Positions 1-64,000 of a stretch of 64,000 bases of DNA are shown here, piece after piece. Source of the DNA: Salinibacter altiplanensis (GTDB lineage Bacteria; Bacteroidota; Rhodothermia; Rhodothermales; Salinibacteraceae); the NCBI RefSeq assembly GCF_002894645.1, contig NZ_NCQY01000002.1:365871-429870 (forward strand), written 5' to 3'. Each line of letters starts with the position of its first letter. The stretch's first letter is position 1. A program made the position numbers and the translations under genes. The notes beneath the pieces were generated by a model. The model was not told the origin of the DNA and made no database searches. It saw only the letters and a program-made list of their open reading frames with translations.

Positions 1-115
1 GGGCGTGAGAAGTCGCAAGAACGTCGTGGGCATGGCACGAGGGAACGGCAAGAGAAACAGTTCGGGCGTCGAGAAGGCCGGACGGGTTGGACCAGCGGTC
101 CATGAGGCCAAGGGG

Positions 116-403
116 TTACTCGGCGTCGAGGGACCCGGGCCCCGCAATGCTTCCATCACGGGTTTCGTACCACTCGATTTCGAGTTCGAGGCTGATCTCA
201 GAAGAGCCCCGATCGTTTGACTCCCGTTCAAGTTCCACCTCGAATTCGACGTGGTCGGGTACACGGATCGTCGTGGATTGCTCGTCGGAGGAGAAGTCGA
301 GCTCCCCGGAGCTGTCCAGTTCATCCGCCACGGTACGAAGGTAGGTGGCCACGTCCGCACGGGACATGTCGCGGTCGAATTCGTAGAGCGTATCGTCAGG
401 CAT
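116..403 (-). CDS. amphi-Trp domain protein
   Basis: A 95-residue, very acidic protein. The N-terminal half (about residues 1-50) looks like a short helical segment beginning MPDDTLYEFDRDMSR. The C-terminal half alternates charged and hydrophobic residues as in beta strands and ends with the segment LELEIEWYE. This pattern matches the amphi-Trp family, small proteins known mainly from haloarchaea and a few halophilic bacteria. Their function is not established. It stands alone on the minus strand, divergent from the Mrp operon. What is seen is the strand pattern and acidity; the family call rests on recognition. Nothing indicates a membrane segment or signal peptide, so it is probably cytoplasmic. 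Confidence 0.75.
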   Translation of the reverse strand: MPDDTLYEFDRDMSRADVATYLRTVADELDSSGELDFSSDEQSTTIRVPDHVEFEVELERESNDRGSSEISLELEIEWYETRDGSIAGPGSLDAE

Positions 404-670
404 TGTCGGGAAAGGTGTTCAGAAGAAAGTACCGAACAGATACCAGGGCACATACACGGCTCCGAGGCGTCCGTTCATCCGTCGTGGGTGAAGAATTGAG
501 GGACAGCTGCCGGTCGCCCAAAATCTTGAGGTCTCGGTGAATGGGGTGAGACTTCACGTGCTAGCGCTTACCCTATACGGTGGAAAATTACAGGCAAGTC
601 CTCGCCGTGAGTGTCTATTGGCGTGCGAGGGGGCATCCACTCGTCGTTTGCAAGAGTTGGGACCGGTGTT

Positions 671-979
671 ATGGTAGAGCTTAGCGGTGCTCCGGCCTGG
701 TTTGCGTCCGCGTGTCTGGTCGCAATTGCCTTCTCGCTCGTGATGACGGTGATTCGACTGCTGCGCGGGCCTACGCTGCCGGACCGAGTGGTCTCATTGG
801 ACCTCGTGGCCTACCAGGCCGTCGCCTTCATGCTCGTCTACGCCGTGCTCACGGGGCAGCCCGCCTTCCTGGACGTGTCGCTCGTGTTGGCCCTCGTGGC
901 CTTTCTCGGAACGGTCGCGTTCGCCCGGTACATCGAGTACTTTTCGATTGGGGAGGAGGCCGCCCAGGCGTCGGAATAG
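671..979 (+). CDS. mrpF: Na+/H+ antiporter subunit MrpF
   Basis: Small membrane subunit of the multi-subunit Mrp (Mnh) Na+/H+ antiporter, 102 residues with three hydrophobic segments. The loop RGPTLPDRVVSLD after the first segment is the hallmark of MrpF. I chose the ATG at 671 because the in-frame codons upstream (from 611) give a Ser/Arg-rich stretch unlike any MrpF N-terminus. It is the first gene of the operon, followed 44 bp later by mrpG. Usual Mrp operons run A-G, so F and G in front of A is a circular permutation. In a halophile the complex would export Na+ using the proton gradient. Confidence 0.9.
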   Translation: MVELSGAPAWFASACLVAIAFSLVMTVIRLLRGPTLPDRVVSLDLVAYQAVAFMLVYAVLTGQPAFLDVSLVLALVAFLGTVAFARYIEYFSIGEEAAQASE

Positions 980-1023
980 CGGCTCGGGCCCGTCCTGCAC
1001 TCTTAACAGATCCAAATTCTGTT

Positions 1024-1428
1024 ATGCTTGCCCAACAGGTTGTGGGGATCTTTTTGGTGGGCGCGGGCACGTTTTTCGTGTCTGTGGCGGGGCTCGGGGT
1101 GCTGCGGCTGCCGGACGTGTACATGCGTCTCCATGCCTCGACCAAGGCCGGTACCCTCGGGGTGGCCTTGAATGCCGCCGGCCTGGCGGTCTTTTATCCG
1201 GACCTGGGCATTTTTACGCGTGCCTCCGCCCTCGTGCTCTTCCTCCTCCTCACGGCCCCTGTTGCTGCTCACATGATCGGGCGGGCCTCCTACTTTGCCC
1301 GGGAAGAGATGGGGATTGCCGTCTGGGACGGCACAGTTGTGGATCACATGCTCGACCACCGGGGGGAGGCGTTGTTCTCCGCCAGAACCGGGGAGGACGA
1401 CCCCCGCTCCCCGGGGGCAGCGTCCTGA
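1024..1428 (+). CDS. mrpG: Na+/H+ antiporter subunit MrpG
   Basis: MrpG (MnhG) subunit, 134 residues. Three membrane helices are visible, with the conserved LRLPDVYMRLHASTKAGTLG loop between helices one and two. The C-terminal tail of about 40 residues is hydrophilic and acidic and longer than in typical 100-120 residue homologs. The ATG at 1024 begins MLAQQVVGIFLVGAG, the usual type of first helix. It lies between mrpF and mrpA in one transcription unit. There is no Shine-Dalgarno motif upstream. Confidence 0.9.
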   Translation: MLAQQVVGIFLVGAGTFFVSVAGLGVLRLPDVYMRLHASTKAGTLGVALNAAGLAVFYPDLGIFTRASALVLFLLLTAPVAAHMIGRASYFAREEMGIAVWDGTVVDHMLDHRGEALFSARTGEDDPRSPGAAS

Positions 1429-1493
1429 ATCTAGACCCTGCGATGGGGAAAGACCGCCGATTGTCTCGTTTCTTGGGTTGACCGACGCTGATC

Positions 1494-3878
1494 ATGGCGA
1501 TCCTGTTTGCCGTCTTCTCGGGCTTTGTGCTCGCCCTTGCCTCCCCCTGGCTGACACAGTACACGGGCCGGGCCACAGGGTGGGTGTATGGGCTGCTGCC
1601 GGCCGCCATCACGGGAACGCTTGCCACGCTCGTGGGGGAAGTGGCAGCGGGAGAGACGTTGCGGGTGTCCTACGCCTGGGTGCCGGGACTGAACGTCAAC
1701 CTGTCGTTCTACGTCGATGGGCTGAGTCTCTTCTTTGCCCTCCTCATCACCGGCATCGGCACGCTGATCTACGTCTACGCCGGGGGCTATCTGAAGGGCC
1801 ACCACCATCTGGGGCGCTTCTTCAGCTACCTGTCGATGTTCATGGCCGCCATGGTGGGGCTCGTCCTGGCGGACAACCTGATCACATTCTATGTCTTCTT
1901 CGAGCTGACGAGCTTCGCCTCGTTCGTCCTGATCGGGTTCAACCACGACGAGGCCCCCTCGCGGCGGGCGGCCTGGCAGGCGCTGCTGGTGACCAAGGCG
2001 GGCGGCCTCGCGCTGCTCGTTGGGTTCATCCTCATGCAGCAGGCGACGGGGACCTTTCAGATCTCCGCGATCTTGGAGTCCGGCGACCTGATTCGGCAGC
2101 ACAGCTTCTACCTGCCCATCGTCCTGCTGGTGCTGGCCGGGGCGTTTACGAAGTCGGCGCAATTTCCCTTTTATTTCTGGCTGCCCAACGCCATGGAGGC
2201 GCCCACGCCGGTGAGCGCCTACCTTCACTCCGCGACAATGGTAAAGGCCGGCATCTACGTGATGGCCCGCTTTCATCCCGTGCTGTCGGGAACCGATCTC
2301 TGGATGTGGGTCGTGGGGGGCATCGGGGCCCTCACGATGCTCCTCAGCGCCTGGCTCGCCCTGCAGTACACCGATATGAAGGCGATCCTGGCCTATACCA
2401 CCATCATGGCCCTCGGGCTCCTGACGATGCTCTTGGGGCTGGGGACCGAGGTCGCCGTGGAGGCCTGTATGGTGTTCATTCTGGTGCATGCCTTCTACAA
2501 GGCGGCCCTCTTCATGGTGGCGGGGGCGATTGACCATGAAGTGCACGTCCGCGACATCACGAAGCTGGGTGGCCTGTGGACCCGGATGCCCGTGACCGGG
2601 GCGGCGGCGGCCCTCGCCGCCCTGTCGATGGCGGGCATCCCGCCGTTTTTCGGGTTCGTGGGGAAGGAGCTGATCTACGAGGCGGCGACTCACTTCGACC
2701 CGGCCACGGTGGCGGTCACGGTCGTCTCGGTGCTGGCGAACGTGGCACTGGTCGCCTCCGCTGGCCTGCTGGTGGTCCGGCCCTTCTTCGGGGAGCTGAA
2801 CGACGTGACGAAGCACGCCCACCGGCCGGACGCCGGGCTCTGGTTTGGGCCGGTCGTTCTTGCCGTCTTCAGCGTCGGGCTCGGCCTGGCGCCGGGGCTG
2901 CTCGACGCCGCGTTCCTCGGCCCGTCGGCCGGGACGGTCCTGGGCGCGTCGATCGCGCCGCACCTCGCCCTCTGGCACGGATTTACCCTGGAGCTGGGGC
3001 TCAGTGCTGTGACCGTGGCGGCGGGCGTGGGGACGTACCTCGCCTGGACCGCGCTCCGTACCAACACGGCCTTCCAGCAGCTTGAGCGCTGGCTCGGCAC
3101 GGGGCTCGATCACGGATACGACAACGTCGTCGACGGACTTTTGGGCGTGGGGCGGTGGCAGACGAGCGTGCTCCAGAGTGGGGTCCTGCGCCGCTACCTC
3201 TCAACCGTCCTGGGGACGACCATTGTCCTCGTGGGGGCCGCCTTCTACCACTACGGGTTCTTCGGCGGGCCGATATCGGTGGCTGACGTGCGGCCTCACG
3301 AGTGGGTGCTGGCGATCTTGTCGGTGGTGGGGGCATTCGGGACGTTGTTCTTCCGGTCCCGAATTGGGCTCATCACGTCGCTCGGCGTCTCCGGCTTTGG
3401 CATCGCGCTGCTCTTTTTGGCGTTCGGCGCGCCGGACCTTGCCAAGACGCAGTTTCTGATCGAGACGCTGACGGTCATACTCGTCGTGCTCATCTTGACC
3501 ACGGTTTCGAGCGTCGAGGGGACGCTCACGGCGAGCCAGAAGGCGACGAACGGAGCAGTGGCCGTGGGAATGGGGGTTGTAGTGTCGGGGCTGATCCTGG
3601 CCGTACTCAAGCTGCCCTTCGAGAACCCGATGGGCGACTATTACGCTCAAAACACGTACGTGGAGGGGGAGGGGCACAACATCGTCAACACCATTCTGGT
3701 CGACTTCCGGGCGCTCGACACCCTCGGAGAGATCACCGTGTTGCTGGTGGCCGGCTTTGGCATCTATGCGCTGCTGCGCACGGGGACCGCCCCGGATCCC
3801 AACGCCGAGCACGAGCCGCCGCCCGAAGACGCATCCGCGCCGATCGAACAAGCCGAACAGACCCAACAGGTACCGTGA
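1494..3878 (+). CDS. mrpA: Na+/H+ antiporter subunit MrpA
   Basis: Largest Mrp subunit, 794 residues and full length for the family. It is homologous to the NuoL-type proton channels of complex I. The N-terminal two thirds is the antiporter-like channel; it shows [13 protein letters not shown], which carries the channel glutamate, and a Lys in LVTKAGG. The last 200 residues hold the MrpA-specific C-terminal domain (DUF4040-like), for example [17 protein letters not shown], and a final helix near [15 protein letters not shown]. The stop overlaps the mrpB start (GTGA), implying translational coupling. The absence of quinone-module and Fe-S subunits nearby, and the presence of E, F and G, separate it from complex I. 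Confidence 0.95.
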
Positions 3879-4312
3879 GGTTTTCCGTCATTTTGCGCAC
3901 CGCGGCGCGCCTTCTGGTGCCGCTGATACTGCTGTTTTCGGTGTTCCTGCTTCTTCGTGGGCACAACGAGACCGGGGGCGGCTTCATTGGGGGGCTCGTG
4001 GCCGGCATTTCGTTTGCCCTCTATGCGATCGCGTACGGAACGGCGGCCTCCCGAGAGTCGCTCCGGGCCCGGCCCCAGCGGCTGATGGCCGTGGGCCTCG
4101 GCATCGCGGTGCTGAGCGGGCTGCTGCCTCTGTTTGGAGGGGGGACCCTGCTCGAAGGGATCTGGGTGAAATGGGGAGGGCTGAAGGTGGGGACCCCGGT
4201 TCTGTTCGACGTAGGGGTGTACCTGCTGGTCATTGGCCTGACGCTCGTGATCGTCTACGAGCTGGAGGAGCACAACCCTGGACTGTTTCCGCAGTCGGTC
4301 GCTCCCGAGTAG
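3875..4312 (+). CDS. mrpB: Na+/H+ antiporter subunit MrpB
   Basis: MrpB subunit, 145 residues with four membrane helices and the family motif [15 protein letters not shown] near residue 30. The start is the GTG at 3875, which overlaps the mrpA stop codon. This gives the expected N-terminus [16 protein letters not shown]. It ends with an acidic cytoplasmic tail. A 43-bp gap separates it from mrpC. Confidence 0.93.
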
Positions 4313-4355
4313 ACATCCCGTTCGACTGGCCCTCTCACGAATCGTACACGGCGCA

Positions 4356-4712
4356 ATGGAAACCCTCCTCGCCCTCGTTACCGGCGCGATGGTCGCCATC
4401 AGCGTCTATCTGCTGTTGCAGCGCGACCTGGTGCGAAAGATTATCGGCGTGGTCATCTTGTCGAACGGCATTCACCTGTTGATCTTCGCGGTGGGCCGAA
4501 TGACGCGGGCCGCGTCGCCGCTCATTCCCTCGGGGGAGAAGTACCCCCCCGAGGTCGTTGCGAATCCGCTCTCCCAGGCCCTCATCCTGACGGCCATCGT
4601 GATCGGGTTCGGGCTGCTGGCGTTCTCGCTCGTGCTCATCTACCGGCTGCACGAGTCCTACCAGTCGGCCGACGCCGACGTGCTCATCGAGGCGACGCTC
4701 GGCGACGAGTAG
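4356..4712 (+). CDS. mrpC: Na+/H+ antiporter subunit MrpC
   Basis: MrpC (MnhC), 118 residues, homologous to NuoK. Three hydrophobic helices are present. It carries the family features VVILSNGIHLLIFAVG and the Pro-rich extracellular loop with PEVVANPLSQALILTAIVIGF split around residues 65-90. Starts at ATG 4356, with no Shine-Dalgarno motif. Part of the mrp operon between B and D. Confidence 0.95.
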   Translation: METLLALVTGAMVAISVYLLLQRDLVRKIIGVVILSNGIHLLIFAVGRMTRAASPLIPSGEKYPPEVVANPLSQALILTAIVIGFGLLAFSLVLIYRLHESYQSADADVLIEATLGDE

Positions 4713-4757
4713 TTCCCCCCCGACCATTTCTGCCTGTTGAACTGATCGCCCTGGTTC

Positions 4758-6326
4758 ATGTCCGCCCATCTCCTTCTCATCCTGCCGCTGATCATCCCGT
4801 TTGTGGCGGCGGTGGCGGCGCTCTTGTTCGCCCGATGGCCCACGGTGCAGAAGGGCATCAACATTGCCAGCATGGGGGGCATCTTGGCGGCGTCGCTGGG
4901 GCTCCTGTCCCGAATTACGGAGCAGGGCATCCAGGTGACTACGATTGGGGACTGGCCGGTTCCATTCGGGATCGTGTTTGTGGTGGATCACCTGAGCGTC
5001 GTTATGCTTATCGTGTCCGCCATCATTGGGGTGGCCGTGGCCGTCTACGCCGTGCCCGACGTTGACGATGCCCGGGTGCGGTTTGGGTTCTACCCGTTCT
5101 TCAACCTACTCATGATCGGGATTAACGGGGCGTTCCTAACGGGGGACCTCTTCAACCTCTACGTGTGGTTCGAGGTCATGCTGATTTCCTCGTTTGTGCT
5201 GATCGTGCTGGGCAACACGGACGAACAGCTCGCCGGAGCGGTCAAGTACGTCGTCATCAACCTGGTGTCGTCGCTGCTCTTCCTGTCGGGCGTCGGGCTG
5301 GTGTACGGAATGACGGGCACACTCAACATGGCCGAGCTCTCGCTGGCCCTCTCGGAGGTCGGCCAGCCGGGCCTGGTGACGGTGGTGGCGATGCTGTTCC
5401 TGATTTCCTTCGGCATCAAGGCGGCCCTGTTTCCGCTCTTTTTCTGGCTGCCAGCCTCCTACCACACCCCGCCTGCGTCGGTCTCGGCCTTCTTTGCGGG
5501 CCTGCTGACCAAGGTGGGGGTGTACGCGCTCTTTCGCGTCTTCACGCTGCTGTTTACCCAGGACGTGGGCTACACCCATACGCTCCTGCTGTGGGGGGCG
5601 GGGCTCACCATGGTGACGGGCGTGCTCGGCGCCGCTGTCCAGAACGACTTCCGGCGCGTGCTGTCCTTCCACATCGTCAGCCAGATCGGCTACATGATCA
5701 TGGGGCTCGCGCTGTACACGCCGCTGGCCATCCTGGGGGGCGTGTTCTACATCGTCCACCACATCATTGTAAAGGCAAACCTGTTTCTCGTCAGCGGGGT
5801 GGCGAAGCGGCTGCGGGGCTCCTTTCGCCTAAAGTCGCTCCAGGGCCTCTACGCATACCATCCCTGGCTGGCGACCCTTTTCATCATTCCGGCGTTCTCG
5901 CTGGCCGGCTTTCCGCCGCTCTCCGGCTTCTGGGCGAAGCTGATCCTGACGATTGCCGGCATCGAGACGGGCGCCTACTGGATTGTGGCCGTGGCTGTGG
6001 CCGTGGGGCTCTTTACCATGTTCTCGATGACGAAGATTTGGGTGAAGGCCTTTCTCCCGGGGGGCGGGGGCGAGATGGCGGACGCGGTGTCGTCGATGGG
6101 CCTGGGCACGCGTGTGATGTACGTGCCGATTGCTGGGCTCGCGGCCCTTACGATCATGATTAGCGTCTTTGCCGGGCCGGTGTACGACCTCGCCGAGCGT
6201 TCGGCGGACGAGCTCTACAATTCCTCTGAATACGTCGAAGCGGTGCTCAACCATGAAGAATCTGCTGCTGACGCTGGTCCTCGCCCTGGTGTGGACGGCC
6301 GTCCAGGGCGCGTTCACGCTCGGTAA
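4758..6326 (+). CDS. mrpD: Na+/H+ antiporter subunit MrpD
   Basis: MrpD, 522 residues, second NuoM/N-like channel subunit of the antiporter. The segment NLYVWFEVMLISSF carries the key glutamate, and GIKAALFPLFFWLPASYHT carries the channel lysine. Homologs usually stop shortly after a sequence like EYVEAVL. Here the frame continues a further 24 or so residues, rich in Arg, Gly and Pro, into the next gene. The overlap with mrpE is 74 bp. That tail looks like a lost stop codon rather than conserved sequence. Confidence 0.95.
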   Translation: MSAHLLLILPLIIPFVAAVAALLFARWPTVQKGINIASMGGILAASLGLLSRITEQGIQVTTIGDWPVPFGIVFVVDHLSVVMLIVSAIIGVAVAVYAVPDVDDARVRFGFYPFFNLLMIGINGAFLTGDLFNLYVWFEVMLISSFVLIVLGNTDEQLAGAVKYVVINLVSSLLFLSGVGLVYGMTGTLNMAELSLALSEVGQPGLVTVVAMLFLISFGIKAALFPLFFWLPASYHTPPASVSAFFAGLLTKVGVYALFRVFTLLFTQDVGYTHTLLLWGAGLTMVTGVLGAAVQNDFRRVLSFHIVSQIGYMIMGLALYTPLAILGGVFYIVHHIIVKANLFLVSGVAKRLRGSFRLKSLQGLYAYHPWLATLFIIPAFSLAGFPPLSGFWAKLILTIAGIETGAYWIVAVAVAVGLFTMFSMTKIWVKAFLPGGGGEMADAVSSMGLGTRVMYVPIAGLAALTIMISVFAGPVYDLAERSADELYNSSEYVEAVLNHEESAADAGPRPGVDGRPGRVHAR

Positions 6327-6783
6327 CTTCGCGTTCGGCTTCGTGCTTGCGTACGCGGTGCTCCGAATGCTGCGGCCCCTGTTGGGGGAGGCCAGTTACG
6401 ACCGGCGTCTCTGGTACAAAGTGGTCCTGGCGGGCTTCTTCGTCAAGGAGCTGATCAGTTCGAGCGTCCGGGTGGCGACGGAAGTGATCACGCCGGGCTA
6501 CCACATGCGGGCGGGCATCCTTGCCGTGCCCCTTTCCGTACGGTCGGACCTGGGCATCACCCTCTTTGCGAACTTCATCTCACTGACCCCGGGCACGCTG
6601 AGCCTCGACGTGTCCGAGGACCGGGAGTACCTCTACATCCACGCGATGTACATCGATCAGGGGGAGGAGGAAGACGTTCTGCATCTGAAGCGCACGCTGG
6701 AGCGCCGTATCATTCTTGCACTGGGGGCGGAATCGACCGAGGCACCACCGCCCCCCGGCTCCGACGCGGCCTCTGCCTCGTAG
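6253..6783 (+). CDS. mrpE: Na+/H+ antiporter subunit MrpE
   Basis: MrpE, 176 residues: two N-terminal membrane helices, then a cytoplasmic domain with the characteristic FANFISLTPGTLSLDVS segment. The ATG at 6253 gives the normal N-terminus MKNLLLTLVLALVWTA; in-frame codons upstream give unrelated polar sequence. It starts 74 bp inside mrpD, so its translation is probably coupled to mrpD. The last 25 residues are Pro/Ser/Ala-rich and variable. It closes the operon; the next gene converges from the other strand 47 bp away. Confidence 0.93.
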   Translation: MKNLLLTLVLALVWTAVQGAFTLGNFAFGFVLAYAVLRMLRPLLGEASYDRRLWYKVVLAGFFVKELISSSVRVATEVITPGYHMRAGILAVPLSVRSDLGITLFANFISLTPGTLSLDVSEDREYLYIHAMYIDQGEEEDVLHLKRTLERRIILALGAESTEAPPPPGSDAASAS

Positions 6784-6829
6784 GTCTCATTGGGAAGACT
6801 TGTGCCCGCGGACGTGCCCCCCGAAGGCA

Positions 6830-7615
6830 CTACGAGGCTTGCCATCGGCGGAGGAGCCAGGCTCCCAGGGCGGCGCCCCCCAGCCCTAACAACAGCGGTG
6901 CAAGGGAGGGGCGAGAGACGAGGTCCGGATCAACGAGTCCACTCGTGCGCCCAACGTCTTCGATCTGCGGTACGGCGAGGGTGCCTTCCATCGTAGAGGT
7001 GGTGGCGGCTTGCACGGCGGCGGCCGCGACGAATTCGACGGGCAGTGGGCGCCCTGCGTCCGACGCATACGGATGGGGATGGAGCCCCTGGCCCTGGCTC
7101 AGGACGGCGGCGAGCGTCGAGGTCCCGGTCCTGCGGTCTCCGTAGACGAGGTTGGGACGGAGCGTGGCGGTCCGGAGGGGTGGGTAGTCTTCCCGAAGGC
7201 TACGTTCGGCCCGGCGCTTGGCCGACAGGAAGGGGGAGGGGATGAGGGGCGGTTTGTCGCGCACCGAGAGAAACACGAAGGCGTCGACACCGGCCGCGAC
7301 GGCCTCCTCGGCCGCGAGCAGCGCCGACTCTGCATTCACGCGGTCGAAGGTGACGCCGTCATTGGGGCGTTCGCGGAGGGTGGCGATGGTGTGCACCACC
7401 GCGTCGGCGTCCTGGAGCAGGTCGCGCCAGGTGTCCGGGGCGAACACGTCGGCCGCGCGCCATGTCACGTCCTGAACCCAGGGGTGTCGAGCGGGCGTGA
7501 GGGCGGGCCGGCCGGTGCGCCCGAAGGCGGCCACCTCGTGTCCGTTCTGGACGGCGACGCGGCAAATTTCGGTGCCGATGAACCCATTGCCGCCGGGAAC
7601 AACGAGTGTGGCCAC
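6830..7615 (-). CDS. NAD(P)-binding epimerase/NDUFA9-like protein
   Basis: A 261-residue short-chain, atypical-SDR-like protein. The Rossmann motif GGNGFIGTEI is at residues 8-17. The segment DADAVVHTIATLRERP follows around residue 70, and the later FLSAKRRAERSLRE stands where the SDR Tyr-x-x-x-Lys would be; the Lys is kept but the Tyr is not obvious. This resembles the NDUFA9/NmrA-type reductases that bind NAD(P)H without a clear dehydrogenase activity. About 20 hydrophobic residues near the C-terminus (LAPLLLGLGGAALGAWLL) suggest a membrane anchor. It is convergent with mrpE. Substrate unknown. Confidence 0.75.
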   Translation of the reverse strand: MATLVVPGGNGFIGTEICRVAVQNGHEVAAFGRTGRPALTPARHPWVQDVTWRAADVFAPDTWRDLLQDADAVVHTIATLRERPNDGVTFDRVNAESALLAAEEAVAAGVDAFVFLSVRDKPPLIPSPFLSAKRRAERSLREDYPPLRTATLRPNLVYGDRRTGTSTLAAVLSQGQGLHPHPYASDAGRPLPVEFVAAAAVQAATTSTMEGTLAVPQIEDVGRTSGLVDPDLVSRPSLAPLLLGLGGAALGAWLLRRWQAS

Positions 7616-7958
7616 GGGAGGGGGACGAGGCTGGTGAAGAAAAGCAATCTGCGGGGCCGACGCCTCCGTGGGCGCCTCTTTGCACGGACGACACAGGGGG
7701 CGGAGGGGTTCCGGGTCGGAACGAGCCGCGCTCCCGGAAGAGTAGGGACTCGTGCGGAGCGTGCGCTACGGATGGGCGTCCGGCCCGATGAGAGGGACTG
7801 ATCTCTGGACGGGCTACGCTGGGTGGAGACACAGGGTCTGTACGGACCGAAAAGATTCGATGCAACGTGTCTTCGCATTGTCCGTAACTTTTTGCGGAAG
7901 CGCTTCCTAAGTTTGCCCGGCCCCTTCCGCGAGTCTCCTTCACAACCGTTCTTCCCTC
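7616..7958. other. intergenic region between divergent genes
   Basis: 343 bp between the NDUFA9-like gene and icmF, which diverge. No convincing small gene is seen. The region should carry both promoters, but I find no consensus -35/-10 pair. A perfect 12-bp palindrome at 7896-7907 (GGAAGCGCTTCC) lies 52 bp before the icmF ATG and is the only clear operator-like element. Confidence 0.5.
7896..7907. promoter_or_regulatory. candidate operator palindrome upstream of icmF
   Basis: Perfect inverted repeat GGAAGCGCTTCC with a central CG, 52 bp before the icmF start. Symmetric sites with a central CG are typical of LacI/GalR-type and some TetR-type repressors. No regulator gene lies nearby, so the role is only inferred. 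Confidence 0.3.
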
Positions 7959-10900
7959 ATGGACGTCGATCGCTATCAGCCCACCCACCCGGTCCGGTTC
8001 GTCACCGCCACGAGCCTGTTCGACGGGCACGACGCGGCGATCAACATCATGCGCCGCATCCTGCAGCAGACGGGCGCGGAGGTGATCCATCTCGGTCACA
8101 ACCGCTCGGTGCAAGAGATCGTAGATACGGCCATCGACGAGGATGCACAGGGCATTGCCGTGTCCAGCTATCAGGGCGGGCACATGGAGTACTTCAAGTA
8201 CATGCACGACCTGCTGGAGGAGAAGGGCGCCGGGCACGTTCGGGTGTACGGCGGGGGGGGCGGCGTCATCGTGGCCGAGGAGAAAGCAGAGCTGGAAGAC
8301 TATGGCATCGCCCACATCTACTCGCCGGATGAGGGGATGGACATGGGGCTTCAGGGCATGATCAACGACATGGTGGAGGCGTGCGACTTTCCGGTCGCGG
8401 ACGCCGACTTTCACGTGCCGGACGACGTCCCGAGGCGGGACTCCCGAGTCGTGGCCCGCAACCTCACCCGCGTGGAGGCGCCGGAGCCGGAGCGGGCGGC
8501 AGTGGTGGTCGGGGCGGCTGGCGATGCGGACGAGGCCGACCCGGCAGCGACGGAGGGGGAAATGAGGGGGGACGGAAGCCCTGAAAGTGTTGACGCTGAC
8601 GCGTTGAACGTTGAAGATCCCAGCGTTCCAACGCTGGGGATTACGGGGACGGGAGGGGCGGGGAAGTCGACGTTGACCGACGAGCTCGTGCGGCGCTTCC
8701 TCAACGACCACGATGACCTGGAGTTGGCCGTCCTGTCGGTCGACCCCACGCGGCGGCGCACGGGCGGCGCGCTGCTCGGTGACCGCATCCGCATGAACGC
8801 GATCTATGGCACGAACACGGACCGCGTCTACATGCGGTCGTTTGCCACGCGGGAGGCGAACCGCACCACCACGCAGGCCCTCCAGGAGGCGATTGAGGTG
8901 TGCCAGGCCGCGACCTTCGACCTGATTCTCGTAGAGACGGCGGGCATCGGCCAGAGCGATACGGAGATCGTGGACCTCACCGACCTCACGCTCTACGTGA
9001 TGACCCACGACTTTGGCGCGCCGACGCAGCTGGAGAAAATCGGCATGCTCGACCTCGCCGACTTCGTGGCGATCAACAAGTTCGAAAAGCGGGGGTCGGA
9101 GGACGCCCTGCGCGACGTGCGGAAGCAGGTGCAACGCAACCGGATGCGGTTCGACGAGGACCCAGCGAATATGCCGGTGTACCCGACGATGGCGTCGCGC
9201 TTCGGTGATCCCGGGGTTACGCACCTTTACCTCGGACTGCTCGACCGACTGAACGCAAACTTTGACTTTGAGCGCGAGTCGGGCACGTACGACGAGGACG
9301 AGGTGCCCGAGCCGGACCCGTCCGAGGTCGCGATCATCCCCCCGGATCGGCAGCGCTACCTCGGTGAGATTGCGGAAACCTGCGACGAGTACCACGACTG
9401 GGCCGAGCAGCAGGTGGCATACGCCCGAAAGTGGGGGGAGGCCCAGGGCGCGCGCCAGCAGGTGGAGGACTGGGCCCCGGAGGATCGGGACCAGATCGCC
9501 GGCCGACTCGACGAGATGGAAGCCCACTGGTGGGACAAGCTCGACAAACGGTGCAAGGAAATTCTGGAGAATTGGGGGGACTTGGCCGAGGAGTACCGGC
9601 AGGAGGAGTTCACCTACACGGTGCGGGGCCGCGACTTCACGGTGCCGCTCTACCGCGAGAGCCTGAGCGGCACCAAAATTCCGCGCGTCGCCCTGCCGCA
9701 GACCGAAGCCCCGGGCGAGCGGCTGGAGTTCGCCCTCACCGAAAATCTGCCCGGATACTTCCCCTTCACGGCGGGCGTCTTTCCGTTCAAGCGGGAGGGA
9801 GAGATGCCGACCCGCCAGTTTGCGGGCGAAGGGTCGCCCGAGCGCACAAACCGCCGCTTCCACCTCGTCTCGCAGGGCGACGAGGCGAACCGGCTGTCCA
9901 CGGCCTTCGACAGCGTCACCCTCTACGGCCGCGACCCCGCCGAGCGGCCGGACATCTACGGCAAGGTGGGCAACGCGGGCGTCTCCATTTGCACGCTCGA
10001 CGACATGAAGAAGCTCTTCTCGGGCTTCGACCTGTGTGCCCGCAAGACGAGCGTCTCGATGACCATCAACGGCCCGGCGCCGATGCTGATGGCGATGTTC
10101 TTCAACGCGGCCATCGACCAGCAGGTCGAGAAGCACCTCCGGGAGGAGGGCCACTGGGACGAGGCGGAGGCGGTGATCGACGAGAAGCTGGGGGACGACC
10201 GCCCCGAGTACGTGCCGTACGGGCCGGAGGGCCGCGAGGAGGATCTGCCGGAAACCCACGACGGCAGTGGGCTCGGCCTGCTCGGCACCAGCGGCGAAGA
10301 GCTCGTGGAGTGGGGCGTCCTCGATCGCGAGACGTACGAGGAGATCAAGGCCGACACCCTCCACACGGTCCGGGGCACAGTGCAGGCCGACATCCTGAAA
10401 GAGGATCAGGCGCAGAACACCTGCATCTTCTCCACGGACTTCGCCCTTCGGCTGATGGGCGACATCCAGCAGTACTTCATCGATCACGACGTCCGCAACT
10501 ACTACTCGGTCTCGATCTCCGGCTACCACATCGCCGAGGCCGGCGCCAATCCGATCACGCAGCTGGCCTTTACCCTGGCCAACGGCTTCACGTACGTGGA
10601 GTACTACCTCAGCCGGGGCATGGACATCGACGACTTTGCACAGAACCTGTCGTTCTTCTTCTCGAACGGGATGGACCCGGAGTACAGCGTCATCGGACGG
10701 GTGGCGCGGCGCATCTGGGCGGTGGCGATGAAGGAGCTCTACGGCGCCAATGAGCGGTCGCAGAAGCTGAAGTACCACATCCAGACCTCCGGCCGCAGCC
10801 TACACGCGGAGGAGATCCAGTTTAACGACATCCGCACCACGCTGCAGGCGCTCATGGCCGTCTACGACAACTGCAACTCGCTCCACACCAACGCCTATGA

Positions 10901-11477
10901 CGAGGCCATCACGACGCCGACGGAGGAGAGCGTGCGGCGCGCCATCGCGATCCAGCTCATCATCAACAAGGAGCTGGGCATGACGAAGAACGAAAACCCA
11001 CTCCAGGGCTCCCATGTCATTGAAGAACTGACGGCCCTGGTGGAGGAGGCGGTGCTGCACGAGTTTGAGCGCCTCAACAACCGGGGCGGCGTGCTCGGGG
11101 CGATGGAGTCGATGTACCAGCGCGGCAAGATCCAGCAGGAGTCGATGAAGCTGGAGGAGTCGAAGCACTCCGGCGACCGCCCGGTGGTGGGCGTCAACAC
11201 CTTCCTGCGCGACGAAGACGACGACGCGTCGGGGAAAGAGGAGGTGGACCTGATGCGCTCGTCCGACGACGAAAAGCAGCACCAGCTTCACAACCTGAAG
11301 GCGTTTCAGGAGCGCTACGCCGACAAGAACGAGGCCGCCCTCGCGGAGCTCAAGGAGGCGGCCCGCGAAGACGAAAACACGTTCGAGGTGCTGATGGAGG
11401 CGGTGAAGTACTGCTCGCTCGGGCAGATCACCAAGGCGCTCTTCGAAGTTGGCGGCGAGTACCGGCGGAACATGTAG
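7959..11477 (+). CDS. icmF: fused isobutyryl-CoA mutase (IcmF)
   Basis: A 1172-residue adenosylcobalamin-dependent acyl-CoA mutase fused to its own G-protein chaperone. Domain order is that of IcmF. The B12-binding domain is at residues 10-150, with DGHDAAI around the cobalamin-ligand His and a GG-rich loop. A linker follows, then a MeaB/MeaI-type GTPase with Walker [10 protein letters not shown] near residue 230. The large substrate-binding mutase domain fills about residues 550-1172. The reaction interconverts isobutyryl-CoA and n-butyryl-CoA (or related branched acyl-CoAs), in valine/fatty-acid metabolism. The fusion makes methylmalonyl-CoA mutase unlikely. Unusual: the linker (about 165-225) is long, acidic and low in complexity, and contains a 9-bp inverted repeat. 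Translation starts at ATG 7959 after a pyrimidine-rich stretch with no Shine-Dalgarno motif. Confidence 0.93.
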
Positions 11478-11541
11478 AGAACATTGTTTCAATCGGGCAT
11501 TGCATCATTGCCTGAGCCCCGGAGCGGCAACGGGCCTACGT

Positions 11542-11814
11542 TTAGAGGAGAGGTGCGTCCATACTCAGGTCGAAGAAGAGCGCCTCGCTCCCCGCACTGA
11601 CGAGTTGCATCTCGCCGGCCGAGATGCCGGCTTCGTGGCTCTGGTCGTCGCCGTGGGTCCGTATGCCCGCCGAGACGTACGTGACGATTTCTGCGTCGCG
11701 GTGCGGGTGCGCGGAAGATCCCTCGTGGGGCACAATATGGTTCTCCACCACCACGCGGAGCAGCCCGAAGTGCACCCAGTCCGGATCGTGGCAGTCCGCG
11801 AACGAGAAGGGCAT
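11542..11814 (-). pseudogene. truncated pirin-family remnant
   Basis: The 90-residue frame beginning MPFSFADCHDPDW matches the N-terminal cupin of pirin/quercetinase proteins. The run HPHRDAEIVTYVSAG corresponds to the family's HPHRDxEIVTYV metal site, followed by a GEMQLVSAGSE segment. Normal pirins are 230-290 residues. Here about 20 N-terminal residues are missing behind an in-frame TGA, and everything after the first cupin is lost. The remaining ORF ends in unrelated sequence. I read it as a decaying gene, not a small functional protein. It lies between icmF and the old-yellow-enzyme gene. Confidence 0.65.
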
Positions 11815-11949
11815 CCAGTTGTGGGTTCAGCCCATGTGCCCAAGGCCGCGCTCGTCGCTGCGGTGGAGGCGAACGGCTGGCGGCCGTCGAGGCATTTATC
11901 GCTGGGCGAGGGAAAGAGGGGGGATGGAGGGTACGCGAGAGAGGGCCAA

Positions 11950-13152
11950 CTAGCCGCGAGGCTCAAGCTCGGCGAGGGAGTCGATCGTGTCGAAAGACAC
12001 GCCATTTTGCAATTCGTCCCAGGTCGGGTAATCAGTGTATCCGTGCTCGTCGCCGTTGTAGAAGGTCTCCTCGTCGGGGACGTTGACGGGGAGGCCCTTT
12101 CGGAGGCGTTGGGGCAGGTCGGGGTTCGCCAGAAACGCGCGTCCAAACGCAATGAGCTGCGCGTATCCCCGATCGATGGCCTCGCGGGCTGTCTGCGTGT
12201 CGTAGTTGCCATTGGCCATGAGCGCGCCATCGAACGCCTCCCGAATGCCGGAAAAGACCGCGGCCGTTTCGTCGTCCTCGACCACGGGCGGCTTGGGAGA
12301 GTTTGGTTCTACGAGGTGAACGTACGCCAGGTCAAAGTTGTCGGCGGTGGATGCGGCCGCCCGAAACGTGTCCGCTGGGGTGTCGTCCCCCATGTCGTTA
12401 AATGGGCTAAGTGGGGAGAGCCGGATGCCGACCCGCTCCGAATCCCACACATCCGTCACCGCGCCGGTCACCTCCCGCAGAAAGCGCAGCCGATTGCCGA
12501 GCGACCCGCCGTAGCGATCCGTGCGCTCGTTGGTGCCGGAGCGTAGGAATTGATCGATGAGGTAGCCGTTGGCCGCGTGAATTTCCACGCCGTCGAACCC
12601 GGCCCGCCGGGCGTTCTTTGCCCCCGTGCGATACTGTTCCACCACCTCCGGCACCTCCTCGGTCGCGAGTGCCCGGGGCGTCTCGAAGGCGGTCATCTCC
12701 AGATCCGGTGTTAAAACTTGACCGTCCGGCGCGATCGGAGAGGGGGCGAGGGGCTTCTCCCCGTCGTGGTAGAGGGAGTGCGAAATGCGCCCCACGTGCC
12801 AGAGCTGCAGAAGGATGCGCCCCCCGGCGTCGTGGACTGCGTCGGTGACCTTCTTCCATCCGTCCACCTGTGCGTCGGAGTGAATGCCCGGCGTGCGGGG
12901 ATACCCCTGTCCTTTAGGGGCCACCTGCGTGGCCTCACTTACGATGACGGCGGCGTCGGCACGCTGGCGGTAGTACGTTGCGTTCAGGTCACTGGGCACG
13001 TTGCCCTCGGCGGCCCGGTTGCGGGTGAGCGGTGCCATCGCCACGCGGTGCGGAAGCGTGAGGGGCCCAAGGTCCAGGTCGTCGAAGAGGGAAGAAGCCA
13101 CGAGGAACGAACGGATTGGTGCGTGAAATGACGAGTCCGAGAGCACGTACAC
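11950..13152 (-). CDS. alkene reductase, old yellow enzyme family
   Basis: FMN-dependent NAD(P)H ene-reductase of the OYE/NemA family, 400 residues from ATG 13152. The TIM-barrel start LPHRVAMAPLTRNRA is clear. The substrate-binding pair in HAANGYLIDQFL (His-x-x-Asn) and the following RTDRYGGSLGNR are diagnostic. The family reduces activated C=C bonds of enals, enones and nitro compounds. Homologs usually begin only about 5 residues before the segment LFDDLDLGPLTLPHRV, so a GTG at 13101 (383 residues) is a credible alternative start. It is convergent with nothing close; the pirin remnant follows it. Confidence 0.9.
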   Translation of the reverse strand: MYVLSDSSFHAPIRSFLVASSLFDDLDLGPLTLPHRVAMAPLTRNRAAEGNVPSDLNATYYRQRADAAVIVSEATQVAPKGQGYPRTPGIHSDAQVDGWKKVTDAVHDAGGRILLQLWHVGRISHSLYHDGEKPLAPSPIAPDGQVLTPDLEMTAFETPRALATEEVPEVVEQYRTGAKNARRAGFDGVEIHAANGYLIDQFLRSGTNERTDRYGGSLGNRLRFLREVTGAVTDVWDSERVGIRLSPLSPFNDMGDDTPADTFRAAASTADNFDLAYVHLVEPNSPKPPVVEDDETAAVFSGIREAFDGALMANGNYDTQTAREAIDRGYAQLIAFGRAFLANPDLPQRLRKGLPVNVPDEETFYNGDEHGYTDYPTWDELQNGVSFDTIDSLAELEPRG

Positions 13153-13397
13153 GATTTATGAAACGGACGTTCCAAAACAGGTGGTCAATTTCGTCGGTTC
13201 TCCGCATGGGATAAGATGCAGTCAATCTGGAACGATCATTCCAGACATTGCGATCAACACAGCACGGTCGAAGCGTTTGGCGAGCAGGCTCCTTCAGGTT
13301 GTCCGGCTTCGGGACTCAGTGCATGCTCGAGTCACGATGCTCGGTTGCCCAGCCGGACTGTATTTTTGATCCTTCACCACCAGATACTGTCCCCTTC

Positions 13398-14420
13398 ATG
13401 AACGTCATAGAGCTGAATCCTAGTGGGAATTCCTTCGAGGCCCTGGAGCCCACGGAGCGTCCGCGCCCGGAGCCCGGCCCTGGGCAGGTCCGTGTGCGGC
13501 TCCAGGCCGCGTCCGTCAACTACCGCGACCTCTTGATCGCATGGGGGACGTACCCGGTTCAGCAGGACGCGCCTTTCATTCCGCTCTCGGACGGCGCCGG
13601 CCTCGTCGATGCCGTAGGGGAGGGAGTGACGCACTTTGAAGAGGGGGATCGGGTCGTGAATACCTTCTCGCAGGTGCCGCCCGACGCTCCGTCGTCTGCT
13701 CCCCGACAGGCCCTCGGCGCGCCGCTCGATGGCACCCTGGCGGAGTACCAGGTTTTCCACGAAAGTGGGCTCTTGCCCGTGCCCGACACGCTCTCCCTAG
13801 AAGAGGCGGCCACGCTGCCGTGCGCGGCCCACACGGCCTGGCAGGCCCTCTTCGGGGCAGGCACGCCCGTTCGGCCCGGTCAGACGGTCCTGATGTTGGG
13901 GACGGGTGGGGTGTCCATCTTTGCGCTGCAGTTTGCGGCGGCCGCCGGCGCCCGCACGTTCATCACCTCGTCGAGCGACGACAAACTGGAGCGCGCCCGG
14001 GCCCTGGGGGCCGACGAGACCATCCATTACGAGCGCACGCCCGACTGGCACGAGCCCGTGTTGGATCGGACCGACGGTCGGGGGGTAGACTGTGTGGTCG
14101 AGGTGGGGGGCACCGGCACGCTGGGCCGCTCCTTTCAGGCCGTGGCGCCGGAGGGGAAAATCGGCCTGATCGGAGTGCTCACCGAGGCGGACGAGAACCC
14201 GAATCCACAGATGCTCATGCAGCGCCGGGGCCACCTGCACGGCATCTACGTCGGATCGATCGACCACCCGCGCGACTCTTTTGCGGCCATGAACGCAGCG
14301 ATCGAGGCCAACGACATCACGCCGGTCGTCGACCGCACCTTCACACTTGAGGAGGCGCGGGAGGCGTATCAGTACCAGGCCGACCAGGCGCACTTCGGGA
14401 AGGTTGTCATCTCGATTTAG
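13398..14420 (+). CDS. MDR-family NAD(P)-dependent oxidoreductase
   Basis: Medium-chain dehydrogenase/reductase of 340 residues. The N-terminal GroES-like domain holds VNYRDLLIAWGTYP, and the Rossmann domain holds GTGGVSIFALQFA near residue 170. Neither the catalytic zinc cysteine/histidine pair nor the four structural zinc cysteines of true alcohol dehydrogenases are present. It is therefore more like zinc-independent quinone or enoyl reductases. ATG 13398 is preceded by a pyrimidine-rich tract; in-frame codons upstream of it look non-coding. Substrate unknown. It is divergent from the OYE gene, so a shared redox or detoxification role is possible. Confidence 0.85.
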   Translation: MNVIELNPSGNSFEALEPTERPRPEPGPGQVRVRLQAASVNYRDLLIAWGTYPVQQDAPFIPLSDGAGLVDAVGEGVTHFEEGDRVVNTFSQVPPDAPSSAPRQALGAPLDGTLAEYQVFHESGLLPVPDTLSLEEAATLPCAAHTAWQALFGAGTPVRPGQTVLMLGTGGVSIFALQFAAAAGARTFITSSSDDKLERARALGADETIHYERTPDWHEPVLDRTDGRGVDCVVEVGGTGTLGRSFQAVAPEGKIGLIGVLTEADENPNPQMLMQRRGHLHGIYVGSIDHPRDSFAAMNAAIEANDITPVVDRTFTLEEAREAYQYQADQAHFGKVVISI

Positions 14421-14563
14421 GGACTGACAACAGACAGGCCTGGGGAAAACGGGTGTTTGAACATCGTTGCGGACGAAGGCATCGGTGGGGCAACGAAGCG
14501 CTGGCCGGATCGTACGTTAATCGACTGAGCGCTGCTTCACTATGGACCTTTCCGGTACGCCCC

Positions 14564-16411
14564 GTGCTTGATCCTCGGATTCTCGCCCGTCCCGGGACGG
14601 TGCTGCTCGACTCGGCGCGGCCCGACGCCGAAAACCCGTGGAGCTGGGCCTTTACGGCGCCGAAGCGCGTGCTCACTGCATCGACCGCGGCGGAGGTGGG
14701 CACGCTGGTCGAGACGCTCCAGGCCGAAACTGCCCGCGGTCATTACGTCGCGGGGCATCTCTCGTACGAGGCCGGGTACCCCTTCGTAGACCTCGACATT
14801 CCGGAGCGGGCCGAACACCCGCTCGCCTGGTTCGGCGTGTACGACGCGCCGCGTCGCCTTGCGCCGGCGGACGTGGCAGCAGGACTGAGCTCGCTTGGCA
14901 CAAGTCCGGCCGTTGATGATGTGCGGCTGGACACTACGGAAACGGCCTACGTCGACGATGTGCGGACCGTCCGGCGTCACATCGGGCGGGGCAATGTGTA
15001 TCAGATCAACTACACGGCTCCACTCCGCTTTCGTGTAGAGGGCGATCCGCGGGGCCTCTATCGTCGGCTTCGGGCCCGCCAGCGCGTCCCGTACGCCGCG
15101 TACCTGCACTGTGGCGACCGGCAGCTCCTGTCCCTCTCGCCCGAGCTGTTCTTTCGGCGCGACGGCGACCGGCTGATGACCCGGCCCATGAAGGGGACCA
15201 TCCGCCGCGGCCGAACGCGGACCGAGGACCAGGCCCTGCAGGACGAGCTTGCTGCGGATCCGAAAAACCGGGCGGAGAACCTGATGATTGTCGACCTGCT
15301 CCGCAACGACCTGTCGGTCTGCTGCCAACCCGGGTCGGTGACGGTCCCGTCGCTCTACGAGACGGAGCCGTACCAGAGTGTCACGCAGATGACGTCAACC
15401 GTCGAGGGGCGCCTTCGAGACGACGCGGGCCTGGCCGCAGTGCTCCGCGCGCTCTTTCCGTGTGGCTCCATTACCGGGGCCCCCAAGCGCCGTGCCATGC
15501 GGATCATCCGCGAGTTGGAGGCAGCCCCGCGAGGCGTCTACTGCGGCGCCATCGGGATGGCGGGGCCGGACGACACGGCGGTCTTTAACGTCGCCATCCG
15601 TACCGCTGTCCTGGACGGGGCGGAGGGCACCATGGGCATCGGCAGTGGCATCGTGTGGGACTCCACCCCGGCGGCCGAGTACGAGGAGTGTGTGCTCAAA
15701 GGCACCTTCCTCACGCAGGGTCGATCCGCACAGTCCGATCCTACGTCCTCTCCCGATGAAGACCTGAAGCTCATCGAAACGATGCGCGCCGAGGAGGGGC
15801 GGATTCTGCGTCTCGACCGGCATGTGGCGCGCCTCGCCCGCTCGGCGGACTACTTTTCATTCCCGTTCGATGAGGCACGGTTTCGGCGGCGAGTCGACCG
15901 GGCCGTGGCCCAGGCGGGAGAAGGGGACACTTTGAAAGTCCGAGCCACATTGGACCGCTGGGGAAGGGGGGATGTGGAGACCACGCCGCTACGGGGATCG
16001 ATCGATGAGCCCTGGCGGGTGACCGTCGCCGACGAGCAGGTCGATGCCGCCGACCCGTTCTTCTACCACAAGACCACCCGGCGTGGCACGTACGAACGCG
16101 CCCTGACGGCGGCGCGAGACGACGGCTTCGACGAGGCGATTCTGTTGAATCAGGCAGGACACGTGACGGAGGGTACGTACAGCAACGTGTTCGTCCGGCG
16201 GGGCGACGCGTTGTGGACCCCACCGGTGGACGCGGGACTGCTGGCGGGGGTGTACCGGGACTCCGTCCTGGAGACCCGCCCGGAGGCTGCAGAGCGTCCA
16301 CTGGGTCTTGAGGACCTTCGAGCGGCGGACGCCCTGTACTGCTGCAACGCGGTCCGGGGCTGGTGCGAAGCAGAGCTTGCAGGGGAGCCCGAGGTCGTGG
16401 CCCCGAGTTGA
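14564..16411 (+). CDS. pabB: aminodeoxychorismate synthase I / ADC lyase fusion (PabB-PabC)
   Basis: Bifunctional p-aminobenzoate enzyme of folate synthesis, about 615 residues. The first 430 residues are a chorismate-binding PabB domain, with SLSPELFFRRDG, RPMKGTIRRG and the helix ending FPCGSITGAPKRRAM. From about residue 440 a class-IV PLP domain follows (4-amino-4-deoxychorismate lyase), with LKLIETMRAEEG and EAILLNQAGHVTEGTYSN. The pair would convert chorismate and glutamine-derived ammonia to p-aminobenzoate; a PabA-type amidotransferase is not adjacent, so the TrpG at 37396 may serve both. The GTG at 14564 gives a normal N-terminus. An ATG at 14453 in frame adds an Arg/Trp-rich stretch that looks non-coding, so I prefer the GTG. 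Confidence 0.88.
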   Translation: MLDPRILARPGTVLLDSARPDAENPWSWAFTAPKRVLTASTAAEVGTLVETLQAETARGHYVAGHLSYEAGYPFVDLDIPERAEHPLAWFGVYDAPRRLAPADVAAGLSSLGTSPAVDDVRLDTTETAYVDDVRTVRRHIGRGNVYQINYTAPLRFRVEGDPRGLYRRLRARQRVPYAAYLHCGDRQLLSLSPELFFRRDGDRLMTRPMKGTIRRGRTRTEDQALQDELAADPKNRAENLMIVDLLRNDLSVCCQPGSVTVPSLYETEPYQSVTQMTSTVEGRLRDDAGLAAVLRALFPCGSITGAPKRRAMRIIRELEAAPRGVYCGAIGMAGPDDTAVFNVAIRTAVLDGAEGTMGIGSGIVWDSTPAAEYEECVLKGTFLTQGRSAQSDPTSSPDEDLKLIETMRAEEGRILRLDRHVARLARSADYFSFPFDEARFRRRVDRAVAQAGEGDTLKVRATLDRWGRGDVETTPLRGSIDEPWRVTVADEQVDAADPFFYHKTTRRGTYERALTAARDDGFDEAILLNQAGHVTEGTYSNVFVRRGDALWTPPVDAGLLAGVYRDSVLETRPEAAERPLGLEDLRAADALYCCNAVRGWCEAELAGEPEVVAPS

Positions 16412-16536
16412 AATTGGGCCCCCAAATCCCTAAGGTAGCTTTGCAAAGGGCAGAATACACCGAGCAACGTCGACGCCCTTCCAGGCTGGCTGCTCATTTC
16501 TCGTTCGTCTCTCCGCACACGCCCCGACTGCATGTC

Positions 16537-18522
16537 ATGGCCGATGCCGCCCTCGAAGCACGCCTCTCCGATCAAGATTACCTTCGTCCTTCACCGGCGT
16601 TCGTGGGACAGGCCAACGTGACGGACCCGGCGGTCTACGACCGGTTCGACGACTTTCCGGAGGGATTCGAGGAGTACGCCGAGCTTTTGGACTGGGACGC
16701 CCGCTGGGACGAGGCCTTCGATGGGTCCGACCCGCCATTTTTCGAGTGGTTTACGGGCGGTGAGCTCAACGCCTGCTTCAACTGCGTGGACCGTCACCTC
16801 GACGAGCGGCCCAACCAGGCCGCTTTCATCTGGGAGGGCGAGGATGGCACCCGGCGCACGCTCACGTACCGGGATCTCTACCGCGAGGTGAACAAGATGG
16901 CCGCCTCGCTCCGCGACGTCGGGGTGGAGGAGGACGACGTGGTGACGCTCCACCTCCCGATGGTGCCCGCGCTTCCGATTACCATGCTGGCCTGCGCCCG
17001 GATCGGCGCGCCGCACTCGGTTGTCTTCGGGGGCTTTTCGGCCAGCGCCCTCGCCCAGCGCGCCACCGACGCCGACTCGGATGTCATTGTCACGATCGAC
17101 GGCTACTACCGACGAGGCGAGTTTCTGCACCACAAGGAAAAGGCCGACACCGCCGTAGAGGAGGCGGATACCGACATCGACACGGTACTGGTGTGGGAGC
17201 GTCACGAAGGCGAGCTCCACTCCGATGCCGATCTGCACGAGGGGCGCGACATTCTTGTCTCCGAGCTCCTCGCAGACAACGAGCGGGCGCGGGTTGAGCC
17301 GGTGGCCCGGGACGCCGAGGACACTCTCTTCCTGATGTACACGTCCGGCACCACCGGCAAGCCGAAAGGGGCCCAGCACCGCACCGGGGGCTACCTTAGC
17401 TACGTGGCGGGCACGTCGAAGTACATTCTCGACATTGAGCCCGAGGACACCTACTGGTGCGCCGCCGACATTGGATGGATCACCGGCCACTCTTACATCG
17501 TCTACGGTCCTCTCGCGCTCGGTACCACGAGCGTGATGCGGGAAGGGGCCCCCGACCATCCGCACAAGGGCGTCACCTGGGAGATTGCCGAGCGCCACGA
17601 CGTCGACATCTTTCACACCTCCCCCACGGCGGTGCGCATGTACATGAAGTGGGGCAAGGAGTACCCGGCGGCGTACGACTTCAACTTCCGCCACATGACG
17701 ACGGTCGGGGAGCCCATTCAGCCCGAGGCGTGGCTCTGGTACTACACGCACATCGGGGATGAGGACGCTGTGATCGTCGATACGTGGTGGCAGACGGAGA
17801 CCGGCGGGCACCTCATCACCAACCTGCCGGCCCTGCAGGACATGAAGCCCGGCTCGGCGGGGCACGCGTGCCCGGGGATTCAGCCGGCGATCTACGACAA
17901 CAACGGCACTCCGGTGGAGGCCGCCAGCGGACGGGCCGGCAACCTGGTGATCGAACGTCCCTGGCCCGGCATGTTGCAGACCGTGTACGGCGACGACCAG
18001 CGCTTCATCAACGAGTACTGGCGCCGCTTCTCGGACGTCGACTCCGACGACTGGCGCGACTGGGTCTATGAGGCCGGCGACGGGGCCGTGCACGCTCAGG
18101 ACGGCTACTTCCGCGTCCTGGGCCGCCTCGACGACGTTATGAACGTGGCCGGGCACCGGCTCGGCACCATGGAGCTCGAATCCGCCGTGGCTCAGGTCTC
18201 CGAGGTGGCCGAGGCCGCCGTGGCCGCGCGGCAGGACGACCAGAAGGGAAATGTGCCCGACGTGTACGTGACGCCCCGGCACGGCGTGGCGGCGTCCGAA
18301 GAGCTCCGCCAGGACATCATTACCGCCGTCGAGAAGGAAATCGGAGCGTTTGCCCGTCCGGCGAACGTCATCTTCGTCGGGGACCTTCCGAAGACGCGCT
18401 CGGGGAAGATTATGCGCCGTCTTCTCGAAAACATTTCCAACGGCCAGGACCTCGGCGACACCACGACTCTCCGCGACCCGACGGTTCCCGAAGACATCCG
18501 CCGACAGGTTCAGGAGGCGTAG
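16537..18522 (+). CDS. acs: acetyl-CoA synthetase
   Basis: AMP-forming acetate-CoA ligase, 661 residues, full length. Core motifs are visible in order: YTSGTTGKPKG near residue 270, WWQTETGG near 420, and NVAGHRLGTMELESA near 535. The C-terminal TRSGKIMRR contains the lysine that is acetylated in this family. It activates acetate to acetyl-CoA with ATP. ATG 16537 was chosen because the upstream in-frame sequence is Arg-rich and lies over the 3' end of the preceding gene. It converges on the penicillin-acylase-like gene with a 24-bp gap. Confidence 0.93.
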   Translation: MADAALEARLSDQDYLRPSPAFVGQANVTDPAVYDRFDDFPEGFEEYAELLDWDARWDEAFDGSDPPFFEWFTGGELNACFNCVDRHLDERPNQAAFIWEGEDGTRRTLTYRDLYREVNKMAASLRDVGVEEDDVVTLHLPMVPALPITMLACARIGAPHSVVFGGFSASALAQRATDADSDVIVTIDGYYRRGEFLHHKEKADTAVEEADTDIDTVLVWERHEGELHSDADLHEGRDILVSELLADNERARVEPVARDAEDTLFLMYTSGTTGKPKGAQHRTGGYLSYVAGTSKYILDIEPEDTYWCAADIGWITGHSYIVYGPLALGTTSVMREGAPDHPHKGVTWEIAERHDVDIFHTSPTAVRMYMKWGKEYPAAYDFNFRHMTTVGEPIQPEAWLWYYTHIGDEDAVIVDTWWQTETGGHLITNLPALQDMKPGSAGHACPGIQPAIYDNNGTPVEAASGRAGNLVIERPWPGMLQTVYGDDQRFINEYWRRFSDVDSDDWRDWVYEAGDGAVHAQDGYFRVLGRLDDVMNVAGHRLGTMELESAVAQVSEVAEAAVAARQDDQKGNVPDVYVTPRHGVAASEELRQDIITAVEKEIGAFARPANVIFVGDLPKTRSGKIMRRLLENISNGQDLGDTTTLRDPTVPEDIRRQVQEA

Positions 18523-18546
18523 CCCGTGTCCGGGGGGCTGTGCAGG

Positions 18547-20592
18547 CTACGGGGCCGCGGGAACGAGCCGGGTTGTGCGCTCGGCCGGGGCCTGCTGGAC
18601 AGCGACGGACGTCGGGCGGTCGCGGGAAAGAAGAGAGCGGGCGAAGAAGTCGGCGGGATCGAAGCGTAGGCGTCGCACCGTCAGGTCGCCGGAGGGGCGC
18701 CGCATCCATCCGCTCCAGTGCGCCGGTGCGGGCCCGAGGGGGGGCGGGTCTACACGAGTGGGGCCGCCCGAAAGGGCAGACGCGTGCCCCTGGCCGGGGC
18801 GATTCAGGGGGGCAAACCGGGTGCTGCTCAGCGCGGACAGGTCCTGCGCGACAAGACTGTCGGCCGCCCACACGGGAAAGTAGCGTCGGGCCGACACCAC
18901 ACGCTCCCAGCGCCACCGTCGTACGTCGGTGCCGTAGCGCTGGGTGAGCGAGTCGACGGCCGTGCGAAATGCGCGCCGTCGGCGCGGGGCCGCAAAGAAG
19001 GCGGAATCGGTAGGGGAGGGGGGGTGCCCGATTGCCTGCTGGTAGGCACGCATCCACTCTTCAAACACCACTGCCCCGATGCTGGCCGGGTCGTAGACGG
19101 CGTCCCAGTTGCGCAGGTATGAGCGCGCGTCAGCGGTCGTGGAGTCGGCGTTGCTGAGGGCGTCCAAGCTCGGCACGAGGGCCGGCAAAAGGGCAGCCGC
19201 CCAGGCACTCGAGTCCCCTGCGCTCCGCTGAGCTGGGTCAACGGGCCCCGTGCGAGCCTCGGCGTGGAGCACCCTGGCCTGGTAGGGGGCCCAGTCGGAC
19301 CGACCGACGAGGACGGAGGCCGGGCCCCGGTCGACAACGGGCGGTTGGCCCTGCACCGACCATGTCCCGGTGGAGTCCACCCACAGCCCGTCGCCCTGCA
19401 TGAGACGAAAATCAGTGGGGGCTTTGCCACGCTGCCCGTCCAGGTTGGCCGTGGCGAGCCACCGTGGAAGATCCGTCCCGGCACGCAGGCCGGGCCATTG
19501 CAATACCCAGGCCGAGTCCGGGCCGATCGAGCCCACTCGGACCCGGGTGCCCTGCCGCTGCACCTCGACCAACTGTTCGTCGCCCCGGGCCGGCGCAATG
19601 CGCTCGTGCCGAGAGCGGGCCTGTGTCGAGTCGAGGCCGACGGGGGTAAGCTGGGCGTTGCTGCTCATCAGATAGGTCCACCGATGGCCCCCCGCACGGC
19701 CGGTGGGAAAGAGAGGAGCGCCCGGCAGGGTGGCCGTGACCGTGGGGGCTGTGCCGGGGCGCCGGAGGACGACCTCCTGCACCACCGGATCGGCCGTCGC
19801 CCCCAGTACGTGTCTGGCGAAGAGAGCGGTCTGGCTGGTGTCCCCGCGCGTGGCCCAGGCCACACTGCGCGACCGCCCATGCAGGTGAAGCCAGTGCCGA
19901 AGGCGACGGTCGGCGGTGCGGAAGTCGGCCAGGCCGGAGTCGGCCAGGCCAGAGTCGGAAGGAGTGGCTTTCGCGACCGGAGAGGTGCCGGTCCAGGCCA
20001 TCAGTCGCTCGATGGCCAATGAGTGCCAGGGGGCCCACCGCTGGGGGACGAGGTCAAAGTACAGGAAGGGCTCTCGCTGATGCACGCGGCCGGACTGCAG
20101 GGCCGTGTTCAGGCCGCGCGTGTACGCTCGGAGGCGTTTCCGAACCGTAGAATCGAGCCGGTTGTAGGTGCGGCGCGCATGGTGTGCAAGGCCAAGCCGA
20201 CGTGCATGCCGGTCGATCGGCACAAGCTCGTCGCCGAACGTCGCGGAGAGCGTGCCGAGGGCCGTGTGGCGCCACACCGTTAGGGTCCAGGCTCGCTTCA
20301 TGCCATGTATGTAGCCCAGGGCCGTCAACGCATCGATGTCGTCGTCGGCGTCAATCGTCGCGGTGTGGCGGTTTGTCCAGCCCACCGTCGTGGTGTCGCG
20401 AAGGCCATCGATCGGGTGCTCGGACGGTGGGGCGGTGGCGGGACCGCTGAATGCCCACCACAGGACGGCACCGCCGGCCGCAATCAGAGCACACGTTAGC
20501 CCAAGGTAGAGGCGTTGGGACACGGGGTCGAGGGACAGGACTTGAAAGTGAGCGGGGGCCCTACGGGCGAGCGTCCTCAAGCCACTGCTCAA
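18547..20592 (-). CDS. penicillin acylase-like protein, membrane anchored
   Basis: A 681-residue Ntn-hydrolase-superfamily protein. After an N-terminal membrane helix (about residues 29-50) comes the alpha-chain segment ALTALGYIHGMKRAWTLTVW, typical of penicillin and acyl-homoserine-lactone acylases. The likely processing point is at RSRSVAWATRGDTS, where the Ser would be the nucleophile (usually SNAW or SNNW). The conserved ANDPHL motif that normally follows is replaced by ARHVLG. Activity is therefore doubtful. It lacks a cleavable signal peptide, unlike most relatives, and the N-terminal 11 codons overlap the end of the upstream polX-like gene by 32 bp, so the two are probably co-transcribed. 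A short tandem repeat (DSGLADSGLAD) lies around residue 215. Confidence 0.7.
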   Translation of the reverse strand: MSSGLRTLARRAPAHFQVLSLDPVSQRLYLGLTCALIAAGGAVLWWAFSGPATAPPSEHPIDGLRDTTTVGWTNRHTATIDADDDIDALTALGYIHGMKRAWTLTVWRHTALGTLSATFGDELVPIDRHARRLGLAHHARRTYNRLDSTVRKRLRAYTRGLNTALQSGRVHQREPFLYFDLVPQRWAPWHSLAIERLMAWTGTSPVAKATPSDSGLADSGLADFRTADRRLRHWLHLHGRSRSVAWATRGDTSQTALFARHVLGATADPVVQEVVLRRPGTAPTVTATLPGAPLFPTGRAGGHRWTYLMSSNAQLTPVGLDSTQARSRHERIAPARGDEQLVEVQRQGTRVRVGSIGPDSAWVLQWPGLRAGTDLPRWLATANLDGQRGKAPTDFRLMQGDGLWVDSTGTWSVQGQPPVVDRGPASVLVGRSDWAPYQARVLHAEARTGPVDPAQRSAGDSSAWAAALLPALVPSLDALSNADSTTADARSYLRNWDAVYDPASIGAVVFEEWMRAYQQAIGHPPSPTDSAFFAAPRRRRAFRTAVDSLTQRYGTDVRRWRWERVVSARRYFPVWAADSLVAQDLSALSSTRFAPLNRPGQGHASALSGGPTRVDPPPLGPAPAHWSGWMRRPSGDLTVRRLRFDPADFFARSLLSRDRPTSVAVQQAPAERTTRLVPAAP

Positions 20593-22237
20593 AGGCGTTC
20601 AGGGACTTTGCATTGAGACACTGATCGGGCGTCAGCCAGCCCTTTCGGCCCACGGCCACGCCCCACGTCACGTAGTCGAGCTCCGAGATCGCATGGGCGT
20701 CTGGATTGACGGAGATGAGGACGCCGTGGTCAGTGGCGTGTCGAACCCAACGCCAGTCGAGGTCAAGCCGGTGCGGGTTGGCATTCAGTTCCAGGGCCAC
20801 GTCGTGCTCGGCGCAGGCCTCAATCACGCGTTCGTGGTCGATAGGGTAGCCCTCTCGGCCGAGGAGGAGACGCCCCGTCGGGTGCCCGAGGATGCGGGTG
20901 TGTGGGGCCTCCACGGCACGGACGAGCCGTTCGGTTGCTTCATCCTCCGTCATGCTGAAGCCGGTATGGACGCTACCCACTACGAAATCAAAGGCGTCGA
21001 GGAGTTCACGCTCGTAGTCGAGCGATCCGTCCCGGAGAATATCGCTTTCGATGCCATGAAAAACGCGGAATGGGGGGGCACCGTCCGCGAGTTCGTCGTT
21101 GAGACGGGCCACCGCCTCATGCTGGTCGCGGACCTCCTCCGGCGACAGCCCGTCGGCGATTTGGAGCGACTGGCTGTGGTCGCAGATGCCGAAGTACGAG
21201 TAGCCGCGGTCCCGGGCCGCCACGGCCATTTCGCGCAGCGTGTGCGAGCCGTCGCTGTAGGTGGAGTGGTTGTGGAGGCAGCCGTCGAGGTCCTCCGTCG
21301 TGAGGAGCGCCGGCAGTTCGTCGTCGGCCGCCGCCCGGACTTCCCCCTGGCCTTCACGGAGGGCCGGCGGCACGAACGACAGTCCAACGGCGTGGTAGAG
21401 GGCATTCTCGTCGGGGTGGTCGCCGGGTGAGGAGGCACGTTCCGTGACTGCAGCACAGTGGTCGGAGGCACCGGTGGTGCGCCACCAGGCCGTCCCGAAC
21501 CGATCCGGGGACGCGAGGTGCACCGCGACCGGCAGTCCTTCATTGAGGCGGCCGGTCACCACCGCATCCTCTTCCGAAGGGTCGTCGAGGCGCCCATCAA
21601 GCCACTTCGTCACCGACGTGGGGTTGGCGGTAGACACGAGCACATCGGCCCGTTCCATCGTTTCGGCACGGCGCCGGAGGGCACCAGTGGGCACGGCCCG
21701 GCCGACCGCGTCGAGGGCCCGAAGTGCCTCAAGAAACGGGCGGGTCGCTCCCCAGGCGTCGGCGAGGCGCCACTGGGCCTCGTAGCGCCGGAGCTGACGC
21801 ACATTCTCCAAGATGTTCTGTTGCGTCTTGGCCCCGAAGCCGTCGAGGCTCATAATCCGGTCCGACTCCGCGGCCTGTTCCAGTTCATCGAGAGAGGCAA
21901 TGCCGAGCTCCGTCCAGAGACGACGGGTTCGTTTCGTCCCCAGGCCGTTCACCCGCAAGACATCCATGAGGCCCGGCGGCACGGCGCTTTGCAACTCGTC
22001 CCGGAGCTCAAACGAGCCGCCGTGCACAATGTCGCCAATGTGATCTGCCATGCCGTCTCCGATTCCCGATGCCTCGACCAGGGTCTCTTCGGAGAGGCGT
22101 TTGGCGGCGGGCTCGTCGAGGTCTTGCAACGAGCGGGCGGCGCGGGAGAAGGCCCGGGCCCGGTGTGGGTTTCCACCCGTCAGCTCAAGTAGGTCCGCCG
22201 TTTCCTGTAAGAGTTGGGCAACCTCGTCGTTGCGCAT
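20561..22237 (-). CDS. polX: PolX-like protein with PHP exonuclease domain
   Basis: A 558-residue member of the bacterial PolX family. Residues 1-80 form the 8-kDa-like helical domain (QETADLLELTGGNPHRARAF). Two helix-hairpin-helix motifs follow, then a polymerase-X fold, then a C-terminal PHP phosphoesterase domain. The PHP metal-binding motifs are intact: HNHSTYSDGSHTLREM, GICDHSQSL, GSVHTG and NPDAHA. The polymerase site is not: the usual GDIDILV reads MERADVLV and the later VDLRV reads VAVHL, so two of three catalytic aspartates are missing. I infer a nuclease or DNA-binding repair factor without polymerase activity. ATG 22237 gives the standard N-terminus MRNDEVAQLLQ. Confidence 0.88.
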   Translation of the reverse strand: MRNDEVAQLLQETADLLELTGGNPHRARAFSRAARSLQDLDEPAAKRLSEETLVEASGIGDGMADHIGDIVHGGSFELRDELQSAVPPGLMDVLRVNGLGTKRTRRLWTELGIASLDELEQAAESDRIMSLDGFGAKTQQNILENVRQLRRYEAQWRLADAWGATRPFLEALRALDAVGRAVPTGALRRRAETMERADVLVSTANPTSVTKWLDGRLDDPSEEDAVVTGRLNEGLPVAVHLASPDRFGTAWWRTTGASDHCAAVTERASSPGDHPDENALYHAVGLSFVPPALREGQGEVRAAADDELPALLTTEDLDGCLHNHSTYSDGSHTLREMAVAARDRGYSYFGICDHSQSLQIADGLSPEEVRDQHEAVARLNDELADGAPPFRVFHGIESDILRDGSLDYERELLDAFDFVVGSVHTGFSMTEDEATERLVRAVEAPHTRILGHPTGRLLLGREGYPIDHERVIEACAEHDVALELNANPHRLDLDWRWVRHATDHGVLISVNPDAHAISELDYVTWGVAVGRKGWLTPDQCLNAKSLNAFEQWLEDARP

Positions 22238-22560
22238 GGACGTAGGGGGTTGAGAAAGAGGGCATGGTGGCGGCCGCAGGACGTTCGTAATATACCCGCC
22301 CGTCAAATTGATTCCAATGAAGGCCTGCGGGAATTTCCGGGCCCGCACGCGAAGACTCGTCACCCGGGGCAAAATCGCGGCGGAGACGAGTGGAGTGGAA
22401 CCCTGTGCGGTCGGGTCATTTGAGAACAGGGGTTCAAATTCTTCCCCCGTACAGAATTTTCGCACTGTCCCCGACACTGTGTGCCCGCATTCTTCCCCTT
22501 TCGTTCACGAAAAGCGAAGGCGAAATCCGGGGGGGCAGAGGAGTTCGCCAATCCCGCCCT
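22238..22560. other. intergenic region upstream of the exbB promoter
   Basis: About 320 bp between the divergent polX and exbB units. It should hold the polX promoter on the minus strand, but no consensus is seen. No credible ORF, RNA gene or repeat was found. Confidence 0.4.
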
Positions 22561-22589
22561 TTGACAACCTCTCCTGGGCTGTGTATACT
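22561..22589 (+). promoter_or_regulatory. sigma-70-type promoter of the exbB operon
   Basis: A perfect -35 box TTGACA at 22561-22566 and a near-perfect -10 box TATACT at 22584-22589 are separated by exactly 17 bp. Transcription would start near 22596, leaving a leader of about 200 nt before exbB. This is the best consensus promoter in the window. Confidence 0.8.
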
Positions 22590-22595
22590 GGGCAA

Positions 22596-22797
22596 TTGTG
22601 AAGCAGAGTCTACGAATCTGCCTGAATGCCTGTCGTTGTTTGCGTTGATTTGAGACTGTCTTGTGGGCCCGCCAGACGCTGCTGGGCAGCGCTGAGGGCC
22701 GCCTCCCGGCCAGGCCACCGCGGGACGTGAGTCCCAGTCTCCCATCCCCACACCTGAATTTCACCCTCCAACAGACTCGACTGAGCACTAGCCACTT
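22596..22797 (+). other. long structured 5' leader of the exbB operon
   Basis: About 200 nt of untranslated leader between the predicted transcription start and the exbB ATG. It can form several hairpins. The clearest is GGGAC-GTGA-GTCCC at 22722-22735, a five-pair stem closed by a GNRA tetraloop; CGCTGC/GCAGCG with a TGG loop lies near 22677-22691. No known riboswitch class is recognised and no intrinsic terminator is present. Confidence 0.4.
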
Positions 22798-23544
22798 ATG
22801 GTCATCCTGGATAAGCTGTCGGTTCACCTTCTCCTCCTGCTGCCCCAACAGTCCGGCGGAAGTGGTGCCATCAATGCCCTCGTGGAACGCTTCAACGAGG
22901 GCGGGGAGTGGATGTGGCCCGTTCTCATCTGCCTCATCATTGGGCTTGCGATCTCGTTTGAGCGCATCATCTCGCTGAACCGTGCCGACATCAACACGCA
23001 GGCGTTCTTGCAGCGCGTGAAGGAGGCCCTTGACGAGGGGGGGATTCCGGCGGCCGAGGAAGAATGCGCAAGCACGCGGGGCCCCGTTGCGTCTGTCTTT
23101 CAAGCCGGGCTGCTTCGGGCCGATGAAGGCATCGACGCCGTGGAGGAGGCGGTCGTCTCGTACGGCTCCATCGAGATGAGCTTCTTGGAGCGTGGACTGG
23201 TCTGGCTCTCGCTCTTCATCAGCGTCGCGCCGATGCTTGGTTTCCTCGGAACTGTTATCGGAATGATCGAGGCCTTCGACTCGATCGAGCAGGCCGGCGA
23301 CATTTCCCCACGGCTCGTGGCCGGTGGAATTAAGGTTGCGCTCCTGACCACCGCCTTCGGACTGATCGTGGCGGTCATTCTCCAGTTCTTCTACAACTAC
23401 GCCGTGTCGAAGATCGACCGACTGGTGGCCGAAATGGAGGACGCATCCATCGAGCTGGTCGACGCGCTCGTGGCCCTGGACCGGGGCGAGTCCGCTACGG
23501 CCGAGAAGTCGATTCCCGAAAGTGTTGGCGAACGAGAAGAGTAG
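22798..23544 (+). CDS. exbB: MotA/TolQ/ExbB proton channel protein
   Basis: ExbB/TolQ-type proton channel subunit, 248 residues with three membrane helices. The first is at about 38-55. The other two, near 140-165 and 180-205, contain the conserved LGFLGTVIGMIEAF and ALLTTAFGLIVAV. With ExbD it couples the proton gradient to TonB-dependent outer-membrane uptake or a Tol-like envelope function. The N-terminus is Gln/Ser-rich before helix one. It is the first gene of the energizer operon, under the consensus promoter at 22561. Confidence 0.92.
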   Translation: MVILDKLSVHLLLLLPQQSGGSGAINALVERFNEGGEWMWPVLICLIIGLAISFERIISLNRADINTQAFLQRVKEALDEGGIPAAEEECASTRGPVASVFQAGLLRADEGIDAVEEAVVSYGSIEMSFLERGLVWLSLFISVAPMLGFLGTVIGMIEAFDSIEQAGDISPRLVAGGIKVALLTTAFGLIVAVILQFFYNYAVSKIDRLVAEMEDASIELVDALVALDRGESATAEKSIPESVGEREE

Positions 23545-23646
23545 GACTGCGAACGGCCCTCTGTGCCCCCGTCCTTGGGGGCGACAGGGGCCTTCCCCAG
23601 TGTCACTCTTCTCTCTTTTTCCAACGATAGACGGACAGACCTTTTT

Positions 23647-23928
23647 ATGAGTCAGAATGCCATTCTTCCCATTGCCATCTGGGCTGCCATTGCTCTCGCC
23701 GGGCTCAGCCTTCTCGGGATGGGCATCTTCGGCCTTCGCAGTCTCGTGTACGGCAAGGTGCAGCCCCTCAGCATTGCCATCATTGCCATTCCCGGGGTTC
23801 TGATGGCGGTTCTTGGGTCGACCATGGAGACGTGGGTACAGGCGGGCATATATACCCTCGCTGTGATGTTTGGGTTGGCCGCCCTCAGTCTCTTGCTCAC
23901 AGGGCTGCGCAAGCTCTTTGTGATGTAG
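23647..23928 (+). CDS. small membrane protein in the exbB-exbD operon
   Basis: A 93-residue protein made almost entirely of three hydrophobic helices (about residues 5-30, 40-58 and 66-90), with short loops. I do not recognise a named family. It sits between exbB and the first exbD, 102 bp after exbB and 52 bp before exbD, reading the same way. Its position suggests an accessory or assembly factor for the energizer complex. ATG 23647 follows a T-rich stretch. Confidence 0.75.
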   Translation: MSQNAILPIAIWAAIALAGLSLLGMGIFGLRSLVYGKVQPLSIAIIAIPGVLMAVLGSTMETWVQAGIYTLAVMFGLAALSLLLTGLRKLFVM

Positions 23929-23980
23929 CCGCCCTCCCTTGATACCGCACTGAACTGTCCCCTGGTAGCGATCTCAAATT

Positions 23981-24589
23981 ATGCCTGGACTGCTAGAGAA
24001 GCGGCGCAGTGACCGAGACGAAGGGACCATCCCGACCGCGGGGATGGCGGACATCGCCTTCCTGCTGCTTATTTTCTTCCTGGTGACCACGACGATTAAC
24101 GTCGATACCGGGATCGGCATGACCCTGCCGCCCAAGCTCAAACCGGAACAGAAGCCCCCGCCGGTCAAGGAGCGCAACCTTATGAACGTGCTGGTGAACG
24201 CCAGCGGGGACGTGCTGGTTGATGAGGAGCGGGCTCGGGTCGCTGAAATTCGTGACCGCGTGAAGACCCACGTGCTCAACTTTGGGGAAGACCCGAGCCT
24301 CTCCGCGAGCCCGGACGACGCGGTGATCTCGATCAAAACGGATGCCGCAACGCCCTACAACACCTACATTGAGGTGCTGGACGAGGTGTGGATGTCCTAC
24401 CGTGAGATCTGGGACCAAATTGCCCGGACGAATCGACTGCCGGGACCCGACGGGGGAACGGCGGGGCTTGAACAGACCTATTCCAGCTACCGAGAATATT
24501 ACAACCAGCTCGGCCCGGACGAGGACAACCAGATCCGAGACACCTTCGGTGCTCAAATCTCGATCGCTGAGCCCGACACTGGCGAGTAG
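23981..24589 (+). CDS. exbD: ExbD/TolR-type biopolymer transport protein
   Basis: ExbD family, 202 residues. A short cytoplasmic N-terminus precedes a single helix at about 22-42 (MADIAFLLLIFFLVTTTI), whose Asp is the proton-conducting residue. A periplasmic domain follows. It is longer than the usual 130-150 residues because of an extension around residues 130-180 rich in Tyr, Gln and Asp. It belongs to the four-gene energizer operon and is the first of two ExbD paralogs. Such pairs are common in Bacteroidota. Confidence 0.9.
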   Translation: MPGLLEKRRSDRDEGTIPTAGMADIAFLLLIFFLVTTTINVDTGIGMTLPPKLKPEQKPPPVKERNLMNVLVNASGDVLVDEERARVAEIRDRVKTHVLNFGEDPSLSASPDDAVISIKTDAATPYNTYIEVLDEVWMSYREIWDQIARTNRLPGPDGGTAGLEQTYSSYREYYNQLGPDEDNQIRDTFGAQISIAEPDTGE

Positions 24590-24618
24590 GGGGCTTGCCT
24601 CCTGCATGGAGAGCCCCC
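24589..24618 (+). other. intercistronic hairpin between the two exbD genes
   Basis: A seven-pair stem GGGGGCT/AGCCCCC (24589-24595 with 24612-24618) with an inner CTCC/GGAG extension begins at the last base of the first exbD stop codon. There is no U-tract after it, so it is probably an mRNA stability or processing element rather than a terminator. Confidence 0.4.
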
Positions 24619-24662
24619 GCAGCCCTCGCTCATGTGCCCTTCATCATTGACACCTCCTTCTC

Positions 24663-25124
24663 ATGGCGTCGCAGAAGTTTCAACGGGGAAGTTCGAGTAC
24701 GGAGCCGGAGTTCACGACGGCCTCGCTCCCGGACATTGTCTTCATGCTGCTGATCTTCTTTATGGTGGCGACGGTGCTCCGAGAGACGGACATCAAGGTC
24801 CGCACCCAGCTTCCACAGGCGGAAGCCCTGACGAAGATCGACCAGAAGCGGCTCATTTCGAAGCTCCACATCGGCCCGCTCAAGCGAGGCGAGAATCAGG
24901 GCGATACCGCCATTCAGATTGATGACGCCTTGATCGAAGACCAGCGGACCATCCGGCAGATCATGTACAGGAAACTGCAGGAGCAGCCGAAGCTGATTGT
25001 GTCCCTGAAGGTAGATCAGGAATCTGAGATGCAGATCGTCAACGAAGTGCAGCAGGAACTCCGGGAGGCCAACGCCCTCCGCATCAACTATTCGTCGAAC
25101 CGCGAGGGCCCACCCCCGTCTTGA
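24663..25124 (+). CDS. exbD: second ExbD/TolR-type protein
   Basis: ExbD paralog, 153 residues. The single membrane helix is at about 22-42 (LPDIVFMLLIFFMVATVL), with the conserved Asp. A periplasmic domain ends in SSNREGPPPS. The N-terminus (MASQKFQRGSSSTEPEF) is polar and cytoplasmic. Last gene of the operon; an intrinsic terminator follows 25 bp after its stop. The two ExbDs may form a heterodimer with ExbB. Confidence 0.9.
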   Translation: MASQKFQRGSSSTEPEFTTASLPDIVFMLLIFFMVATVLRETDIKVRTQLPQAEALTKIDQKRLISKLHIGPLKRGENQGDTAIQIDDALIEDQRTIRQIMYRKLQEQPKLIVSLKVDQESEMQIVNEVQQELREANALRINYSSNREGPPPS

Positions 25125-25149
25125 TCCTCTACGCTCCTAACACGAAAAG

Positions 25150-25176
25150 GCTCTGCTTCCCGGCAGGGCTTTTTTG
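25150..25176 (+). terminator. intrinsic terminator of the exbB-exbD operon
   Basis: Stem GCTCTGC/GCAGGGC (one G-T pair) with a TTCCCG loop is followed directly by TTTTTTGTTT. It lies 25 bp after the second exbD stop, on the correct strand. Confidence 0.85.
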
Positions 25177-25274
25177 TTTGGCCCGGTCTGTCTCTGACGC
25201 CCAGCGCTCGATGAGGGGGGAATACTCAAATCTCATCACTTCCTTCTTCCTAACTCCCAACGACCTTCCCACCT

Positions 25275-26297
25275 ATGGCTCATCAACTTACCCTGCTTCC
25301 CGGCGACGGCATCGGCCCCGAAGTCACTGAGGCGACGACCCAAGTCATTGAAGCCGCCGGTGTCGACATCGAGTGGGACCGCCATCGCGTCATCGGCGCG
25401 AAGGCGGTGGAACGCGGGCGTCCCGCCCTGCCGCCCGACATCATTGATTCTATTCAGGAACGCGGCACGGCCCTCAAAGGCCCTGTCACGACGCCGGTGG
25501 GGCAAGGGTTTACGAGTGTCAACGTCCAACTCCGCCAGCGCCTGGACCTGTACTCGAACGTCCGGCCGGCTACCAGCATGGAGGGCCTGGACACGCCCTT
25601 CGACGATGTCGATCTGATTATCTTCCGCGAAAACACGGAGGGCCTCTACTCCGGCATTGAGTACTACGACGAGCGGCTCGACATTGCGGACTCGATTGCG
25701 CGTGTCACCAAGCGAGGGGCCGAGCGCATCATCCGGTTCTGTTTCGAGTACGCACAGGCCCATGGGCGTGACCGTGTCACGCTTGCTCACAAGGCCAATA
25801 TTTTGAAGAAGACGTCGGGACTCTTCCTCGACATTGGCCGAGATGTGGCGGCGGAATACTCGGACATCGCGTTCGAGGACAGCATCATCGACAACCTGTG
25901 CATGCAGCTCGTCACCAATCCGGAGAACTACGACTGCATCGTCTCGACGAATCTCTTCGGTGACATTCTGAGTGACCTGACGGCCGGCCTTGTTGGGGGG
26001 CTTGGGGTGACGCCGGGGGCAAACATCGGAGACGACCTGGCCGTCTTCGAGGCGGTCCATGGGAGCGCGCCGGACATTGCGGGCCAGAACGTGGCGAACC
26101 CGACGGCGATGACCCGAACAGCGGCGATGATGCTTCAGCACATTGGCGAGGAAGAGGCGGCCGCAGCAATTGAACAGTCCCTCTTTGCCATGTACCGGGA
26201 CGGCGACGTGCTGACGCAGGATGTGGGTGGGGACGCCTCCACGTCCGAGTTTGCGGACGCCCTCTCGGATCGAGTGGCAAACCGCGTCGACGCATAG
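25275..26297 (+). CDS. icd: isocitrate dehydrogenase, NAD-type
   Basis: Beta-decarboxylating dehydrogenase of 340 residues. The motif FTSVNVQLRQRLDLYSNVRP, with Ser-x-Asn-x-x-Arg, is the isocitrate-binding signature and argues against 3-isopropylmalate dehydrogenase. The metal/coenzyme region VSTNLFGDILSDL is near residue 220, and VHGSAPDIAGQNVANP near 260. Length and sequence style fit the NAD-linked, IDH3-like branch. It oxidises isocitrate to 2-oxoglutarate in the TCA cycle. The ATG at 25275 gives MAHQLTLLPGDGIGPE, the normal start. Confidence 0.85.
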   Translation: MAHQLTLLPGDGIGPEVTEATTQVIEAAGVDIEWDRHRVIGAKAVERGRPALPPDIIDSIQERGTALKGPVTTPVGQGFTSVNVQLRQRLDLYSNVRPATSMEGLDTPFDDVDLIIFRENTEGLYSGIEYYDERLDIADSIARVTKRGAERIIRFCFEYAQAHGRDRVTLAHKANILKKTSGLFLDIGRDVAAEYSDIAFEDSIIDNLCMQLVTNPENYDCIVSTNLFGDILSDLTAGLVGGLGVTPGANIGDDLAVFEAVHGSAPDIAGQNVANPTAMTRTAAMMLQHIGEEEAAAAIEQSLFAMYRDGDVLTQDVGGDASTSEFADALSDRVANRVDA

Positions 26298-26319
26298 CCG
26301 ACTGCCTGACCCGATTTCT

Positions 26320-26745
26320 ATGATTCAACGCATCCAAACGGTGTACTTGCTCCTCGGCGTCCTTGTCCTGGCGGCGATGGGAGGATTCGAGGTTCCGTGG
26401 AGCGACCCGGCCGCGCAGCGCTACGCCTGGTTTGTGCCATCGGTCGCTGGGCTGCTCGTGGGAACTGCCGGGACGGCGCTCGGGGCAATCTTCCTCTACG
26501 AGCGGCGAAAGACCCAGCGGACAGTTGTGTACGGGGTTCAACTGCTCACCCTCGTACTGGCAGGAGTGCTGTACGGTGGACTGTACACGACCGGCACCCT
26601 CACCTTTGCCGACCCGACGGGTATCCTGTGGGGCCGGACGGTCGTGTTGCTGCTCCCCATCGTCGCGTACGTCCTGTTTCGGCTGGCGCGCCGGGGAATT
26701 GAAAACGACATCGACCTCGTGGAGTCGATGGATCGGATCCGGTAG
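26320..26745 (+). CDS. DUF4293 family membrane protein
   Basis: A 141-residue protein with four hydrophobic helices. It opens MIQRIQTVYLLLGVL, the signature of DUF4293, an uncharacterised family found in Bacteroidota and relatives. It lies 22 bp after the isocitrate dehydrogenase gene and 25 bp before the DMT transporter, in the same orientation, so the three may be co-transcribed. Function unknown. Confidence 0.85.
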   Translation: MIQRIQTVYLLLGVLVLAAMGGFEVPWSDPAAQRYAWFVPSVAGLLVGTAGTALGAIFLYERRKTQRTVVYGVQLLTLVLAGVLYGGLYTTGTLTFADPTGILWGRTVVLLLPIVAYVLFRLARRGIENDIDLVESMDRIR

Positions 26746-26770
26746 CCGCTACGCCCTTCCGCCCCTTTTC

Positions 26771-27715
26771 ATGTCCGACTGGCCCCGCCGGATCTATGTT
26801 GTTCTGGGCCTCGGCGTCGTCAGCTTCGCGTTTGCGCCCATCCTGGTGCGCTGGGCCGGGGATGTGCCGGGCGTGGCCATTGCGGTGTGGCGCACCGTGA
26901 CGGCGGCGGCGGTGCTGGTCCCGGTTGCGGCGGTCCGGAGCCGGTCAGAAATGCGCCGGTTTGCGAGCCGAGATGTGCTGCTGATCGGGGCGGCGGGTGT
27001 GTTCTTGGGACTCCACTTCATCGCGTGGATTGAGTCGCTGTCCCACACGACGGTGGCCAGCGCATCGGTGCTGGTCACGACGAGTCCGATCATCCTGGCC
27101 GTCCTTGGCTACGCCGTGCTGGGGGAGCGGCTGCGCCGGAGAACTGTGCTCGCCATTGGCGTGGCGGTCGGGGGGGCTGGGCTCATTGGCTGGGCCGATG
27201 CGGGGACGGTTGCCCTAGGCCAGGGGGCGCTGCTGGGCAACGCGCTGGCGCTGAGTGGGGCGCTTCTGGTGAGCGTCTATCTGCTGATTGGGCGGGTCGT
27301 CCGTCAGAAGGTGTCTTGGCTGGCGTACGTGACGCCCCTGTACACGGTGGCGGCGCTGACGGCCTTGGCGGCCGCCATCCTCCGGGGCGTCCCGCTACTG
27401 GGCTACTCGTGGCACTTCTACGCGCTCTGTGTCGGGCTTGCCCTCGGGCCGCAGGTGCTGGGGCACGGGTCGTTCAACTACGCCCTCCAGCACGTGCCGG
27501 CCGCCATCGTGGGCATGCTGGCGCTCCTGGAGCCGGTGGGGGCATCGCTCCTGGCGTACGGACTGTTTGGCGAAGTCCCCCCGCCGGCCTCGATTGTGGG
27601 CATGGGGGGGGTTCTGGCTGCGGTGGCGGTCGTCGTCTGGCGGCGCGAGGGGGAGCCCGAAGCGTCCGCCGACCCGGCGCACTCAGGCGCGGTCGCCCGG
27701 CAGGACGAAGCGTGA
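26771..27715 (+). CDS. DMT-superfamily (EamA) transporter
   Basis: A 314-residue membrane protein with ten predicted helices in two EamA repeats. Repeat one includes GLHFIAWIESLSHTTVASASV, here split by the family loop, with TTSPII after it. Repeat two includes GHGSFNYALQHVPAAIVGM. These are typical of drug/metabolite exporters; the substrate cannot be told. The last 33 bp overlap the convergent glycosyltransferase gene. ATG 26771 follows a CT-rich stretch. Confidence 0.88.
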   Translation: MSDWPRRIYVVLGLGVVSFAFAPILVRWAGDVPGVAIAVWRTVTAAAVLVPVAAVRSRSEMRRFASRDVLLIGAAGVFLGLHFIAWIESLSHTTVASASVLVTTSPIILAVLGYAVLGERLRRRTVLAIGVAVGGAGLIGWADAGTVALGQGALLGNALALSGALLVSVYLLIGRVVRQKVSWLAYVTPLYTVAALTALAAAILRGVPLLGYSWHFYALCVGLALGPQVLGHGSFNYALQHVPAAIVGMLALLEPVGASLLAYGLFGEVPPPASIVGMGGVLAAVAVVVWRREGEPEASADPAHSGAVARQDEA

Positions 27716-28726
27716 ATCCGGAAGGGCCGCGAAGGCGCGTCGGCCCCAGAGGAAATAGTCGACGGGCACCAGGCCCCGGTAGAAGGGCAGGACCGTTGTC
27801 TCGGCGGAGGGAGGACGGGTGTCGTGGTAGTGCCGTCGCATGCGGAACGCGTCCCGGTAGGCCCGCAGGATGGCGCTGGCCTCCCGGCCCCGTCCCTGGG
27901 CCAGTACGCGTCCGAGGGCCGCCACGTCGCAGGCGATCCGAAGCGGCAGGGTTCTCCGCCACGCCGACGGGGAAAGGTTCTTGTAGAGCATGAGCAGGCT
28001 GTTCCGGTAGTTGTAGTAGGTCTTCCGGGGGGACGACTGTGGAAGCGATGCGCCGCCGATGTGGTACACCGTGCTCTTGGGGGCGACGCGGACCCGGTAG
28101 CCGTGTCGCCACAGCCGCCAGCACAGGTCAATCTCCTCCATGTGCATCTCGAACCGTTCGTCGAGGGGCCCGACCTCGTCCAGGGCCGAGTGCCGGAGCA
28201 GAAGGGCCGCGCCGGTGGCCCAAAAGACATCGCGTGGGTCGTCGTACTGTCCCCGATCGCGTTCCATGGTGTCGAACAGCCGGCCCCGAGTGAAGGGGTA
28301 GCCCGCACGGTCCAGAAAGCCGCCGGCGGCCCCGGCGTACTCGAACCGGCTCCGATCATCGTACTGGAGCATCTTGGGCTGCACGGCAGCGACATCGGGC
28401 CGCTCGGTGGCCGCTGCCACGAGCGGATCGAGCCAGTCCGGGGGGACCTCCACATCATTGTTCAAGAGCACCACAAACTCGCCGGAGGCGTGGGGCAGGG
28501 CGGCGTTGTTGCCGCGGCAGAACAGCCAGTTGTCGGGGTGACGAACGATCTTGACGTTCGGGTATTCGCGGGCGACCCAGGCTGCGGTGCCGTCCGTCGA
28601 GGCGTTGTCGGCAAGGATGATCTCGAAGTTTGGGTACTCGGTCGCTACGACGGAGGGAAGGCACGCCTGCACCAGTTCCTTTGCGTTCCACGTGACGATG
28701 ATGATGGACACTGGCGGGGCAGACAT
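27683..28726 (-). CDS. glycosyltransferase family 2
   Basis: GT-A fold glycosyltransferase of 347 residues. The N-terminus PVSIIIVTWNAKELVQACL and the NASTDGT loop bind the nucleotide sugar. VVLLNNDVEVPPDWL carries the DxD-equivalent (Asn-Asp-Val), and MHMEEIDLCWRLWRHGYRV is the ED-type catalytic region. This form is close to rhamnosyl/dTDP-sugar transferases of envelope polysaccharide synthesis. The C-terminal 90 residues are helical and basic. It stands alone, with recQ divergent upstream. Confidence 0.88.
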   Translation of the reverse strand: MSAPPVSIIIVTWNAKELVQACLPSVVATEYPNFEIILADNASTDGTAAWVAREYPNVKIVRHPDNWLFCRGNNAALPHASGEFVVLLNNDVEVPPDWLDPLVAAATERPDVAAVQPKMLQYDDRSRFEYAGAAGGFLDRAGYPFTRGRLFDTMERDRGQYDDPRDVFWATGAALLLRHSALDEVGPLDERFEMHMEEIDLCWRLWRHGYRVRVAPKSTVYHIGGASLPQSSPRKTYYNYRNSLLMLYKNLSPSAWRRTLPLRIACDVAALGRVLAQGRGREASAILRAYRDAFRMRRHYHDTRPPSAETTVLPFYRGLVPVDYFLWGRRAFAALPDSRFVLPGDRA

Positions 28727-28839
28727 GAGAGGGGCGACCTACGGCTGAGATGCATCGTGAAGAGAACGAACGCTGAGTCCGGCCAAACATAATAGCTGAC
28801 CGTGGAAAATGGAATCTGATTTGAGAACACCCTCCGTTC

Positions 28840-30789
28840 ATGCCCAGTCTGTCGTCCCATTCGATTGAGGAGGCCCGCCGGGCGATGCAGCGTCGATGGG
28901 GACACGAGGCGTTCCGGCCGGGCCAGGAGGCGGTGTTGGAATCGCTTCTGGAAGGGCAAGACGTGCTGGGCGTGATGCCGACGGGAGGCGGAAAGTCCTT
29001 GTGCTACCAGCTTCCCGCTGTTCTTGCAGACGGCTTTGTGCTCGTCGTCTCACCGCTCATTGCGCTGATGCAAGATCAGGTGGAGGCGCTCCAAGCAGAG
29101 GGCATCGCCGCCACGTTCATTAACAGCACCCTGCCCGGCTACAAGGTCGAGCAGCGCTGGACGAACGCAGAGTACGGGCAGTATGATCTGGTCTACATGG
29201 CTCCCGAGCGGTTCTCCACGGAGGTGTTTCAGGCCCGAGCGGAGCGGCTGGACGTGTCGCTCATGGCGGTCGACGAGGCCCACTGCGTGAGCGAATGGGG
29301 GCATCACTTTCGCCCCGACTACCTCGAAATCCCCGATGCCCGAGAGCACCTGGGGATGCCCCCCACCGTGGCCCTCACGGCCACGGCGACCCCGACGGTT
29401 CGTCAGGACATTCTCGAGCTGCTCGCCCTTCCGGACGCCGTCGAAGTAGTGCGAGGATTCGACCGCCCAAACATTACGTGGTCTGTGTTCCGCACCGATC
29501 AAAAGTGGGCACGGCTCCGCGCGGTCGTCGACGCGGTGCCGGGAACGGGGATTGTGTACGTGCCCACGCGCCGAGACGCAGACCGGTGGCAAAAGCGCCT
29601 CGATGCACACGGCGTTACTGCGGCGGGGTATCACGGTGGATTGGGCGCGGAGACCCGCGAACGCCGTCAGCAGGCCTGGATCGACGACGACGTGCGGGTG
29701 ATGGTGGCGACCAACGCCTTCGGCATGGGAATCGACAAGCCCGATGTGCGCTTCGTCGTGCACATGGCCCCTCCGTCGTCGCTGGAGGGCTACTATCAGG
29801 AGGCAGGCCGGGCCGGGCGCGACGGAAAGAAGGCCCACGCGGTGCTTCTGTACCAGCCCACCGACGCCGACACGCAGACCGCGCTCATCGAGGCGTCACA
29901 CCCGACGGCCGAGGAGGTGCGGATGGTCTACGACGCGGTCTGTAGCGTGGGCCAGGTTCCGGTGGGGAGCGAGCCGGATGGGCCGCTCGCCGTGCGTCTC
30001 GACGCTGTGTTGAAGACGACTGGCTTCTCACGGACGAAGGTTCGGACCGCCGTCGATCTGGTCGATCGGCAGGGAGCCTGGACGCGCCTGCCCCGGCGCA
30101 AACACTTCGGGCTCTTGCGGTTTTCGACGTCGGCCCGAGAGGCACGTGAGTACGCCGATGCGGTGGGCAACCGGGCGCTGGCGAAGTTTGTGCGGATCTT
30201 GCTCCGAACGATTCACGCCGACGCATTTGGGAAGTGGTGGCCGCTCGACCTACGGGCCGTCGAACGCCGGGTGGACCTGTCTCGGGACCGTCTTCGTGCT
30301 GGGCTGCGCTACCTTGAGGGGCAGGGGCTGCTCCACTGGCGGCCGCCAGGGGCAGCCCTGCAGGTGGAGCTTTCATTCCCGCGCGCGTCGAAGCTGCCCG
30401 TAGACGATCAGGCCGTTCAGAGCGCGCGTCAGCGAGCCGAAACGCGGCTTCAGTACATGCTCCGTTATGCCCGATCAGTGGCCTGTCGGCGCTGGGTCCT
30501 ACGTACGTACTTCGGCGAAGAGGCCGATCAGCAGTGCGGGGCGTGTGACGTATGTCTCGGGCGGCATCAGCCAACGGCCATCACTCCCGAGGACGAGCCG
30601 CTTCTCCGTCGCATCTTGGAGCAAGCGGCGGCGTCGGTCCCGCGAGAAGAGTGGAGGGGGGAGCTGTCGGCGCCTCCCCATCGGATCGAAGAGCTCGTGG
30701 AGTGGCTCGTTGCGGAAGACTATCTGGCCGTCAAGAATCCGTTGGACGGGGCAGTTCGGCTCACAGAAAAAGCCGAGAACTGGCTTTGA
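28840..30789 (+). CDS. recQ: ATP-dependent DNA helicase RecQ
   Basis: RecQ family 3'-5' helicase of 649 residues. Motif 0 (FRPGQEAVLESLL), Walker A (PTGGGKSLCYQLP) and the DEAH box (VDEAHCVSEWGHHFRPDY) are present. So is motif VI (YYQEAGRAGRDGK). The RecQ-Ct zinc region contains CRRWVLRTYFG and CGACDVC, giving four cysteines near residues 550-572. A winged-helix domain follows, but no HRDC domain is seen. It acts in recombination repair and restart of stalled forks. It ends 8 bp from the convergent lipoprotein gene. Confidence 0.95.
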   Translation: MPSLSSHSIEEARRAMQRRWGHEAFRPGQEAVLESLLEGQDVLGVMPTGGGKSLCYQLPAVLADGFVLVVSPLIALMQDQVEALQAEGIAATFINSTLPGYKVEQRWTNAEYGQYDLVYMAPERFSTEVFQARAERLDVSLMAVDEAHCVSEWGHHFRPDYLEIPDAREHLGMPPTVALTATATPTVRQDILELLALPDAVEVVRGFDRPNITWSVFRTDQKWARLRAVVDAVPGTGIVYVPTRRDADRWQKRLDAHGVTAAGYHGGLGAETRERRQQAWIDDDVRVMVATNAFGMGIDKPDVRFVVHMAPPSSLEGYYQEAGRAGRDGKKAHAVLLYQPTDADTQTALIEASHPTAEEVRMVYDAVCSVGQVPVGSEPDGPLAVRLDAVLKTTGFSRTKVRTAVDLVDRQGAWTRLPRRKHFGLLRFSTSAREAREYADAVGNRALAKFVRILLRTIHADAFGKWWPLDLRAVERRVDLSRDRLRAGLRYLEGQGLLHWRPPGAALQVELSFPRASKLPVDDQAVQSARQRAETRLQYMLRYARSVACRRWVLRTYFGEEADQQCGACDVCLGRHQPTAITPEDEPLLRRILEQAAASVPREEWRGELSAPPHRIEELVEWLVAEDYLAVKNPLDGAVRLTEKAENWL

Positions 30790-30797
30790 AAGAGCAG

Positions 30798-31223
30798 CTA
30801 CGGAGTGTCCGGTGGGTCCTGAGAGCGACCTTGGAGAGAATCGGGGATGTTCTGGGGCTTGGAGCGGCGCCGGTTCGGAGACCGCAGGGCCTGAAGCGTG
30901 TCGATCACGATCTGGTACATCGCCTCCAGACGGTTCGGCCGGCGGGTGTAATGCCGAAGGGCGGCCTCAAACTCGGATGGCTTCACGTTGTACCGTGCGA
31001 AAATCGAGTCCCGAAGGCCCGGTGGTGTCGCCACGTCCCGGGACTGTCGGGAGGAAGCCACGTGCAACTCCGTTAGCACGCGCGTGAACGTACTGTCTGG
31101 GAGGGGCTCGTCGCCGGTCGAAACCGCCGAACATCCCATCAGCAGGCCCAGGCCGACGACTGCTCCGAACAGGCCCCAGTGCAGGGGGGAAGCCGACCGC
31201 ACGGAAAAGGACACGGTAGGCAT
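30798..31223 (-). CDS. DUF4296 lipoprotein
   Basis: A 141-residue probable lipoprotein: N-terminal hydrophobic segment ending LLMGCS, a lipobox. The central part TELHVASSRQ ... DSIFARYNVKPSEFEAALRHY matches DUF4296, a Bacteroidota-type family of unknown role. The C-terminus is Arg/Pro/Ser-rich. Its ATG shares one base with the stop codon of the upstream DUF4837 gene (TAATG), so the two are translationally coupled at the end of the trp unit. Confidence 0.8.
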   Translation of the reverse strand: MPTVSFSVRSASPLHWGLFGAVVGLGLLMGCSAVSTGDEPLPDSTFTRVLTELHVASSRQSRDVATPPGLRDSIFARYNVKPSEFEAALRHYTRRPNRLEAMYQIVIDTLQALRSPNRRRSKPQNIPDSLQGRSQDPPDTP

Positions 31224-32371
31224 TACTTTGCGGCGGTTGGCGACGCGTCTGGCGGGCGGTCTCCCTCTGCGGTCCGGAAGGTACGGGCCATGACCTCCAT
31301 CTGCCGAAGGAGGTCGAGCTTGTCGTTGTCAGGGGCAAAGATCGATCCGTCCAGCATGTACACCCGATCCGTGGCCTGGTCGTAGAAGGTGTAGTTCACG
31401 AAGGGACCGCCGCCCCCGACGGGCTGAAGGTCGCCGCCTTCGTCGAGCGGGGCCACCATGTACCACAGGCCGCGCGAGTCGTACGCGTATCGGTCTAGAA
31501 ACGAGCGCTGTTCGGTTTCAAGGGGGCGTCGGTAGTCCACCCTCACAAACCCCTGCACGTTGCCCCGAAGGTGGCGCCGCGTGAGCGAGTCGCGGGTGTT
31601 GTAGATCCACTCGGGAGTGATCTGGTCGGGGCTGACGTCCTCGACGTAGTAGACGAAAAACTCGCGTCGCGTCTGGGCCAAGAGGCGCCGAAGCCAGACG
31701 AATCCCTCCGATCCGGTCGTGGTATCGACGGCAATCTGAAAGTCCGACTGCATGTTCACGGCAAAGTCGTGGCGCCGCAGGAGGGTATCCTCAAGCGCCG
31801 CCCGGCGATCCTCGTCGTACATGTTCCGGTCCATGCGCTGAAGGGTTGCCTCCGTGAACGTGTCCCGGATCTTCGGGCCCTGGGTCTGAAACGTCTCGGC
31901 GAGCGCGTCCGGGCCGGCCGCCGCAACGTAGTAGATGCGTTGGCTGCGCCGCCACAGGTTCGGCTTGGAGACCACAGCAGTCTGGCCATTCCGGATGGCT
32001 TGCTCCGCCTCGCCCGAGAGGCGCCGTCGCAGAAACGAGGTTTCGTTCGTCGAGTCGCTGAGGGGAGCTGCGATGATGACGTTCTTCAGGTCCTGAACCC
32101 GCTCGTATGTACGCTCGTCGGTCAGCTCCAGGTGGCGCAGTTGAAAAGAGCGCTCCGAAACCGGCAGGGTCTCGACCCAGGGCGTGACGTTTGTGCGCAA
32201 CGCCTCGCCGGCGGGGCCCGTCCAGTGCGAGCTGTCCATGACGACGGTAATCTCGCCCTCCGGGCCCACGGCGCGCGGACGGTAGTCGCCCTCACACCCG
32301 GTAACAAGGAGCAGACCGGCGAGCAGCGCGCCTACGGGAAGCCAGCACAGGTCGGCAAGAGAACGGCGCAT
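31223..32371 (-). CDS. DUF4837 family lipoprotein
   Basis: A 382-residue protein with a lipoprotein signal peptide (LLLVTGCEG). The opening of the mature part, GPEGEITVVMDSSHW, and the later NVIIAAPLSDST are typical of DUF4837, a family of unknown function in Bacteroidota. It follows trpA by 140 bp on the same strand and is coupled to the DUF4296 gene. Whether it is part of the trp transcript cannot be told; no terminator is seen between them. Confidence 0.82.
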   Translation of the reverse strand: MRRSLADLCWLPVGALLAGLLLVTGCEGDYRPRAVGPEGEITVVMDSSHWTGPAGEALRTNVTPWVETLPVSERSFQLRHLELTDERTYERVQDLKNVIIAAPLSDSTNETSFLRRRLSGEAEQAIRNGQTAVVSKPNLWRRSQRIYYVAAAGPDALAETFQTQGPKIRDTFTEATLQRMDRNMYDEDRRAALEDTLLRRHDFAVNMQSDFQIAVDTTTGSEGFVWLRRLLAQTRREFFVYYVEDVSPDQITPEWIYNTRDSLTRRHLRGNVQGFVRVDYRRPLETEQRSFLDRYAYDSRGLWYMVAPLDEGGDLQPVGGGGPFVNYTFYDQATDRVYMLDGSIFAPDNDKLDLLRQMEVMARTFRTAEGDRPPDASPTAAK

Positions 32372-32511
32372 AGAAGAGAAGGGCTTGAAGGCTCAGGCGA
32401 GGCGGGAAGCACCTCTACACGTTTGAATGCGCGAATTGCTCCGGAAGCACAGAGAGTCCGATGCTGGCGGCCCGGCCCCACCACGCCGGCACAGAATAGA
32501 GCGCCCGTCGC

Positions 32512-33354
32512 TCAGCCCTGTGCGGGACGGGGCGGAGGCGCCGGGGCGGGGGCGCCGGACTTGAGATGACGCGCGAACGCCTCCACCTCGTCGAGTCGGT
32601 CCGGTACGGACTGTTCGGGGGGCTCCCAGAGGGCCGCAACGTGGTTGATGAGGGCGGAGCCGACAATGAAACCATCGGTGTGTCGGCTGAGCTCCATCGC
32701 GTCGTCGTGGGTCTTGATGCCAAAGCCGACGAGGAGGGGATTTCGGTCCACGAGATCCTCGGCGTGCATCAGGTACTCCTCCACGCTGGGCGTCTCGGCC
32801 AGGTCACTGCCCGTGAGGCCGGTCACGCTCACCGCGTACACGAAGCCCGTCGCCCGTTGGTCGACGACACGGATCCGGTCGTCGGAGGTGTTGGGGGCAA
32901 TCAGGAAGACCAGGTCAAGGCCGTGGGCGGCGGCCGCGTCGCAGAGCGCGTCGCTTTCCTGCGGGGGGAGGTCCGGAAGGATGAGCCCATCGACCCCGGC
33001 CTTCGCCGCGTCTCGACAAAAGCCATCGACCCCATACTTGAACACCGGGTTGACGTAGCCCATGAGCAGGAGGGGCGTGTCGCTGTCCTCCCGAAATGCC
33101 TCGACGGTGTGGAGGGTGTCGCCCAGCGTAACGTCGTGGGAGAGGGCCTGGGCGCTGGCTCGTTGGATGGGACGCCCCTCGGCCAACGGATCGCTGAAGG
33201 GCATGCCCAACTCGATGAAGTCCGCTCCCCCGCGGTCGATTGCGTGGAGGAGGGGGACGGTCGCGTCGGGATTTGGAAAGCCGTCCGTCAGGAAGAGCCC
33301 CATGGCTTTGTCGTCAGGGCCAAGGGCTTCGAACGTTTCGTCGAGTCGGGACAT
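32512..33354 (-). CDS. trpA: tryptophan synthase alpha chain
   Basis: TrpA, 280 residues; it cleaves indole-3-glycerol phosphate to indole and glyceraldehyde 3-phosphate. The catalytic Glu is in [10 protein letters not shown] (residue 48). The second catalytic acid, normally Asp in PLADG, is Glu here (PLAEG, residue 59), a notable conservative change. The phosphate-binding loop region [12 protein letters not shown] is present. The C-terminus ends in a Pro/Ala-rich tail. It is the last biosynthetic gene of the trp operon, 53 bp after trpB. Confidence 0.95.
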
Positions 33355-33407
33355 GGCGGTTGGGACGAGACAAGAGACGACGTGAAGGGAGGCCGGAGCG
33401 GCCGCGG

Positions 33408-34628
33408 TTACCGGTGCGCGGCGATGGTCTGCATGTCTTTGTCGCCCCGGCCGGAGCAGTTGAAGACGAGCACGGCGTCTTCCCCTCGCTCTTCGGCCAG
33501 ATTTCGTGCCAGCTCAGGCAGAAGGGCGACGGCGTGGGCCGTCTCGAGTGCCGGAATGATGCCTTCCGTGCGGGACAGCAGCTCCACTCCATCCAGGGCC
33601 TCGTCGTCGGTCACCGGGTGGTACGTGACGCGTCCCTCGTCGCGCAGATGGGCATGCTCGGGGCCCACCCCAGGGTAGTCGAGACCGGCGGAGAGCGAGT
33701 GGGCGAGGCTCACCTGGCCGGTGTCGTCCTGCAACAGGTAGCTCATCGCCCCGTGCAGCACGCCCGGCGAGCCCTCGGCGAGGGTGGCGGCGTGGTCGCC
33801 GTCGAGGCCGCCGCCTGCCGCCTCGGTCCCGTGCAGCTGCACCTCGGGGTCGTCGAGAAAGGGGTGGAAAATGCCGATGGCGTTGGAGCCACCGCCCACG
33901 CAGGCCGCGATGGCATCCGGCGTCTCCCGACCGGTCTCCTCGCGCAGCTGACGGCGCGTTTCGGTCCCGATGACCCGATGAAAGTTGCGCACCATCATGG
34001 GGTAGGGGTGGGGGCCCACGACGGAGCCGATGATGTAGAACGTGTCGTCCGGGTTGGACACCCAGTCCCGAATGGCTTCGTTGGTGGCTTCCTTCAGGGT
34101 TTGGCTCCCCGAGGTCGCGGCCCGAACCTCCGCGCCGAGCAGCTCCATGCGCTCCACGTTCAGGCGCTGGCGCTCCATGTCCTCGGCCCCCATGTAGATC
34201 ACACAGTCCACCCCAAACTTGGCGCAGACCGTGGCGGTGGCCACGCCGTGCTGCCCGGCCCCGGTTTCGGCGATGATGCGCTCCTTGCCCATGCGCGTCG
34301 CCAGCAGGATCTGGCCGAGCGTGTTGTTGATCTTGTGGGCGCCGGTGTGGCAGAGGTCCTCCCGCTTCGCGTAGATGCGGGCCCCACCGGCCTGTTCGGT
34401 CAGGCGGTCGCAGTAGGTGAGGGGCGTGGGCCGACCGGCGTAGTCCGCGAGGAGGGCGCGAAGGTCTGCCTGAAAGTCCGGGTCGTCCTTGTATGTGTCG
34501 TAGGCGGCCTTCAGCTCCTCCAGAACCGGGGTGAGGGTTTCCGGCACGTATGCGCCCCCGTACGAGCCGAAGTGGCCGTCGGTATCGGGCAGGGCATCCG
34601 GACGAGACGTCGTGGCGGGGGCAGACAT
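33408..34628 (-). CDS. trpB: tryptophan synthase beta chain
   Basis: TrpB, 406 residues, PLP enzyme that joins indole and serine to give tryptophan. The Schiff-base lysine is in [13 protein letters not shown] (residue 99). The glycine-rich phosphate loop [11 protein letters not shown] is near residue 245, and the C-terminus has [10 protein letters not shown]. The N-terminus [16 protein letters not shown] is typical of TrpB1, the partner of TrpA. Confidence 0.97.
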
Positions 34629-34708
34629 GGCAGGAGGCTTTTGCGCGATAGGTACAGCGAGTAAGAACGCCGGTACACTTTTACGCGAAACGCGCGCCGG
34701 GGTCCGGA

Positions 34709-35374
34709 CTAGGCGTCATGCGTTTCGGCTTCTTCCAACTCGTCCGCCGCGGCCTGGAAGGCGTCCATGAATGCATCGATCTTCTCAAAGCTCTTCTGCC
34801 CGGGAGCGGATTCGAGACTGCTCGACAGGTCGATCGCGAACGGGCGCATCGTCTCGAGCGCCCGGGCCACGTTCTCGGCGTTGAGACCGCCGGCAAGGAA
34901 GACCGGGTAGTCCTCGGCGAAGTCGCGGACGAGACGCCAGTTGAACGATTCGCCGGTGCCGCCCCACACGCTCGAATCGTGGGTGTCCAGCAGGAAGTAT
35001 TCCGCCACGTCCTCGTAGCGCTCGAAGAGCGTCCGGAGCTGGTTTGGGGCCGCGTCGTGCCGCACGTGGATTGCCTTGATCACGGGGCAGTCGACCCGTT
35101 CGACGACGTGGGCGGGCTCTTGTCCGTGGAGCTGGGCCACCTCAAATCCGGCGGTCTCCACCGCCTCGTTGATGGTGTCGGCGCCGTCGTTTACAAACAC
35201 CCCGACGGGCGCGGGGCCGTGCACCCATTCAATGATATCGTTGGCAAGGGCGGGCGGGGCGTAGCGTGGACTCTCCTCGTGCTGAATGAAGCCGAGGTAA
35301 TCAGCCCCCGCGCCCGCCAGGTAGCGGGCATCTTCGAGTTCGGTGATGCCGCAGGCTTTGAGCTTAACTCCCAT
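34709..35374 (-). CDS. trpF: phosphoribosylanthranilate isomerase
   Basis: TrpF, 221 residues, (beta/alpha)8 barrel converting phosphoribosyl-anthranilate to CdRP. The catalytic Cys is in [11 protein letters not shown] (residue 8) and the catalytic Asp in [29 protein letters not shown] and [10 protein letters not shown] form the phosphate site. The ATG at 35374 gives the right N-terminus. The family's usual DVSSGVE is here DLSSSLE. Lies between trpC and trpB. Confidence 0.95.
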
Positions 35375-35451
35375 GGGACGTGACTGCGTGGGTGGCGAAA
35401 GCAGAAGAGAAAATAGACAAAACAAACGGTCGTCGCTTGGCCGGCACTCGG

Positions 35452-36270
35452 TTAGGCTCCGTCGGCCCGTTGGGCCGCAATCTTCTTGCCCTCGGCGCGG
35501 AGCTGGGAGAGCGCCTCGCCGGGATGCTCCGCGCGCATCAGGTGCTCGCCGATGAGGACGCCGTTGACACCGGCCTTTCGGAGGCGCACGAGCGTCTCGG
35601 GATCGCTCAGGCCACTCTCGGCCACGCGGCCTACGCCCTTCGGGGTCTGGTCGAAAATGCGGAGCGAATTTTCGATATCGACGTCGAAAGTGCGAAGGTC
35701 GCGGTTGTTCACCCCGAGGACATCCACCTGCTCCCAGCTGATCGTGTCGAGGTCCTCTTCCTCGTACACCTCCACGAGGCACGACAGCCCGAGCTCGGTG
35801 GCGGCGGCGTGCAGGTCGGCGAGCTGGCCCGGATCGAGGGCCGTCGCGATGAGCAAGACCGCGTCGGCGCCCACCGCCCGTGCCTCCACGAGCTGATACG
35901 GGTCGATAATGAAGTCCTTCCGCAGCAGCGGTGTGTCGGGCACATGGGCCCGGATCCAGGCCATGTGCTCCAGCGCCCCCGAAAAGTGAATTGGCTCGGT
36001 GAGCACACTGATCGCCGCCGCGTCGTGCTTGGCGTACTGCTGCGCAATGGCGGCGGGGTCAAACTTGTCCCGAATGACGCCCTTGGAGGGAGATGCCTTC
36101 TTGACTTCCGCGATGAACGAGAGCCCCCGCTCCTGCAGGGCCGTCGCGAGCGAGAGGGGCTCCCGCTCGTCATAGAACGGACGCTCCTTGAGTTCCGAAA
36201 CGGGCGTCTCTCGTTTCCGCCGCTCCACGAGCTCGCGGGTGTCGCTGATAATGTCGTCCAGGATGCTCAC
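35452..36270 (-). CDS. trpC: indole-3-glycerol phosphate synthase
   Basis: TrpC, 272 residues, single-function barrel enzyme. Key parts: [38 protein letters not shown], and [12 protein letters not shown]. The start is the GTG at 36270, giving [15 protein letters not shown]. Longer readings run through Pro/Arg-rich sequence over the end of trpD and are not credible. A GTG start may lower its translation relative to neighbours. Confidence 0.95.
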
Positions 36271-36325
36271 GGTGAGAATGGGTTGGTGCTGAGGACGGGG
36301 AGGGGGCGCGGGCCATCTGTTGCCC

Positions 36326-37369
36326 TTACTCGGACTTGGCCCTCTTCGACACGCTGGCAAGGGTGTTGAGGGTTTCGAGGGCGGCCCCGGAGTCGATGCT
36401 CTCCGCCGCGGCCTCCTGGCAGGCGTCGAGGTCGGCGTACTGCCCACTGACGTGGAGCGCGTAGGCGGCGTTCAGCAACGCGATGTCCCGCCGAGGGCCC
36501 TGGTCCTCGCCGGACAAAATGTTGCGGAGGATAGCGGCATTGTCCCGGGCGGTCCCGCCTTCGAGGGCGGATATGGAGGACCGGTCCAGGTTGTGACTCT
36601 CCGGGCCGACCTCGTGACTCCGTGGGACCGGGTTTTGGTCCGTGGCGTCGTACTCGAAGAGCGTCGTGGGGGCGGAGACGCTGACCTCATCCAGCCCGTC
36701 GTCCGCGTGGAGCGTGATGACGTGGTCGGCGTCGAGCTCGGCGAGGATGCGCGCCATGGTCTGCGCCGTGCTCGTGTCGAAGGCGCCCACGATCTGGCGG
36801 GTGACGCCGGCCGGGTTGCAAAGGGGGCCGAGGATGTTGAAGAAGGTGCGGACGCCGAGCGCCTTGCGCACCGGCATCACGTGCCGCATGGCGGGATGAA
36901 AAAAGGGGGCGAACAGGAAGGCAATGCCGGCCTCGTGGAGGCACTGTTCCACGCCCTCCTTCTCGAGGTCGATTTGCACGCCGAGGGCCTCCAGCACGTC
37001 GGCGGAGCCGGACTGGGACGAGACGGAGCGGTTGCCATGCTTGGCCACGGTGGCCCCGGCCCCGGCGGCGATGAGGGACGCCGTGGTGGAGATGTTGAAC
37101 GTGCTCGCCCCGTCGCCCCCAGTGCCGCAAAGGTCGATGGCACGAGGATCGTCGGTCTCTACGGAGACGGCAAACTCTCGCATGGTCTTCGTGAACCCGA
37201 CCAGTTCGTCCAGCGTCTCCCCCCGGGTGCGGAGACCCATTAGAAGGGCGGCGATGTGCTCGTCGCGGGCGGAGCCGTTCATCATGGAGGCCATGGCCTC
37301 TTCGGCCTCTGCACGCGAGAGGGGATCGCCGTCGGCGATGGTTTGGAGAAAGGTGTTCACGGGCAGCAA
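36326..37369 (-). CDS. trpD: anthranilate phosphoribosyltransferase
   Basis: TrpD, 347 residues. It transfers phosphoribosyl from PRPP to anthranilate. The PRPP loop GTGGDGASTFNISTTAS is near residue 81. KHGNRSVSSQSGSADVLEALG and FFHPAMRHVMPVRKALG are conserved. It is not fused to TrpG, which lies 26 bp upstream. Confidence 0.96.
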   Translation of the reverse strand: MLPVNTFLQTIADGDPLSRAEAEEAMASMMNGSARDEHIAALLMGLRTRGETLDELVGFTKTMREFAVSVETDDPRAIDLCGTGGDGASTFNISTTASLIAAGAGATVAKHGNRSVSSQSGSADVLEALGVQIDLEKEGVEQCLHEAGIAFLFAPFFHPAMRHVMPVRKALGVRTFFNILGPLCNPAGVTRQIVGAFDTSTAQTMARILAELDADHVITLHADDGLDEVSVSAPTTLFEYDATDQNPVPRSHEVGPESHNLDRSSISALEGGTARDNAAILRNILSGEDQGPRRDIALLNAAYALHVSGQYADLDACQEAAAESIDSGAALETLNTLASVSKRAKSE

Positions 37370-37395
37370 GGAATTTCGAGGAGGAAGTGGAAGAG

Positions 37396-37998
<603 letters not shown>

Positions 37999-38125
37999 TG
38001 GTGGGGAGGAATGTGGAGGGAACGGAGGAGCGTCCGCCGGGGGGAACCGGGAAGAGTAGTCCGGCCGCATGGGAAGACGGAGCGGGACGGACGCATGGTT
38101 TGTTCAGCGTTTCCCGGCCCCAACA

Positions 38126-39160
38126 TCAGTGTGCGCGGACCAGTCCGACCCGGTCGCGCACCTTCTCCAAAAGGGGCTCTGCCCGGGCCCGGGCGTCCGT
38201 TGCGCCCTGCCGAAGCACGTCCCGCACGTAGTCGGGCCGTCGCTCGAGGTCCTTGCGCCGAGCCCGGGCCTCGGCGAAGTGGTCCTCGATCAGCGTTGTG
38301 AGTGCCTGTTTGGCGTGCCCGTAGCCGTAGCCGCCCGCCCGGTACTGGGCGGCGATTTCCTGCCGTGTCTCGTCGTCGGCAAACAGGGTAATGAGTGCGA
38401 AGACGTTGCAGGACTCGGGATCCTTCGGTTCGTCAAGGGGGGTAGAGTCGGTCACGATGTTCATCACCGTCTCCTCAAGCGCATCGCCTTCGTCGAAGAT
38501 GCCGATGGTGTTGCCGTAGCTCTTCGACATTTTGCGCCCGTCGGTGCCGGGGACGACGGCCACGTCGTCGAGAATTTTGGGCTCGGGAACCGGAAGGAGG
38601 GGCTCGTCCTCCGGGCAAAATCGGTTGTTGAAGCGACGGGCCAGATCACGGGCAATTTCCAAATTCTGTTTCTGGTCCGCCCCGACAGGCACCAGAGACC
38701 CGCCGTACGCCAGGATGTCGGCGGCCTGAAGCACCGGGTAGTTGAAAAGGCCCGCGTTGGGCGTAAGGCCGGCGTCGATCTTGTCCTTGTACGCCAGGCC
38801 CTTTTCGAGGGTGCTTGTCGGGAGAAGGTTGAGGAAGATCCACATGAGCTCGGTTACCTCCGGCACGTCGCTCTGCACGAAGAGGGCCGCCTCGTCCGGA
38901 TCGAAGCCGAGTGCGAGGTAGTCCAGGGCCACATTAAAGGTGTTTTCGCGGAGTTGCTCCGCGTCCTGCACCGTCGTCATCGCGTGGTAGTTCACGATGA
39001 AATAGTAGGCGTCGTGGGACCGGTGCAGGGCGATGTGCTGGCGGAGGGCGCCAAAGTAGTTGCCCAGGTGCAGGCGCCCGGAGGGCTGGATGCCGGAGAC
39101 CACGACCGGGTCGGCCGGCGTGTCGGTGTCTGGGGCCGAGGCAGAATCGGCGGCTTCCAT
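38126..39160 (-). CDS. trpS: tryptophanyl-tRNA synthetase
   Basis: Class-Ic aminoacyl-tRNA synthetase, 344 residues. The HIGH-type motif is PSGRLHLGNYFGA and the KMSKS motif is GRKMSKSYGN. The N-terminal 20 residues (Ala/Asp/Pro-rich) precede the Rossmann fold. It charges tRNA-Trp. Its place inside the trp operon is unusual. Through the attenuator in front of trpE it would be induced when charged tRNA-Trp is scarce. Confidence 0.96.
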   Translation of the reverse strand: MEAADSASAPDTDTPADPVVVSGIQPSGRLHLGNYFGALRQHIALHRSHDAYYFIVNYHAMTTVQDAEQLRENTFNVALDYLALGFDPDEAALFVQSDVPEVTELMWIFLNLLPTSTLEKGLAYKDKIDAGLTPNAGLFNYPVLQAADILAYGGSLVPVGADQKQNLEIARDLARRFNNRFCPEDEPLLPVPEPKILDDVAVVPGTDGRKMSKSYGNTIGIFDEGDALEETVMNIVTDSTPLDEPKDPESCNVFALITLFADDETRQEIAAQYRAGGYGYGHAKQALTTLIEDHFAEARARRKDLERRPDYVRDVLRQGATDARARAEPLLEKVRDRVGLVRAH

Positions 39161-39207
39161 CGGAGCAGGGGGGGCGTGAAGGAGAGACGGAGAGGAGGGG
39201 GAGGCAT

Positions 39208-39687
39208 TTACGTCAAGTCCTCAATGCGTCGCTGCAGCGCCGTGAGGGCGTCGAGGCGGTCCTGGCTGTTGCTCCGGATGGCCTGGAGCACCCCGCGGGT
39301 GCGCATCTGATGCTCAAGGTCGAGCTCGTCGGCGAGGGCGTCGTTGAACGACGTTTCGAGGTCGCGCAGCTCCCCGAATAGGGGGCTCAATGCTCCCTCG
39401 AATGCAAAGTCGTCGGGGGAAAGGTCCGTGCCGTTGTAGGGGGTGCCCCCGCAGCTCAGGACGGTCTCGGACAGCTTGCCCACGTCGGTACGGGCGGTCT
39501 TCTGCAGGCGCTCCAGCACGTCTACGACGCGCTCGTCGTCGCAGTGCCGGATGGCGGCGCCGTAGTGGTGGTTCAGTTCAATGTGCTGTCGGATGAGCGC
39601 GTCGAGGCGGTCCACCGTTTCGGACCGGCTGAGCGTCGGGCCGGCCCAGCCGCGATTCAGAAGCACCTCTTTGATTGGGTTCGGCAT
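39208..39687 (-). CDS. uncharacterised helical protein in the trp operon
   Basis: A 159-residue, highly helical acidic protein starting MPNPIKEVLLNRGWAG. Two long predicted helical hairpins hold HIELNHHYGAAIRHCDD and EDELDLEHQ-like acidic/His positions, reminiscent of ferritin-like or DUF2383-type bundles. I cannot name the family firmly. It lies between trpE (109 bp upstream) and trpS (47 bp downstream), on the same strand. No membrane segment or signal peptide. Function unknown. Confidence 0.7.
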   Translation of the reverse strand: MPNPIKEVLLNRGWAGPTLSRSETVDRLDALIRQHIELNHHYGAAIRHCDDERVVDVLERLQKTARTDVGKLSETVLSCGGTPYNGTDLSPDDFAFEGALSPLFGELRDLETSFNDALADELDLEHQMRTRGVLQAIRSNSQDRLDALTALQRRIEDLT

Positions 39688-39796
39688 AACCGGAGAGAAG
39701 TGTTGATGAGACAAGCGTGGTATGCTACCGGTGTGCGGGGGGAAGGTTTGGAGGCTGGACAGGGGACAAAGGGCACCGCCGGTCGTGTCCGACAGG

Positions 39797-41305
39797 TTAC
39801 AGGAGCCCATCGGAGGCCACGCGAAGGGCCTGACGCAGGGCTGCGGCCTTGTCCCGAGTTTCCTCGTACTCGCGGGCGGGATCGCTGTCCGCGACGATGC
39901 CCGCCCCGGCCTGCACGTACGCTGTCTCGTCGGCCACCACCATGGTACGGATGGTAATGCAGGTGTCGAGGGTTCCGGAGAAGTCGACGTAGCCGACGGC
40001 CCCGGCGTACACCCCGCGTCGAGCGGGCTCCAGTTCATCGATGAGCTCCATCGCTCGCACCTTCGGTGCCCCGCTGACGGTCCCGGCCGGGAAGCAGGCC
40101 GCCAGGGCGTCCATTGAGCTCTGGTCGGCGGCCAGCGTCCCCTTCACCGACGACACGATGTGCATGACGTGGGAGTACCGCTCGACATAGGCGTACCGAT
40201 CCACCTCCACGGTGGCGTATTGGCAGACCCGACCCAGGTCGTTGCGGCCCAGGTCGACCAGCATCAGGTGCTCGGCGCGCTCCTTGGTGTCGTTGAGCAG
40301 CTCATCGGCGAGGGCCTCGTCCTCGGACTCGTCCGTGCCTCGCGGCCGGGTGCCCGCAATGGGCAGCACCTCGGCGGTGCCGTCTTCGGCCCGCACCAGC
40401 ACCTCCGGCGAAGAGCCCACGAGTGCAAGGTCGTCAAGGTCAAGGTAGAAGAGGTAGGGCGACGGGTTGACCTGCCGCAGGGCCCGGTACAGGTTGAAAC
40501 GGTCGCCGTCGAAGGAGGTCGCAAAGCGCTGCGACAGGACGACCTGGAAGATGTCGCCCTTCTGGATGTGATCTTTGGCGGTGCGGACCGCGCTTTCGAA
40601 GGCGGGCTGCTCAGTGTTGGAGGCAAGTGTTTCCCCCGTCCACTCGACAGGGACCGGCGGGTCGGAAGGGCGCTTGAGATCGGCCTCCAGGTCGGCAAGT
40701 CGGGTGTGAGCGTGGTCGTAGGCGGCCCGCAGGTCCGTCTCCGCGTCGATGAAGACGTTCGCCATCAGCACGAGTTGGTGACGGACGTGGTCAAAGGCCG
40801 CGACGGTGTCGTAAAAGCACCACACGGCGTCGGGAAGGCCGAGGTCGTCTGGAGGGGCATCCGGAAGGTGCTCCACGAGGCGTACGGCGTCGTACCCGAG
40901 GTAGCCCACGGCCCCGCCTCGCAGGCGCGGAAGGTCCGGCAGTTCGACTTCCTCGTACCGGCCCAGGTACGCGTCCAGCACTTCGAAAATGGAGCCGGAG
41001 GGAGAAGAGAGGTCGGCTTCGGGGGCGGGGGTCCGACGCTCGTCGATCTTGACCGTGGCCCCAAACTCTCGGCCTGTCAGGACGCGGTATGGGTCGCGAC
41101 CCAGAAAGGAATAGCGGGCCAACTTCTCGCCCCCCTCCACACTCTCAAAAAGAAAGCTATACGGGGTGTCTTCGCGAAGGGCAAGGTATGCCGAGACCGG
41201 GGTGAGGAGGTCAGCACTCCGACGGGCGTGCACCGGCACCACGAGACGAGAGGGGCCGTCGGCCCGGGCAGCGTCTACACATGTGCGAAACTCGTCGTAC
41301 GTCAT
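39797..41305 (-). CDS. trpE: anthranilate synthase component I
   Basis: TrpE, 502 residues, chorismate to anthranilate. The N-terminal feedback-inhibition element appears as FLFESVEGGEKLARYSF, equivalent to the tryptophan-binding LLES motif. The catalytic part has GDIFQVVLSQRF, GSSPEVLVR, PIAGTRPRG and FPAGTVSGAPKVRAM. The ATG at 41305 gives MTYDEFRTCVDAARAD. It is the first structural gene of the operon and sits 32 nt after a terminator hairpin in an attenuator-like leader. Confidence 0.97.
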   Translation of the reverse strand: MTYDEFRTCVDAARADGPSRLVVPVHARRSADLLTPVSAYLALREDTPYSFLFESVEGGEKLARYSFLGRDPYRVLTGREFGATVKIDERRTPAPEADLSSPSGSIFEVLDAYLGRYEEVELPDLPRLRGGAVGYLGYDAVRLVEHLPDAPPDDLGLPDAVWCFYDTVAAFDHVRHQLVLMANVFIDAETDLRAAYDHAHTRLADLEADLKRPSDPPVPVEWTGETLASNTEQPAFESAVRTAKDHIQKGDIFQVVLSQRFATSFDGDRFNLYRALRQVNPSPYLFYLDLDDLALVGSSPEVLVRAEDGTAEVLPIAGTRPRGTDESEDEALADELLNDTKERAEHLMLVDLGRNDLGRVCQYATVEVDRYAYVERYSHVMHIVSSVKGTLAADQSSMDALAACFPAGTVSGAPKVRAMELIDELEPARRGVYAGAVGYVDFSGTLDTCITIRTMVVADETAYVQAGAGIVADSDPAREYEETRDKAAALRQALRVASDGLL

Positions 41306-41325
41306 ACGCGAGGAAAGGCAAGGGA

Positions 41326-41358
41326 CAAAACAAAAACCCGCCACCAGTCGGCAGCGGG
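41326..41358 (-). terminator. trp attenuator: intrinsic terminator in the trpE leader
   Basis: On the minus strand, CCCGCTGCC (41358-41350) pairs with GGTGGCGGG (41345-41337) in a nine-pair stem with two G-T pairs and a GACT loop. TTTTTGTTTT follows at once. The hairpin lies between the trp promoter and trpE with no gene to terminate, so it must act inside the leader. Its 5' arm overlaps the antiterminator segment. Confidence 0.88.
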
Positions 41359-41421
41359 TCCAGAGTCATTCGGTACGAGGGCCGTGCACAGCATCAGGCA
41401 CGTCGAGGACTCTTGACCCGC
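41354..41421 (-). promoter_or_regulatory. trp attenuator: antiterminator pairing (segments 2 and 3)
   Basis: Segment 2, GCGGGTCAAGAGTC (41421-41408), is complementary to segment 3, GACTCTGGACCCGC (41367-41354), at 13 of 14 positions. Segment 3 shares 41358-41354 with the 5' arm of the terminator, so the two structures exclude each other. Segment 2 begins 11 nt after the second Trp codon of the leader ORF. A ribosome stalled there would leave segment 2 free. Confidence 0.82.
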
Positions 41422-41477
41422 GGAGAGACAGGCCAGGGCCACCCGCTCGTGCATGTGATGCCGTGGTTGTTAATCAT
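41394..41477 (-). CDS. trpL: trp leader peptide
   Basis: A 27-codon ORF starting MINNHGITCTSG and continuing W-P-W-P, with Trp codons at 41441-41439 and 41435-41433, then VSPRVKSPRRA and a TGA at 41396-41394. Its stop lies past segment 2 and before segment 3 of the attenuator. A ribosome that finishes the peptide therefore covers segment 2 and frees segment 3 to form the terminator. This is the arrangement of the enteric trp leader. There is no Shine-Dalgarno motif, as for other genes here. The peptide itself needs no function. Confidence 0.75.
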   Translation of the reverse strand: MINNHGITCTSGWPWPVSPRVKSPRRA

Positions 41478-41485
41478 ACAGTTGT

Positions 41486-41514
41486 AGGGTAGGACCCAGA
41501 CGCATCATCCGCAA
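41486..41514 (-). promoter_or_regulatory. candidate trp operon promoter
   Basis: On the minus strand, TTGCGG (41514-41509) and TACCCT (41491-41486) are spaced 17 bp. They match the sigma-70 boxes only in part (TTG..., TA...T), but the position is right: transcription would start just before the leader ATG at 41477. Confidence 0.4.
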
Positions 41515-41869
41515 CGGGAATGGTTTGAAATTCGATTGGAGGCCCCTCCCGGGACGGCATTCCCATCCGTCCTCGGTATGGCCCTCAGAGTCTGTTTCAA
41601 TTCACCTCTTGGACCCCCCAGGGAATACTTCCTCGCCCCGCTCGGGGCGCCGGGCGCGGTCTTGACGGGCTGCAAATCGCCTCTTCACTCGGCCGACAGT
41701 CCCACTGCAGGCCTCGTTCAAGGGGGGATTTTCGCCCCGCCAATTCTCGCTCTCGCGATCTCCCCCCAAACCAAGACAGACTCTCAGTGGAGGGGGCGAG
41801 GGGAACCTGAAACCGGCTCAGGCCTTGATTTCGCCAAGTGTTCTCTCCGATCCCACTCCCGATGTGGAC
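41515..41869. other. intergenic region between trp promoter and VKOR gene
   Basis: 355 bp with no convincing gene. A perfect palindrome CGCCCCG-CT-CGGGGCG lies at 41634-41649, and the stretch around 41600-41650 is rich in C and G runs. The plus-strand frame through 41536-42087 is not protein-like. The promoter for the VKOR fusion gene should lie here but is not recognised. Confidence 0.4.
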
Positions 41870-43114
41870 ATGGTCCTGGTGCAGACTCTCCGCGAGCGGC
41901 TGAGAGGATACCGTCCACGGCTGGAGCTTCTGGTGTTCGGGCTCTCATTGCTGGGGATTCTCGACGTTGTGCACCTGCGGATTCAGCAGGGAAGGGGCTT
42001 CAAAAATGGATGTCTCGGGACGTCGTCGTTCGGGGGAAACACGTCCCTCTTCGACTGTGCGGCGGTCACGACCGGACCGGGACATGAGCTTTTGGGGGTG
42101 GACAACACAACGTGGGGACTCGGGTTTTACGGAATGGTTGGCCTACTGACCGTCATCGTGTTCTGGGTCGCGCCCGCGCTGCGAGAATGGGGCCATGGCG
42201 CCCGGTTTGGCCTGCTCACGGGGGGCGTTGCATACTCCGCATACCTTACGTACCTCCAGGTCAGTCCTCCGGAGACGGTGTGCCTTCTGTGCTTGGGGTC
42301 GGCCTTCATCACGACATTCCTGTTTGCGGGACAGGTTGCCCTGCTTGCTTCCTCACCAACATTCCCCTCTGACTCCATGTCGTCTCGACTCGTAAAACGG
42401 CAGATTGCGCTCTTTGTCTACTTCATCGCCGCCGCGGCTGTCCTTGTTGGGACGGACCTCGTCTACTTCAATGGGGAAGGTGCCCAGGACGTGCAGGCCC
42501 GCTCCCGCTCCGCGTCCGGATCGGTCGCGTCGGCCCAGTGCGAGCTCGACGACTCGAAAGCGCCGCTGCAGGACCAGGGCTCCTCGCTCGTCGGCTTTCA
42601 GGACATTGCCGAGGGCAGTAACGAGTCCGGCGTGACAGTCGTCGAGTACTTTGATCCGAATTGCCCGCACTGCAAAGACTTTCATCAGATTATGAAGCAG
42701 GTGGTGGAGGCCCACCGCGACGAGGTTCGGTTTGTGTACAAGCCGTTCCCCCTCCGCCGCTCGTCGCTTCCGGAAATTCAGGCCCTGTACGTGGCGGCCC
42801 AGTCCGACAAGTTTGATGAGATGCTGGAGGCGCAGTACGCTCGTCAGGGACCAAATGGCATCTCGACGCAGGATCTCCGTGCCATCGCGGACGACATTGA
42901 CCTGGATCCCAACGTGTTGACTGATCGGGTAGAACAGAATGAGTATCGCGATCAGATTCTCCAGCAGCGGAAGCAGGCCGTGAAGATTGGGGTCGACAGC
43001 ACGCCGACCGTCCTGATCAATGGGCACTTTGTGGAGTCCCGTACGAAGGAGTGCCTGAACACCTTCGTCGAGCAGGCGAAATCTGGGACCCTCAGTGACG
43101 CAGCGTCCGGGTGA
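41870..43114 (+). CDS. VKOR-thioredoxin (DsbA-like) fusion protein
   Basis: A 414-residue membrane protein for disulfide formation. The first 200 residues are a vitamin K epoxide reductase domain with four or more helices, a loop Cys pair (NGCLGTSS ... LFDCAAV) and the active CLLC near residue 145. After another helix comes a periplasmic thioredoxin-like domain with YFDPNCPHCKDF and the cis-Pro loop VDSTPTVLINGHF. The VKOR part passes electrons to quinone and reoxidises the fused DsbA-like part, which oxidises exported proteins. The ATG at 41870 is preferred to a TTG at 41825. It replaces a DsbA/DsbB pair. Confidence 0.9.
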   Translation: MVLVQTLRERLRGYRPRLELLVFGLSLLGILDVVHLRIQQGRGFKNGCLGTSSFGGNTSLFDCAAVTTGPGHELLGVDNTTWGLGFYGMVGLLTVIVFWVAPALREWGHGARFGLLTGGVAYSAYLTYLQVSPPETVCLLCLGSAFITTFLFAGQVALLASSPTFPSDSMSSRLVKRQIALFVYFIAAAAVLVGTDLVYFNGEGAQDVQARSRSASGSVASAQCELDDSKAPLQDQGSSLVGFQDIAEGSNESGVTVVEYFDPNCPHCKDFHQIMKQVVEAHRDEVRFVYKPFPLRRSSLPEIQALYVAAQSDKFDEMLEAQYARQGPNGISTQDLRAIADDIDLDPNVLTDRVEQNEYRDQILQQRKQAVKIGVDSTPTVLINGHFVESRTKECLNTFVEQAKSGTLSDAASG

Positions 43115-43190
43115 TGGTCCCCGATGATCAAATCCACGGGTTTTCCGACGTCGGGGCATTTCCCAATGGCCCCCTTTCGGGTCGCATTGT

Positions 43191-43704
43191 GTGACCAAGC
43201 TCCTGAGCCCCTTGACCCCTCCCTTGTCGGTGGGAATGTTGCTCGTGGCGACGGGAGCGCTGGTGGCGGTCCGGTGGTAACGAGTCGGGCTGACGTTGGT
43301 GACTGGGGGAGGGCTCGTTTTGTGGCTGTTCTCGGCGCCTGTGGTCATCGCCAGTGGGGGGAGCCCTGGAAGGATCCGCGCACCCGGGAGGCACCCGCTA
43401 CAAAAGTGCTTCTGTAGGATTGAAGGTGCCGGAGGATGCCACCCTTCTCGAGTCGAAAAGCGCCAACACGTGCAAGAATGCCATCCGGACGGCAGATGTG
43501 ATGAGCCGGCAGGACCTTGACGGTGTGCTCTTGGTGCCCTTCCCCCTGCACATGCCGCGGGCGCTTGCGGTCTTTTGGAGCGCGGGCATCAGGGCCGTGC
43601 CGGCGCCGACGGACGTTCAGGTGGGCGACCGAAACCACACCGTGCTCGACGTGCTCCCCGACGCCGGGGCCCTTGCCGGATCCACCGCCGCCATCCGTGA
43701 ATAG
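43191..43704 (+). pseudogene. broken YdcF/ElyC (DUF218) gene
   Basis: Two pieces of one DUF218-family membrane protein are recognisable. From GTG 43191 the frame reads VTKLLSPLTPPLSVGMLLVA, a typical first helix, but stops at TAA 43278. The same frame then continues with a second helix (LVLWLFSAPVV). After about 43400 the next frame carries the C-terminal part: VPEDATLLESKSANT, PFPLHMPRALAVFW, and DVLPDAGALAGST. About 90-100 codons of the central domain, with its Gly-rich active motif, are missing. So there is a nonsense codon, a frameshift and an internal deletion. Intact relatives act in envelope polysaccharide or peptidoglycan metabolism. Confidence 0.75.
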
Positions 43705-43880
43705 GTAAGATATCTCGTGTACGACTGGCGTGGGTGGATCGACGGGGCCACCGTCCCCGCCGGATCCCCGGACTCGAGAGACGCGACGGCCTGCTGTTCA
43801 CCCTCTGCCTCGGCTCCCGTCCGCTGATGGCGTGCGGTCGGCCTCCTCGACGACGCACCCTTCCGACTGGGCACCGCAAC

Positions 43881-45155
43881 ATGCCGCCTGACACGCTGAC
43901 GTTATTCTACCGCTTTGGGGTGGCCCTCGTCCTCGGGCTCTTCATGGGGCTACAGCGCGAGTACGCGTACCGCGACCGGGCGGACGGGGACGGGGAACTG
44001 ATCGCCGGCGCGCGGACCTTTCCCATCATTGCGCTTCTAGGGGCGGCGTCGGCCCTGAGCGCCACTGAACTTGAGAGTGCGTGGCCGTTTGCAATGACTG
44101 TTATTGCAGTAGGAGTGTTGCTTACCATCGGGCATTTCCTGCAGGCCCGGGCGCGGGACACCGGCCTCACCACCGAGATGGCGGCGCTCGTAGCCTTCTT
44201 CACTGGGGGGCTCTGCTACTGGGGGAACCTTCGCCTGGGTGCGGCCCTCGGGGTTGGGACGGCGGTGCTCTTGTCGCTGAAGGTGCAAACCCATGCCCTC
44301 GCCCGCACGCTCGATCAGGAAGACGTGATCGCGACCCTCAAGTTTGCGGTCATCACGGTCGTTGTGCTGCCCCTGCTGCCGCAGCAGGGCTACGGTCCAT
44401 CGCCGTTTGACGTGCTGGTCCCGTACAACGTCTGGCTCATGGTCGTGCTGATTTCCGGGATCAGCTTCCTGGGGTACGTGCTCATCAAGGTTGTGGGCCC
44501 GCGTCGCGGAGTGGGACTGACTGGGATTCTCGGGGGCCTCGCATCGAGCACGGCCGTCACGCTAAGCGTCGCGGAGCGGAGCCGAGACTCGGAGGGGCTG
44601 GACCGGCCCTTCGCGCTGGCTGTACTCCTGGCCTGGGCCATTATGTTCATACGGGTCATTGTGGAAGTGGCGGTCATCAACCCGCCCCTGCTTCTGACAG
44701 TCTGGGCCCCCATCCTGGGGGTTTTCGTCGTGATCCTCGCCTATTGTGGGTACCTGTACGGCGTGCAGCCGGTCGAGAAGCACGACGAACCTCAGACTGT
44801 CAAAAATCCGTTTCGCCTCGGCCCGGCAATCACGTTTGGGGTGCTGTACGCTGTCATTCTCGTTCTGTCGAACGGGGCCCAAACCTACTTTGGCGACGCC
44901 GGCGTGTACCTGTCGAGTGTCGTGGCGGGGCTAGCGGACGTGGACGCCATCACCCTCTCGATGGCCCGTCTCCACGAAAGTGGGGACGTAGGGGCGGTGC
45001 CTGCCACCCGGGCCATCGTGATTGCGGCGGCCGCCAATACGGTGCTGAAGGGCGGCATCGTGGCACTCACCGGCACGTCGGGCTTGCGGCGGGCGGTGGT
45101 GCCGGGCCTCCTCCTAATCGTCGGGGCGTCCGGCGTGGCCCTGCTCTTCATCTGA
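43881..45155 (+). CDS. MgtC/SapB and DUF4010 membrane protein
   Basis: A 424-residue membrane protein with about 11-12 helices. The N-terminal part is MgtC-like: RFGVALVLGLFMGLQREYA and AGARTFPIIALLGAAS. From about residue 190 the DUF4010 part follows, with LGYVLIKVVGPRRGVGLTGILGG split after Gly and LASSTAVTLS. Function of this two-domain family is not known; Mg2+ homeostasis or transport is a guess from MgtC. The ATG at 43881 gives MPPDTLTLFYRFG. Confidence 0.85.
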   Translation: MPPDTLTLFYRFGVALVLGLFMGLQREYAYRDRADGDGELIAGARTFPIIALLGAASALSATELESAWPFAMTVIAVGVLLTIGHFLQARARDTGLTTEMAALVAFFTGGLCYWGNLRLGAALGVGTAVLLSLKVQTHALARTLDQEDVIATLKFAVITVVVLPLLPQQGYGPSPFDVLVPYNVWLMVVLISGISFLGYVLIKVVGPRRGVGLTGILGGLASSTAVTLSVAERSRDSEGLDRPFALAVLLAWAIMFIRVIVEVAVINPPLLLTVWAPILGVFVVILAYCGYLYGVQPVEKHDEPQTVKNPFRLGPAITFGVLYAVILVLSNGAQTYFGDAGVYLSSVVAGLADVDAITLSMARLHESGDVGAVPATRAIVIAAAANTVLKGGIVALTGTSGLRRAVVPGLLLIVGASGVALLFI

Positions 45156-45228
45156 AGCTGAGAGGACGTGCCGGGACGGTCGGGGCCCGTGCGCAGTGCA
45201 ACGGCGGTACAATCGGGGGTCATTGGCT

Positions 45229-45672
45229 ATGCAGGTCTCTCATCGTTACATCATCGGGGTGCTGGTTCTGGGGCTTTTGCCGGTGTCGGTGGGGTGGGCG
45301 CAGAAGGGGGGTGTGGCCGGCGACACGAGCGCGGCCTGGCACGAAGACGCCTGGACGCCGATTGTTGCGCAACGCGGGCTCCGAATCGCATACATTTACT
45401 ACCCGCGGGCCGACACCGAGCACGACGGGGTCGTATTGCGCCTCATCAACAGGAATGAAGTGCCTCTGCGGTACGGGTTTACGCTTGTTTTCCGGGCGCC
45501 CACGGCGGATACCACGGTCGCGGTTCGGGGCGGATTGGGGCCCGGGGCAATGAAGACTGGGGACGACGCCGGCCTCTTCTGGGTGCCGTTCCGGGGCGAA
45601 GACCGAAGCCTGGGGGAAATTGGGCTCCGGGGCCTGTCCGTGGTTCGACTCCGACCGGACGGTTCGGGCTGA
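45229..45672 (+). CDS. exported protein of unknown function
   Basis: A 147-residue protein with a clear signal peptide (VLVLGLLPVSVGWAQ, cleavage near residue 25). The mature part has beta-rich segments such as GLRIAYIYYPRAD, DGVVLRLINRNEVPLRYGF and GLRGLSVVRLRPDG, suggesting a small immunoglobulin-like or sandwich fold. No family recognised. It precedes prfC by 155 bp on the same strand. Confidence 0.7.
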   Translation: MQVSHRYIIGVLVLGLLPVSVGWAQKGGVAGDTSAAWHEDAWTPIVAQRGLRIAYIYYPRADTEHDGVVLRLINRNEVPLRYGFTLVFRAPTADTTVAVRGGLGPGAMKTGDDAGLFWVPFRGEDRSLGEIGLRGLSVVRLRPDGSG

Positions 45673-45827
45673 CCCACCCGCAACGGGCAGGGTGAAGGCT
45701 TCTTGGAGACCGTCTCGGGATCCCGAGCGTCCAAAACCGTTTGGGGTTCGTCCCGTACTTATCAGACGACTCCTTTGCTGAGTCCTCCACTCGTACATTG
45801 TCGTTTGTCAAACCCCTCTTTTCTGTC

Positions 45828-47486
45828 GTGAGCACTACTGATGCCTTGTCTCCGGAGGACGCCACTGCCCCGCCGACAGACGACGTGGATCCGGTGCTGA
45901 AGGAGGAGATCGAAAAGCGGCGCACATTTGCCATCATCAGCCACCCGGACGCGGGCAAGACGACCCTCACCGAAAAGCTTCTTTTGAAGGGAGGCGCCAT
46001 CCACGAGGCAGGAGAGATTAAGGCCCGGAAGGCCGACCGCTTCGCGATGAGCGACTGGATGACGATGGAGAAGGAGCGGGGCATCAGCGTCACCTCCTCG
46101 GTGATGAAATTTCCCTATCGGGGCTACGAGCTGAATCTGCTCGATACCCCAGGCCACCGCGACTTTTCGGAGGATACGTACCGCGTCCTCACCGCGGCCG
46201 ACAGCGTGATCATGGTGCTCGACAACGCGAGCGGCGTGGAGCAGCAGACGGAGAAGCTGATGGAGGTGTGTCGGATGCAGGACACCCCCATCATCACCTT
46301 TGTCAACAAGATGGACCGACACGGGCTGCCGCCGCTCGACATCCTGGAGGACATCGAGGACACGCTCGATCTAGATACCGTGCCGCTCTCCTGGCCCATC
46401 GGGATGGGCAACCGCTTCCGCGGCACCTACAACCTGTACCGCGACGAGCTGCACCTCTTCTCCCACGCCGACATGGAGGGGGAGCACGAGCGCCTGCCGA
46501 TTGATGACCTGGACGACCCCCAGCTCGACGAGGTGCTCGGCGACCAGGCCGACGACCTTCGATTCGACGTGGAGCTGGTCCGCGAGGCGGGCGACGAGCT
46601 GGACCTGCAGGCCTACCTCGGCGGCAAGCAGACGCCGGTCTTCTTCGGCAGTGCGCTCAGCAACTTTGGGGTGGGCGACATGTTCGACACCTTCGTCGAG
46701 ATCGCCCCGCCGCCCCAACCCCGTCCCACGGTGACTCGGGACGTCTCGCCCCACGAGGACGACTTCACGGGCGTTGCCTTCAAGATTCAGGCGAACATGG
46801 ACCCGAAGCACCACGACCGCATGGCATTCGTGCGCGTCTGCTCCGGCAAATTCGAGAAGGGCATGGAGGTGATCCACCACCGCACCGGGCAGACGATGCG
46901 CCTCAACAACGCCACCACGTTCATGGCGCAGGACCGGGAGGGCGTCGACACCGCCTACCCAGGAGACATCATCGGAATCATGAGCCACGGGCGCGTCAAA
47001 ATTGGCGATAGCTTTTCGCAGGACGAGCCCCTGCACTTTACGGGGGTGCCCAGCTTCGCGCCGGAGCACTTCCGCAAGGTGCGGCTCGACGATCCGTTCC
47101 GGTCGAAGCACCTGAGCAAGGGCCTGCAGCAGTTGAGTGAGGAGGGCACCATCCAGGCGTTCCGTCCGCTCCGCGGCAACGACTACATCCTCGGGGCCGT
47201 CGGCGAGCTGCAGTTCGACGTGACCCTGGACCGCCTGGAGGACGAATACAATGTGGACGCCCACCTGACGGGCGTGCGCTACGCCTGCTGCCGCTGGATT
47301 GACGGACCGGCGGAGGACCTGGAGGACTTTGAGGCCGAAAACATGGACAGTCTCTTCCGCGACGCCGGTGGCGACCTGGCGTACCTCGCGCTCAGTGACT
47401 TCCGGTTGGAGCGCACGATGGAGAATTGGCCCCGCATCAGCTTCAACTCCACAAAGCAGCACACGGCGGAGGAGGAGCGCAGCTAG
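45828..47486 (+). CDS. prfC: peptide chain release factor 3
   Basis: RF3, a translational GTPase of 552 residues. G1 is [16 protein letters not shown]3 is [15 protein letters not shown] and G4 is FVNKMDRHG. Domains II and III follow, with [15 protein letters not shown] and ending in [14 protein letters not shown]. It recycles RF1/RF2 from the ribosome. The GTG at 45828 begins [16 protein letters not shown], giving an acidic 30-residue extension before the G domain; an in-frame TTG at 45741 is less likely. Confidence 0.93.
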
Positions 47487-47742
47487 TCCCATTGGGGAGA
47501 TGCCGGACCCGGTGGGTTGTCCTCACGAACGCCCTGCGTTGCGGCTCGGTGCGCGTGCCCTGGAGACGGCTTCGTTCGGAGAGAGGCTTCGGCTCTGATA
47601 GCGCCGGCCCGTTGCCCCAGATCCAACGCAGACGGCATTTCACGCCCGCGAAGGGTCTTTGGAGGGGGGGGCTTTCCGGAAAACCAGTTTGTTTTAATAC
47701 GCCTCTGAGACCCTCTATAGCACCACGTTCTGACTCTTGACG

Positions 47743-48996
47743 GTGGGCGATCTGTTTCTCATCGGTGGCGTCATCATCGCGTGCTTCGTCGCGTTCAACA
47801 TTGGCGGCGCGACGACCGGGCCGGCGTTTGGGCCGGCCGTGGGGGCGGACGTTTTGTCGAAGACCACTGCGGGGACGCTCATGGCGGTGGCGTTCTTTGG
47901 CGGGGCCTACACGATTGGGCGGCGCGTCGTCGATACCCTGGGGCAAGAGCTGGTCCACGACCCGTCCGTCTTCACGCTAGAAGCCAGCATCACGGTGCTG
48001 CTCTTCATTGGTGGGGCGCTGCTCGTGGGCAATCTCTCGGGCACACCGGCCTCCACGTCAATGACGGCCGTGGGGGCCATCATTGGCCTTGGCCTTGCGA
48101 GCGGGGAGCTTAACGTTGCCGTGGTTGGAGAGATTCTCGCCTGGTGGATCCTGTCTCCAATCATCGGCTTCTGGCTGGCCGTCATGGTGGGGCGCTATGG
48201 GTACGAGTCGCTCGACCGGCTTGTCGCCATTAAGCGGAGCGATGGGCCCCTGCTGGTGTTCGAACGAATTGAAGTCAGAGGGTGGCCCGTGATTCGTCCC
48301 GACGGGTCGCCGATTGTGGAGATGAAGCCCATCGGCGTGCCGCTCCGCCTCGCTCTTGGGCCCAACACCTCCCGGCGCGAGGTCGTGGGCACGGCCGTTC
48401 TGGTGAGCATCGGGGTCCTGATGGCGTCTAGCTCCGGCACCAGCAACATTGCCAACGCCATCGCGCCGCTGGTGGGCAGCGGTGCGCTTGCCATGAACGC
48501 CGGCATTCTCATCGGATGCGGGGCCGTGGCGCTGGGGGCCCTTACGATTGCCCGTCGGACCATGGAGACGCTCGGCAACGACATCACCGATTTGCCGCTT
48601 ACGGCTGCGATCGTGGTGGCGCTCCTCAGTTCGTGTATTATCATCGTTCTCTCCGCCCTCGGCATTCCGGCGAGCTTCGTCGTGGTTGCCACCCTCTGCA
48701 TCATCGGGCTCGGCTGGGGGCGTTCTACGCAGACCGTGTCGGTGGCCGAGGCTGTACGTGGGGACGTGTCTCCCCAGGTGTCGGTGGGGGCGCTGGCACA
48801 GAGTGGGGATGCGACGGTTGGAACCACGGGGGCCGCCTCTTCGCCCCCGAACGCTCCGCGGCGGTCTGGCCCGGCCCGGTCGGACCTGTTTGACCCTGGA
48901 ACCAGCGTGCGGATCGTGTTGATGCAGAACCTGGTGCCCCTGCTGGCGACGGGCGGATCGTACCTGGCCTTCTGGCTGTTTCCGGTGGGAGGGTGA
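47743..48996 (+). CDS. pit: Pit/PHO4-type inorganic phosphate transporter
   Basis: A membrane protein of about 418 residues with roughly ten helices. The two inverted PHO4 signatures are visible: AFNIGGATTGPAFGPAVGAD near residue 20 and SSSGTSNIANAIAPLVGSG near 230. Each contains the Gly-x-Asn-type loop that binds phosphate. The sequence style is closer to haloarchaeal PHO4 transporters than to E. coli PitA. It uses Na+ or H+ symport; Na+ is plausible for a halophile but not shown. Start uncertain between GTG 47743 and TTG 47737. Confidence 0.85.
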   Translation: MGDLFLIGGVIIACFVAFNIGGATTGPAFGPAVGADVLSKTTAGTLMAVAFFGGAYTIGRRVVDTLGQELVHDPSVFTLEASITVLLFIGGALLVGNLSGTPASTSMTAVGAIIGLGLASGELNVAVVGEILAWWILSPIIGFWLAVMVGRYGYESLDRLVAIKRSDGPLLVFERIEVRGWPVIRPDGSPIVEMKPIGVPLRLALGPNTSRREVVGTAVLVSIGVLMASSSGTSNIANAIAPLVGSGALAMNAGILIGCGAVALGALTIARRTMETLGNDITDLPLTAAIVVALLSSCIIIVLSALGIPASFVVVATLCIIGLGWGRSTQTVSVAEAVRGDVSPQVSVGALAQSGDATVGTTGAASSPPNAPRRSGPARSDLFDPGTSVRIVLMQNLVPLLATGGSYLAFWLFPVGG

Positions 48997-49042
48997 GCCG
49001 TTGGTGTTCTTCCAAATTCCAAACCAGACGCACGCACGCCGT

Positions 49043-49597
49043 ATGCAGCTCCGCGGTCGTCAAACGCAGTTTTACATCGACCTACTCTATGGCCTCGGGT
49101 TCGCGATGGGCTTCGGCTACTTGCTGTTTGTCGGCATGAACCCGCTGGTGGCCGCCTTTCAGAGCGGCCTCGTGCTGGGCTATTTTCTGCGGGTGTGGGA
49201 GAACATGAGCATATATGAGCGCATCCTGCACGAAGAGGTGGCGGCGGAGGCCGAAGCGGTGGTGGCCGACGAAATTGAGGACACGATGCCGGGCGAGGTG
49301 GAAGAGGCCGTGGCCGAAACGGTTGAGGGCGCCGTGGCCGAGGAGGCCGAAGACGCCGTGCCCGAAGAGGTGACCGCCGAGGTCGAAAAGCAGGTGGCCG
49401 AAGAAATGGCCGACGAGATCAAGCAGCAGGTGGGAGAAGAAATGGAAGAACGACTGGCCGGCGCGGACGAGCGTGTCCCCGAACACGTGAGAAAGCGGCG
49501 GGAAGAGCAACGGTCGCAACTGGACGACGCCGGAGACGGTACGGAGGAGGCGCCGGCCCGGAGACCCAGCGATGGAGGGTCCTCCGGGCAACCGTAG
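49043..49597 (+). CDS. membrane protein with acidic coiled-coil tail
   Basis: A 184-residue protein. Residues 1-50 hold one or two hydrophobic segments (FYIDLLYGLGFAMGFGYLLF and a second, LVAAFQSGLVLGYFLRVW). The next 100 residues are a near-repetitive, very acidic helix built of units like EEVEEAVAETVEGAVAEEAE, typical of a coiled coil or charged surface helix. The tail is polar. The ATG at 49043 begins MQLRGRQTQF. It starts 47 bp after the phosphate transporter and may be co-transcribed. No family recognised; GA-rich sequence gives strong codon bias. Confidence 0.7.
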   Translation: MQLRGRQTQFYIDLLYGLGFAMGFGYLLFVGMNPLVAAFQSGLVLGYFLRVWENMSIYERILHEEVAAEAEAVVADEIEDTMPGEVEEAVAETVEGAVAEEAEDAVPEEVTAEVEKQVAEEMADEIKQQVGEEMEERLAGADERVPEHVRKRREEQRSQLDDAGDGTEEAPARRPSDGGSSGQP

Positions 49598-49958
49598 GGG
49601 CGGTTCCCCCACGTGACCTTGCCCTTTTCCCGGTGGCGCCACGTCAAAAAGACCCCCGTCGGATTGAGAGAGAAATCTTCTCAAGAAACGGGTCGTGGTT
49701 TTTCCGGTACGCCGCGGTTCGCGTAATCGCATGAAGATTGGAAACACGCATGGCTGTTTTCCATGCTCCCACCCTACCGAGACTGCAGGAACTGCCTTTC
49801 TGTTGCGTCTTTGCACCCGTCAGAAAAAGGGGGACGGACCAGTGACCGTTTCCCGACGGGGCGATGCCCCAGAGGAGGGGGCCGCGGGCCGAGTCCTGTA
49901 GCTCCGGATTGATCGGGTGTGCATCGTTCATGATTTGTTTTCTCCTCCGGAAAAGGCC
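49598..49958. other. intergenic region before the amidase gene
   Basis: 361 bp without a convincing gene. A plus-strand frame at 49731-49901 starts MKIGNTHGCFPCSHPTETAG but shows no family features or normal codon use. No promoter consensus or terminator stands out. Confidence 0.35.
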
Positions 49959-51674
49959 ATGTCTATAGATCGACGACAGTTTCTGGATGCTTGCTCCGCG
50001 GCGGGGCTAAGTGGCCTCTTCCCGGGTGCCCTCTATGCCCAAGTGGCTGAGGAGGGAGATGATGAGGCCCCCATTACGACCGAGCACGTCGCGACCGCCG
50101 AATCGATTGCCGGGCTTGCCTTCACCGAGGAGGAGCGGGAGCTGCTGGTGGAAAACCTGAACGAGACCCTTGAGCAGTACGAGGCACTGCGGGCACACGC
50201 ACTTCCCAATGCCCGGGCCCCGGCCACGATTTTCGATCCGCGCCGCGGAGGTGCAGAGATTCCGGAGGTGTCCCCTTCCGACGACGGAGCCGAGGTCCCC
50301 CTGCCGTCCATCGACCGTCCGTCCGCCGACCAGGACCTGGCCTTTGCCTCGATCTCCGAGTTGGCCCACTTGCTCCGTGCCCGGAAGGTTACCAGTGTGG
50401 AGCTTACTGAGCTAGCCCTGCGGCGGCTGCGGCGGTACGACGACCGGCTGCACGCGGTCATCTCGTACACCGAAGACCGCGCCCTGACGGCGGCGCGGCA
50501 GGCCGACGACGAGCTGGACGCCGGCACTTGGCGCGGCCCCCTTCACGGCGTGCCGTATGGGGCCAAAGACCTGCTGGCCGTGGCGGGCACCCCCACGACG
50601 TGGGGAGCGGCACCGTACAAGGACCAGACCATCGACGAGACGGCAACCGTCGTGAAGCGGCTCGACGAGGCGGGCGCTGTTCTCGTTGCCAAGCTGGCAC
50701 TGGGGGCGCTGGCGTGGGGGGACGTGTGGTACGATGCCACCACCAAGAATCCCTGGAACCTCGACCAGGGCTCCAGTGGCTCGTCGGCGGGGCCGGCCGC
50801 GGCGGTCTCGGCGGGGTGCGTGCCGTTTGCGATCGGGTCTGAGACCCTGGGCTCCATCGTGTCGCCGTCCACCCGCTGCGGCGTCACGGGCCACCGGCCG
50901 ACCTTTGGGGCTGTGGGGCGGGGCGGCGCCATGGCCCTCTCGTGGACCATGGACAAGCTGGGGCCCATCGCGCGCTCGGCCCTCGACTGTGCACACGTCT
51001 ACGACGCGATCCGTGGGGCCGATCCCGATGATCCCGCCTCGGTGGACGTCCCGTTTCCATTCGAGGCGGAGCGGTCCGCCGCGTCCCTCCGCGTGGGGTA
51101 CCTCCACGAAGCGTTCGAGGAAGACTACGGCAACCAAGCGGCCGACCAAACGACGCTTGAGGTCCTCCGTGGGCTCGGCGTGGACCTGGAGCCGGTGTCG
51201 TGGAATGCGGACGTGCCGGTGGGGGCGCTGCTGAATACGCTTGACGTGGAGGCGGCCGCGGCGTTCGACGAGCTGACGCGCTCGGGCGGCGTCGACGATC
51301 TGGTCCGGCAGGGCGAGAACACGTGGCCGAATGTCTTCCGTAGCGCCCGCTTCGTCCCGGCCGTGGAGCACGTGCAGATGGATCGGCTGCGGGTGGACCT
51401 CATGGAACAGGCCCACGCGGTCATGCAGGACCTCGACGTCCTGGTGAGCCCGAGCTTCGGCGGCGGAACGCTCAGCATCACGAACCTAACGGGACATCCG
51501 TGCGTGTGTCTTCCCAATGCCCTGCGGCCCGTGGACGAGGGCCCGGATGAGCGTCGGGAGCCGGGCAGCGTTAGCTTCGTGGCCCCTCTGTACAAGGATC
51601 AGAATGCGCTTACGCTCGCCCACGCCGTGCAGAAAGAGACCGAGGTCCACAACCGCCGTCCGCCAATCCGGTAG
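49959..51674 (+). CDS. exported amidase (amidase signature family)
   Basis: A 571-residue protein. The N-terminus MSIDRRQFLDACSAAGLSG is a Tat-type signal (Arg-Arg-x-Phe plus hydrophobic stretch). About 110 residues of charged, helical sequence follow, absent from many homologs. The amidase-signature domain has the Ser-Ser-Lys triad: Lys in YGAKDLLAVAG, the cis-Ser in NLDQGSSGSSAGP, and the nucleophile in GSETLGSIVSP. It hydrolyses amides in the periplasm; the substrate is unknown. The ATG at 49959 is chosen because it places the twin-arginine motif at the start. Confidence 0.88.
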   Translation: MSIDRRQFLDACSAAGLSGLFPGALYAQVAEEGDDEAPITTEHVATAESIAGLAFTEEERELLVENLNETLEQYEALRAHALPNARAPATIFDPRRGGAEIPEVSPSDDGAEVPLPSIDRPSADQDLAFASISELAHLLRARKVTSVELTELALRRLRRYDDRLHAVISYTEDRALTAARQADDELDAGTWRGPLHGVPYGAKDLLAVAGTPTTWGAAPYKDQTIDETATVVKRLDEAGAVLVAKLALGALAWGDVWYDATTKNPWNLDQGSSGSSAGPAAAVSAGCVPFAIGSETLGSIVSPSTRCGVTGHRPTFGAVGRGGAMALSWTMDKLGPIARSALDCAHVYDAIRGADPDDPASVDVPFPFEAERSAASLRVGYLHEAFEEDYGNQAADQTTLEVLRGLGVDLEPVSWNADVPVGALLNTLDVEAAAAFDELTRSGGVDDLVRQGENTWPNVFRSARFVPAVEHVQMDRLRVDLMEQAHAVMQDLDVLVSPSFGGGTLSITNLTGHPCVCLPNALRPVDEGPDERREPGSVSFVAPLYKDQNALTLAHAVQKETEVHNRRPPIR

Positions 51675-51733
51675 TTCCAGACGCGCGGAGGTTCGAACTG
51701 CCGCGCGCTTTTCGACAGCCATCCTGTTCGCCC

Positions 51734-52690
51734 ATGCGCATCGTCTCGTTATTACCGGCCGCGACTGAATGGATCTGTGTCTTCGGGGCCGGAGGCCAGC
51801 TCGTGGGACGCTCCCACGAATGCGACTACCCGGAGAGCGTACAGGACGTGCCGGTCGTGACGGCCCCGACCTATGCGTCCGACGGCGACTCCGCCGCCAT
51901 CGACGATGCGGTGCAGGGACAGCTTCAAGACGGGCTCAGCCTCTACGACGTGGACCTGGAGCGACTGCGAGCCCTGGAGCCCGACCTGATTGTGACGCAG
52001 GACCAGTGCGAGGTCTGTGCGGTGAGCCTGCCGGAGCTGGAGGCACAGCTCGGAGAGTGGACCGGCGGTGGCCCTGAGGTGGTCTCGATGCAGCCGCAGA
52101 CGCTGAAGGAGGTGCTCGACGAGGCCCTCCGACTGGCCCGTGCCACGGAGACGCTCGACGCGGCGATGACCGCAATTGCCAATCTCGAAACGGGCCTCCA
52201 CGTGCTGCGCGAACAAATCGGCGTGGACCGCGCCACGAATCCGCAATCGCTTCCCTCCGTGGCCTGTGTCGAGTGGTTGGAGCCACTCATGGTGGCGGGG
52301 CACTGGATGCCGGACGTGGTGGAGATGGCGGGCGGGCGTCCCGTGCTTGGAACCGCCGGAAAGCCCACCGCACCGGTTGAGTGGGACGCGCTTCGTGAGG
52401 CGGATCCGGACGCACTCGCCCTCATGCCCTGTGGCTTCACCATCGACGAAACGCGCCGCGACGTGCACTACCTGACCGACCGGCCCGGCTGGGAGGCCTT
52501 GTCGGCGGTTGAGGATCAGCGTGTGGCCCTGCTCGACGGCAACGCGTACTTCAACCGTCCGGGCCCGCGCCTCTACCGGGCCATCGAGGTGCTCGCGTCC
52601 GTGCTCCACCCCAACGCGCTTTGCCCGGAGCCTCCGGTGGCGGCCTGGGAGCGCCAGTGGCTGCACGCCTCCACCCCCACGCCCGCGTAG
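51734..52690 (+). CDS. cobalamin/iron-complex substrate-binding protein
   Basis: A 318-residue class-III (BtuF/FepB-like) binding protein fold. It opens MRIVSLLPAATEWICVFGAG with GRSHECDYPESV after it. The middle has LEPDLIVTQDQCEVCAV and the second lobe LVAGHWMPDVVEMAGG. No signal peptide or lipobox is seen, so it may be cytoplasmic, or exported by other means. No transporter genes are adjacent. Cobalamin relevance would fit with the B12 enzyme IcmF, but this is only suggestive. Confidence 0.8.
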   Translation: MRIVSLLPAATEWICVFGAGGQLVGRSHECDYPESVQDVPVVTAPTYASDGDSAAIDDAVQGQLQDGLSLYDVDLERLRALEPDLIVTQDQCEVCAVSLPELEAQLGEWTGGGPEVVSMQPQTLKEVLDEALRLARATETLDAAMTAIANLETGLHVLREQIGVDRATNPQSLPSVACVEWLEPLMVAGHWMPDVVEMAGGRPVLGTAGKPTAPVEWDALREADPDALALMPCGFTIDETRRDVHYLTDRPGWEALSAVEDQRVALLDGNAYFNRPGPRLYRAIEVLASVLHPNALCPEPPVAAWERQWLHASTPTPA

Positions 52691-52838
52691 AAAGCCCGCG
52701 TGGAGTGGGATCAACTTGACCCGTGCGGAAGTGTAGTAGGCTCGCGCCCCAACTCGTACCTACCCTGTTCCCCCACGAACGTCGTTTGTGGGTCCCCGCG
52801 CTTGCTCAACTCACCTGTTGCCCGACTGACGACCGTAT

Positions 52839-53888
52839 ATGAAACGCTCGGAATTCAGCTACGACGTCCCCGAAGAACTCGTCGCAGAATATCCGGCCGA
52901 TCCGCCCGATTCGTCCCGGATGATGGTGTTGGATCGGGCGTCGCACGACATCAACCACGACAAACAGTTCCACGACCTTCCGGAGTACTTCTCGGAGGGA
53001 GACGTGCTCGTCGTAAACAACACGAAGGTCTATCCGGCACGCCTGTACGGCCAGAAGAAAAAGACCGGCGCCGACATCCGGGTTTTCCTCCTCCGGGAGC
53101 TGAACCCGGAGAGCCGGCTCTGGGACGTGGAGGTCGACCCGGCCCGCAAGATTCGCATCGGCAACAAGCTCTACTTCGACGACGACCTGATCGCGGAGGT
53201 CATCGACAACACGACCTCCCGGGGCCGAACGATCCGCTTTTCGTTCGACGACGTAAACGAGGCGCTGTATCAGAAAATCCGGGACATCGGTAAGACGCCG
53301 CTGCCCCCACACATCGAGCGGGAGGTGGAGGAGGAGGACCGAGACCGGTACCAGACCATCTTCGCCGAGGAACGAGGGGCGGTGGCTGCGCCGAAGTCAA
53401 CGCTCCACTTCACCGAAGACCTGCTGGGGCGCCTGAAAGAGAAGGGCGTCAAGGTGGTCCCCATCACCCTGCACATCGGCCGCAACAAGTCCGAGCCGGT
53501 GGGCGTGGAGGACCTGTCCAAGCACCGCACGGACTCGGAGGAGTACGACATCCCCCCCGAGACGGCGGAGGTTGTGAATCGTGCCCTCGCGTCCGACGAA
53601 AATACCGTCACGGCCTGCGGCACGACCGTCGTGCGGGCCCTTGAGTCGAGCCTCTCGGCCGACGAGACCCTGAAGCCGGACCACAGTTGGACGGACCTCT
53701 TCGTGTTTCCGGAGCACGAGTTCAAGATCGTAGAGCGGATGATCACAAACTTCCACCGGCCCGAGAGTATGTTGATGATGATGGGCGCGGCGTTTGCCGG
53801 GTATGACTTCCTTTTCGAGGCCTACGAAGAAGCCTTCGAAGAAGAGTACCGGCTCTTTGCCTTCGGCGATGCGATCTTCATCAAGTAG
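52839..53888 (+). CDS. queA: S-adenosylmethionine:tRNA ribosyltransferase-isomerase
   Basis: QueA, 349 residues, full length. It transfers the ribosyl part of SAM to preQ1 in tRNA on the way to queuosine. Features: FSYDVPEELVAEYPADPPD at the N-terminus, NNTKVYPARLYG, STLHFTEDLL, CGTTVVRALES and NFHRPESMLMMMGAAFAG. An eight-pair hairpin (52772-52792) lies in the leader, but it is not a preQ1 riboswitch as far as I can see. Confidence 0.95.
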   Translation: MKRSEFSYDVPEELVAEYPADPPDSSRMMVLDRASHDINHDKQFHDLPEYFSEGDVLVVNNTKVYPARLYGQKKKTGADIRVFLLRELNPESRLWDVEVDPARKIRIGNKLYFDDDLIAEVIDNTTSRGRTIRFSFDDVNEALYQKIRDIGKTPLPPHIEREVEEEDRDRYQTIFAEERGAVAAPKSTLHFTEDLLGRLKEKGVKVVPITLHIGRNKSEPVGVEDLSKHRTDSEEYDIPPETAEVVNRALASDENTVTACGTTVVRALESSLSADETLKPDHSWTDLFVFPEHEFKIVERMITNFHRPESMLMMMGAAFAGYDFLFEAYEEAFEEEYRLFAFGDAIFIK

Positions 53889-53941
53889 CTGCGCAAGAGC
53901 CCAAAGCGCCCCGCGTCCGTCGCACCCGATTCCCCGTTCCC

Positions 53942-54682
53942 ATGGACCCTGCCGATGCTCGTCCGGACGACGTGGCCGTTCTGATTCCAGCGGCGGGCAA
54001 GGGACGCCGGTTGGGGGGGCGACCCAAACAGTTTCGGACCCTTGGCGAGCACCCGGTGCTCGTGCAGGTGCTTCTTTCGTTCGAGCGACACCCAGCCGTG
54101 GGGCATGCTGTGGTGGCGGCCCCCGAGGATCGGGTTGCAGAGGTCACCGACCGCTTGGAGGCGGAGGGCCTCAGTGTGCTGACGGCCGTCGTGCGTGGGG
54201 GAGAGAACCGGCAGGCCTCCGTCCGGCACGCGTTGCGGGCGGTTCCCGACCCCGTAGACACGGTGCTCGTGCACGATGCGGCCCGTCCGTTCGTCGCGGC
54301 GGCGCAGGTGCAGGCCGTTGTTCAGGCTTCACGCGCAGACGGGGCAGCGTCGCTGGCCGTTCCGGTGGCCGATACGCTCCGCCGGGGCGGCGACGATCAG
54401 TTTGGCGATACGATCCCGCGAAGCGACCTCTACCGGATGCAGACGCCGCAAGGCTTCCGGCGCGGCTGGCTTGAGCAAGCACACCGTCGCGCGTCGTCCG
54501 CGGACGGGACGGCAACCGACGACGTGGCCCTCGTGCAGCGACTGGACCGCGAGGTGGTCCCGGTGTCGGGAAGCCGGCGCAACTTCAAAATTACGACCCC
54601 GGACGACTGGGCGCTCGCCCGAGAGCTGTGGCCGGGGTGGAAAGATGCGCCCGAACGGTTTGGGGAGGGGGCGTCGACGTAG
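53942..54682 (+). CDS. ispD: 2-C-methyl-D-erythritol 4-phosphate cytidylyltransferase
   Basis: IspD, 246 residues, third step of the MEP isoprenoid pathway (MEP plus CTP). The nucleotide-binding loop is LIPAAGKGRRLGGRPKQF. GGENRQASVRHAL, VHDAARPFV and TDDVALVQRLDREVVPVSG follow. It is directly followed by ispF (28 bp), the usual pairing. The upstream neighbour queA is 53 bp away. Confidence 0.95.
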   Translation: MDPADARPDDVAVLIPAAGKGRRLGGRPKQFRTLGEHPVLVQVLLSFERHPAVGHAVVAAPEDRVAEVTDRLEAEGLSVLTAVVRGGENRQASVRHALRAVPDPVDTVLVHDAARPFVAAAQVQAVVQASRADGAASLAVPVADTLRRGGDDQFGDTIPRSDLYRMQTPQGFRRGWLEQAHRRASSADGTATDDVALVQRLDREVVPVSGSRRNFKITTPDDWALARELWPGWKDAPERFGEGAST

Positions 54683-54710
54683 CGTTGCATTCCACAGGTG
54701 AAGACCATCC

Positions 54711-55199
54711 ATGCGCATTGGGTTCGGGTACGACGTGCACCGCCTGGTCGAGGGGCACTCCCTCATCCTGGGAGGCAAGAAGATTCCGTACGAGCAGGGC
54801 CTCGCCGGCCACTCGGACGCGGACGTTCTCCTGCACGCGGTGGCCGATGCCCTACTCGGGGCCGCTGCGCTCGGTGACCTCGGGGCTCACTTCCCGGACA
54901 CAGACGCCGAATGGGAGGGGGCGGACAGTCAGGTGCTGCTCCGGCAGGTGACACAAAAGATCCACGACGCCGGGTACATACCGCACAACGTCGACGGCAC
55001 AGTCCTCCTGGAGCGCCCCAAGCTGCGCCCTCATGTCGACGAGATGCGGGCGAACATTGCGACGGCGCTTTCCTGTTCCCGCGACCAGGTCTCCGTGAAG
55101 GCGACCACGACGGAAGGAGTAGGCTTCGTGGGGCGGGAAGAAGGCGTGGCGGTGCAGGCAGTCTGCACGATCCAGCCCGCGCAACGAGAAAGGTCCTGA
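54711..55199 (+). CDS. ispF: 2-C-methyl-D-erythritol 2,4-cyclodiphosphate synthase
   Basis: IspF, 162 residues, trimeric zinc enzyme of the MEP pathway. Metal ligands lie in GYDVHRLVEG (Asp8, His10) and in HSDADVLLHAVADALLGA (His42). KATTTEGVGFVGREEGVAVQ closes the active site. It ends 28 bp before the DedA gene, which may share its transcript. Confidence 0.96.
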   Translation: MRIGFGYDVHRLVEGHSLILGGKKIPYEQGLAGHSDADVLLHAVADALLGAAALGDLGAHFPDTDAEWEGADSQVLLRQVTQKIHDAGYIPHNVDGTVLLERPKLRPHVDEMRANIATALSCSRDQVSVKATTTEGVGFVGREEGVAVQAVCTIQPAQRERS

Positions 55200-55227
55200 C
55201 ACCGATTTGGCCGGATCGCTCGCGCAC

Positions 55228-55890
55228 ATGCTCGACGGATTCTCCAACTTCTTTGCCTGGATGGAGGCGCTCTCGCCGATCTGGGCGTACGTGACGTTGC
55301 TCGTCATCGCGTACGGCGAGAACGTGATGCCCCCGATTCCCGGCGATATGGTCGTGGTCTTCGGGGGGTACATGGCCGGGCTCGGGCAGCTGCACCTCGG
55401 CGTCGTGGTCCTGCTCTCCACGGTGGGGGGCGCGCTGGGCTTCATGACGATGTACGCCGTTGGGCACAAGCTCGGGCGTTCGGCCTTGAATCCTGACCGC
55501 CTGCAGTGGCTGCCCCGGGACGGATTCGAGCGTGCGCAGCGCTGGATCCATCAGTACGGCTACGGCGTCATCGCGGCCAACCGGTTTCTCAGTGGGGCCC
55601 GGTCGGTGATTTCGTTGACGGCGGGCATGTTTCGGATGGACGTGGGCCGGACGGCCGTGTGGTGCACGGTCAGCGCGCTGGTGTGGACGGGCCTCATCAG
55701 CTACGCCGGCTACGCCGTGGGGGAAAACTGGAACCTCGTGGTGACGTACCTCCAGACCTACGGGCGCATTGTACTGACGATACTGGTCCTGATTGCGGCC
55801 GCGCTGGCGGGACGGTGGTACTGGCGGCGGCAGCAGGACGGGGCGGCGACTGAGGCCGACGATAAGGGAGACCCCTCCGGGACGTACTGA
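55228..55890 (+). CDS. DedA family membrane protein
   Basis: A 220-residue SNARE-associated/DedA-type membrane protein with about five helices. GENVMPPIPGDMVVVFGGY and NRFLSGARSVISLTAGMFRM are the family motifs, including the Glu and Arg residues needed for function. The family acts in membrane lipid flipping (undecaprenyl phosphate or phospholipid). The ATG at 55228 is preferred to a TTG at 55207. Confidence 0.9.
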   Translation: MLDGFSNFFAWMEALSPIWAYVTLLVIAYGENVMPPIPGDMVVVFGGYMAGLGQLHLGVVVLLSTVGGALGFMTMYAVGHKLGRSALNPDRLQWLPRDGFERAQRWIHQYGYGVIAANRFLSGARSVISLTAGMFRMDVGRTAVWCTVSALVWTGLISYAGYAVGENWNLVVTYLQTYGRIVLTILVLIAAALAGRWYWRRQQDGAATEADDKGDPSGTY

Positions 55891-55951
55891 CTCGTCGAAA
55901 CTCGGCCCGATACGACCAGTTACTTTTGCTGGTTTGGGGTTGGCTTCCTAC

Positions 55952-56024
55952 GCTGACGTAGCTCAACTGGTAGAGCAGCGCACTTGTAATGCGCAGGCTG
56001 GCGGTTCGAGTCCGCCCGTCAGCT
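55952..56024 (+). tRNA. tRNA-Thr(UGU)
   Basis: A 73-nt cloverleaf. Acceptor stem GCTGACG/CGTCAGC is perfect, with discriminator T. The anticodon stem GCGCA/TGCGC encloses loop CTTGTAA, giving anticodon TGT. The T-loop GTTCGAGTC is canonical, with stem GGCGG/CCGCC. The CCA end is not encoded (TCCGCA follows). A TACTTTTG box lies about 23 bp upstream at 55921-55928, resembling the Bacteroidota -7 element, but no -33 partner is seen. Confidence 0.95.
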
Positions 56025-56362
56025 CCGCAGCAATGTGTCCTTCGCATCTGAGATGCGGGCAAGGGAGATGTTTTCGTCTCCAGGGCCGTGCCCCAGCCGA
56101 GCGGCATGGCCTCGTTTTACTCCTGCCGCGCGTCGGCTCCCGGCTCGCCCACGGTCCCCGATGCCGCATCGCTCTGTCTGCAGCTGGTGTCCGCAGGCGG
56201 TGCGCTCCTGGGCATCGTCCTGTCATCAGGGGAGGACTGGGACGAGACGATGCCCGGCACTGTCCCTGATCTTTCTGTTCGGGGTGGCTTGCGGGAGCGA
56301 GTTCGGGACCGTTCCGGCGTGGGCTCCGACCGGCGGGACGGACTGCAGGGGGTGGGCTTCGT
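56025..56362. other. intergenic region between tRNA-Thr and AI-2E permease
   Basis: 338 bp between the tRNA and the 3' end of the minus-strand permease. No gene, repeat or clear terminator is seen; the open frames here are Arg/Pro-rich shadows. Confidence 0.4.
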
Positions 56363-57421
56363 TCAGTGTTCGCCCAGCAGCGAGACCTCGTCGCCCAGCA
56401 CGTCCTCCACGTAGAGCGTTTGCACGAGGACGATTACGACGATGGCGAACGGGGTGGCCAGGAGGACGCCCCCAGCCCCGGCGCTGGCCCCGCCGATAAA
56501 CTGCGCCGTAATGACCGTGGCGGGTGGAATGTGGACGGCCTGCTGCTGCACGAGGGGGGCGATGAGGTAGCTTTCTAGCAATTGCACTGCCCCGTAGACC
56601 AGGAGGACGTAGAACACCTCCGTAGGTCCAATTAAGGAGGCGACGAGCAGGGCCGGCAGCACGGACAGGATGGGCCCCAGATAGGGCACGAAGGAAAAGA
56701 GGGCGGCGAGGAGCCCGAGAGCGATGGGCGAGGGGATGCCGACGGTCTTCAGCCCGGTGGCCGTCAGTACCCCGACGATTAGCATAAGAATCAGCCGACC
56801 GGTGAGCCACCAGCGCAGGGCCCGTCCAACTGCAGAGAGAACCTCTCGGGCCCGGGGACGCGAGGACGGAGGCACCAGCCGGACCGTGCCCTTGAGGTAT
56901 GACTGCGGCGCTGCGCCCCCGTAGATGCCAATGAAGAGGATGATGAATCCGTTGACGAACAGATTGAGGGTGCCCCGAAACACATTCGTCACGCGGCCTA
57001 GGACGCTGGAAACTGGAGGCAAGAGTTGGCTGGGGGATACGTACCGCCCCATCCACCCGTACTGCTGGACGGCGGCGCGAACACGTGCGGCAAGCCGCTC
57101 GGCGGCGTTCGGCAGAAGGGTCGCCAGGGCACTGGCCTGTTCAGAAATGTCGGGCCCTGCCAGGGCCCAGAGGCCCATGAGCACCCCCACCAGTCCGAGC
57201 AGTGTGAGGGCGAGAGCCAGCGGGCGAGGAAGGACGGTGTCGTCGGTCAGCTGTTGGGTGACCCCCGCGAGAAAAACGGCCAGCAAAATGCCGGCGAAGA
57301 CGGTAAACAGAACCTGGACGAGCTGCGTTGCGAGAACGACGAGCAGCACTCCCCCAACGGCCAGTCCCGTCGTCACGTACGGGCGTTGCGAGATGAACGA
57401 GCTGGAGGGAGGCGCAGCCAT
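56363..57421 (-). CDS. AI-2E family transporter
   Basis: A 352-residue permease with about seven to eight helices. GLLAALFSFVPYLGPILSVLPA is the family hallmark in the third quarter, here broken by the shared PYLGP motif. ESYLIAPLVQQQAVHIPPA follows. Family members range from autoinducer-2 exporters to Na+/H+ antiporters in halophiles, so function cannot be assigned. The ATG at 57421 starts MAAPPSSSFISQRP. It is divergent from the carbonic anhydrase gene. Confidence 0.88.
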   Translation of the reverse strand: MAAPPSSSFISQRPYVTTGLAVGGVLLVVLATQLVQVLFTVFAGILLAVFLAGVTQQLTDDTVLPRPLALALTLLGLVGVLMGLWALAGPDISEQASALATLLPNAAERLAARVRAAVQQYGWMGRYVSPSQLLPPVSSVLGRVTNVFRGTLNLFVNGFIILFIGIYGGAAPQSYLKGTVRLVPPSSRPRAREVLSAVGRALRWWLTGRLILMLIVGVLTATGLKTVGIPSPIALGLLAALFSFVPYLGPILSVLPALLVASLIGPTEVFYVLLVYGAVQLLESYLIAPLVQQQAVHIPPATVITAQFIGGASAGAGGVLLATPFAIVVIVLVQTLYVEDVLGDEVSLLGEH

Positions 57422-57502
57422 GAACGGGAAGACGACCGTGGAGAAAAACAGATAGGGATCTGGCGTCGATGCGCACTCCCCAACATCTTCCTCAGCCGAA
57501 TC

Positions 57503-58048
57503 ATGATCAAACCCTTGTTGGGCGTCGAGCCCACGTACGACGGCACAAACTACGTCGCGGACACGGCGGTCCTCGTTGGGGACGTTGTACTGGGACGGAA
57601 GGCCAGCATTTGGCATCACTGTACCCTCCGGGGAGACGTGAATTGGATCCGTGTGGGGGCCGAAACCAACGTGCAGGACCACACGGTCGTCCACGTCACG
57701 CACGGCACGGCACCAACCGACATCGGGGCGCGGGTTACAATCGGGCACGGGGCCATCGTGCACGGATGCACCGTCGAGGACGAGGTGCTGGTGGGCATGG
57801 GCGCTACCCTTCTGGATCATGCCGTGATTGGTCGTCACAGCATCGTTGGGGCCCAGGCGCTCGTGACGAAGGGCACGCGGGTGCCGCCCCGGTCACTTGT
57901 CCTCGGCCAGCCGGCCGAGGTGGTGCGATCACTCACGGACGAAGAGGTGGCGGGCATCGCGGAAGGGGCCGAACGGTACCTTCGCTACGGCGCCGTGCAC
58001 GCGGGGCGGGAGACGCCGGCACAGAACCCGTGGTACGATCCGGTGTAG
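57503..58048 (+). CDS. gamma carbonic anhydrase family protein
   Basis: A 181-residue left-handed beta-helix protein of the gamma-CA/YrdA family. Hexapeptide-repeat turns run through the first 140 residues. Zinc ligands fit the His residues in DHTVVHVTHG and TIGHGAIVHGC. The C-terminal helix (EEVAGIAEGAERYLRY) is typical. It may hydrate CO2 or act as a metal-dependent acyltransferase-like protein. Start at ATG 57503. Confidence 0.9.
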   Translation: MIKPLLGVEPTYDGTNYVADTAVLVGDVVLGRKASIWHHCTLRGDVNWIRVGAETNVQDHTVVHVTHGTAPTDIGARVTIGHGAIVHGCTVEDEVLVGMGATLLDHAVIGRHSIVGAQALVTKGTRVPPRSLVLGQPAEVVRSLTDEEVAGIAEGAERYLRYGAVHAGRETPAQNPWYDPV

Positions 58049-58150
58049 CCGTGAAAGCGTTACGACGGGGTTGCATCGAGGAGGACCCACTCGGTAGGCT
58101 TGGCATTCGCCGCACAGGCGTTGTCCTCCCCGTATCGAATTCTTCAATCC

Positions 58151-59002
58151 ATGCGTTCCTCACTGCTCCTGCTGGTCTTTTCGGTCGCATTTGCAGGATG
58201 CTCCACGATTACGATCGATGAGGAGACGGTTTTCCAGCCGAAGCCCTCGGTGACGCCCGAAACGTTTTCGGTCGACGACGTTGACCTTTCGGTCCGCAAC
58301 ATTCCGGTCACGGACAGTGCCTCGGTCAACGCCTGGCACCTTACGCAGTCCGACGCCGAGACGACCGTGCTTTTTTTTGGGGGCAACGGGTTCTACCTCG
58401 TCCAGTCTCAGGGGTATCTGCGCGCCCTGACGCGTCCTTCCGTGAATGCGTTCCTTTGGGACTACCGGGGCTACGGGCGGAGCGACGGCACGCCCAGTGC
58501 CGCGGCCGTCCGCAACGACGCGCTCGCGATCTATGACTCCCTGGTGGCGCAGCCGAACGTCACGCCGGATCAACTCCTCGTATGGGGGCACTCGCTGGGC
58601 AGCTTTCTGGCCACGCACGTCGCGACCGAACGCACTGTGGGGGGCGTCGTGCTCGAAAACCCGGCCACCAACGTCGATGACTGGAAGGGCTACCTCTTCC
58701 CGTGGTACGTCCGGCTCTTTCTCGGGGTCGAGGTGGATCCGGCCCTGCAACAGGATGACAATCTGGAACGGGTCCGGACGCTGGACGCGCCCCTGCTCGT
58801 GGTTGGGGGCAGTGAGGACCAGGTGACGAACCCGGAAATGGCCCGGCGCCTGCACGCCGAGGCGGGGAGCGAGAGCCGCCGGCTCGTCATCGTAGAGGGG
58901 GGTGGGCACAACGACCTCTACGACCATTCGGAGGTGCGGGCGGCCTACCGCGCACTGGTCGAAGACGTCACTGTAAACGCCCCGGTGCAGTCCGTGCGGT
59001 AG
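58151..59002 (+). CDS. alpha/beta hydrolase lipoprotein
   Basis: A 283-residue hydrolase with a lipoprotein signal (SVAFAGCST). The catalytic Ser is in VWGHSLGSFLA, the Asp probably in GGSEDQVTN and the His in GGGHNDLYDH. FGGNGF near residue 77 forms the oxyanion hole. It resembles the BEM46/YfhR type. A run of eight T followed by five G at about 58372-58384 in the oxyanion-hole codons is a slippage-prone tract in this GC-rich genome. Substrate unknown. Confidence 0.88.
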   Translation: MRSSLLLLVFSVAFAGCSTITIDEETVFQPKPSVTPETFSVDDVDLSVRNIPVTDSASVNAWHLTQSDAETTVLFFGGNGFYLVQSQGYLRALTRPSVNAFLWDYRGYGRSDGTPSAAAVRNDALAIYDSLVAQPNVTPDQLLVWGHSLGSFLATHVATERTVGGVVLENPATNVDDWKGYLFPWYVRLFLGVEVDPALQQDDNLERVRTLDAPLLVVGGSEDQVTNPEMARRLHAEAGSESRRLVIVEGGGHNDLYDHSEVRAAYRALVEDVTVNAPVQSVR

Positions 59003-59015
59003 GGAGCCGGGGGCA

Positions 59016-59375
59016 CTAGCGCTCATCCTCGTGGGCGGAAGGAAACGTCCCGAATGGAGGAGGCCAAAATGCGTCGAGCCCGCTGATTACAAGGAGGCCG
59101 CCGCCCAGGGCCGTGCCGGCCACCGGGAGGGGAATGCCCACTGCAATTCCCCCCAAAAGCCTCTTTAGGCCCGCGAGTCCCGGACCGTCTGCACCGTAGC
59201 GATGCTGGAGGACACCGACGCTGAGGTCCGCTACGCCGGCCCCGACGGCCGCGACGAAGAGCGTGGAGAGGCCGAGGGTTATCGCGTTTTCCGAAAACAA
59301 GAGCCAGTCGAGCCCCAGAATGAGCCCTCCGCTGGCGGGATGGAGAATGGTGGGGGAGCGGTCCGTGTCCGACAT
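59016..59375 (-). CDS. small membrane protein of unknown function
   Basis: A 119-residue protein with three hydrophobic segments (about 16-30, 33-55 and 70-98) and an acidic tail. It starts MSDTDRSPTILHPASGG. No family recognised. It is convergent with the hydrolase gene, 13 bp away. Confidence 0.6.
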   Translation of the reverse strand: MSDTDRSPTILHPASGGLILGLDWLLFSENAITLGLSTLFVAAVGAGVADLSVGVLQHRYGADGPGLAGLKRLLGGIAVGIPLPVAGTALGGGLLVISGLDAFWPPPFGTFPSAHEDER

Positions 59376-59636
59376 ACCGTGTCCGACATCCTGGAGAAAG
59401 TGCTGACCGAAGACGCACTACGAGAGGTGCGAATTTACAGGATTGAGTAGAGCGCGAGAAGAGCTAGAAAGGTCCCGTCCTGTGCTTTAGCCGAGACATG
59501 AACCTGTCGGTTCGGGCACTCGTCTCGCTGAGAGCAACGAAACGATTCCATACCTTGCCGCGGCGATGGAGGAGGCCGAGTCCGGGCACCCGTGCCTGAT
59601 TCGTCCCCGCACTGATCCGTCCATTAGCACCATCGC

Positions 59637-60282
59637 GTGGCCGTGCTGCGCACTGACTGCATTCTGTTTCCCACCGATGGTTTCCTAAGAGCGGCACAGG
59701 CGGGGCGTCACGCTCGGCACCTCGCCACTCATTCCGTCACTGCCCTTCACGTCGTTTGGGTCTCGACCCGCACCGTGGACCCGGCCGTGTTGGGCACGCA
59801 CGGCCGTCGGGAGGTACGGTGTTTCCTCCTTCGGTTGTTGGTCGCTCAGAATGACGTTGGTTAATGCATGCGTGCCGGTTTACATGGTCGTCTTTTCGGA
59901 GCATCGATTTTGGCGGGTGCCCCATGCCTGAGAACGTGCTCCGGTGCACGGAATGGACCTTTTGCGTTTCCATATCGTGGAGAATATAAAACCGTTCAGT
60001 ATACATAGAGCACATGGCTCGCTGCCCACCCCGAGCGTTCTGGCGGAGCGGACCGAGACGGGGCTCTCCACAGAGGCCGAATCGCTCCGGCCGTGGGGGA
60101 TTGATGTTGCAGTCAAAGTGGGGGAGGGCGCCTGGCCGATGCGGTCTTGGATGTGACGGAGGAGAACAAGGGTGCCCCCTGACACTGGAACCCACGGCTG
60201 AACGGGGCTGGAGCGGATACTCAAGGAAAGTGTACTGAAACGGACGCCCCGTCAAGCCTCATGCCCGGTCCGTACCGTGGAG
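59637..60282 (+). pseudogene. decayed universal stress protein gene, probably tandem-domain
   Basis: USP (UspA) fragments appear in alternating frames. From 59637: CILFPTDGFLRAAQAGRHAR, then HLATHSVTALHVVWV, the normal first strand and helix. LGTHGRREVRCFLLR follows shortly after, so the middle of that domain is deleted. Near 60050 a second domain shows ESLRPWGIDVAVKVGEG, then ADAVLDVTEENKGA in another frame, then GTHG-stop-TGLERILKESVLKR from 60184, and CPV near 60262. The TGA at 60199 replaces the usual Arg codon. Nonsense, frameshift and deletion changes together show a dead gene. Confidence 0.72.
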
Positions 60283-60349
60283 TTTTTTCAGCCTTCGGTT
60301 GAGGATGAAGGTTGGGCGGTCACCTAAACTGTTCTTGACACGGCTGGCC

Positions 60350-61060
60350 ATGACTGTCGATCCTATGACGCCTTCACATCCACACGATGGCTTCGTGCTC
60401 CTCTGGAGTGGCGGCAAGGACGCCATGCTCGCCCACGACGTCATCCACAGCCAGTCGCCCCGTCGGATTGGGGCCTTGCTCACGACGGTGACGGAAGAGA
60501 AAAACCGAGTTACGATGCACGGCACCCCGCGTGCCCTCGTCGAACAGCAGGCCGACGCGCTTGGTCTTCCGTTGCACATCATGCAGGTGCCGCCACAGCC
60601 TCCGAACGACGTGTACGAGGCGCGGCTGGAGGCGGCGCTGAGGCCTCTGCTGGATACTGGCTTCTCGACGGTCGTTGCGGGGGATTTGTTTCTCGACGAC
60701 GTGCGTGCCTACCGCGAAGAGGCCCTTGAGTCGCTTGGGGCATCGGCCCTCTTCCCGCTGTGGGAGCGCGATACGACCTGGCTGGCCCAGCACTTCCTGG
60801 CGCGGGGCTATCGGGCCGTCGTCACGGCTGTCGACACGGCTCAGCTCGACGCGTCGTTTCTGGGACGAACCTACGACAACACGTTTCTCAAAGACCTGCC
60901 CGACGAGATTGACCCCTGCGGCGAAGAGGGGGCCTTCCACACATTCGTGACCGACGGGCCGCCGTTCGCACGTCCTGTGCCTGTGAAAAAGGAGGATCGG
61001 GAAACCGAGGGGCGGATCCGCACTGTCCGCCTCACACCCAAGAGACAGGAGTCTCAGTAG
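60350..61060 (+). CDS. PP-loop ATPase (diphthine-ammonia ligase-like)
   Basis: A 236-residue protein with the N-type ATP pyrophosphatase loop VLLWSGGKDAML. The DUF71/diphthine-ammonia ligase family pattern continues with VVAGDLFLDDVRAYREEAL, FPLWERDTTWLAQHFL and DPCGEEGAFHTFV. The bacterial substrate is unknown, since bacteria lack diphthamide; amidation of another compound, perhaps B12- or nucleotide-related, is possible. Start ATG 60350 or 60365. Confidence 0.85.
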   Translation: MTVDPMTPSHPHDGFVLLWSGGKDAMLAHDVIHSQSPRRIGALLTTVTEEKNRVTMHGTPRALVEQQADALGLPLHIMQVPPQPPNDVYEARLEAALRPLLDTGFSTVVAGDLFLDDVRAYREEALESLGASALFPLWERDTTWLAQHFLARGYRAVVTAVDTAQLDASFLGRTYDNTFLKDLPDEIDPCGEEGAFHTFVTDGPPFARPVPVKKEDRETEGRIRTVRLTPKRQESQ

Positions 61061-61134
61061 CAATCCGTCTTCCTACTAGAGAAAATGGAGACGCGGAAGA
61101 CTGCAGAACAGAGGACCCCAGTTGGCAGCAATGC

Positions 61135-61170
61135 AAAAACCCCTCCGTCCAGCACCGCCGGACGGAGGGG
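61135..61170 (-). terminator. intrinsic terminator of clpC
   Basis: An 11-pair perfect stem CCCCTCCGTCC/GGACGGAGGGG (61140-61150 with 61160-61170) and, read on the minus strand, TTTTT after it. It lies 25 bp beyond the clpC stop on the correct strand. The plus-strand gene lacks a U-tract here. Confidence 0.9.
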
Positions 61171-61195
61171 AGAATGCCAATCGGTCGTGACATGA

Positions 61196-63817
<2,622 letters not shown>

Positions 63818-64000
63818 ACCAGATGGGTTGAACGATCAAAAGCGCCGCGTCGGCGCCCTGCACGGTGGGGACGAACGGGAAGGTCAAAACCGGGCCTCTC
63901 CGCAGAATCTCCCCACGCGTGAAGCACGTGGTGCGGGTACTAACCAGACATTTGCGCATTCTGTTCCCCTGCCGGGTGCTCCTGCCAATTGGGGGACGAA

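Follow-up and report, generated by a model that had tools for sequence, protein, structure and literature searches.

The trp leader of E. coli (trpL; Rfam Trp_leader, RF00513) carries its Trp codons in a short ORF and sets a 2:3 pairing against a 3:4 pairing upstream of trpE. In the Alphaproteobacterium S. meliloti, the trpL mRNA of trpLE(G) begins at its ATG, trpE(G) alone is under this control, transcription repression is absent, and trans-acting roles have been described for the trpL sRNA and peptide (PMC7298713). The attenuators of Streptomyces and Corynebacterium combine a terminator and an antiterminator, with conserved complementary triples in GC-rich RNA (PMC1262725), and S. lividans has a leaderless, Trp-rich trpL1 (MFAHSTRNWWWTAHPAAH) as well as a separate attenuator for trpS (PMC8079986). 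Leader-peptide systems were known just in Proteobacteria and Actinobacteria before Firmicutes were added (Naville and Gautheret 2010, PMC2965389). In 2021 leader-peptide attenuation was suspected at amino-acid operons of Flavobacterium, with transcriptome-supported 5' regions in Flavobacterium psychrophilum; the main text of that paper names no trp leader (PMC9723704).

Here we analyse a trp leader in a 64,000-nucleotide stretch of the Salinibacter altiplanensis genome (hereafter the window), which we read, with a probability of about 0.93, as a predicted classical ribosome-mediated transcription attenuator controlling the operon trpE-(DUF2383)-trpS-trpG-D-C-F-B-A. In mechanism the leader is a trp attenuator, but its sequence falls outside the enteric Rfam family, the RF00513 covariance model giving no match at gathering score. 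The locus resembles E. coli trpL in its short ORF with two Trp codons, its choice between 2:3 and 3:4 and the position of trpE, and differs in having no Shine-Dalgarno sequence, a near-leaderless predicted start, a weak 1:2 hairpin, no TrpR and trpS within the operon. The predicted start recalls S. meliloti, as does the lack of TrpR in the genus, but nearly the whole pathway plus trpS would be controlled here. Complementary triples in GC-rich RNA are shared with Streptomyces and Corynebacterium, and the leaderless (here predicted), Trp-rich design with S. lividans, which belongs to another phylum and does not regulate trpS from within the trp operon as here. NCBI places Salinibacter ruber in Rhodothermota, class Rhodothermia; GTDB files Rhodothermia under Bacteroidota. 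The remark in an earlier note on this DNA that no case was described in the phylum depends on which taxonomy is used: we found no report on trp attenuation in Salinibacter or Rhodothermota in the open-licence PMC literature, but Flavobacterium, where attenuation is suspected (PMC9723704), is in Bacteroidota according to GTDB. The predicted near-leaderless start and a possible class-level switch of antiterminator partner are the parts that a specialist may not expect.

Leader, terminator and operon in the window

The leader measures 172 nt from its own ATG to that of trpE (41477-41306, minus strand; Table 1). Direct reading and a script run on the minus strand both returned the coordinates that the earlier note had given for the leader ORF, the Trp codons and segments 2 and 3, including a 27-codon ORF with Trp-Pro-Trp at 41441-41433 and the pairing of 13 of the 14 bases of segments 2 and 3. 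The ORF, whose translation is predicted, is rich in codons for the amino acid made by the operon. Between it and the first biosynthetic gene lies a conserved intrinsic terminator, the end of which falls some 20 nt short of the trpE ATG. The nine-pair hairpin described previously is real, although the terminator scan gives a 12-pair stem of which those nine pairs form the G-C-rich core.

Table 1. Features of the trp leader and operon; positions refer to the window and all features lie on the minus strand.
Feature	Position	Description
Upstream block	41522..41533	GAATTTCAAACC, adjoining the -35 box on its 5' side; TTTCAA shared by all 12 congeners and several other members
-35/-33 box	41509..41514	TTGCGG, followed by a 17-nt spacer
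-10/-7 box	41486..41491	TACCCT; ends 8 nt before the leader ATG; predicted 5' UTR about 2 nt
Leader peptide ORF	41394..41477	ATG 41477 to TGA 41396-41394; 27 codons + TGA, MINNHGITCTSGWPWPVSPRVKSPRRA; position and Trp run conserved
Trp-Pro-Trp regulatory codons	41433..41441	Trp codons 41441-41439 and 41435-41433
Segment 1	41428..41435	TGGCCTGT; contains the second Trp codon; pairs with segment 2 in the free leader fold; weakly supported in relatives
Segment 2	41408..41421	GCGGGTCAAGAGTC; pairs with segment 3
Segment 3	41354..41367	GACTCTGGACCCGC; overlaps the terminator 5' arm
Intrinsic terminator hairpin and U-tract	41326..41361	12-pair stem 41361-41334 with 7 G-C pairs; tail TTGTTTTG
trpE, anthranilate synthase component I	39797..41305	ATG 41305; TIGR00564, 574 bits (cut-off 517.7)
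DUF2383-like protein, second operon gene	39208..39696	PF09537, E 1.2e-5, below cut-off
trpS, tryptophanyl-tRNA synthetase	38126..39160	TIGR00233, 260 bits, above cut-off
trpG	37396..38070	TIGR00566, above cut-off
trpD	36326..37369	TIGR01245, above cut-off
trpC	35452..36273	NF001377, above cut-off
trpF	34709..35383	Top hits to phosphoribosylanthranilate isomerase models, each below cut-off
trpB	33408..34628	TIGR00263, above cut-off
trpA	32512..33354	Inspection of the translation

The 2:3 duplex of the window has an energy of -25.1 kcal/mol versus -13.4 in shuffles (z -4.5) and is not a product of chance. Folding of the whole leader gave the terminator together with, further upstream, a long hairpin in which segment 2 is sequestered (-65.4 kcal/mol, z -3.5), and when the 3' arm of the terminator was left out segment 2 paired with segment 3 (-35.2). 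Keeping the 3' arm but trimming off everything 5' of 41430 gave, as the fold of lowest energy, the terminator and six remaining pairs of 2:3. Since the terminator is still the lowest structure without the upstream leader, antitermination must win by timing, and the earlier claim that segments 2 and 3 exclude the terminator holds kinetically but not thermodynamically. The 1:2 hairpin, a candidate pause or anti-antiterminator structure, forms in the free fold of the window; it beats shuffles (z < -1.64) in four of the 12 genus members and is not above shuffles in most relatives, making it weak as a conserved element. Calling the attenuator complete, as had been done, is for this reason generous.

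According to the model we favour, RNA synthesis would start within a few nucleotides of the leader ATG and the nascent RNA would take up a ribosome at its 5' end. Under a shortage of charged tRNA-Trp, this ribosome would stall at W-P-W and cover segment 1, leaving segment 2 free to pair with segment 3 once that is made; the 5' arm of the terminator would then be trapped and RNA polymerase would enter trpE. With charged tRNA-Trp in good supply, the ribosome would reach the stop codon and mask part of segment 2 (1:2 may re-form upon its release), segment 3 would pair with segment 4, and transcription would end at the U-tract, some 20 nt short of trpE. Segment 2 would just be left free by a ribosome that has stalled on the last Trp codon. 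Consistent with this footprint, segment 2 in relatives begins about 10-20 nt past the first base of the last Trp codon, just 3' of where the stalled ribosome would sit. Counting against the model, no more than the 3' half of segment 2 would be masked by a ribosome that has reached the stop codon.

The trpS gene and the DUF2383-like gene adjoin trpE across the order, the DUF2383-like gene standing between the other two. In the remaining orders sampled from the class trpS is again a neighbour of trpE, and throughout this sample it belongs to the trp operon. As trpS lies inside the controlled operon, the output of a predicted sensor of tRNA-Trp charging includes the enzyme that charges tRNA-Trp. 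The divergent neighbour (41825-43114, plus strand) encodes a VKOR-DsbA-like fusion protein. Elsewhere in this genome (G000; 3.59 Mb, 30 contigs), prephenate dehydratase (PF00800) matches two adjacent frames at G000:C4:34670-35204 (L261 and L262), split after profile position 87; the gene is one frame in congeners, and the split is a frameshift or an assembly error. Neither leuA (TIGR00973) nor ilvB (TIGR00118), which cluster in nearly all congeners, had a match in the genome, and branched-chain amino-acid auxotrophy or an assembly gap are both possible. No leader of this style was found for hisG, ilvB or pheA in up to 15 genomes, where these genes need not be promoter-proximal.

Conservation and covariation among relatives

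We gathered 122 regions upstream of trpE, working from the genus towards more distant groups, and scored each for a terminator and a leader with at least two Trp codons within six codons. Both were present in 87 of the 122 regions, and in 70 when at least three Trp codons were demanded, compared to 4 and 0 on the reverse strands and 2.2 and 0.0 in shuffles. By taxonomic rank, the combination was found in 12/12 regions of the genus, 7/7 of the family, 29/45 of the order (27/45 after two dubious calls were dropped), 17/17 of the rest of the class and 21/40 of the rest of the phylum; leaders such as MKAATLNTSQNWWLWWPSSRVWSPCCV (G009), MRHVAYHSAHYFGWWWFSPAAVGRARA (G042) and MKNENAHKNSWWWPFAIYSSGHRM (G068) serve as examples. 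All 12 congeners retain the TGG at 41435-41433, and across the same 12 genomes the terminator stem is paired in 132 of 132 cells. A convincing Trp leader before trpE was absent in the order families f4, most of f15 and part of f5, in which the attenuator may have been lost or moved or trpE may not be first in its operon. The order regions where no convincing leader was seen include L108, L110, L111, L113, L114, L116, L118, L119 and L124-L126.

The 2:3 duplex beats shuffles (p<=0.05) in 49 of the 62 class-level leaders (genus 12/12, family 2/7, order 19/25, class 15/17, plus L005), support being poor in the family members outside Salinibacter (2/7). To follow compensatory changes, we aligned the class leaders on the CCC core of segment 3. 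With the tested column masked while the register was chosen, we counted at column 4 25 T-A and 22 C-G pairs versus one C-A and five T-G (Fisher p 4e-9), and column 0 also covaries (p 1.5e-4), these p-values overstating independence because the sequences are related. The two columns flanking the core switch as triples across segments 2, 3 and 4, with C-G-C in 22 and T-A-T in 21 leaders at one; at the other, 19 leaders have T-A-T and 15 have C-G-C. A leader's own segment 3 also fits its segment 2 better than the segment 3 of other families does (p 8e-9); in the class family f18 the own arms do not beat foreign ones. The window itself has a C-G to U-A double change relative to 11 congeners (columns 69:116 of alignment A1), which sits outside the terminator stem and is therefore explained by the 2:3 pairing alone. 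Covariation controls restricted to the genus were not significant among its 12 members, where the pairs hardly vary. At the level of the class, the data identify an antiterminator that shares the 5' arm of the terminator, is mutually exclusive with it and covaries. The comparison with relatives that the earlier note had proposed, looking for a conserved ORF, Trp codons and pairing together with compensatory changes, thus came out in favour of the attenuator.

Promoter position and alternative explanations

The promoter reported upstream of the leader ORF was found as TTGCGG-N17-TACCCT, in an arrangement that relatives conserve: TTG-N17/18-TAnnnT precedes 72 of 81 leaders versus 3.2 expected from shuffles, and in 57/57 class-level leaders with a promoter match 6-10 nt separate the end of the -10 hexamer from the leader ATG. 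The TAnnTTTG box of Flavobacterium spans -12 to -5 (PMC9723704), from which the hexamer would end at -7 and the predicted 5' UTR of the leaders would be 0-4 nt. The leader mRNA is probably leaderless or nearly so and translated from its 5' end, as is known for trpL of S. meliloti (PMC7298713) and S. lividans (PMC8079986). That the attenuator works in genes lacking Shine-Dalgarno sequences, which the earlier note singled out, is no puzzle if this start holds, because translation is predicted to begin at the RNA 5' end or no more than about 4 nt from it. Such a promoter arrangement was found at just one of 47 long ORFs in the window, and we rejected the idea that this organism generally starts its mRNAs in a near-leaderless way. 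Within the phylum, leaderless mRNAs make up a minority, at 5.5% in F. psychrophilum (PMC9723704), and 5' UTRs under 10 nt make up 3.7% in B. thetaiotaomicron (PMC7366714). The block 5' of the -35 box may act as an UP element or operator; among leaders with a promoter match, TTCAA occupies its position in 12/12 from the genus, 4/5 from the family and 4/23 from the order. We rejected a shared upstream operator (TTTCAAACC), conserved within the genus and patchy beyond it.

Could the architecture have arisen by chance, as a short ORF with two Trp codons beside the ordinary terminator of an upstream unit? Taken by itself the window copy is just modestly improbable, since 11 of 400 shuffles of its upstream region show a two-Trp leader with a terminator. 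The comparison across relatives refutes this reading, to which we assign a negligible probability: the leader is conserved throughout the class, with covariation, and the terminator lies between leader and trpE in all, so we regard the attenuator as real. Terminator and antiterminator alone would suit any device that switches between them, and they might be operated by TRAP or another RNA-binding protein, by a T-box that senses tRNA directly, or by a riboswitch, with the ORF incidental. We consider this very unlikely. Dozens of genomes, but no controls, have in-frame Trp runs at a constant position, the Rfam scan found no T-box, riboswitch or other match at the leader, and the leader has just two (G/U)AG triplets in place of the multiple repeats that accompany mtrB in TRAP-type control. 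No TRAP-family protein was detected in the 14 genomes searched, with B. subtilis as positive control, and neither TRAP nor TrpR in the nine genus genomes searched. A more distant member of the order has one TrpR-family protein.

Decay of an ancestral attenuator, with tryptophan-specific control largely lost now that just W-P-W is left and the terminator acting as a constitutive brake, is somewhat less remote but still improbable. Trp codons number two to five per leader in relatives, placing the window copy at the low end; its nearest relatives have three or four, with three in the closest and four or five in others, and W to G takes one base change. Against decay, the invariant TGG has been kept, the terminator is intact, segments 2 and 3 have changed together in the window's species, and E. 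coli trpL likewise has two Trp codons. We therefore retain a working ribosome-mediated attenuator as the preferred reading of this leader.

Other Bacteroidota and the range of attenuation

Bacteroidota (GTDB) outside Rhodothermia retain a Trp leader and a terminator, with a different antiterminator partner. Of 56 leaders from outside the class with at least three Trp codons, 28 have near the leader stop a stretch that matches the loop and 3' arm of the terminator above shuffles, and five have one that so matches the 5' arm, whereas in Rhodothermia the 5' arm is matched above shuffles in 49/62 and the 3' arm in 2/62. Clear cases of the former kind are L173 (TTCCCGGTGAAT with ATTCACCGGGAA) and L312 (TCTCAGTGACT with AGTCACTGAGA). 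The trpE leaders of this type include L173, L176, L178, L200, L202, L284, L287, L305, L306, L312 and L313. They possibly represent a different antiterminator topology, a lead and no proof, that can follow the same logic, with the stretch free when the ribosome stalls and covered when it reaches the stop codon, and with the loop as a toehold. On balance we lean slightly towards a wider reading, in which trp attenuation would be ancestral and phylum-wide in Bacteroidota (GTDB), near-leaderless because the ribosomes do not use Shine-Dalgarno sequences, with an antiterminator partner that has switched between the 5' arm, used by Rhodothermia and E. coli alike, and the 3' arm and loop in many other families, the loop maybe serving as toehold.

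Attenuation throughout Rhodothermia and in many other Bacteroidota would make the range of the mechanism much wider, provide a natural system in which it operates with ribosomes that do not use Shine-Dalgarno sequences, and allow trp regulation to be annotated in many genomes. The near-leaderless start, 6-10 nt from the -10 box across the class, suggests that coupling of the first ribosome to RNA polymerase without a 5' UTR is part of the design.
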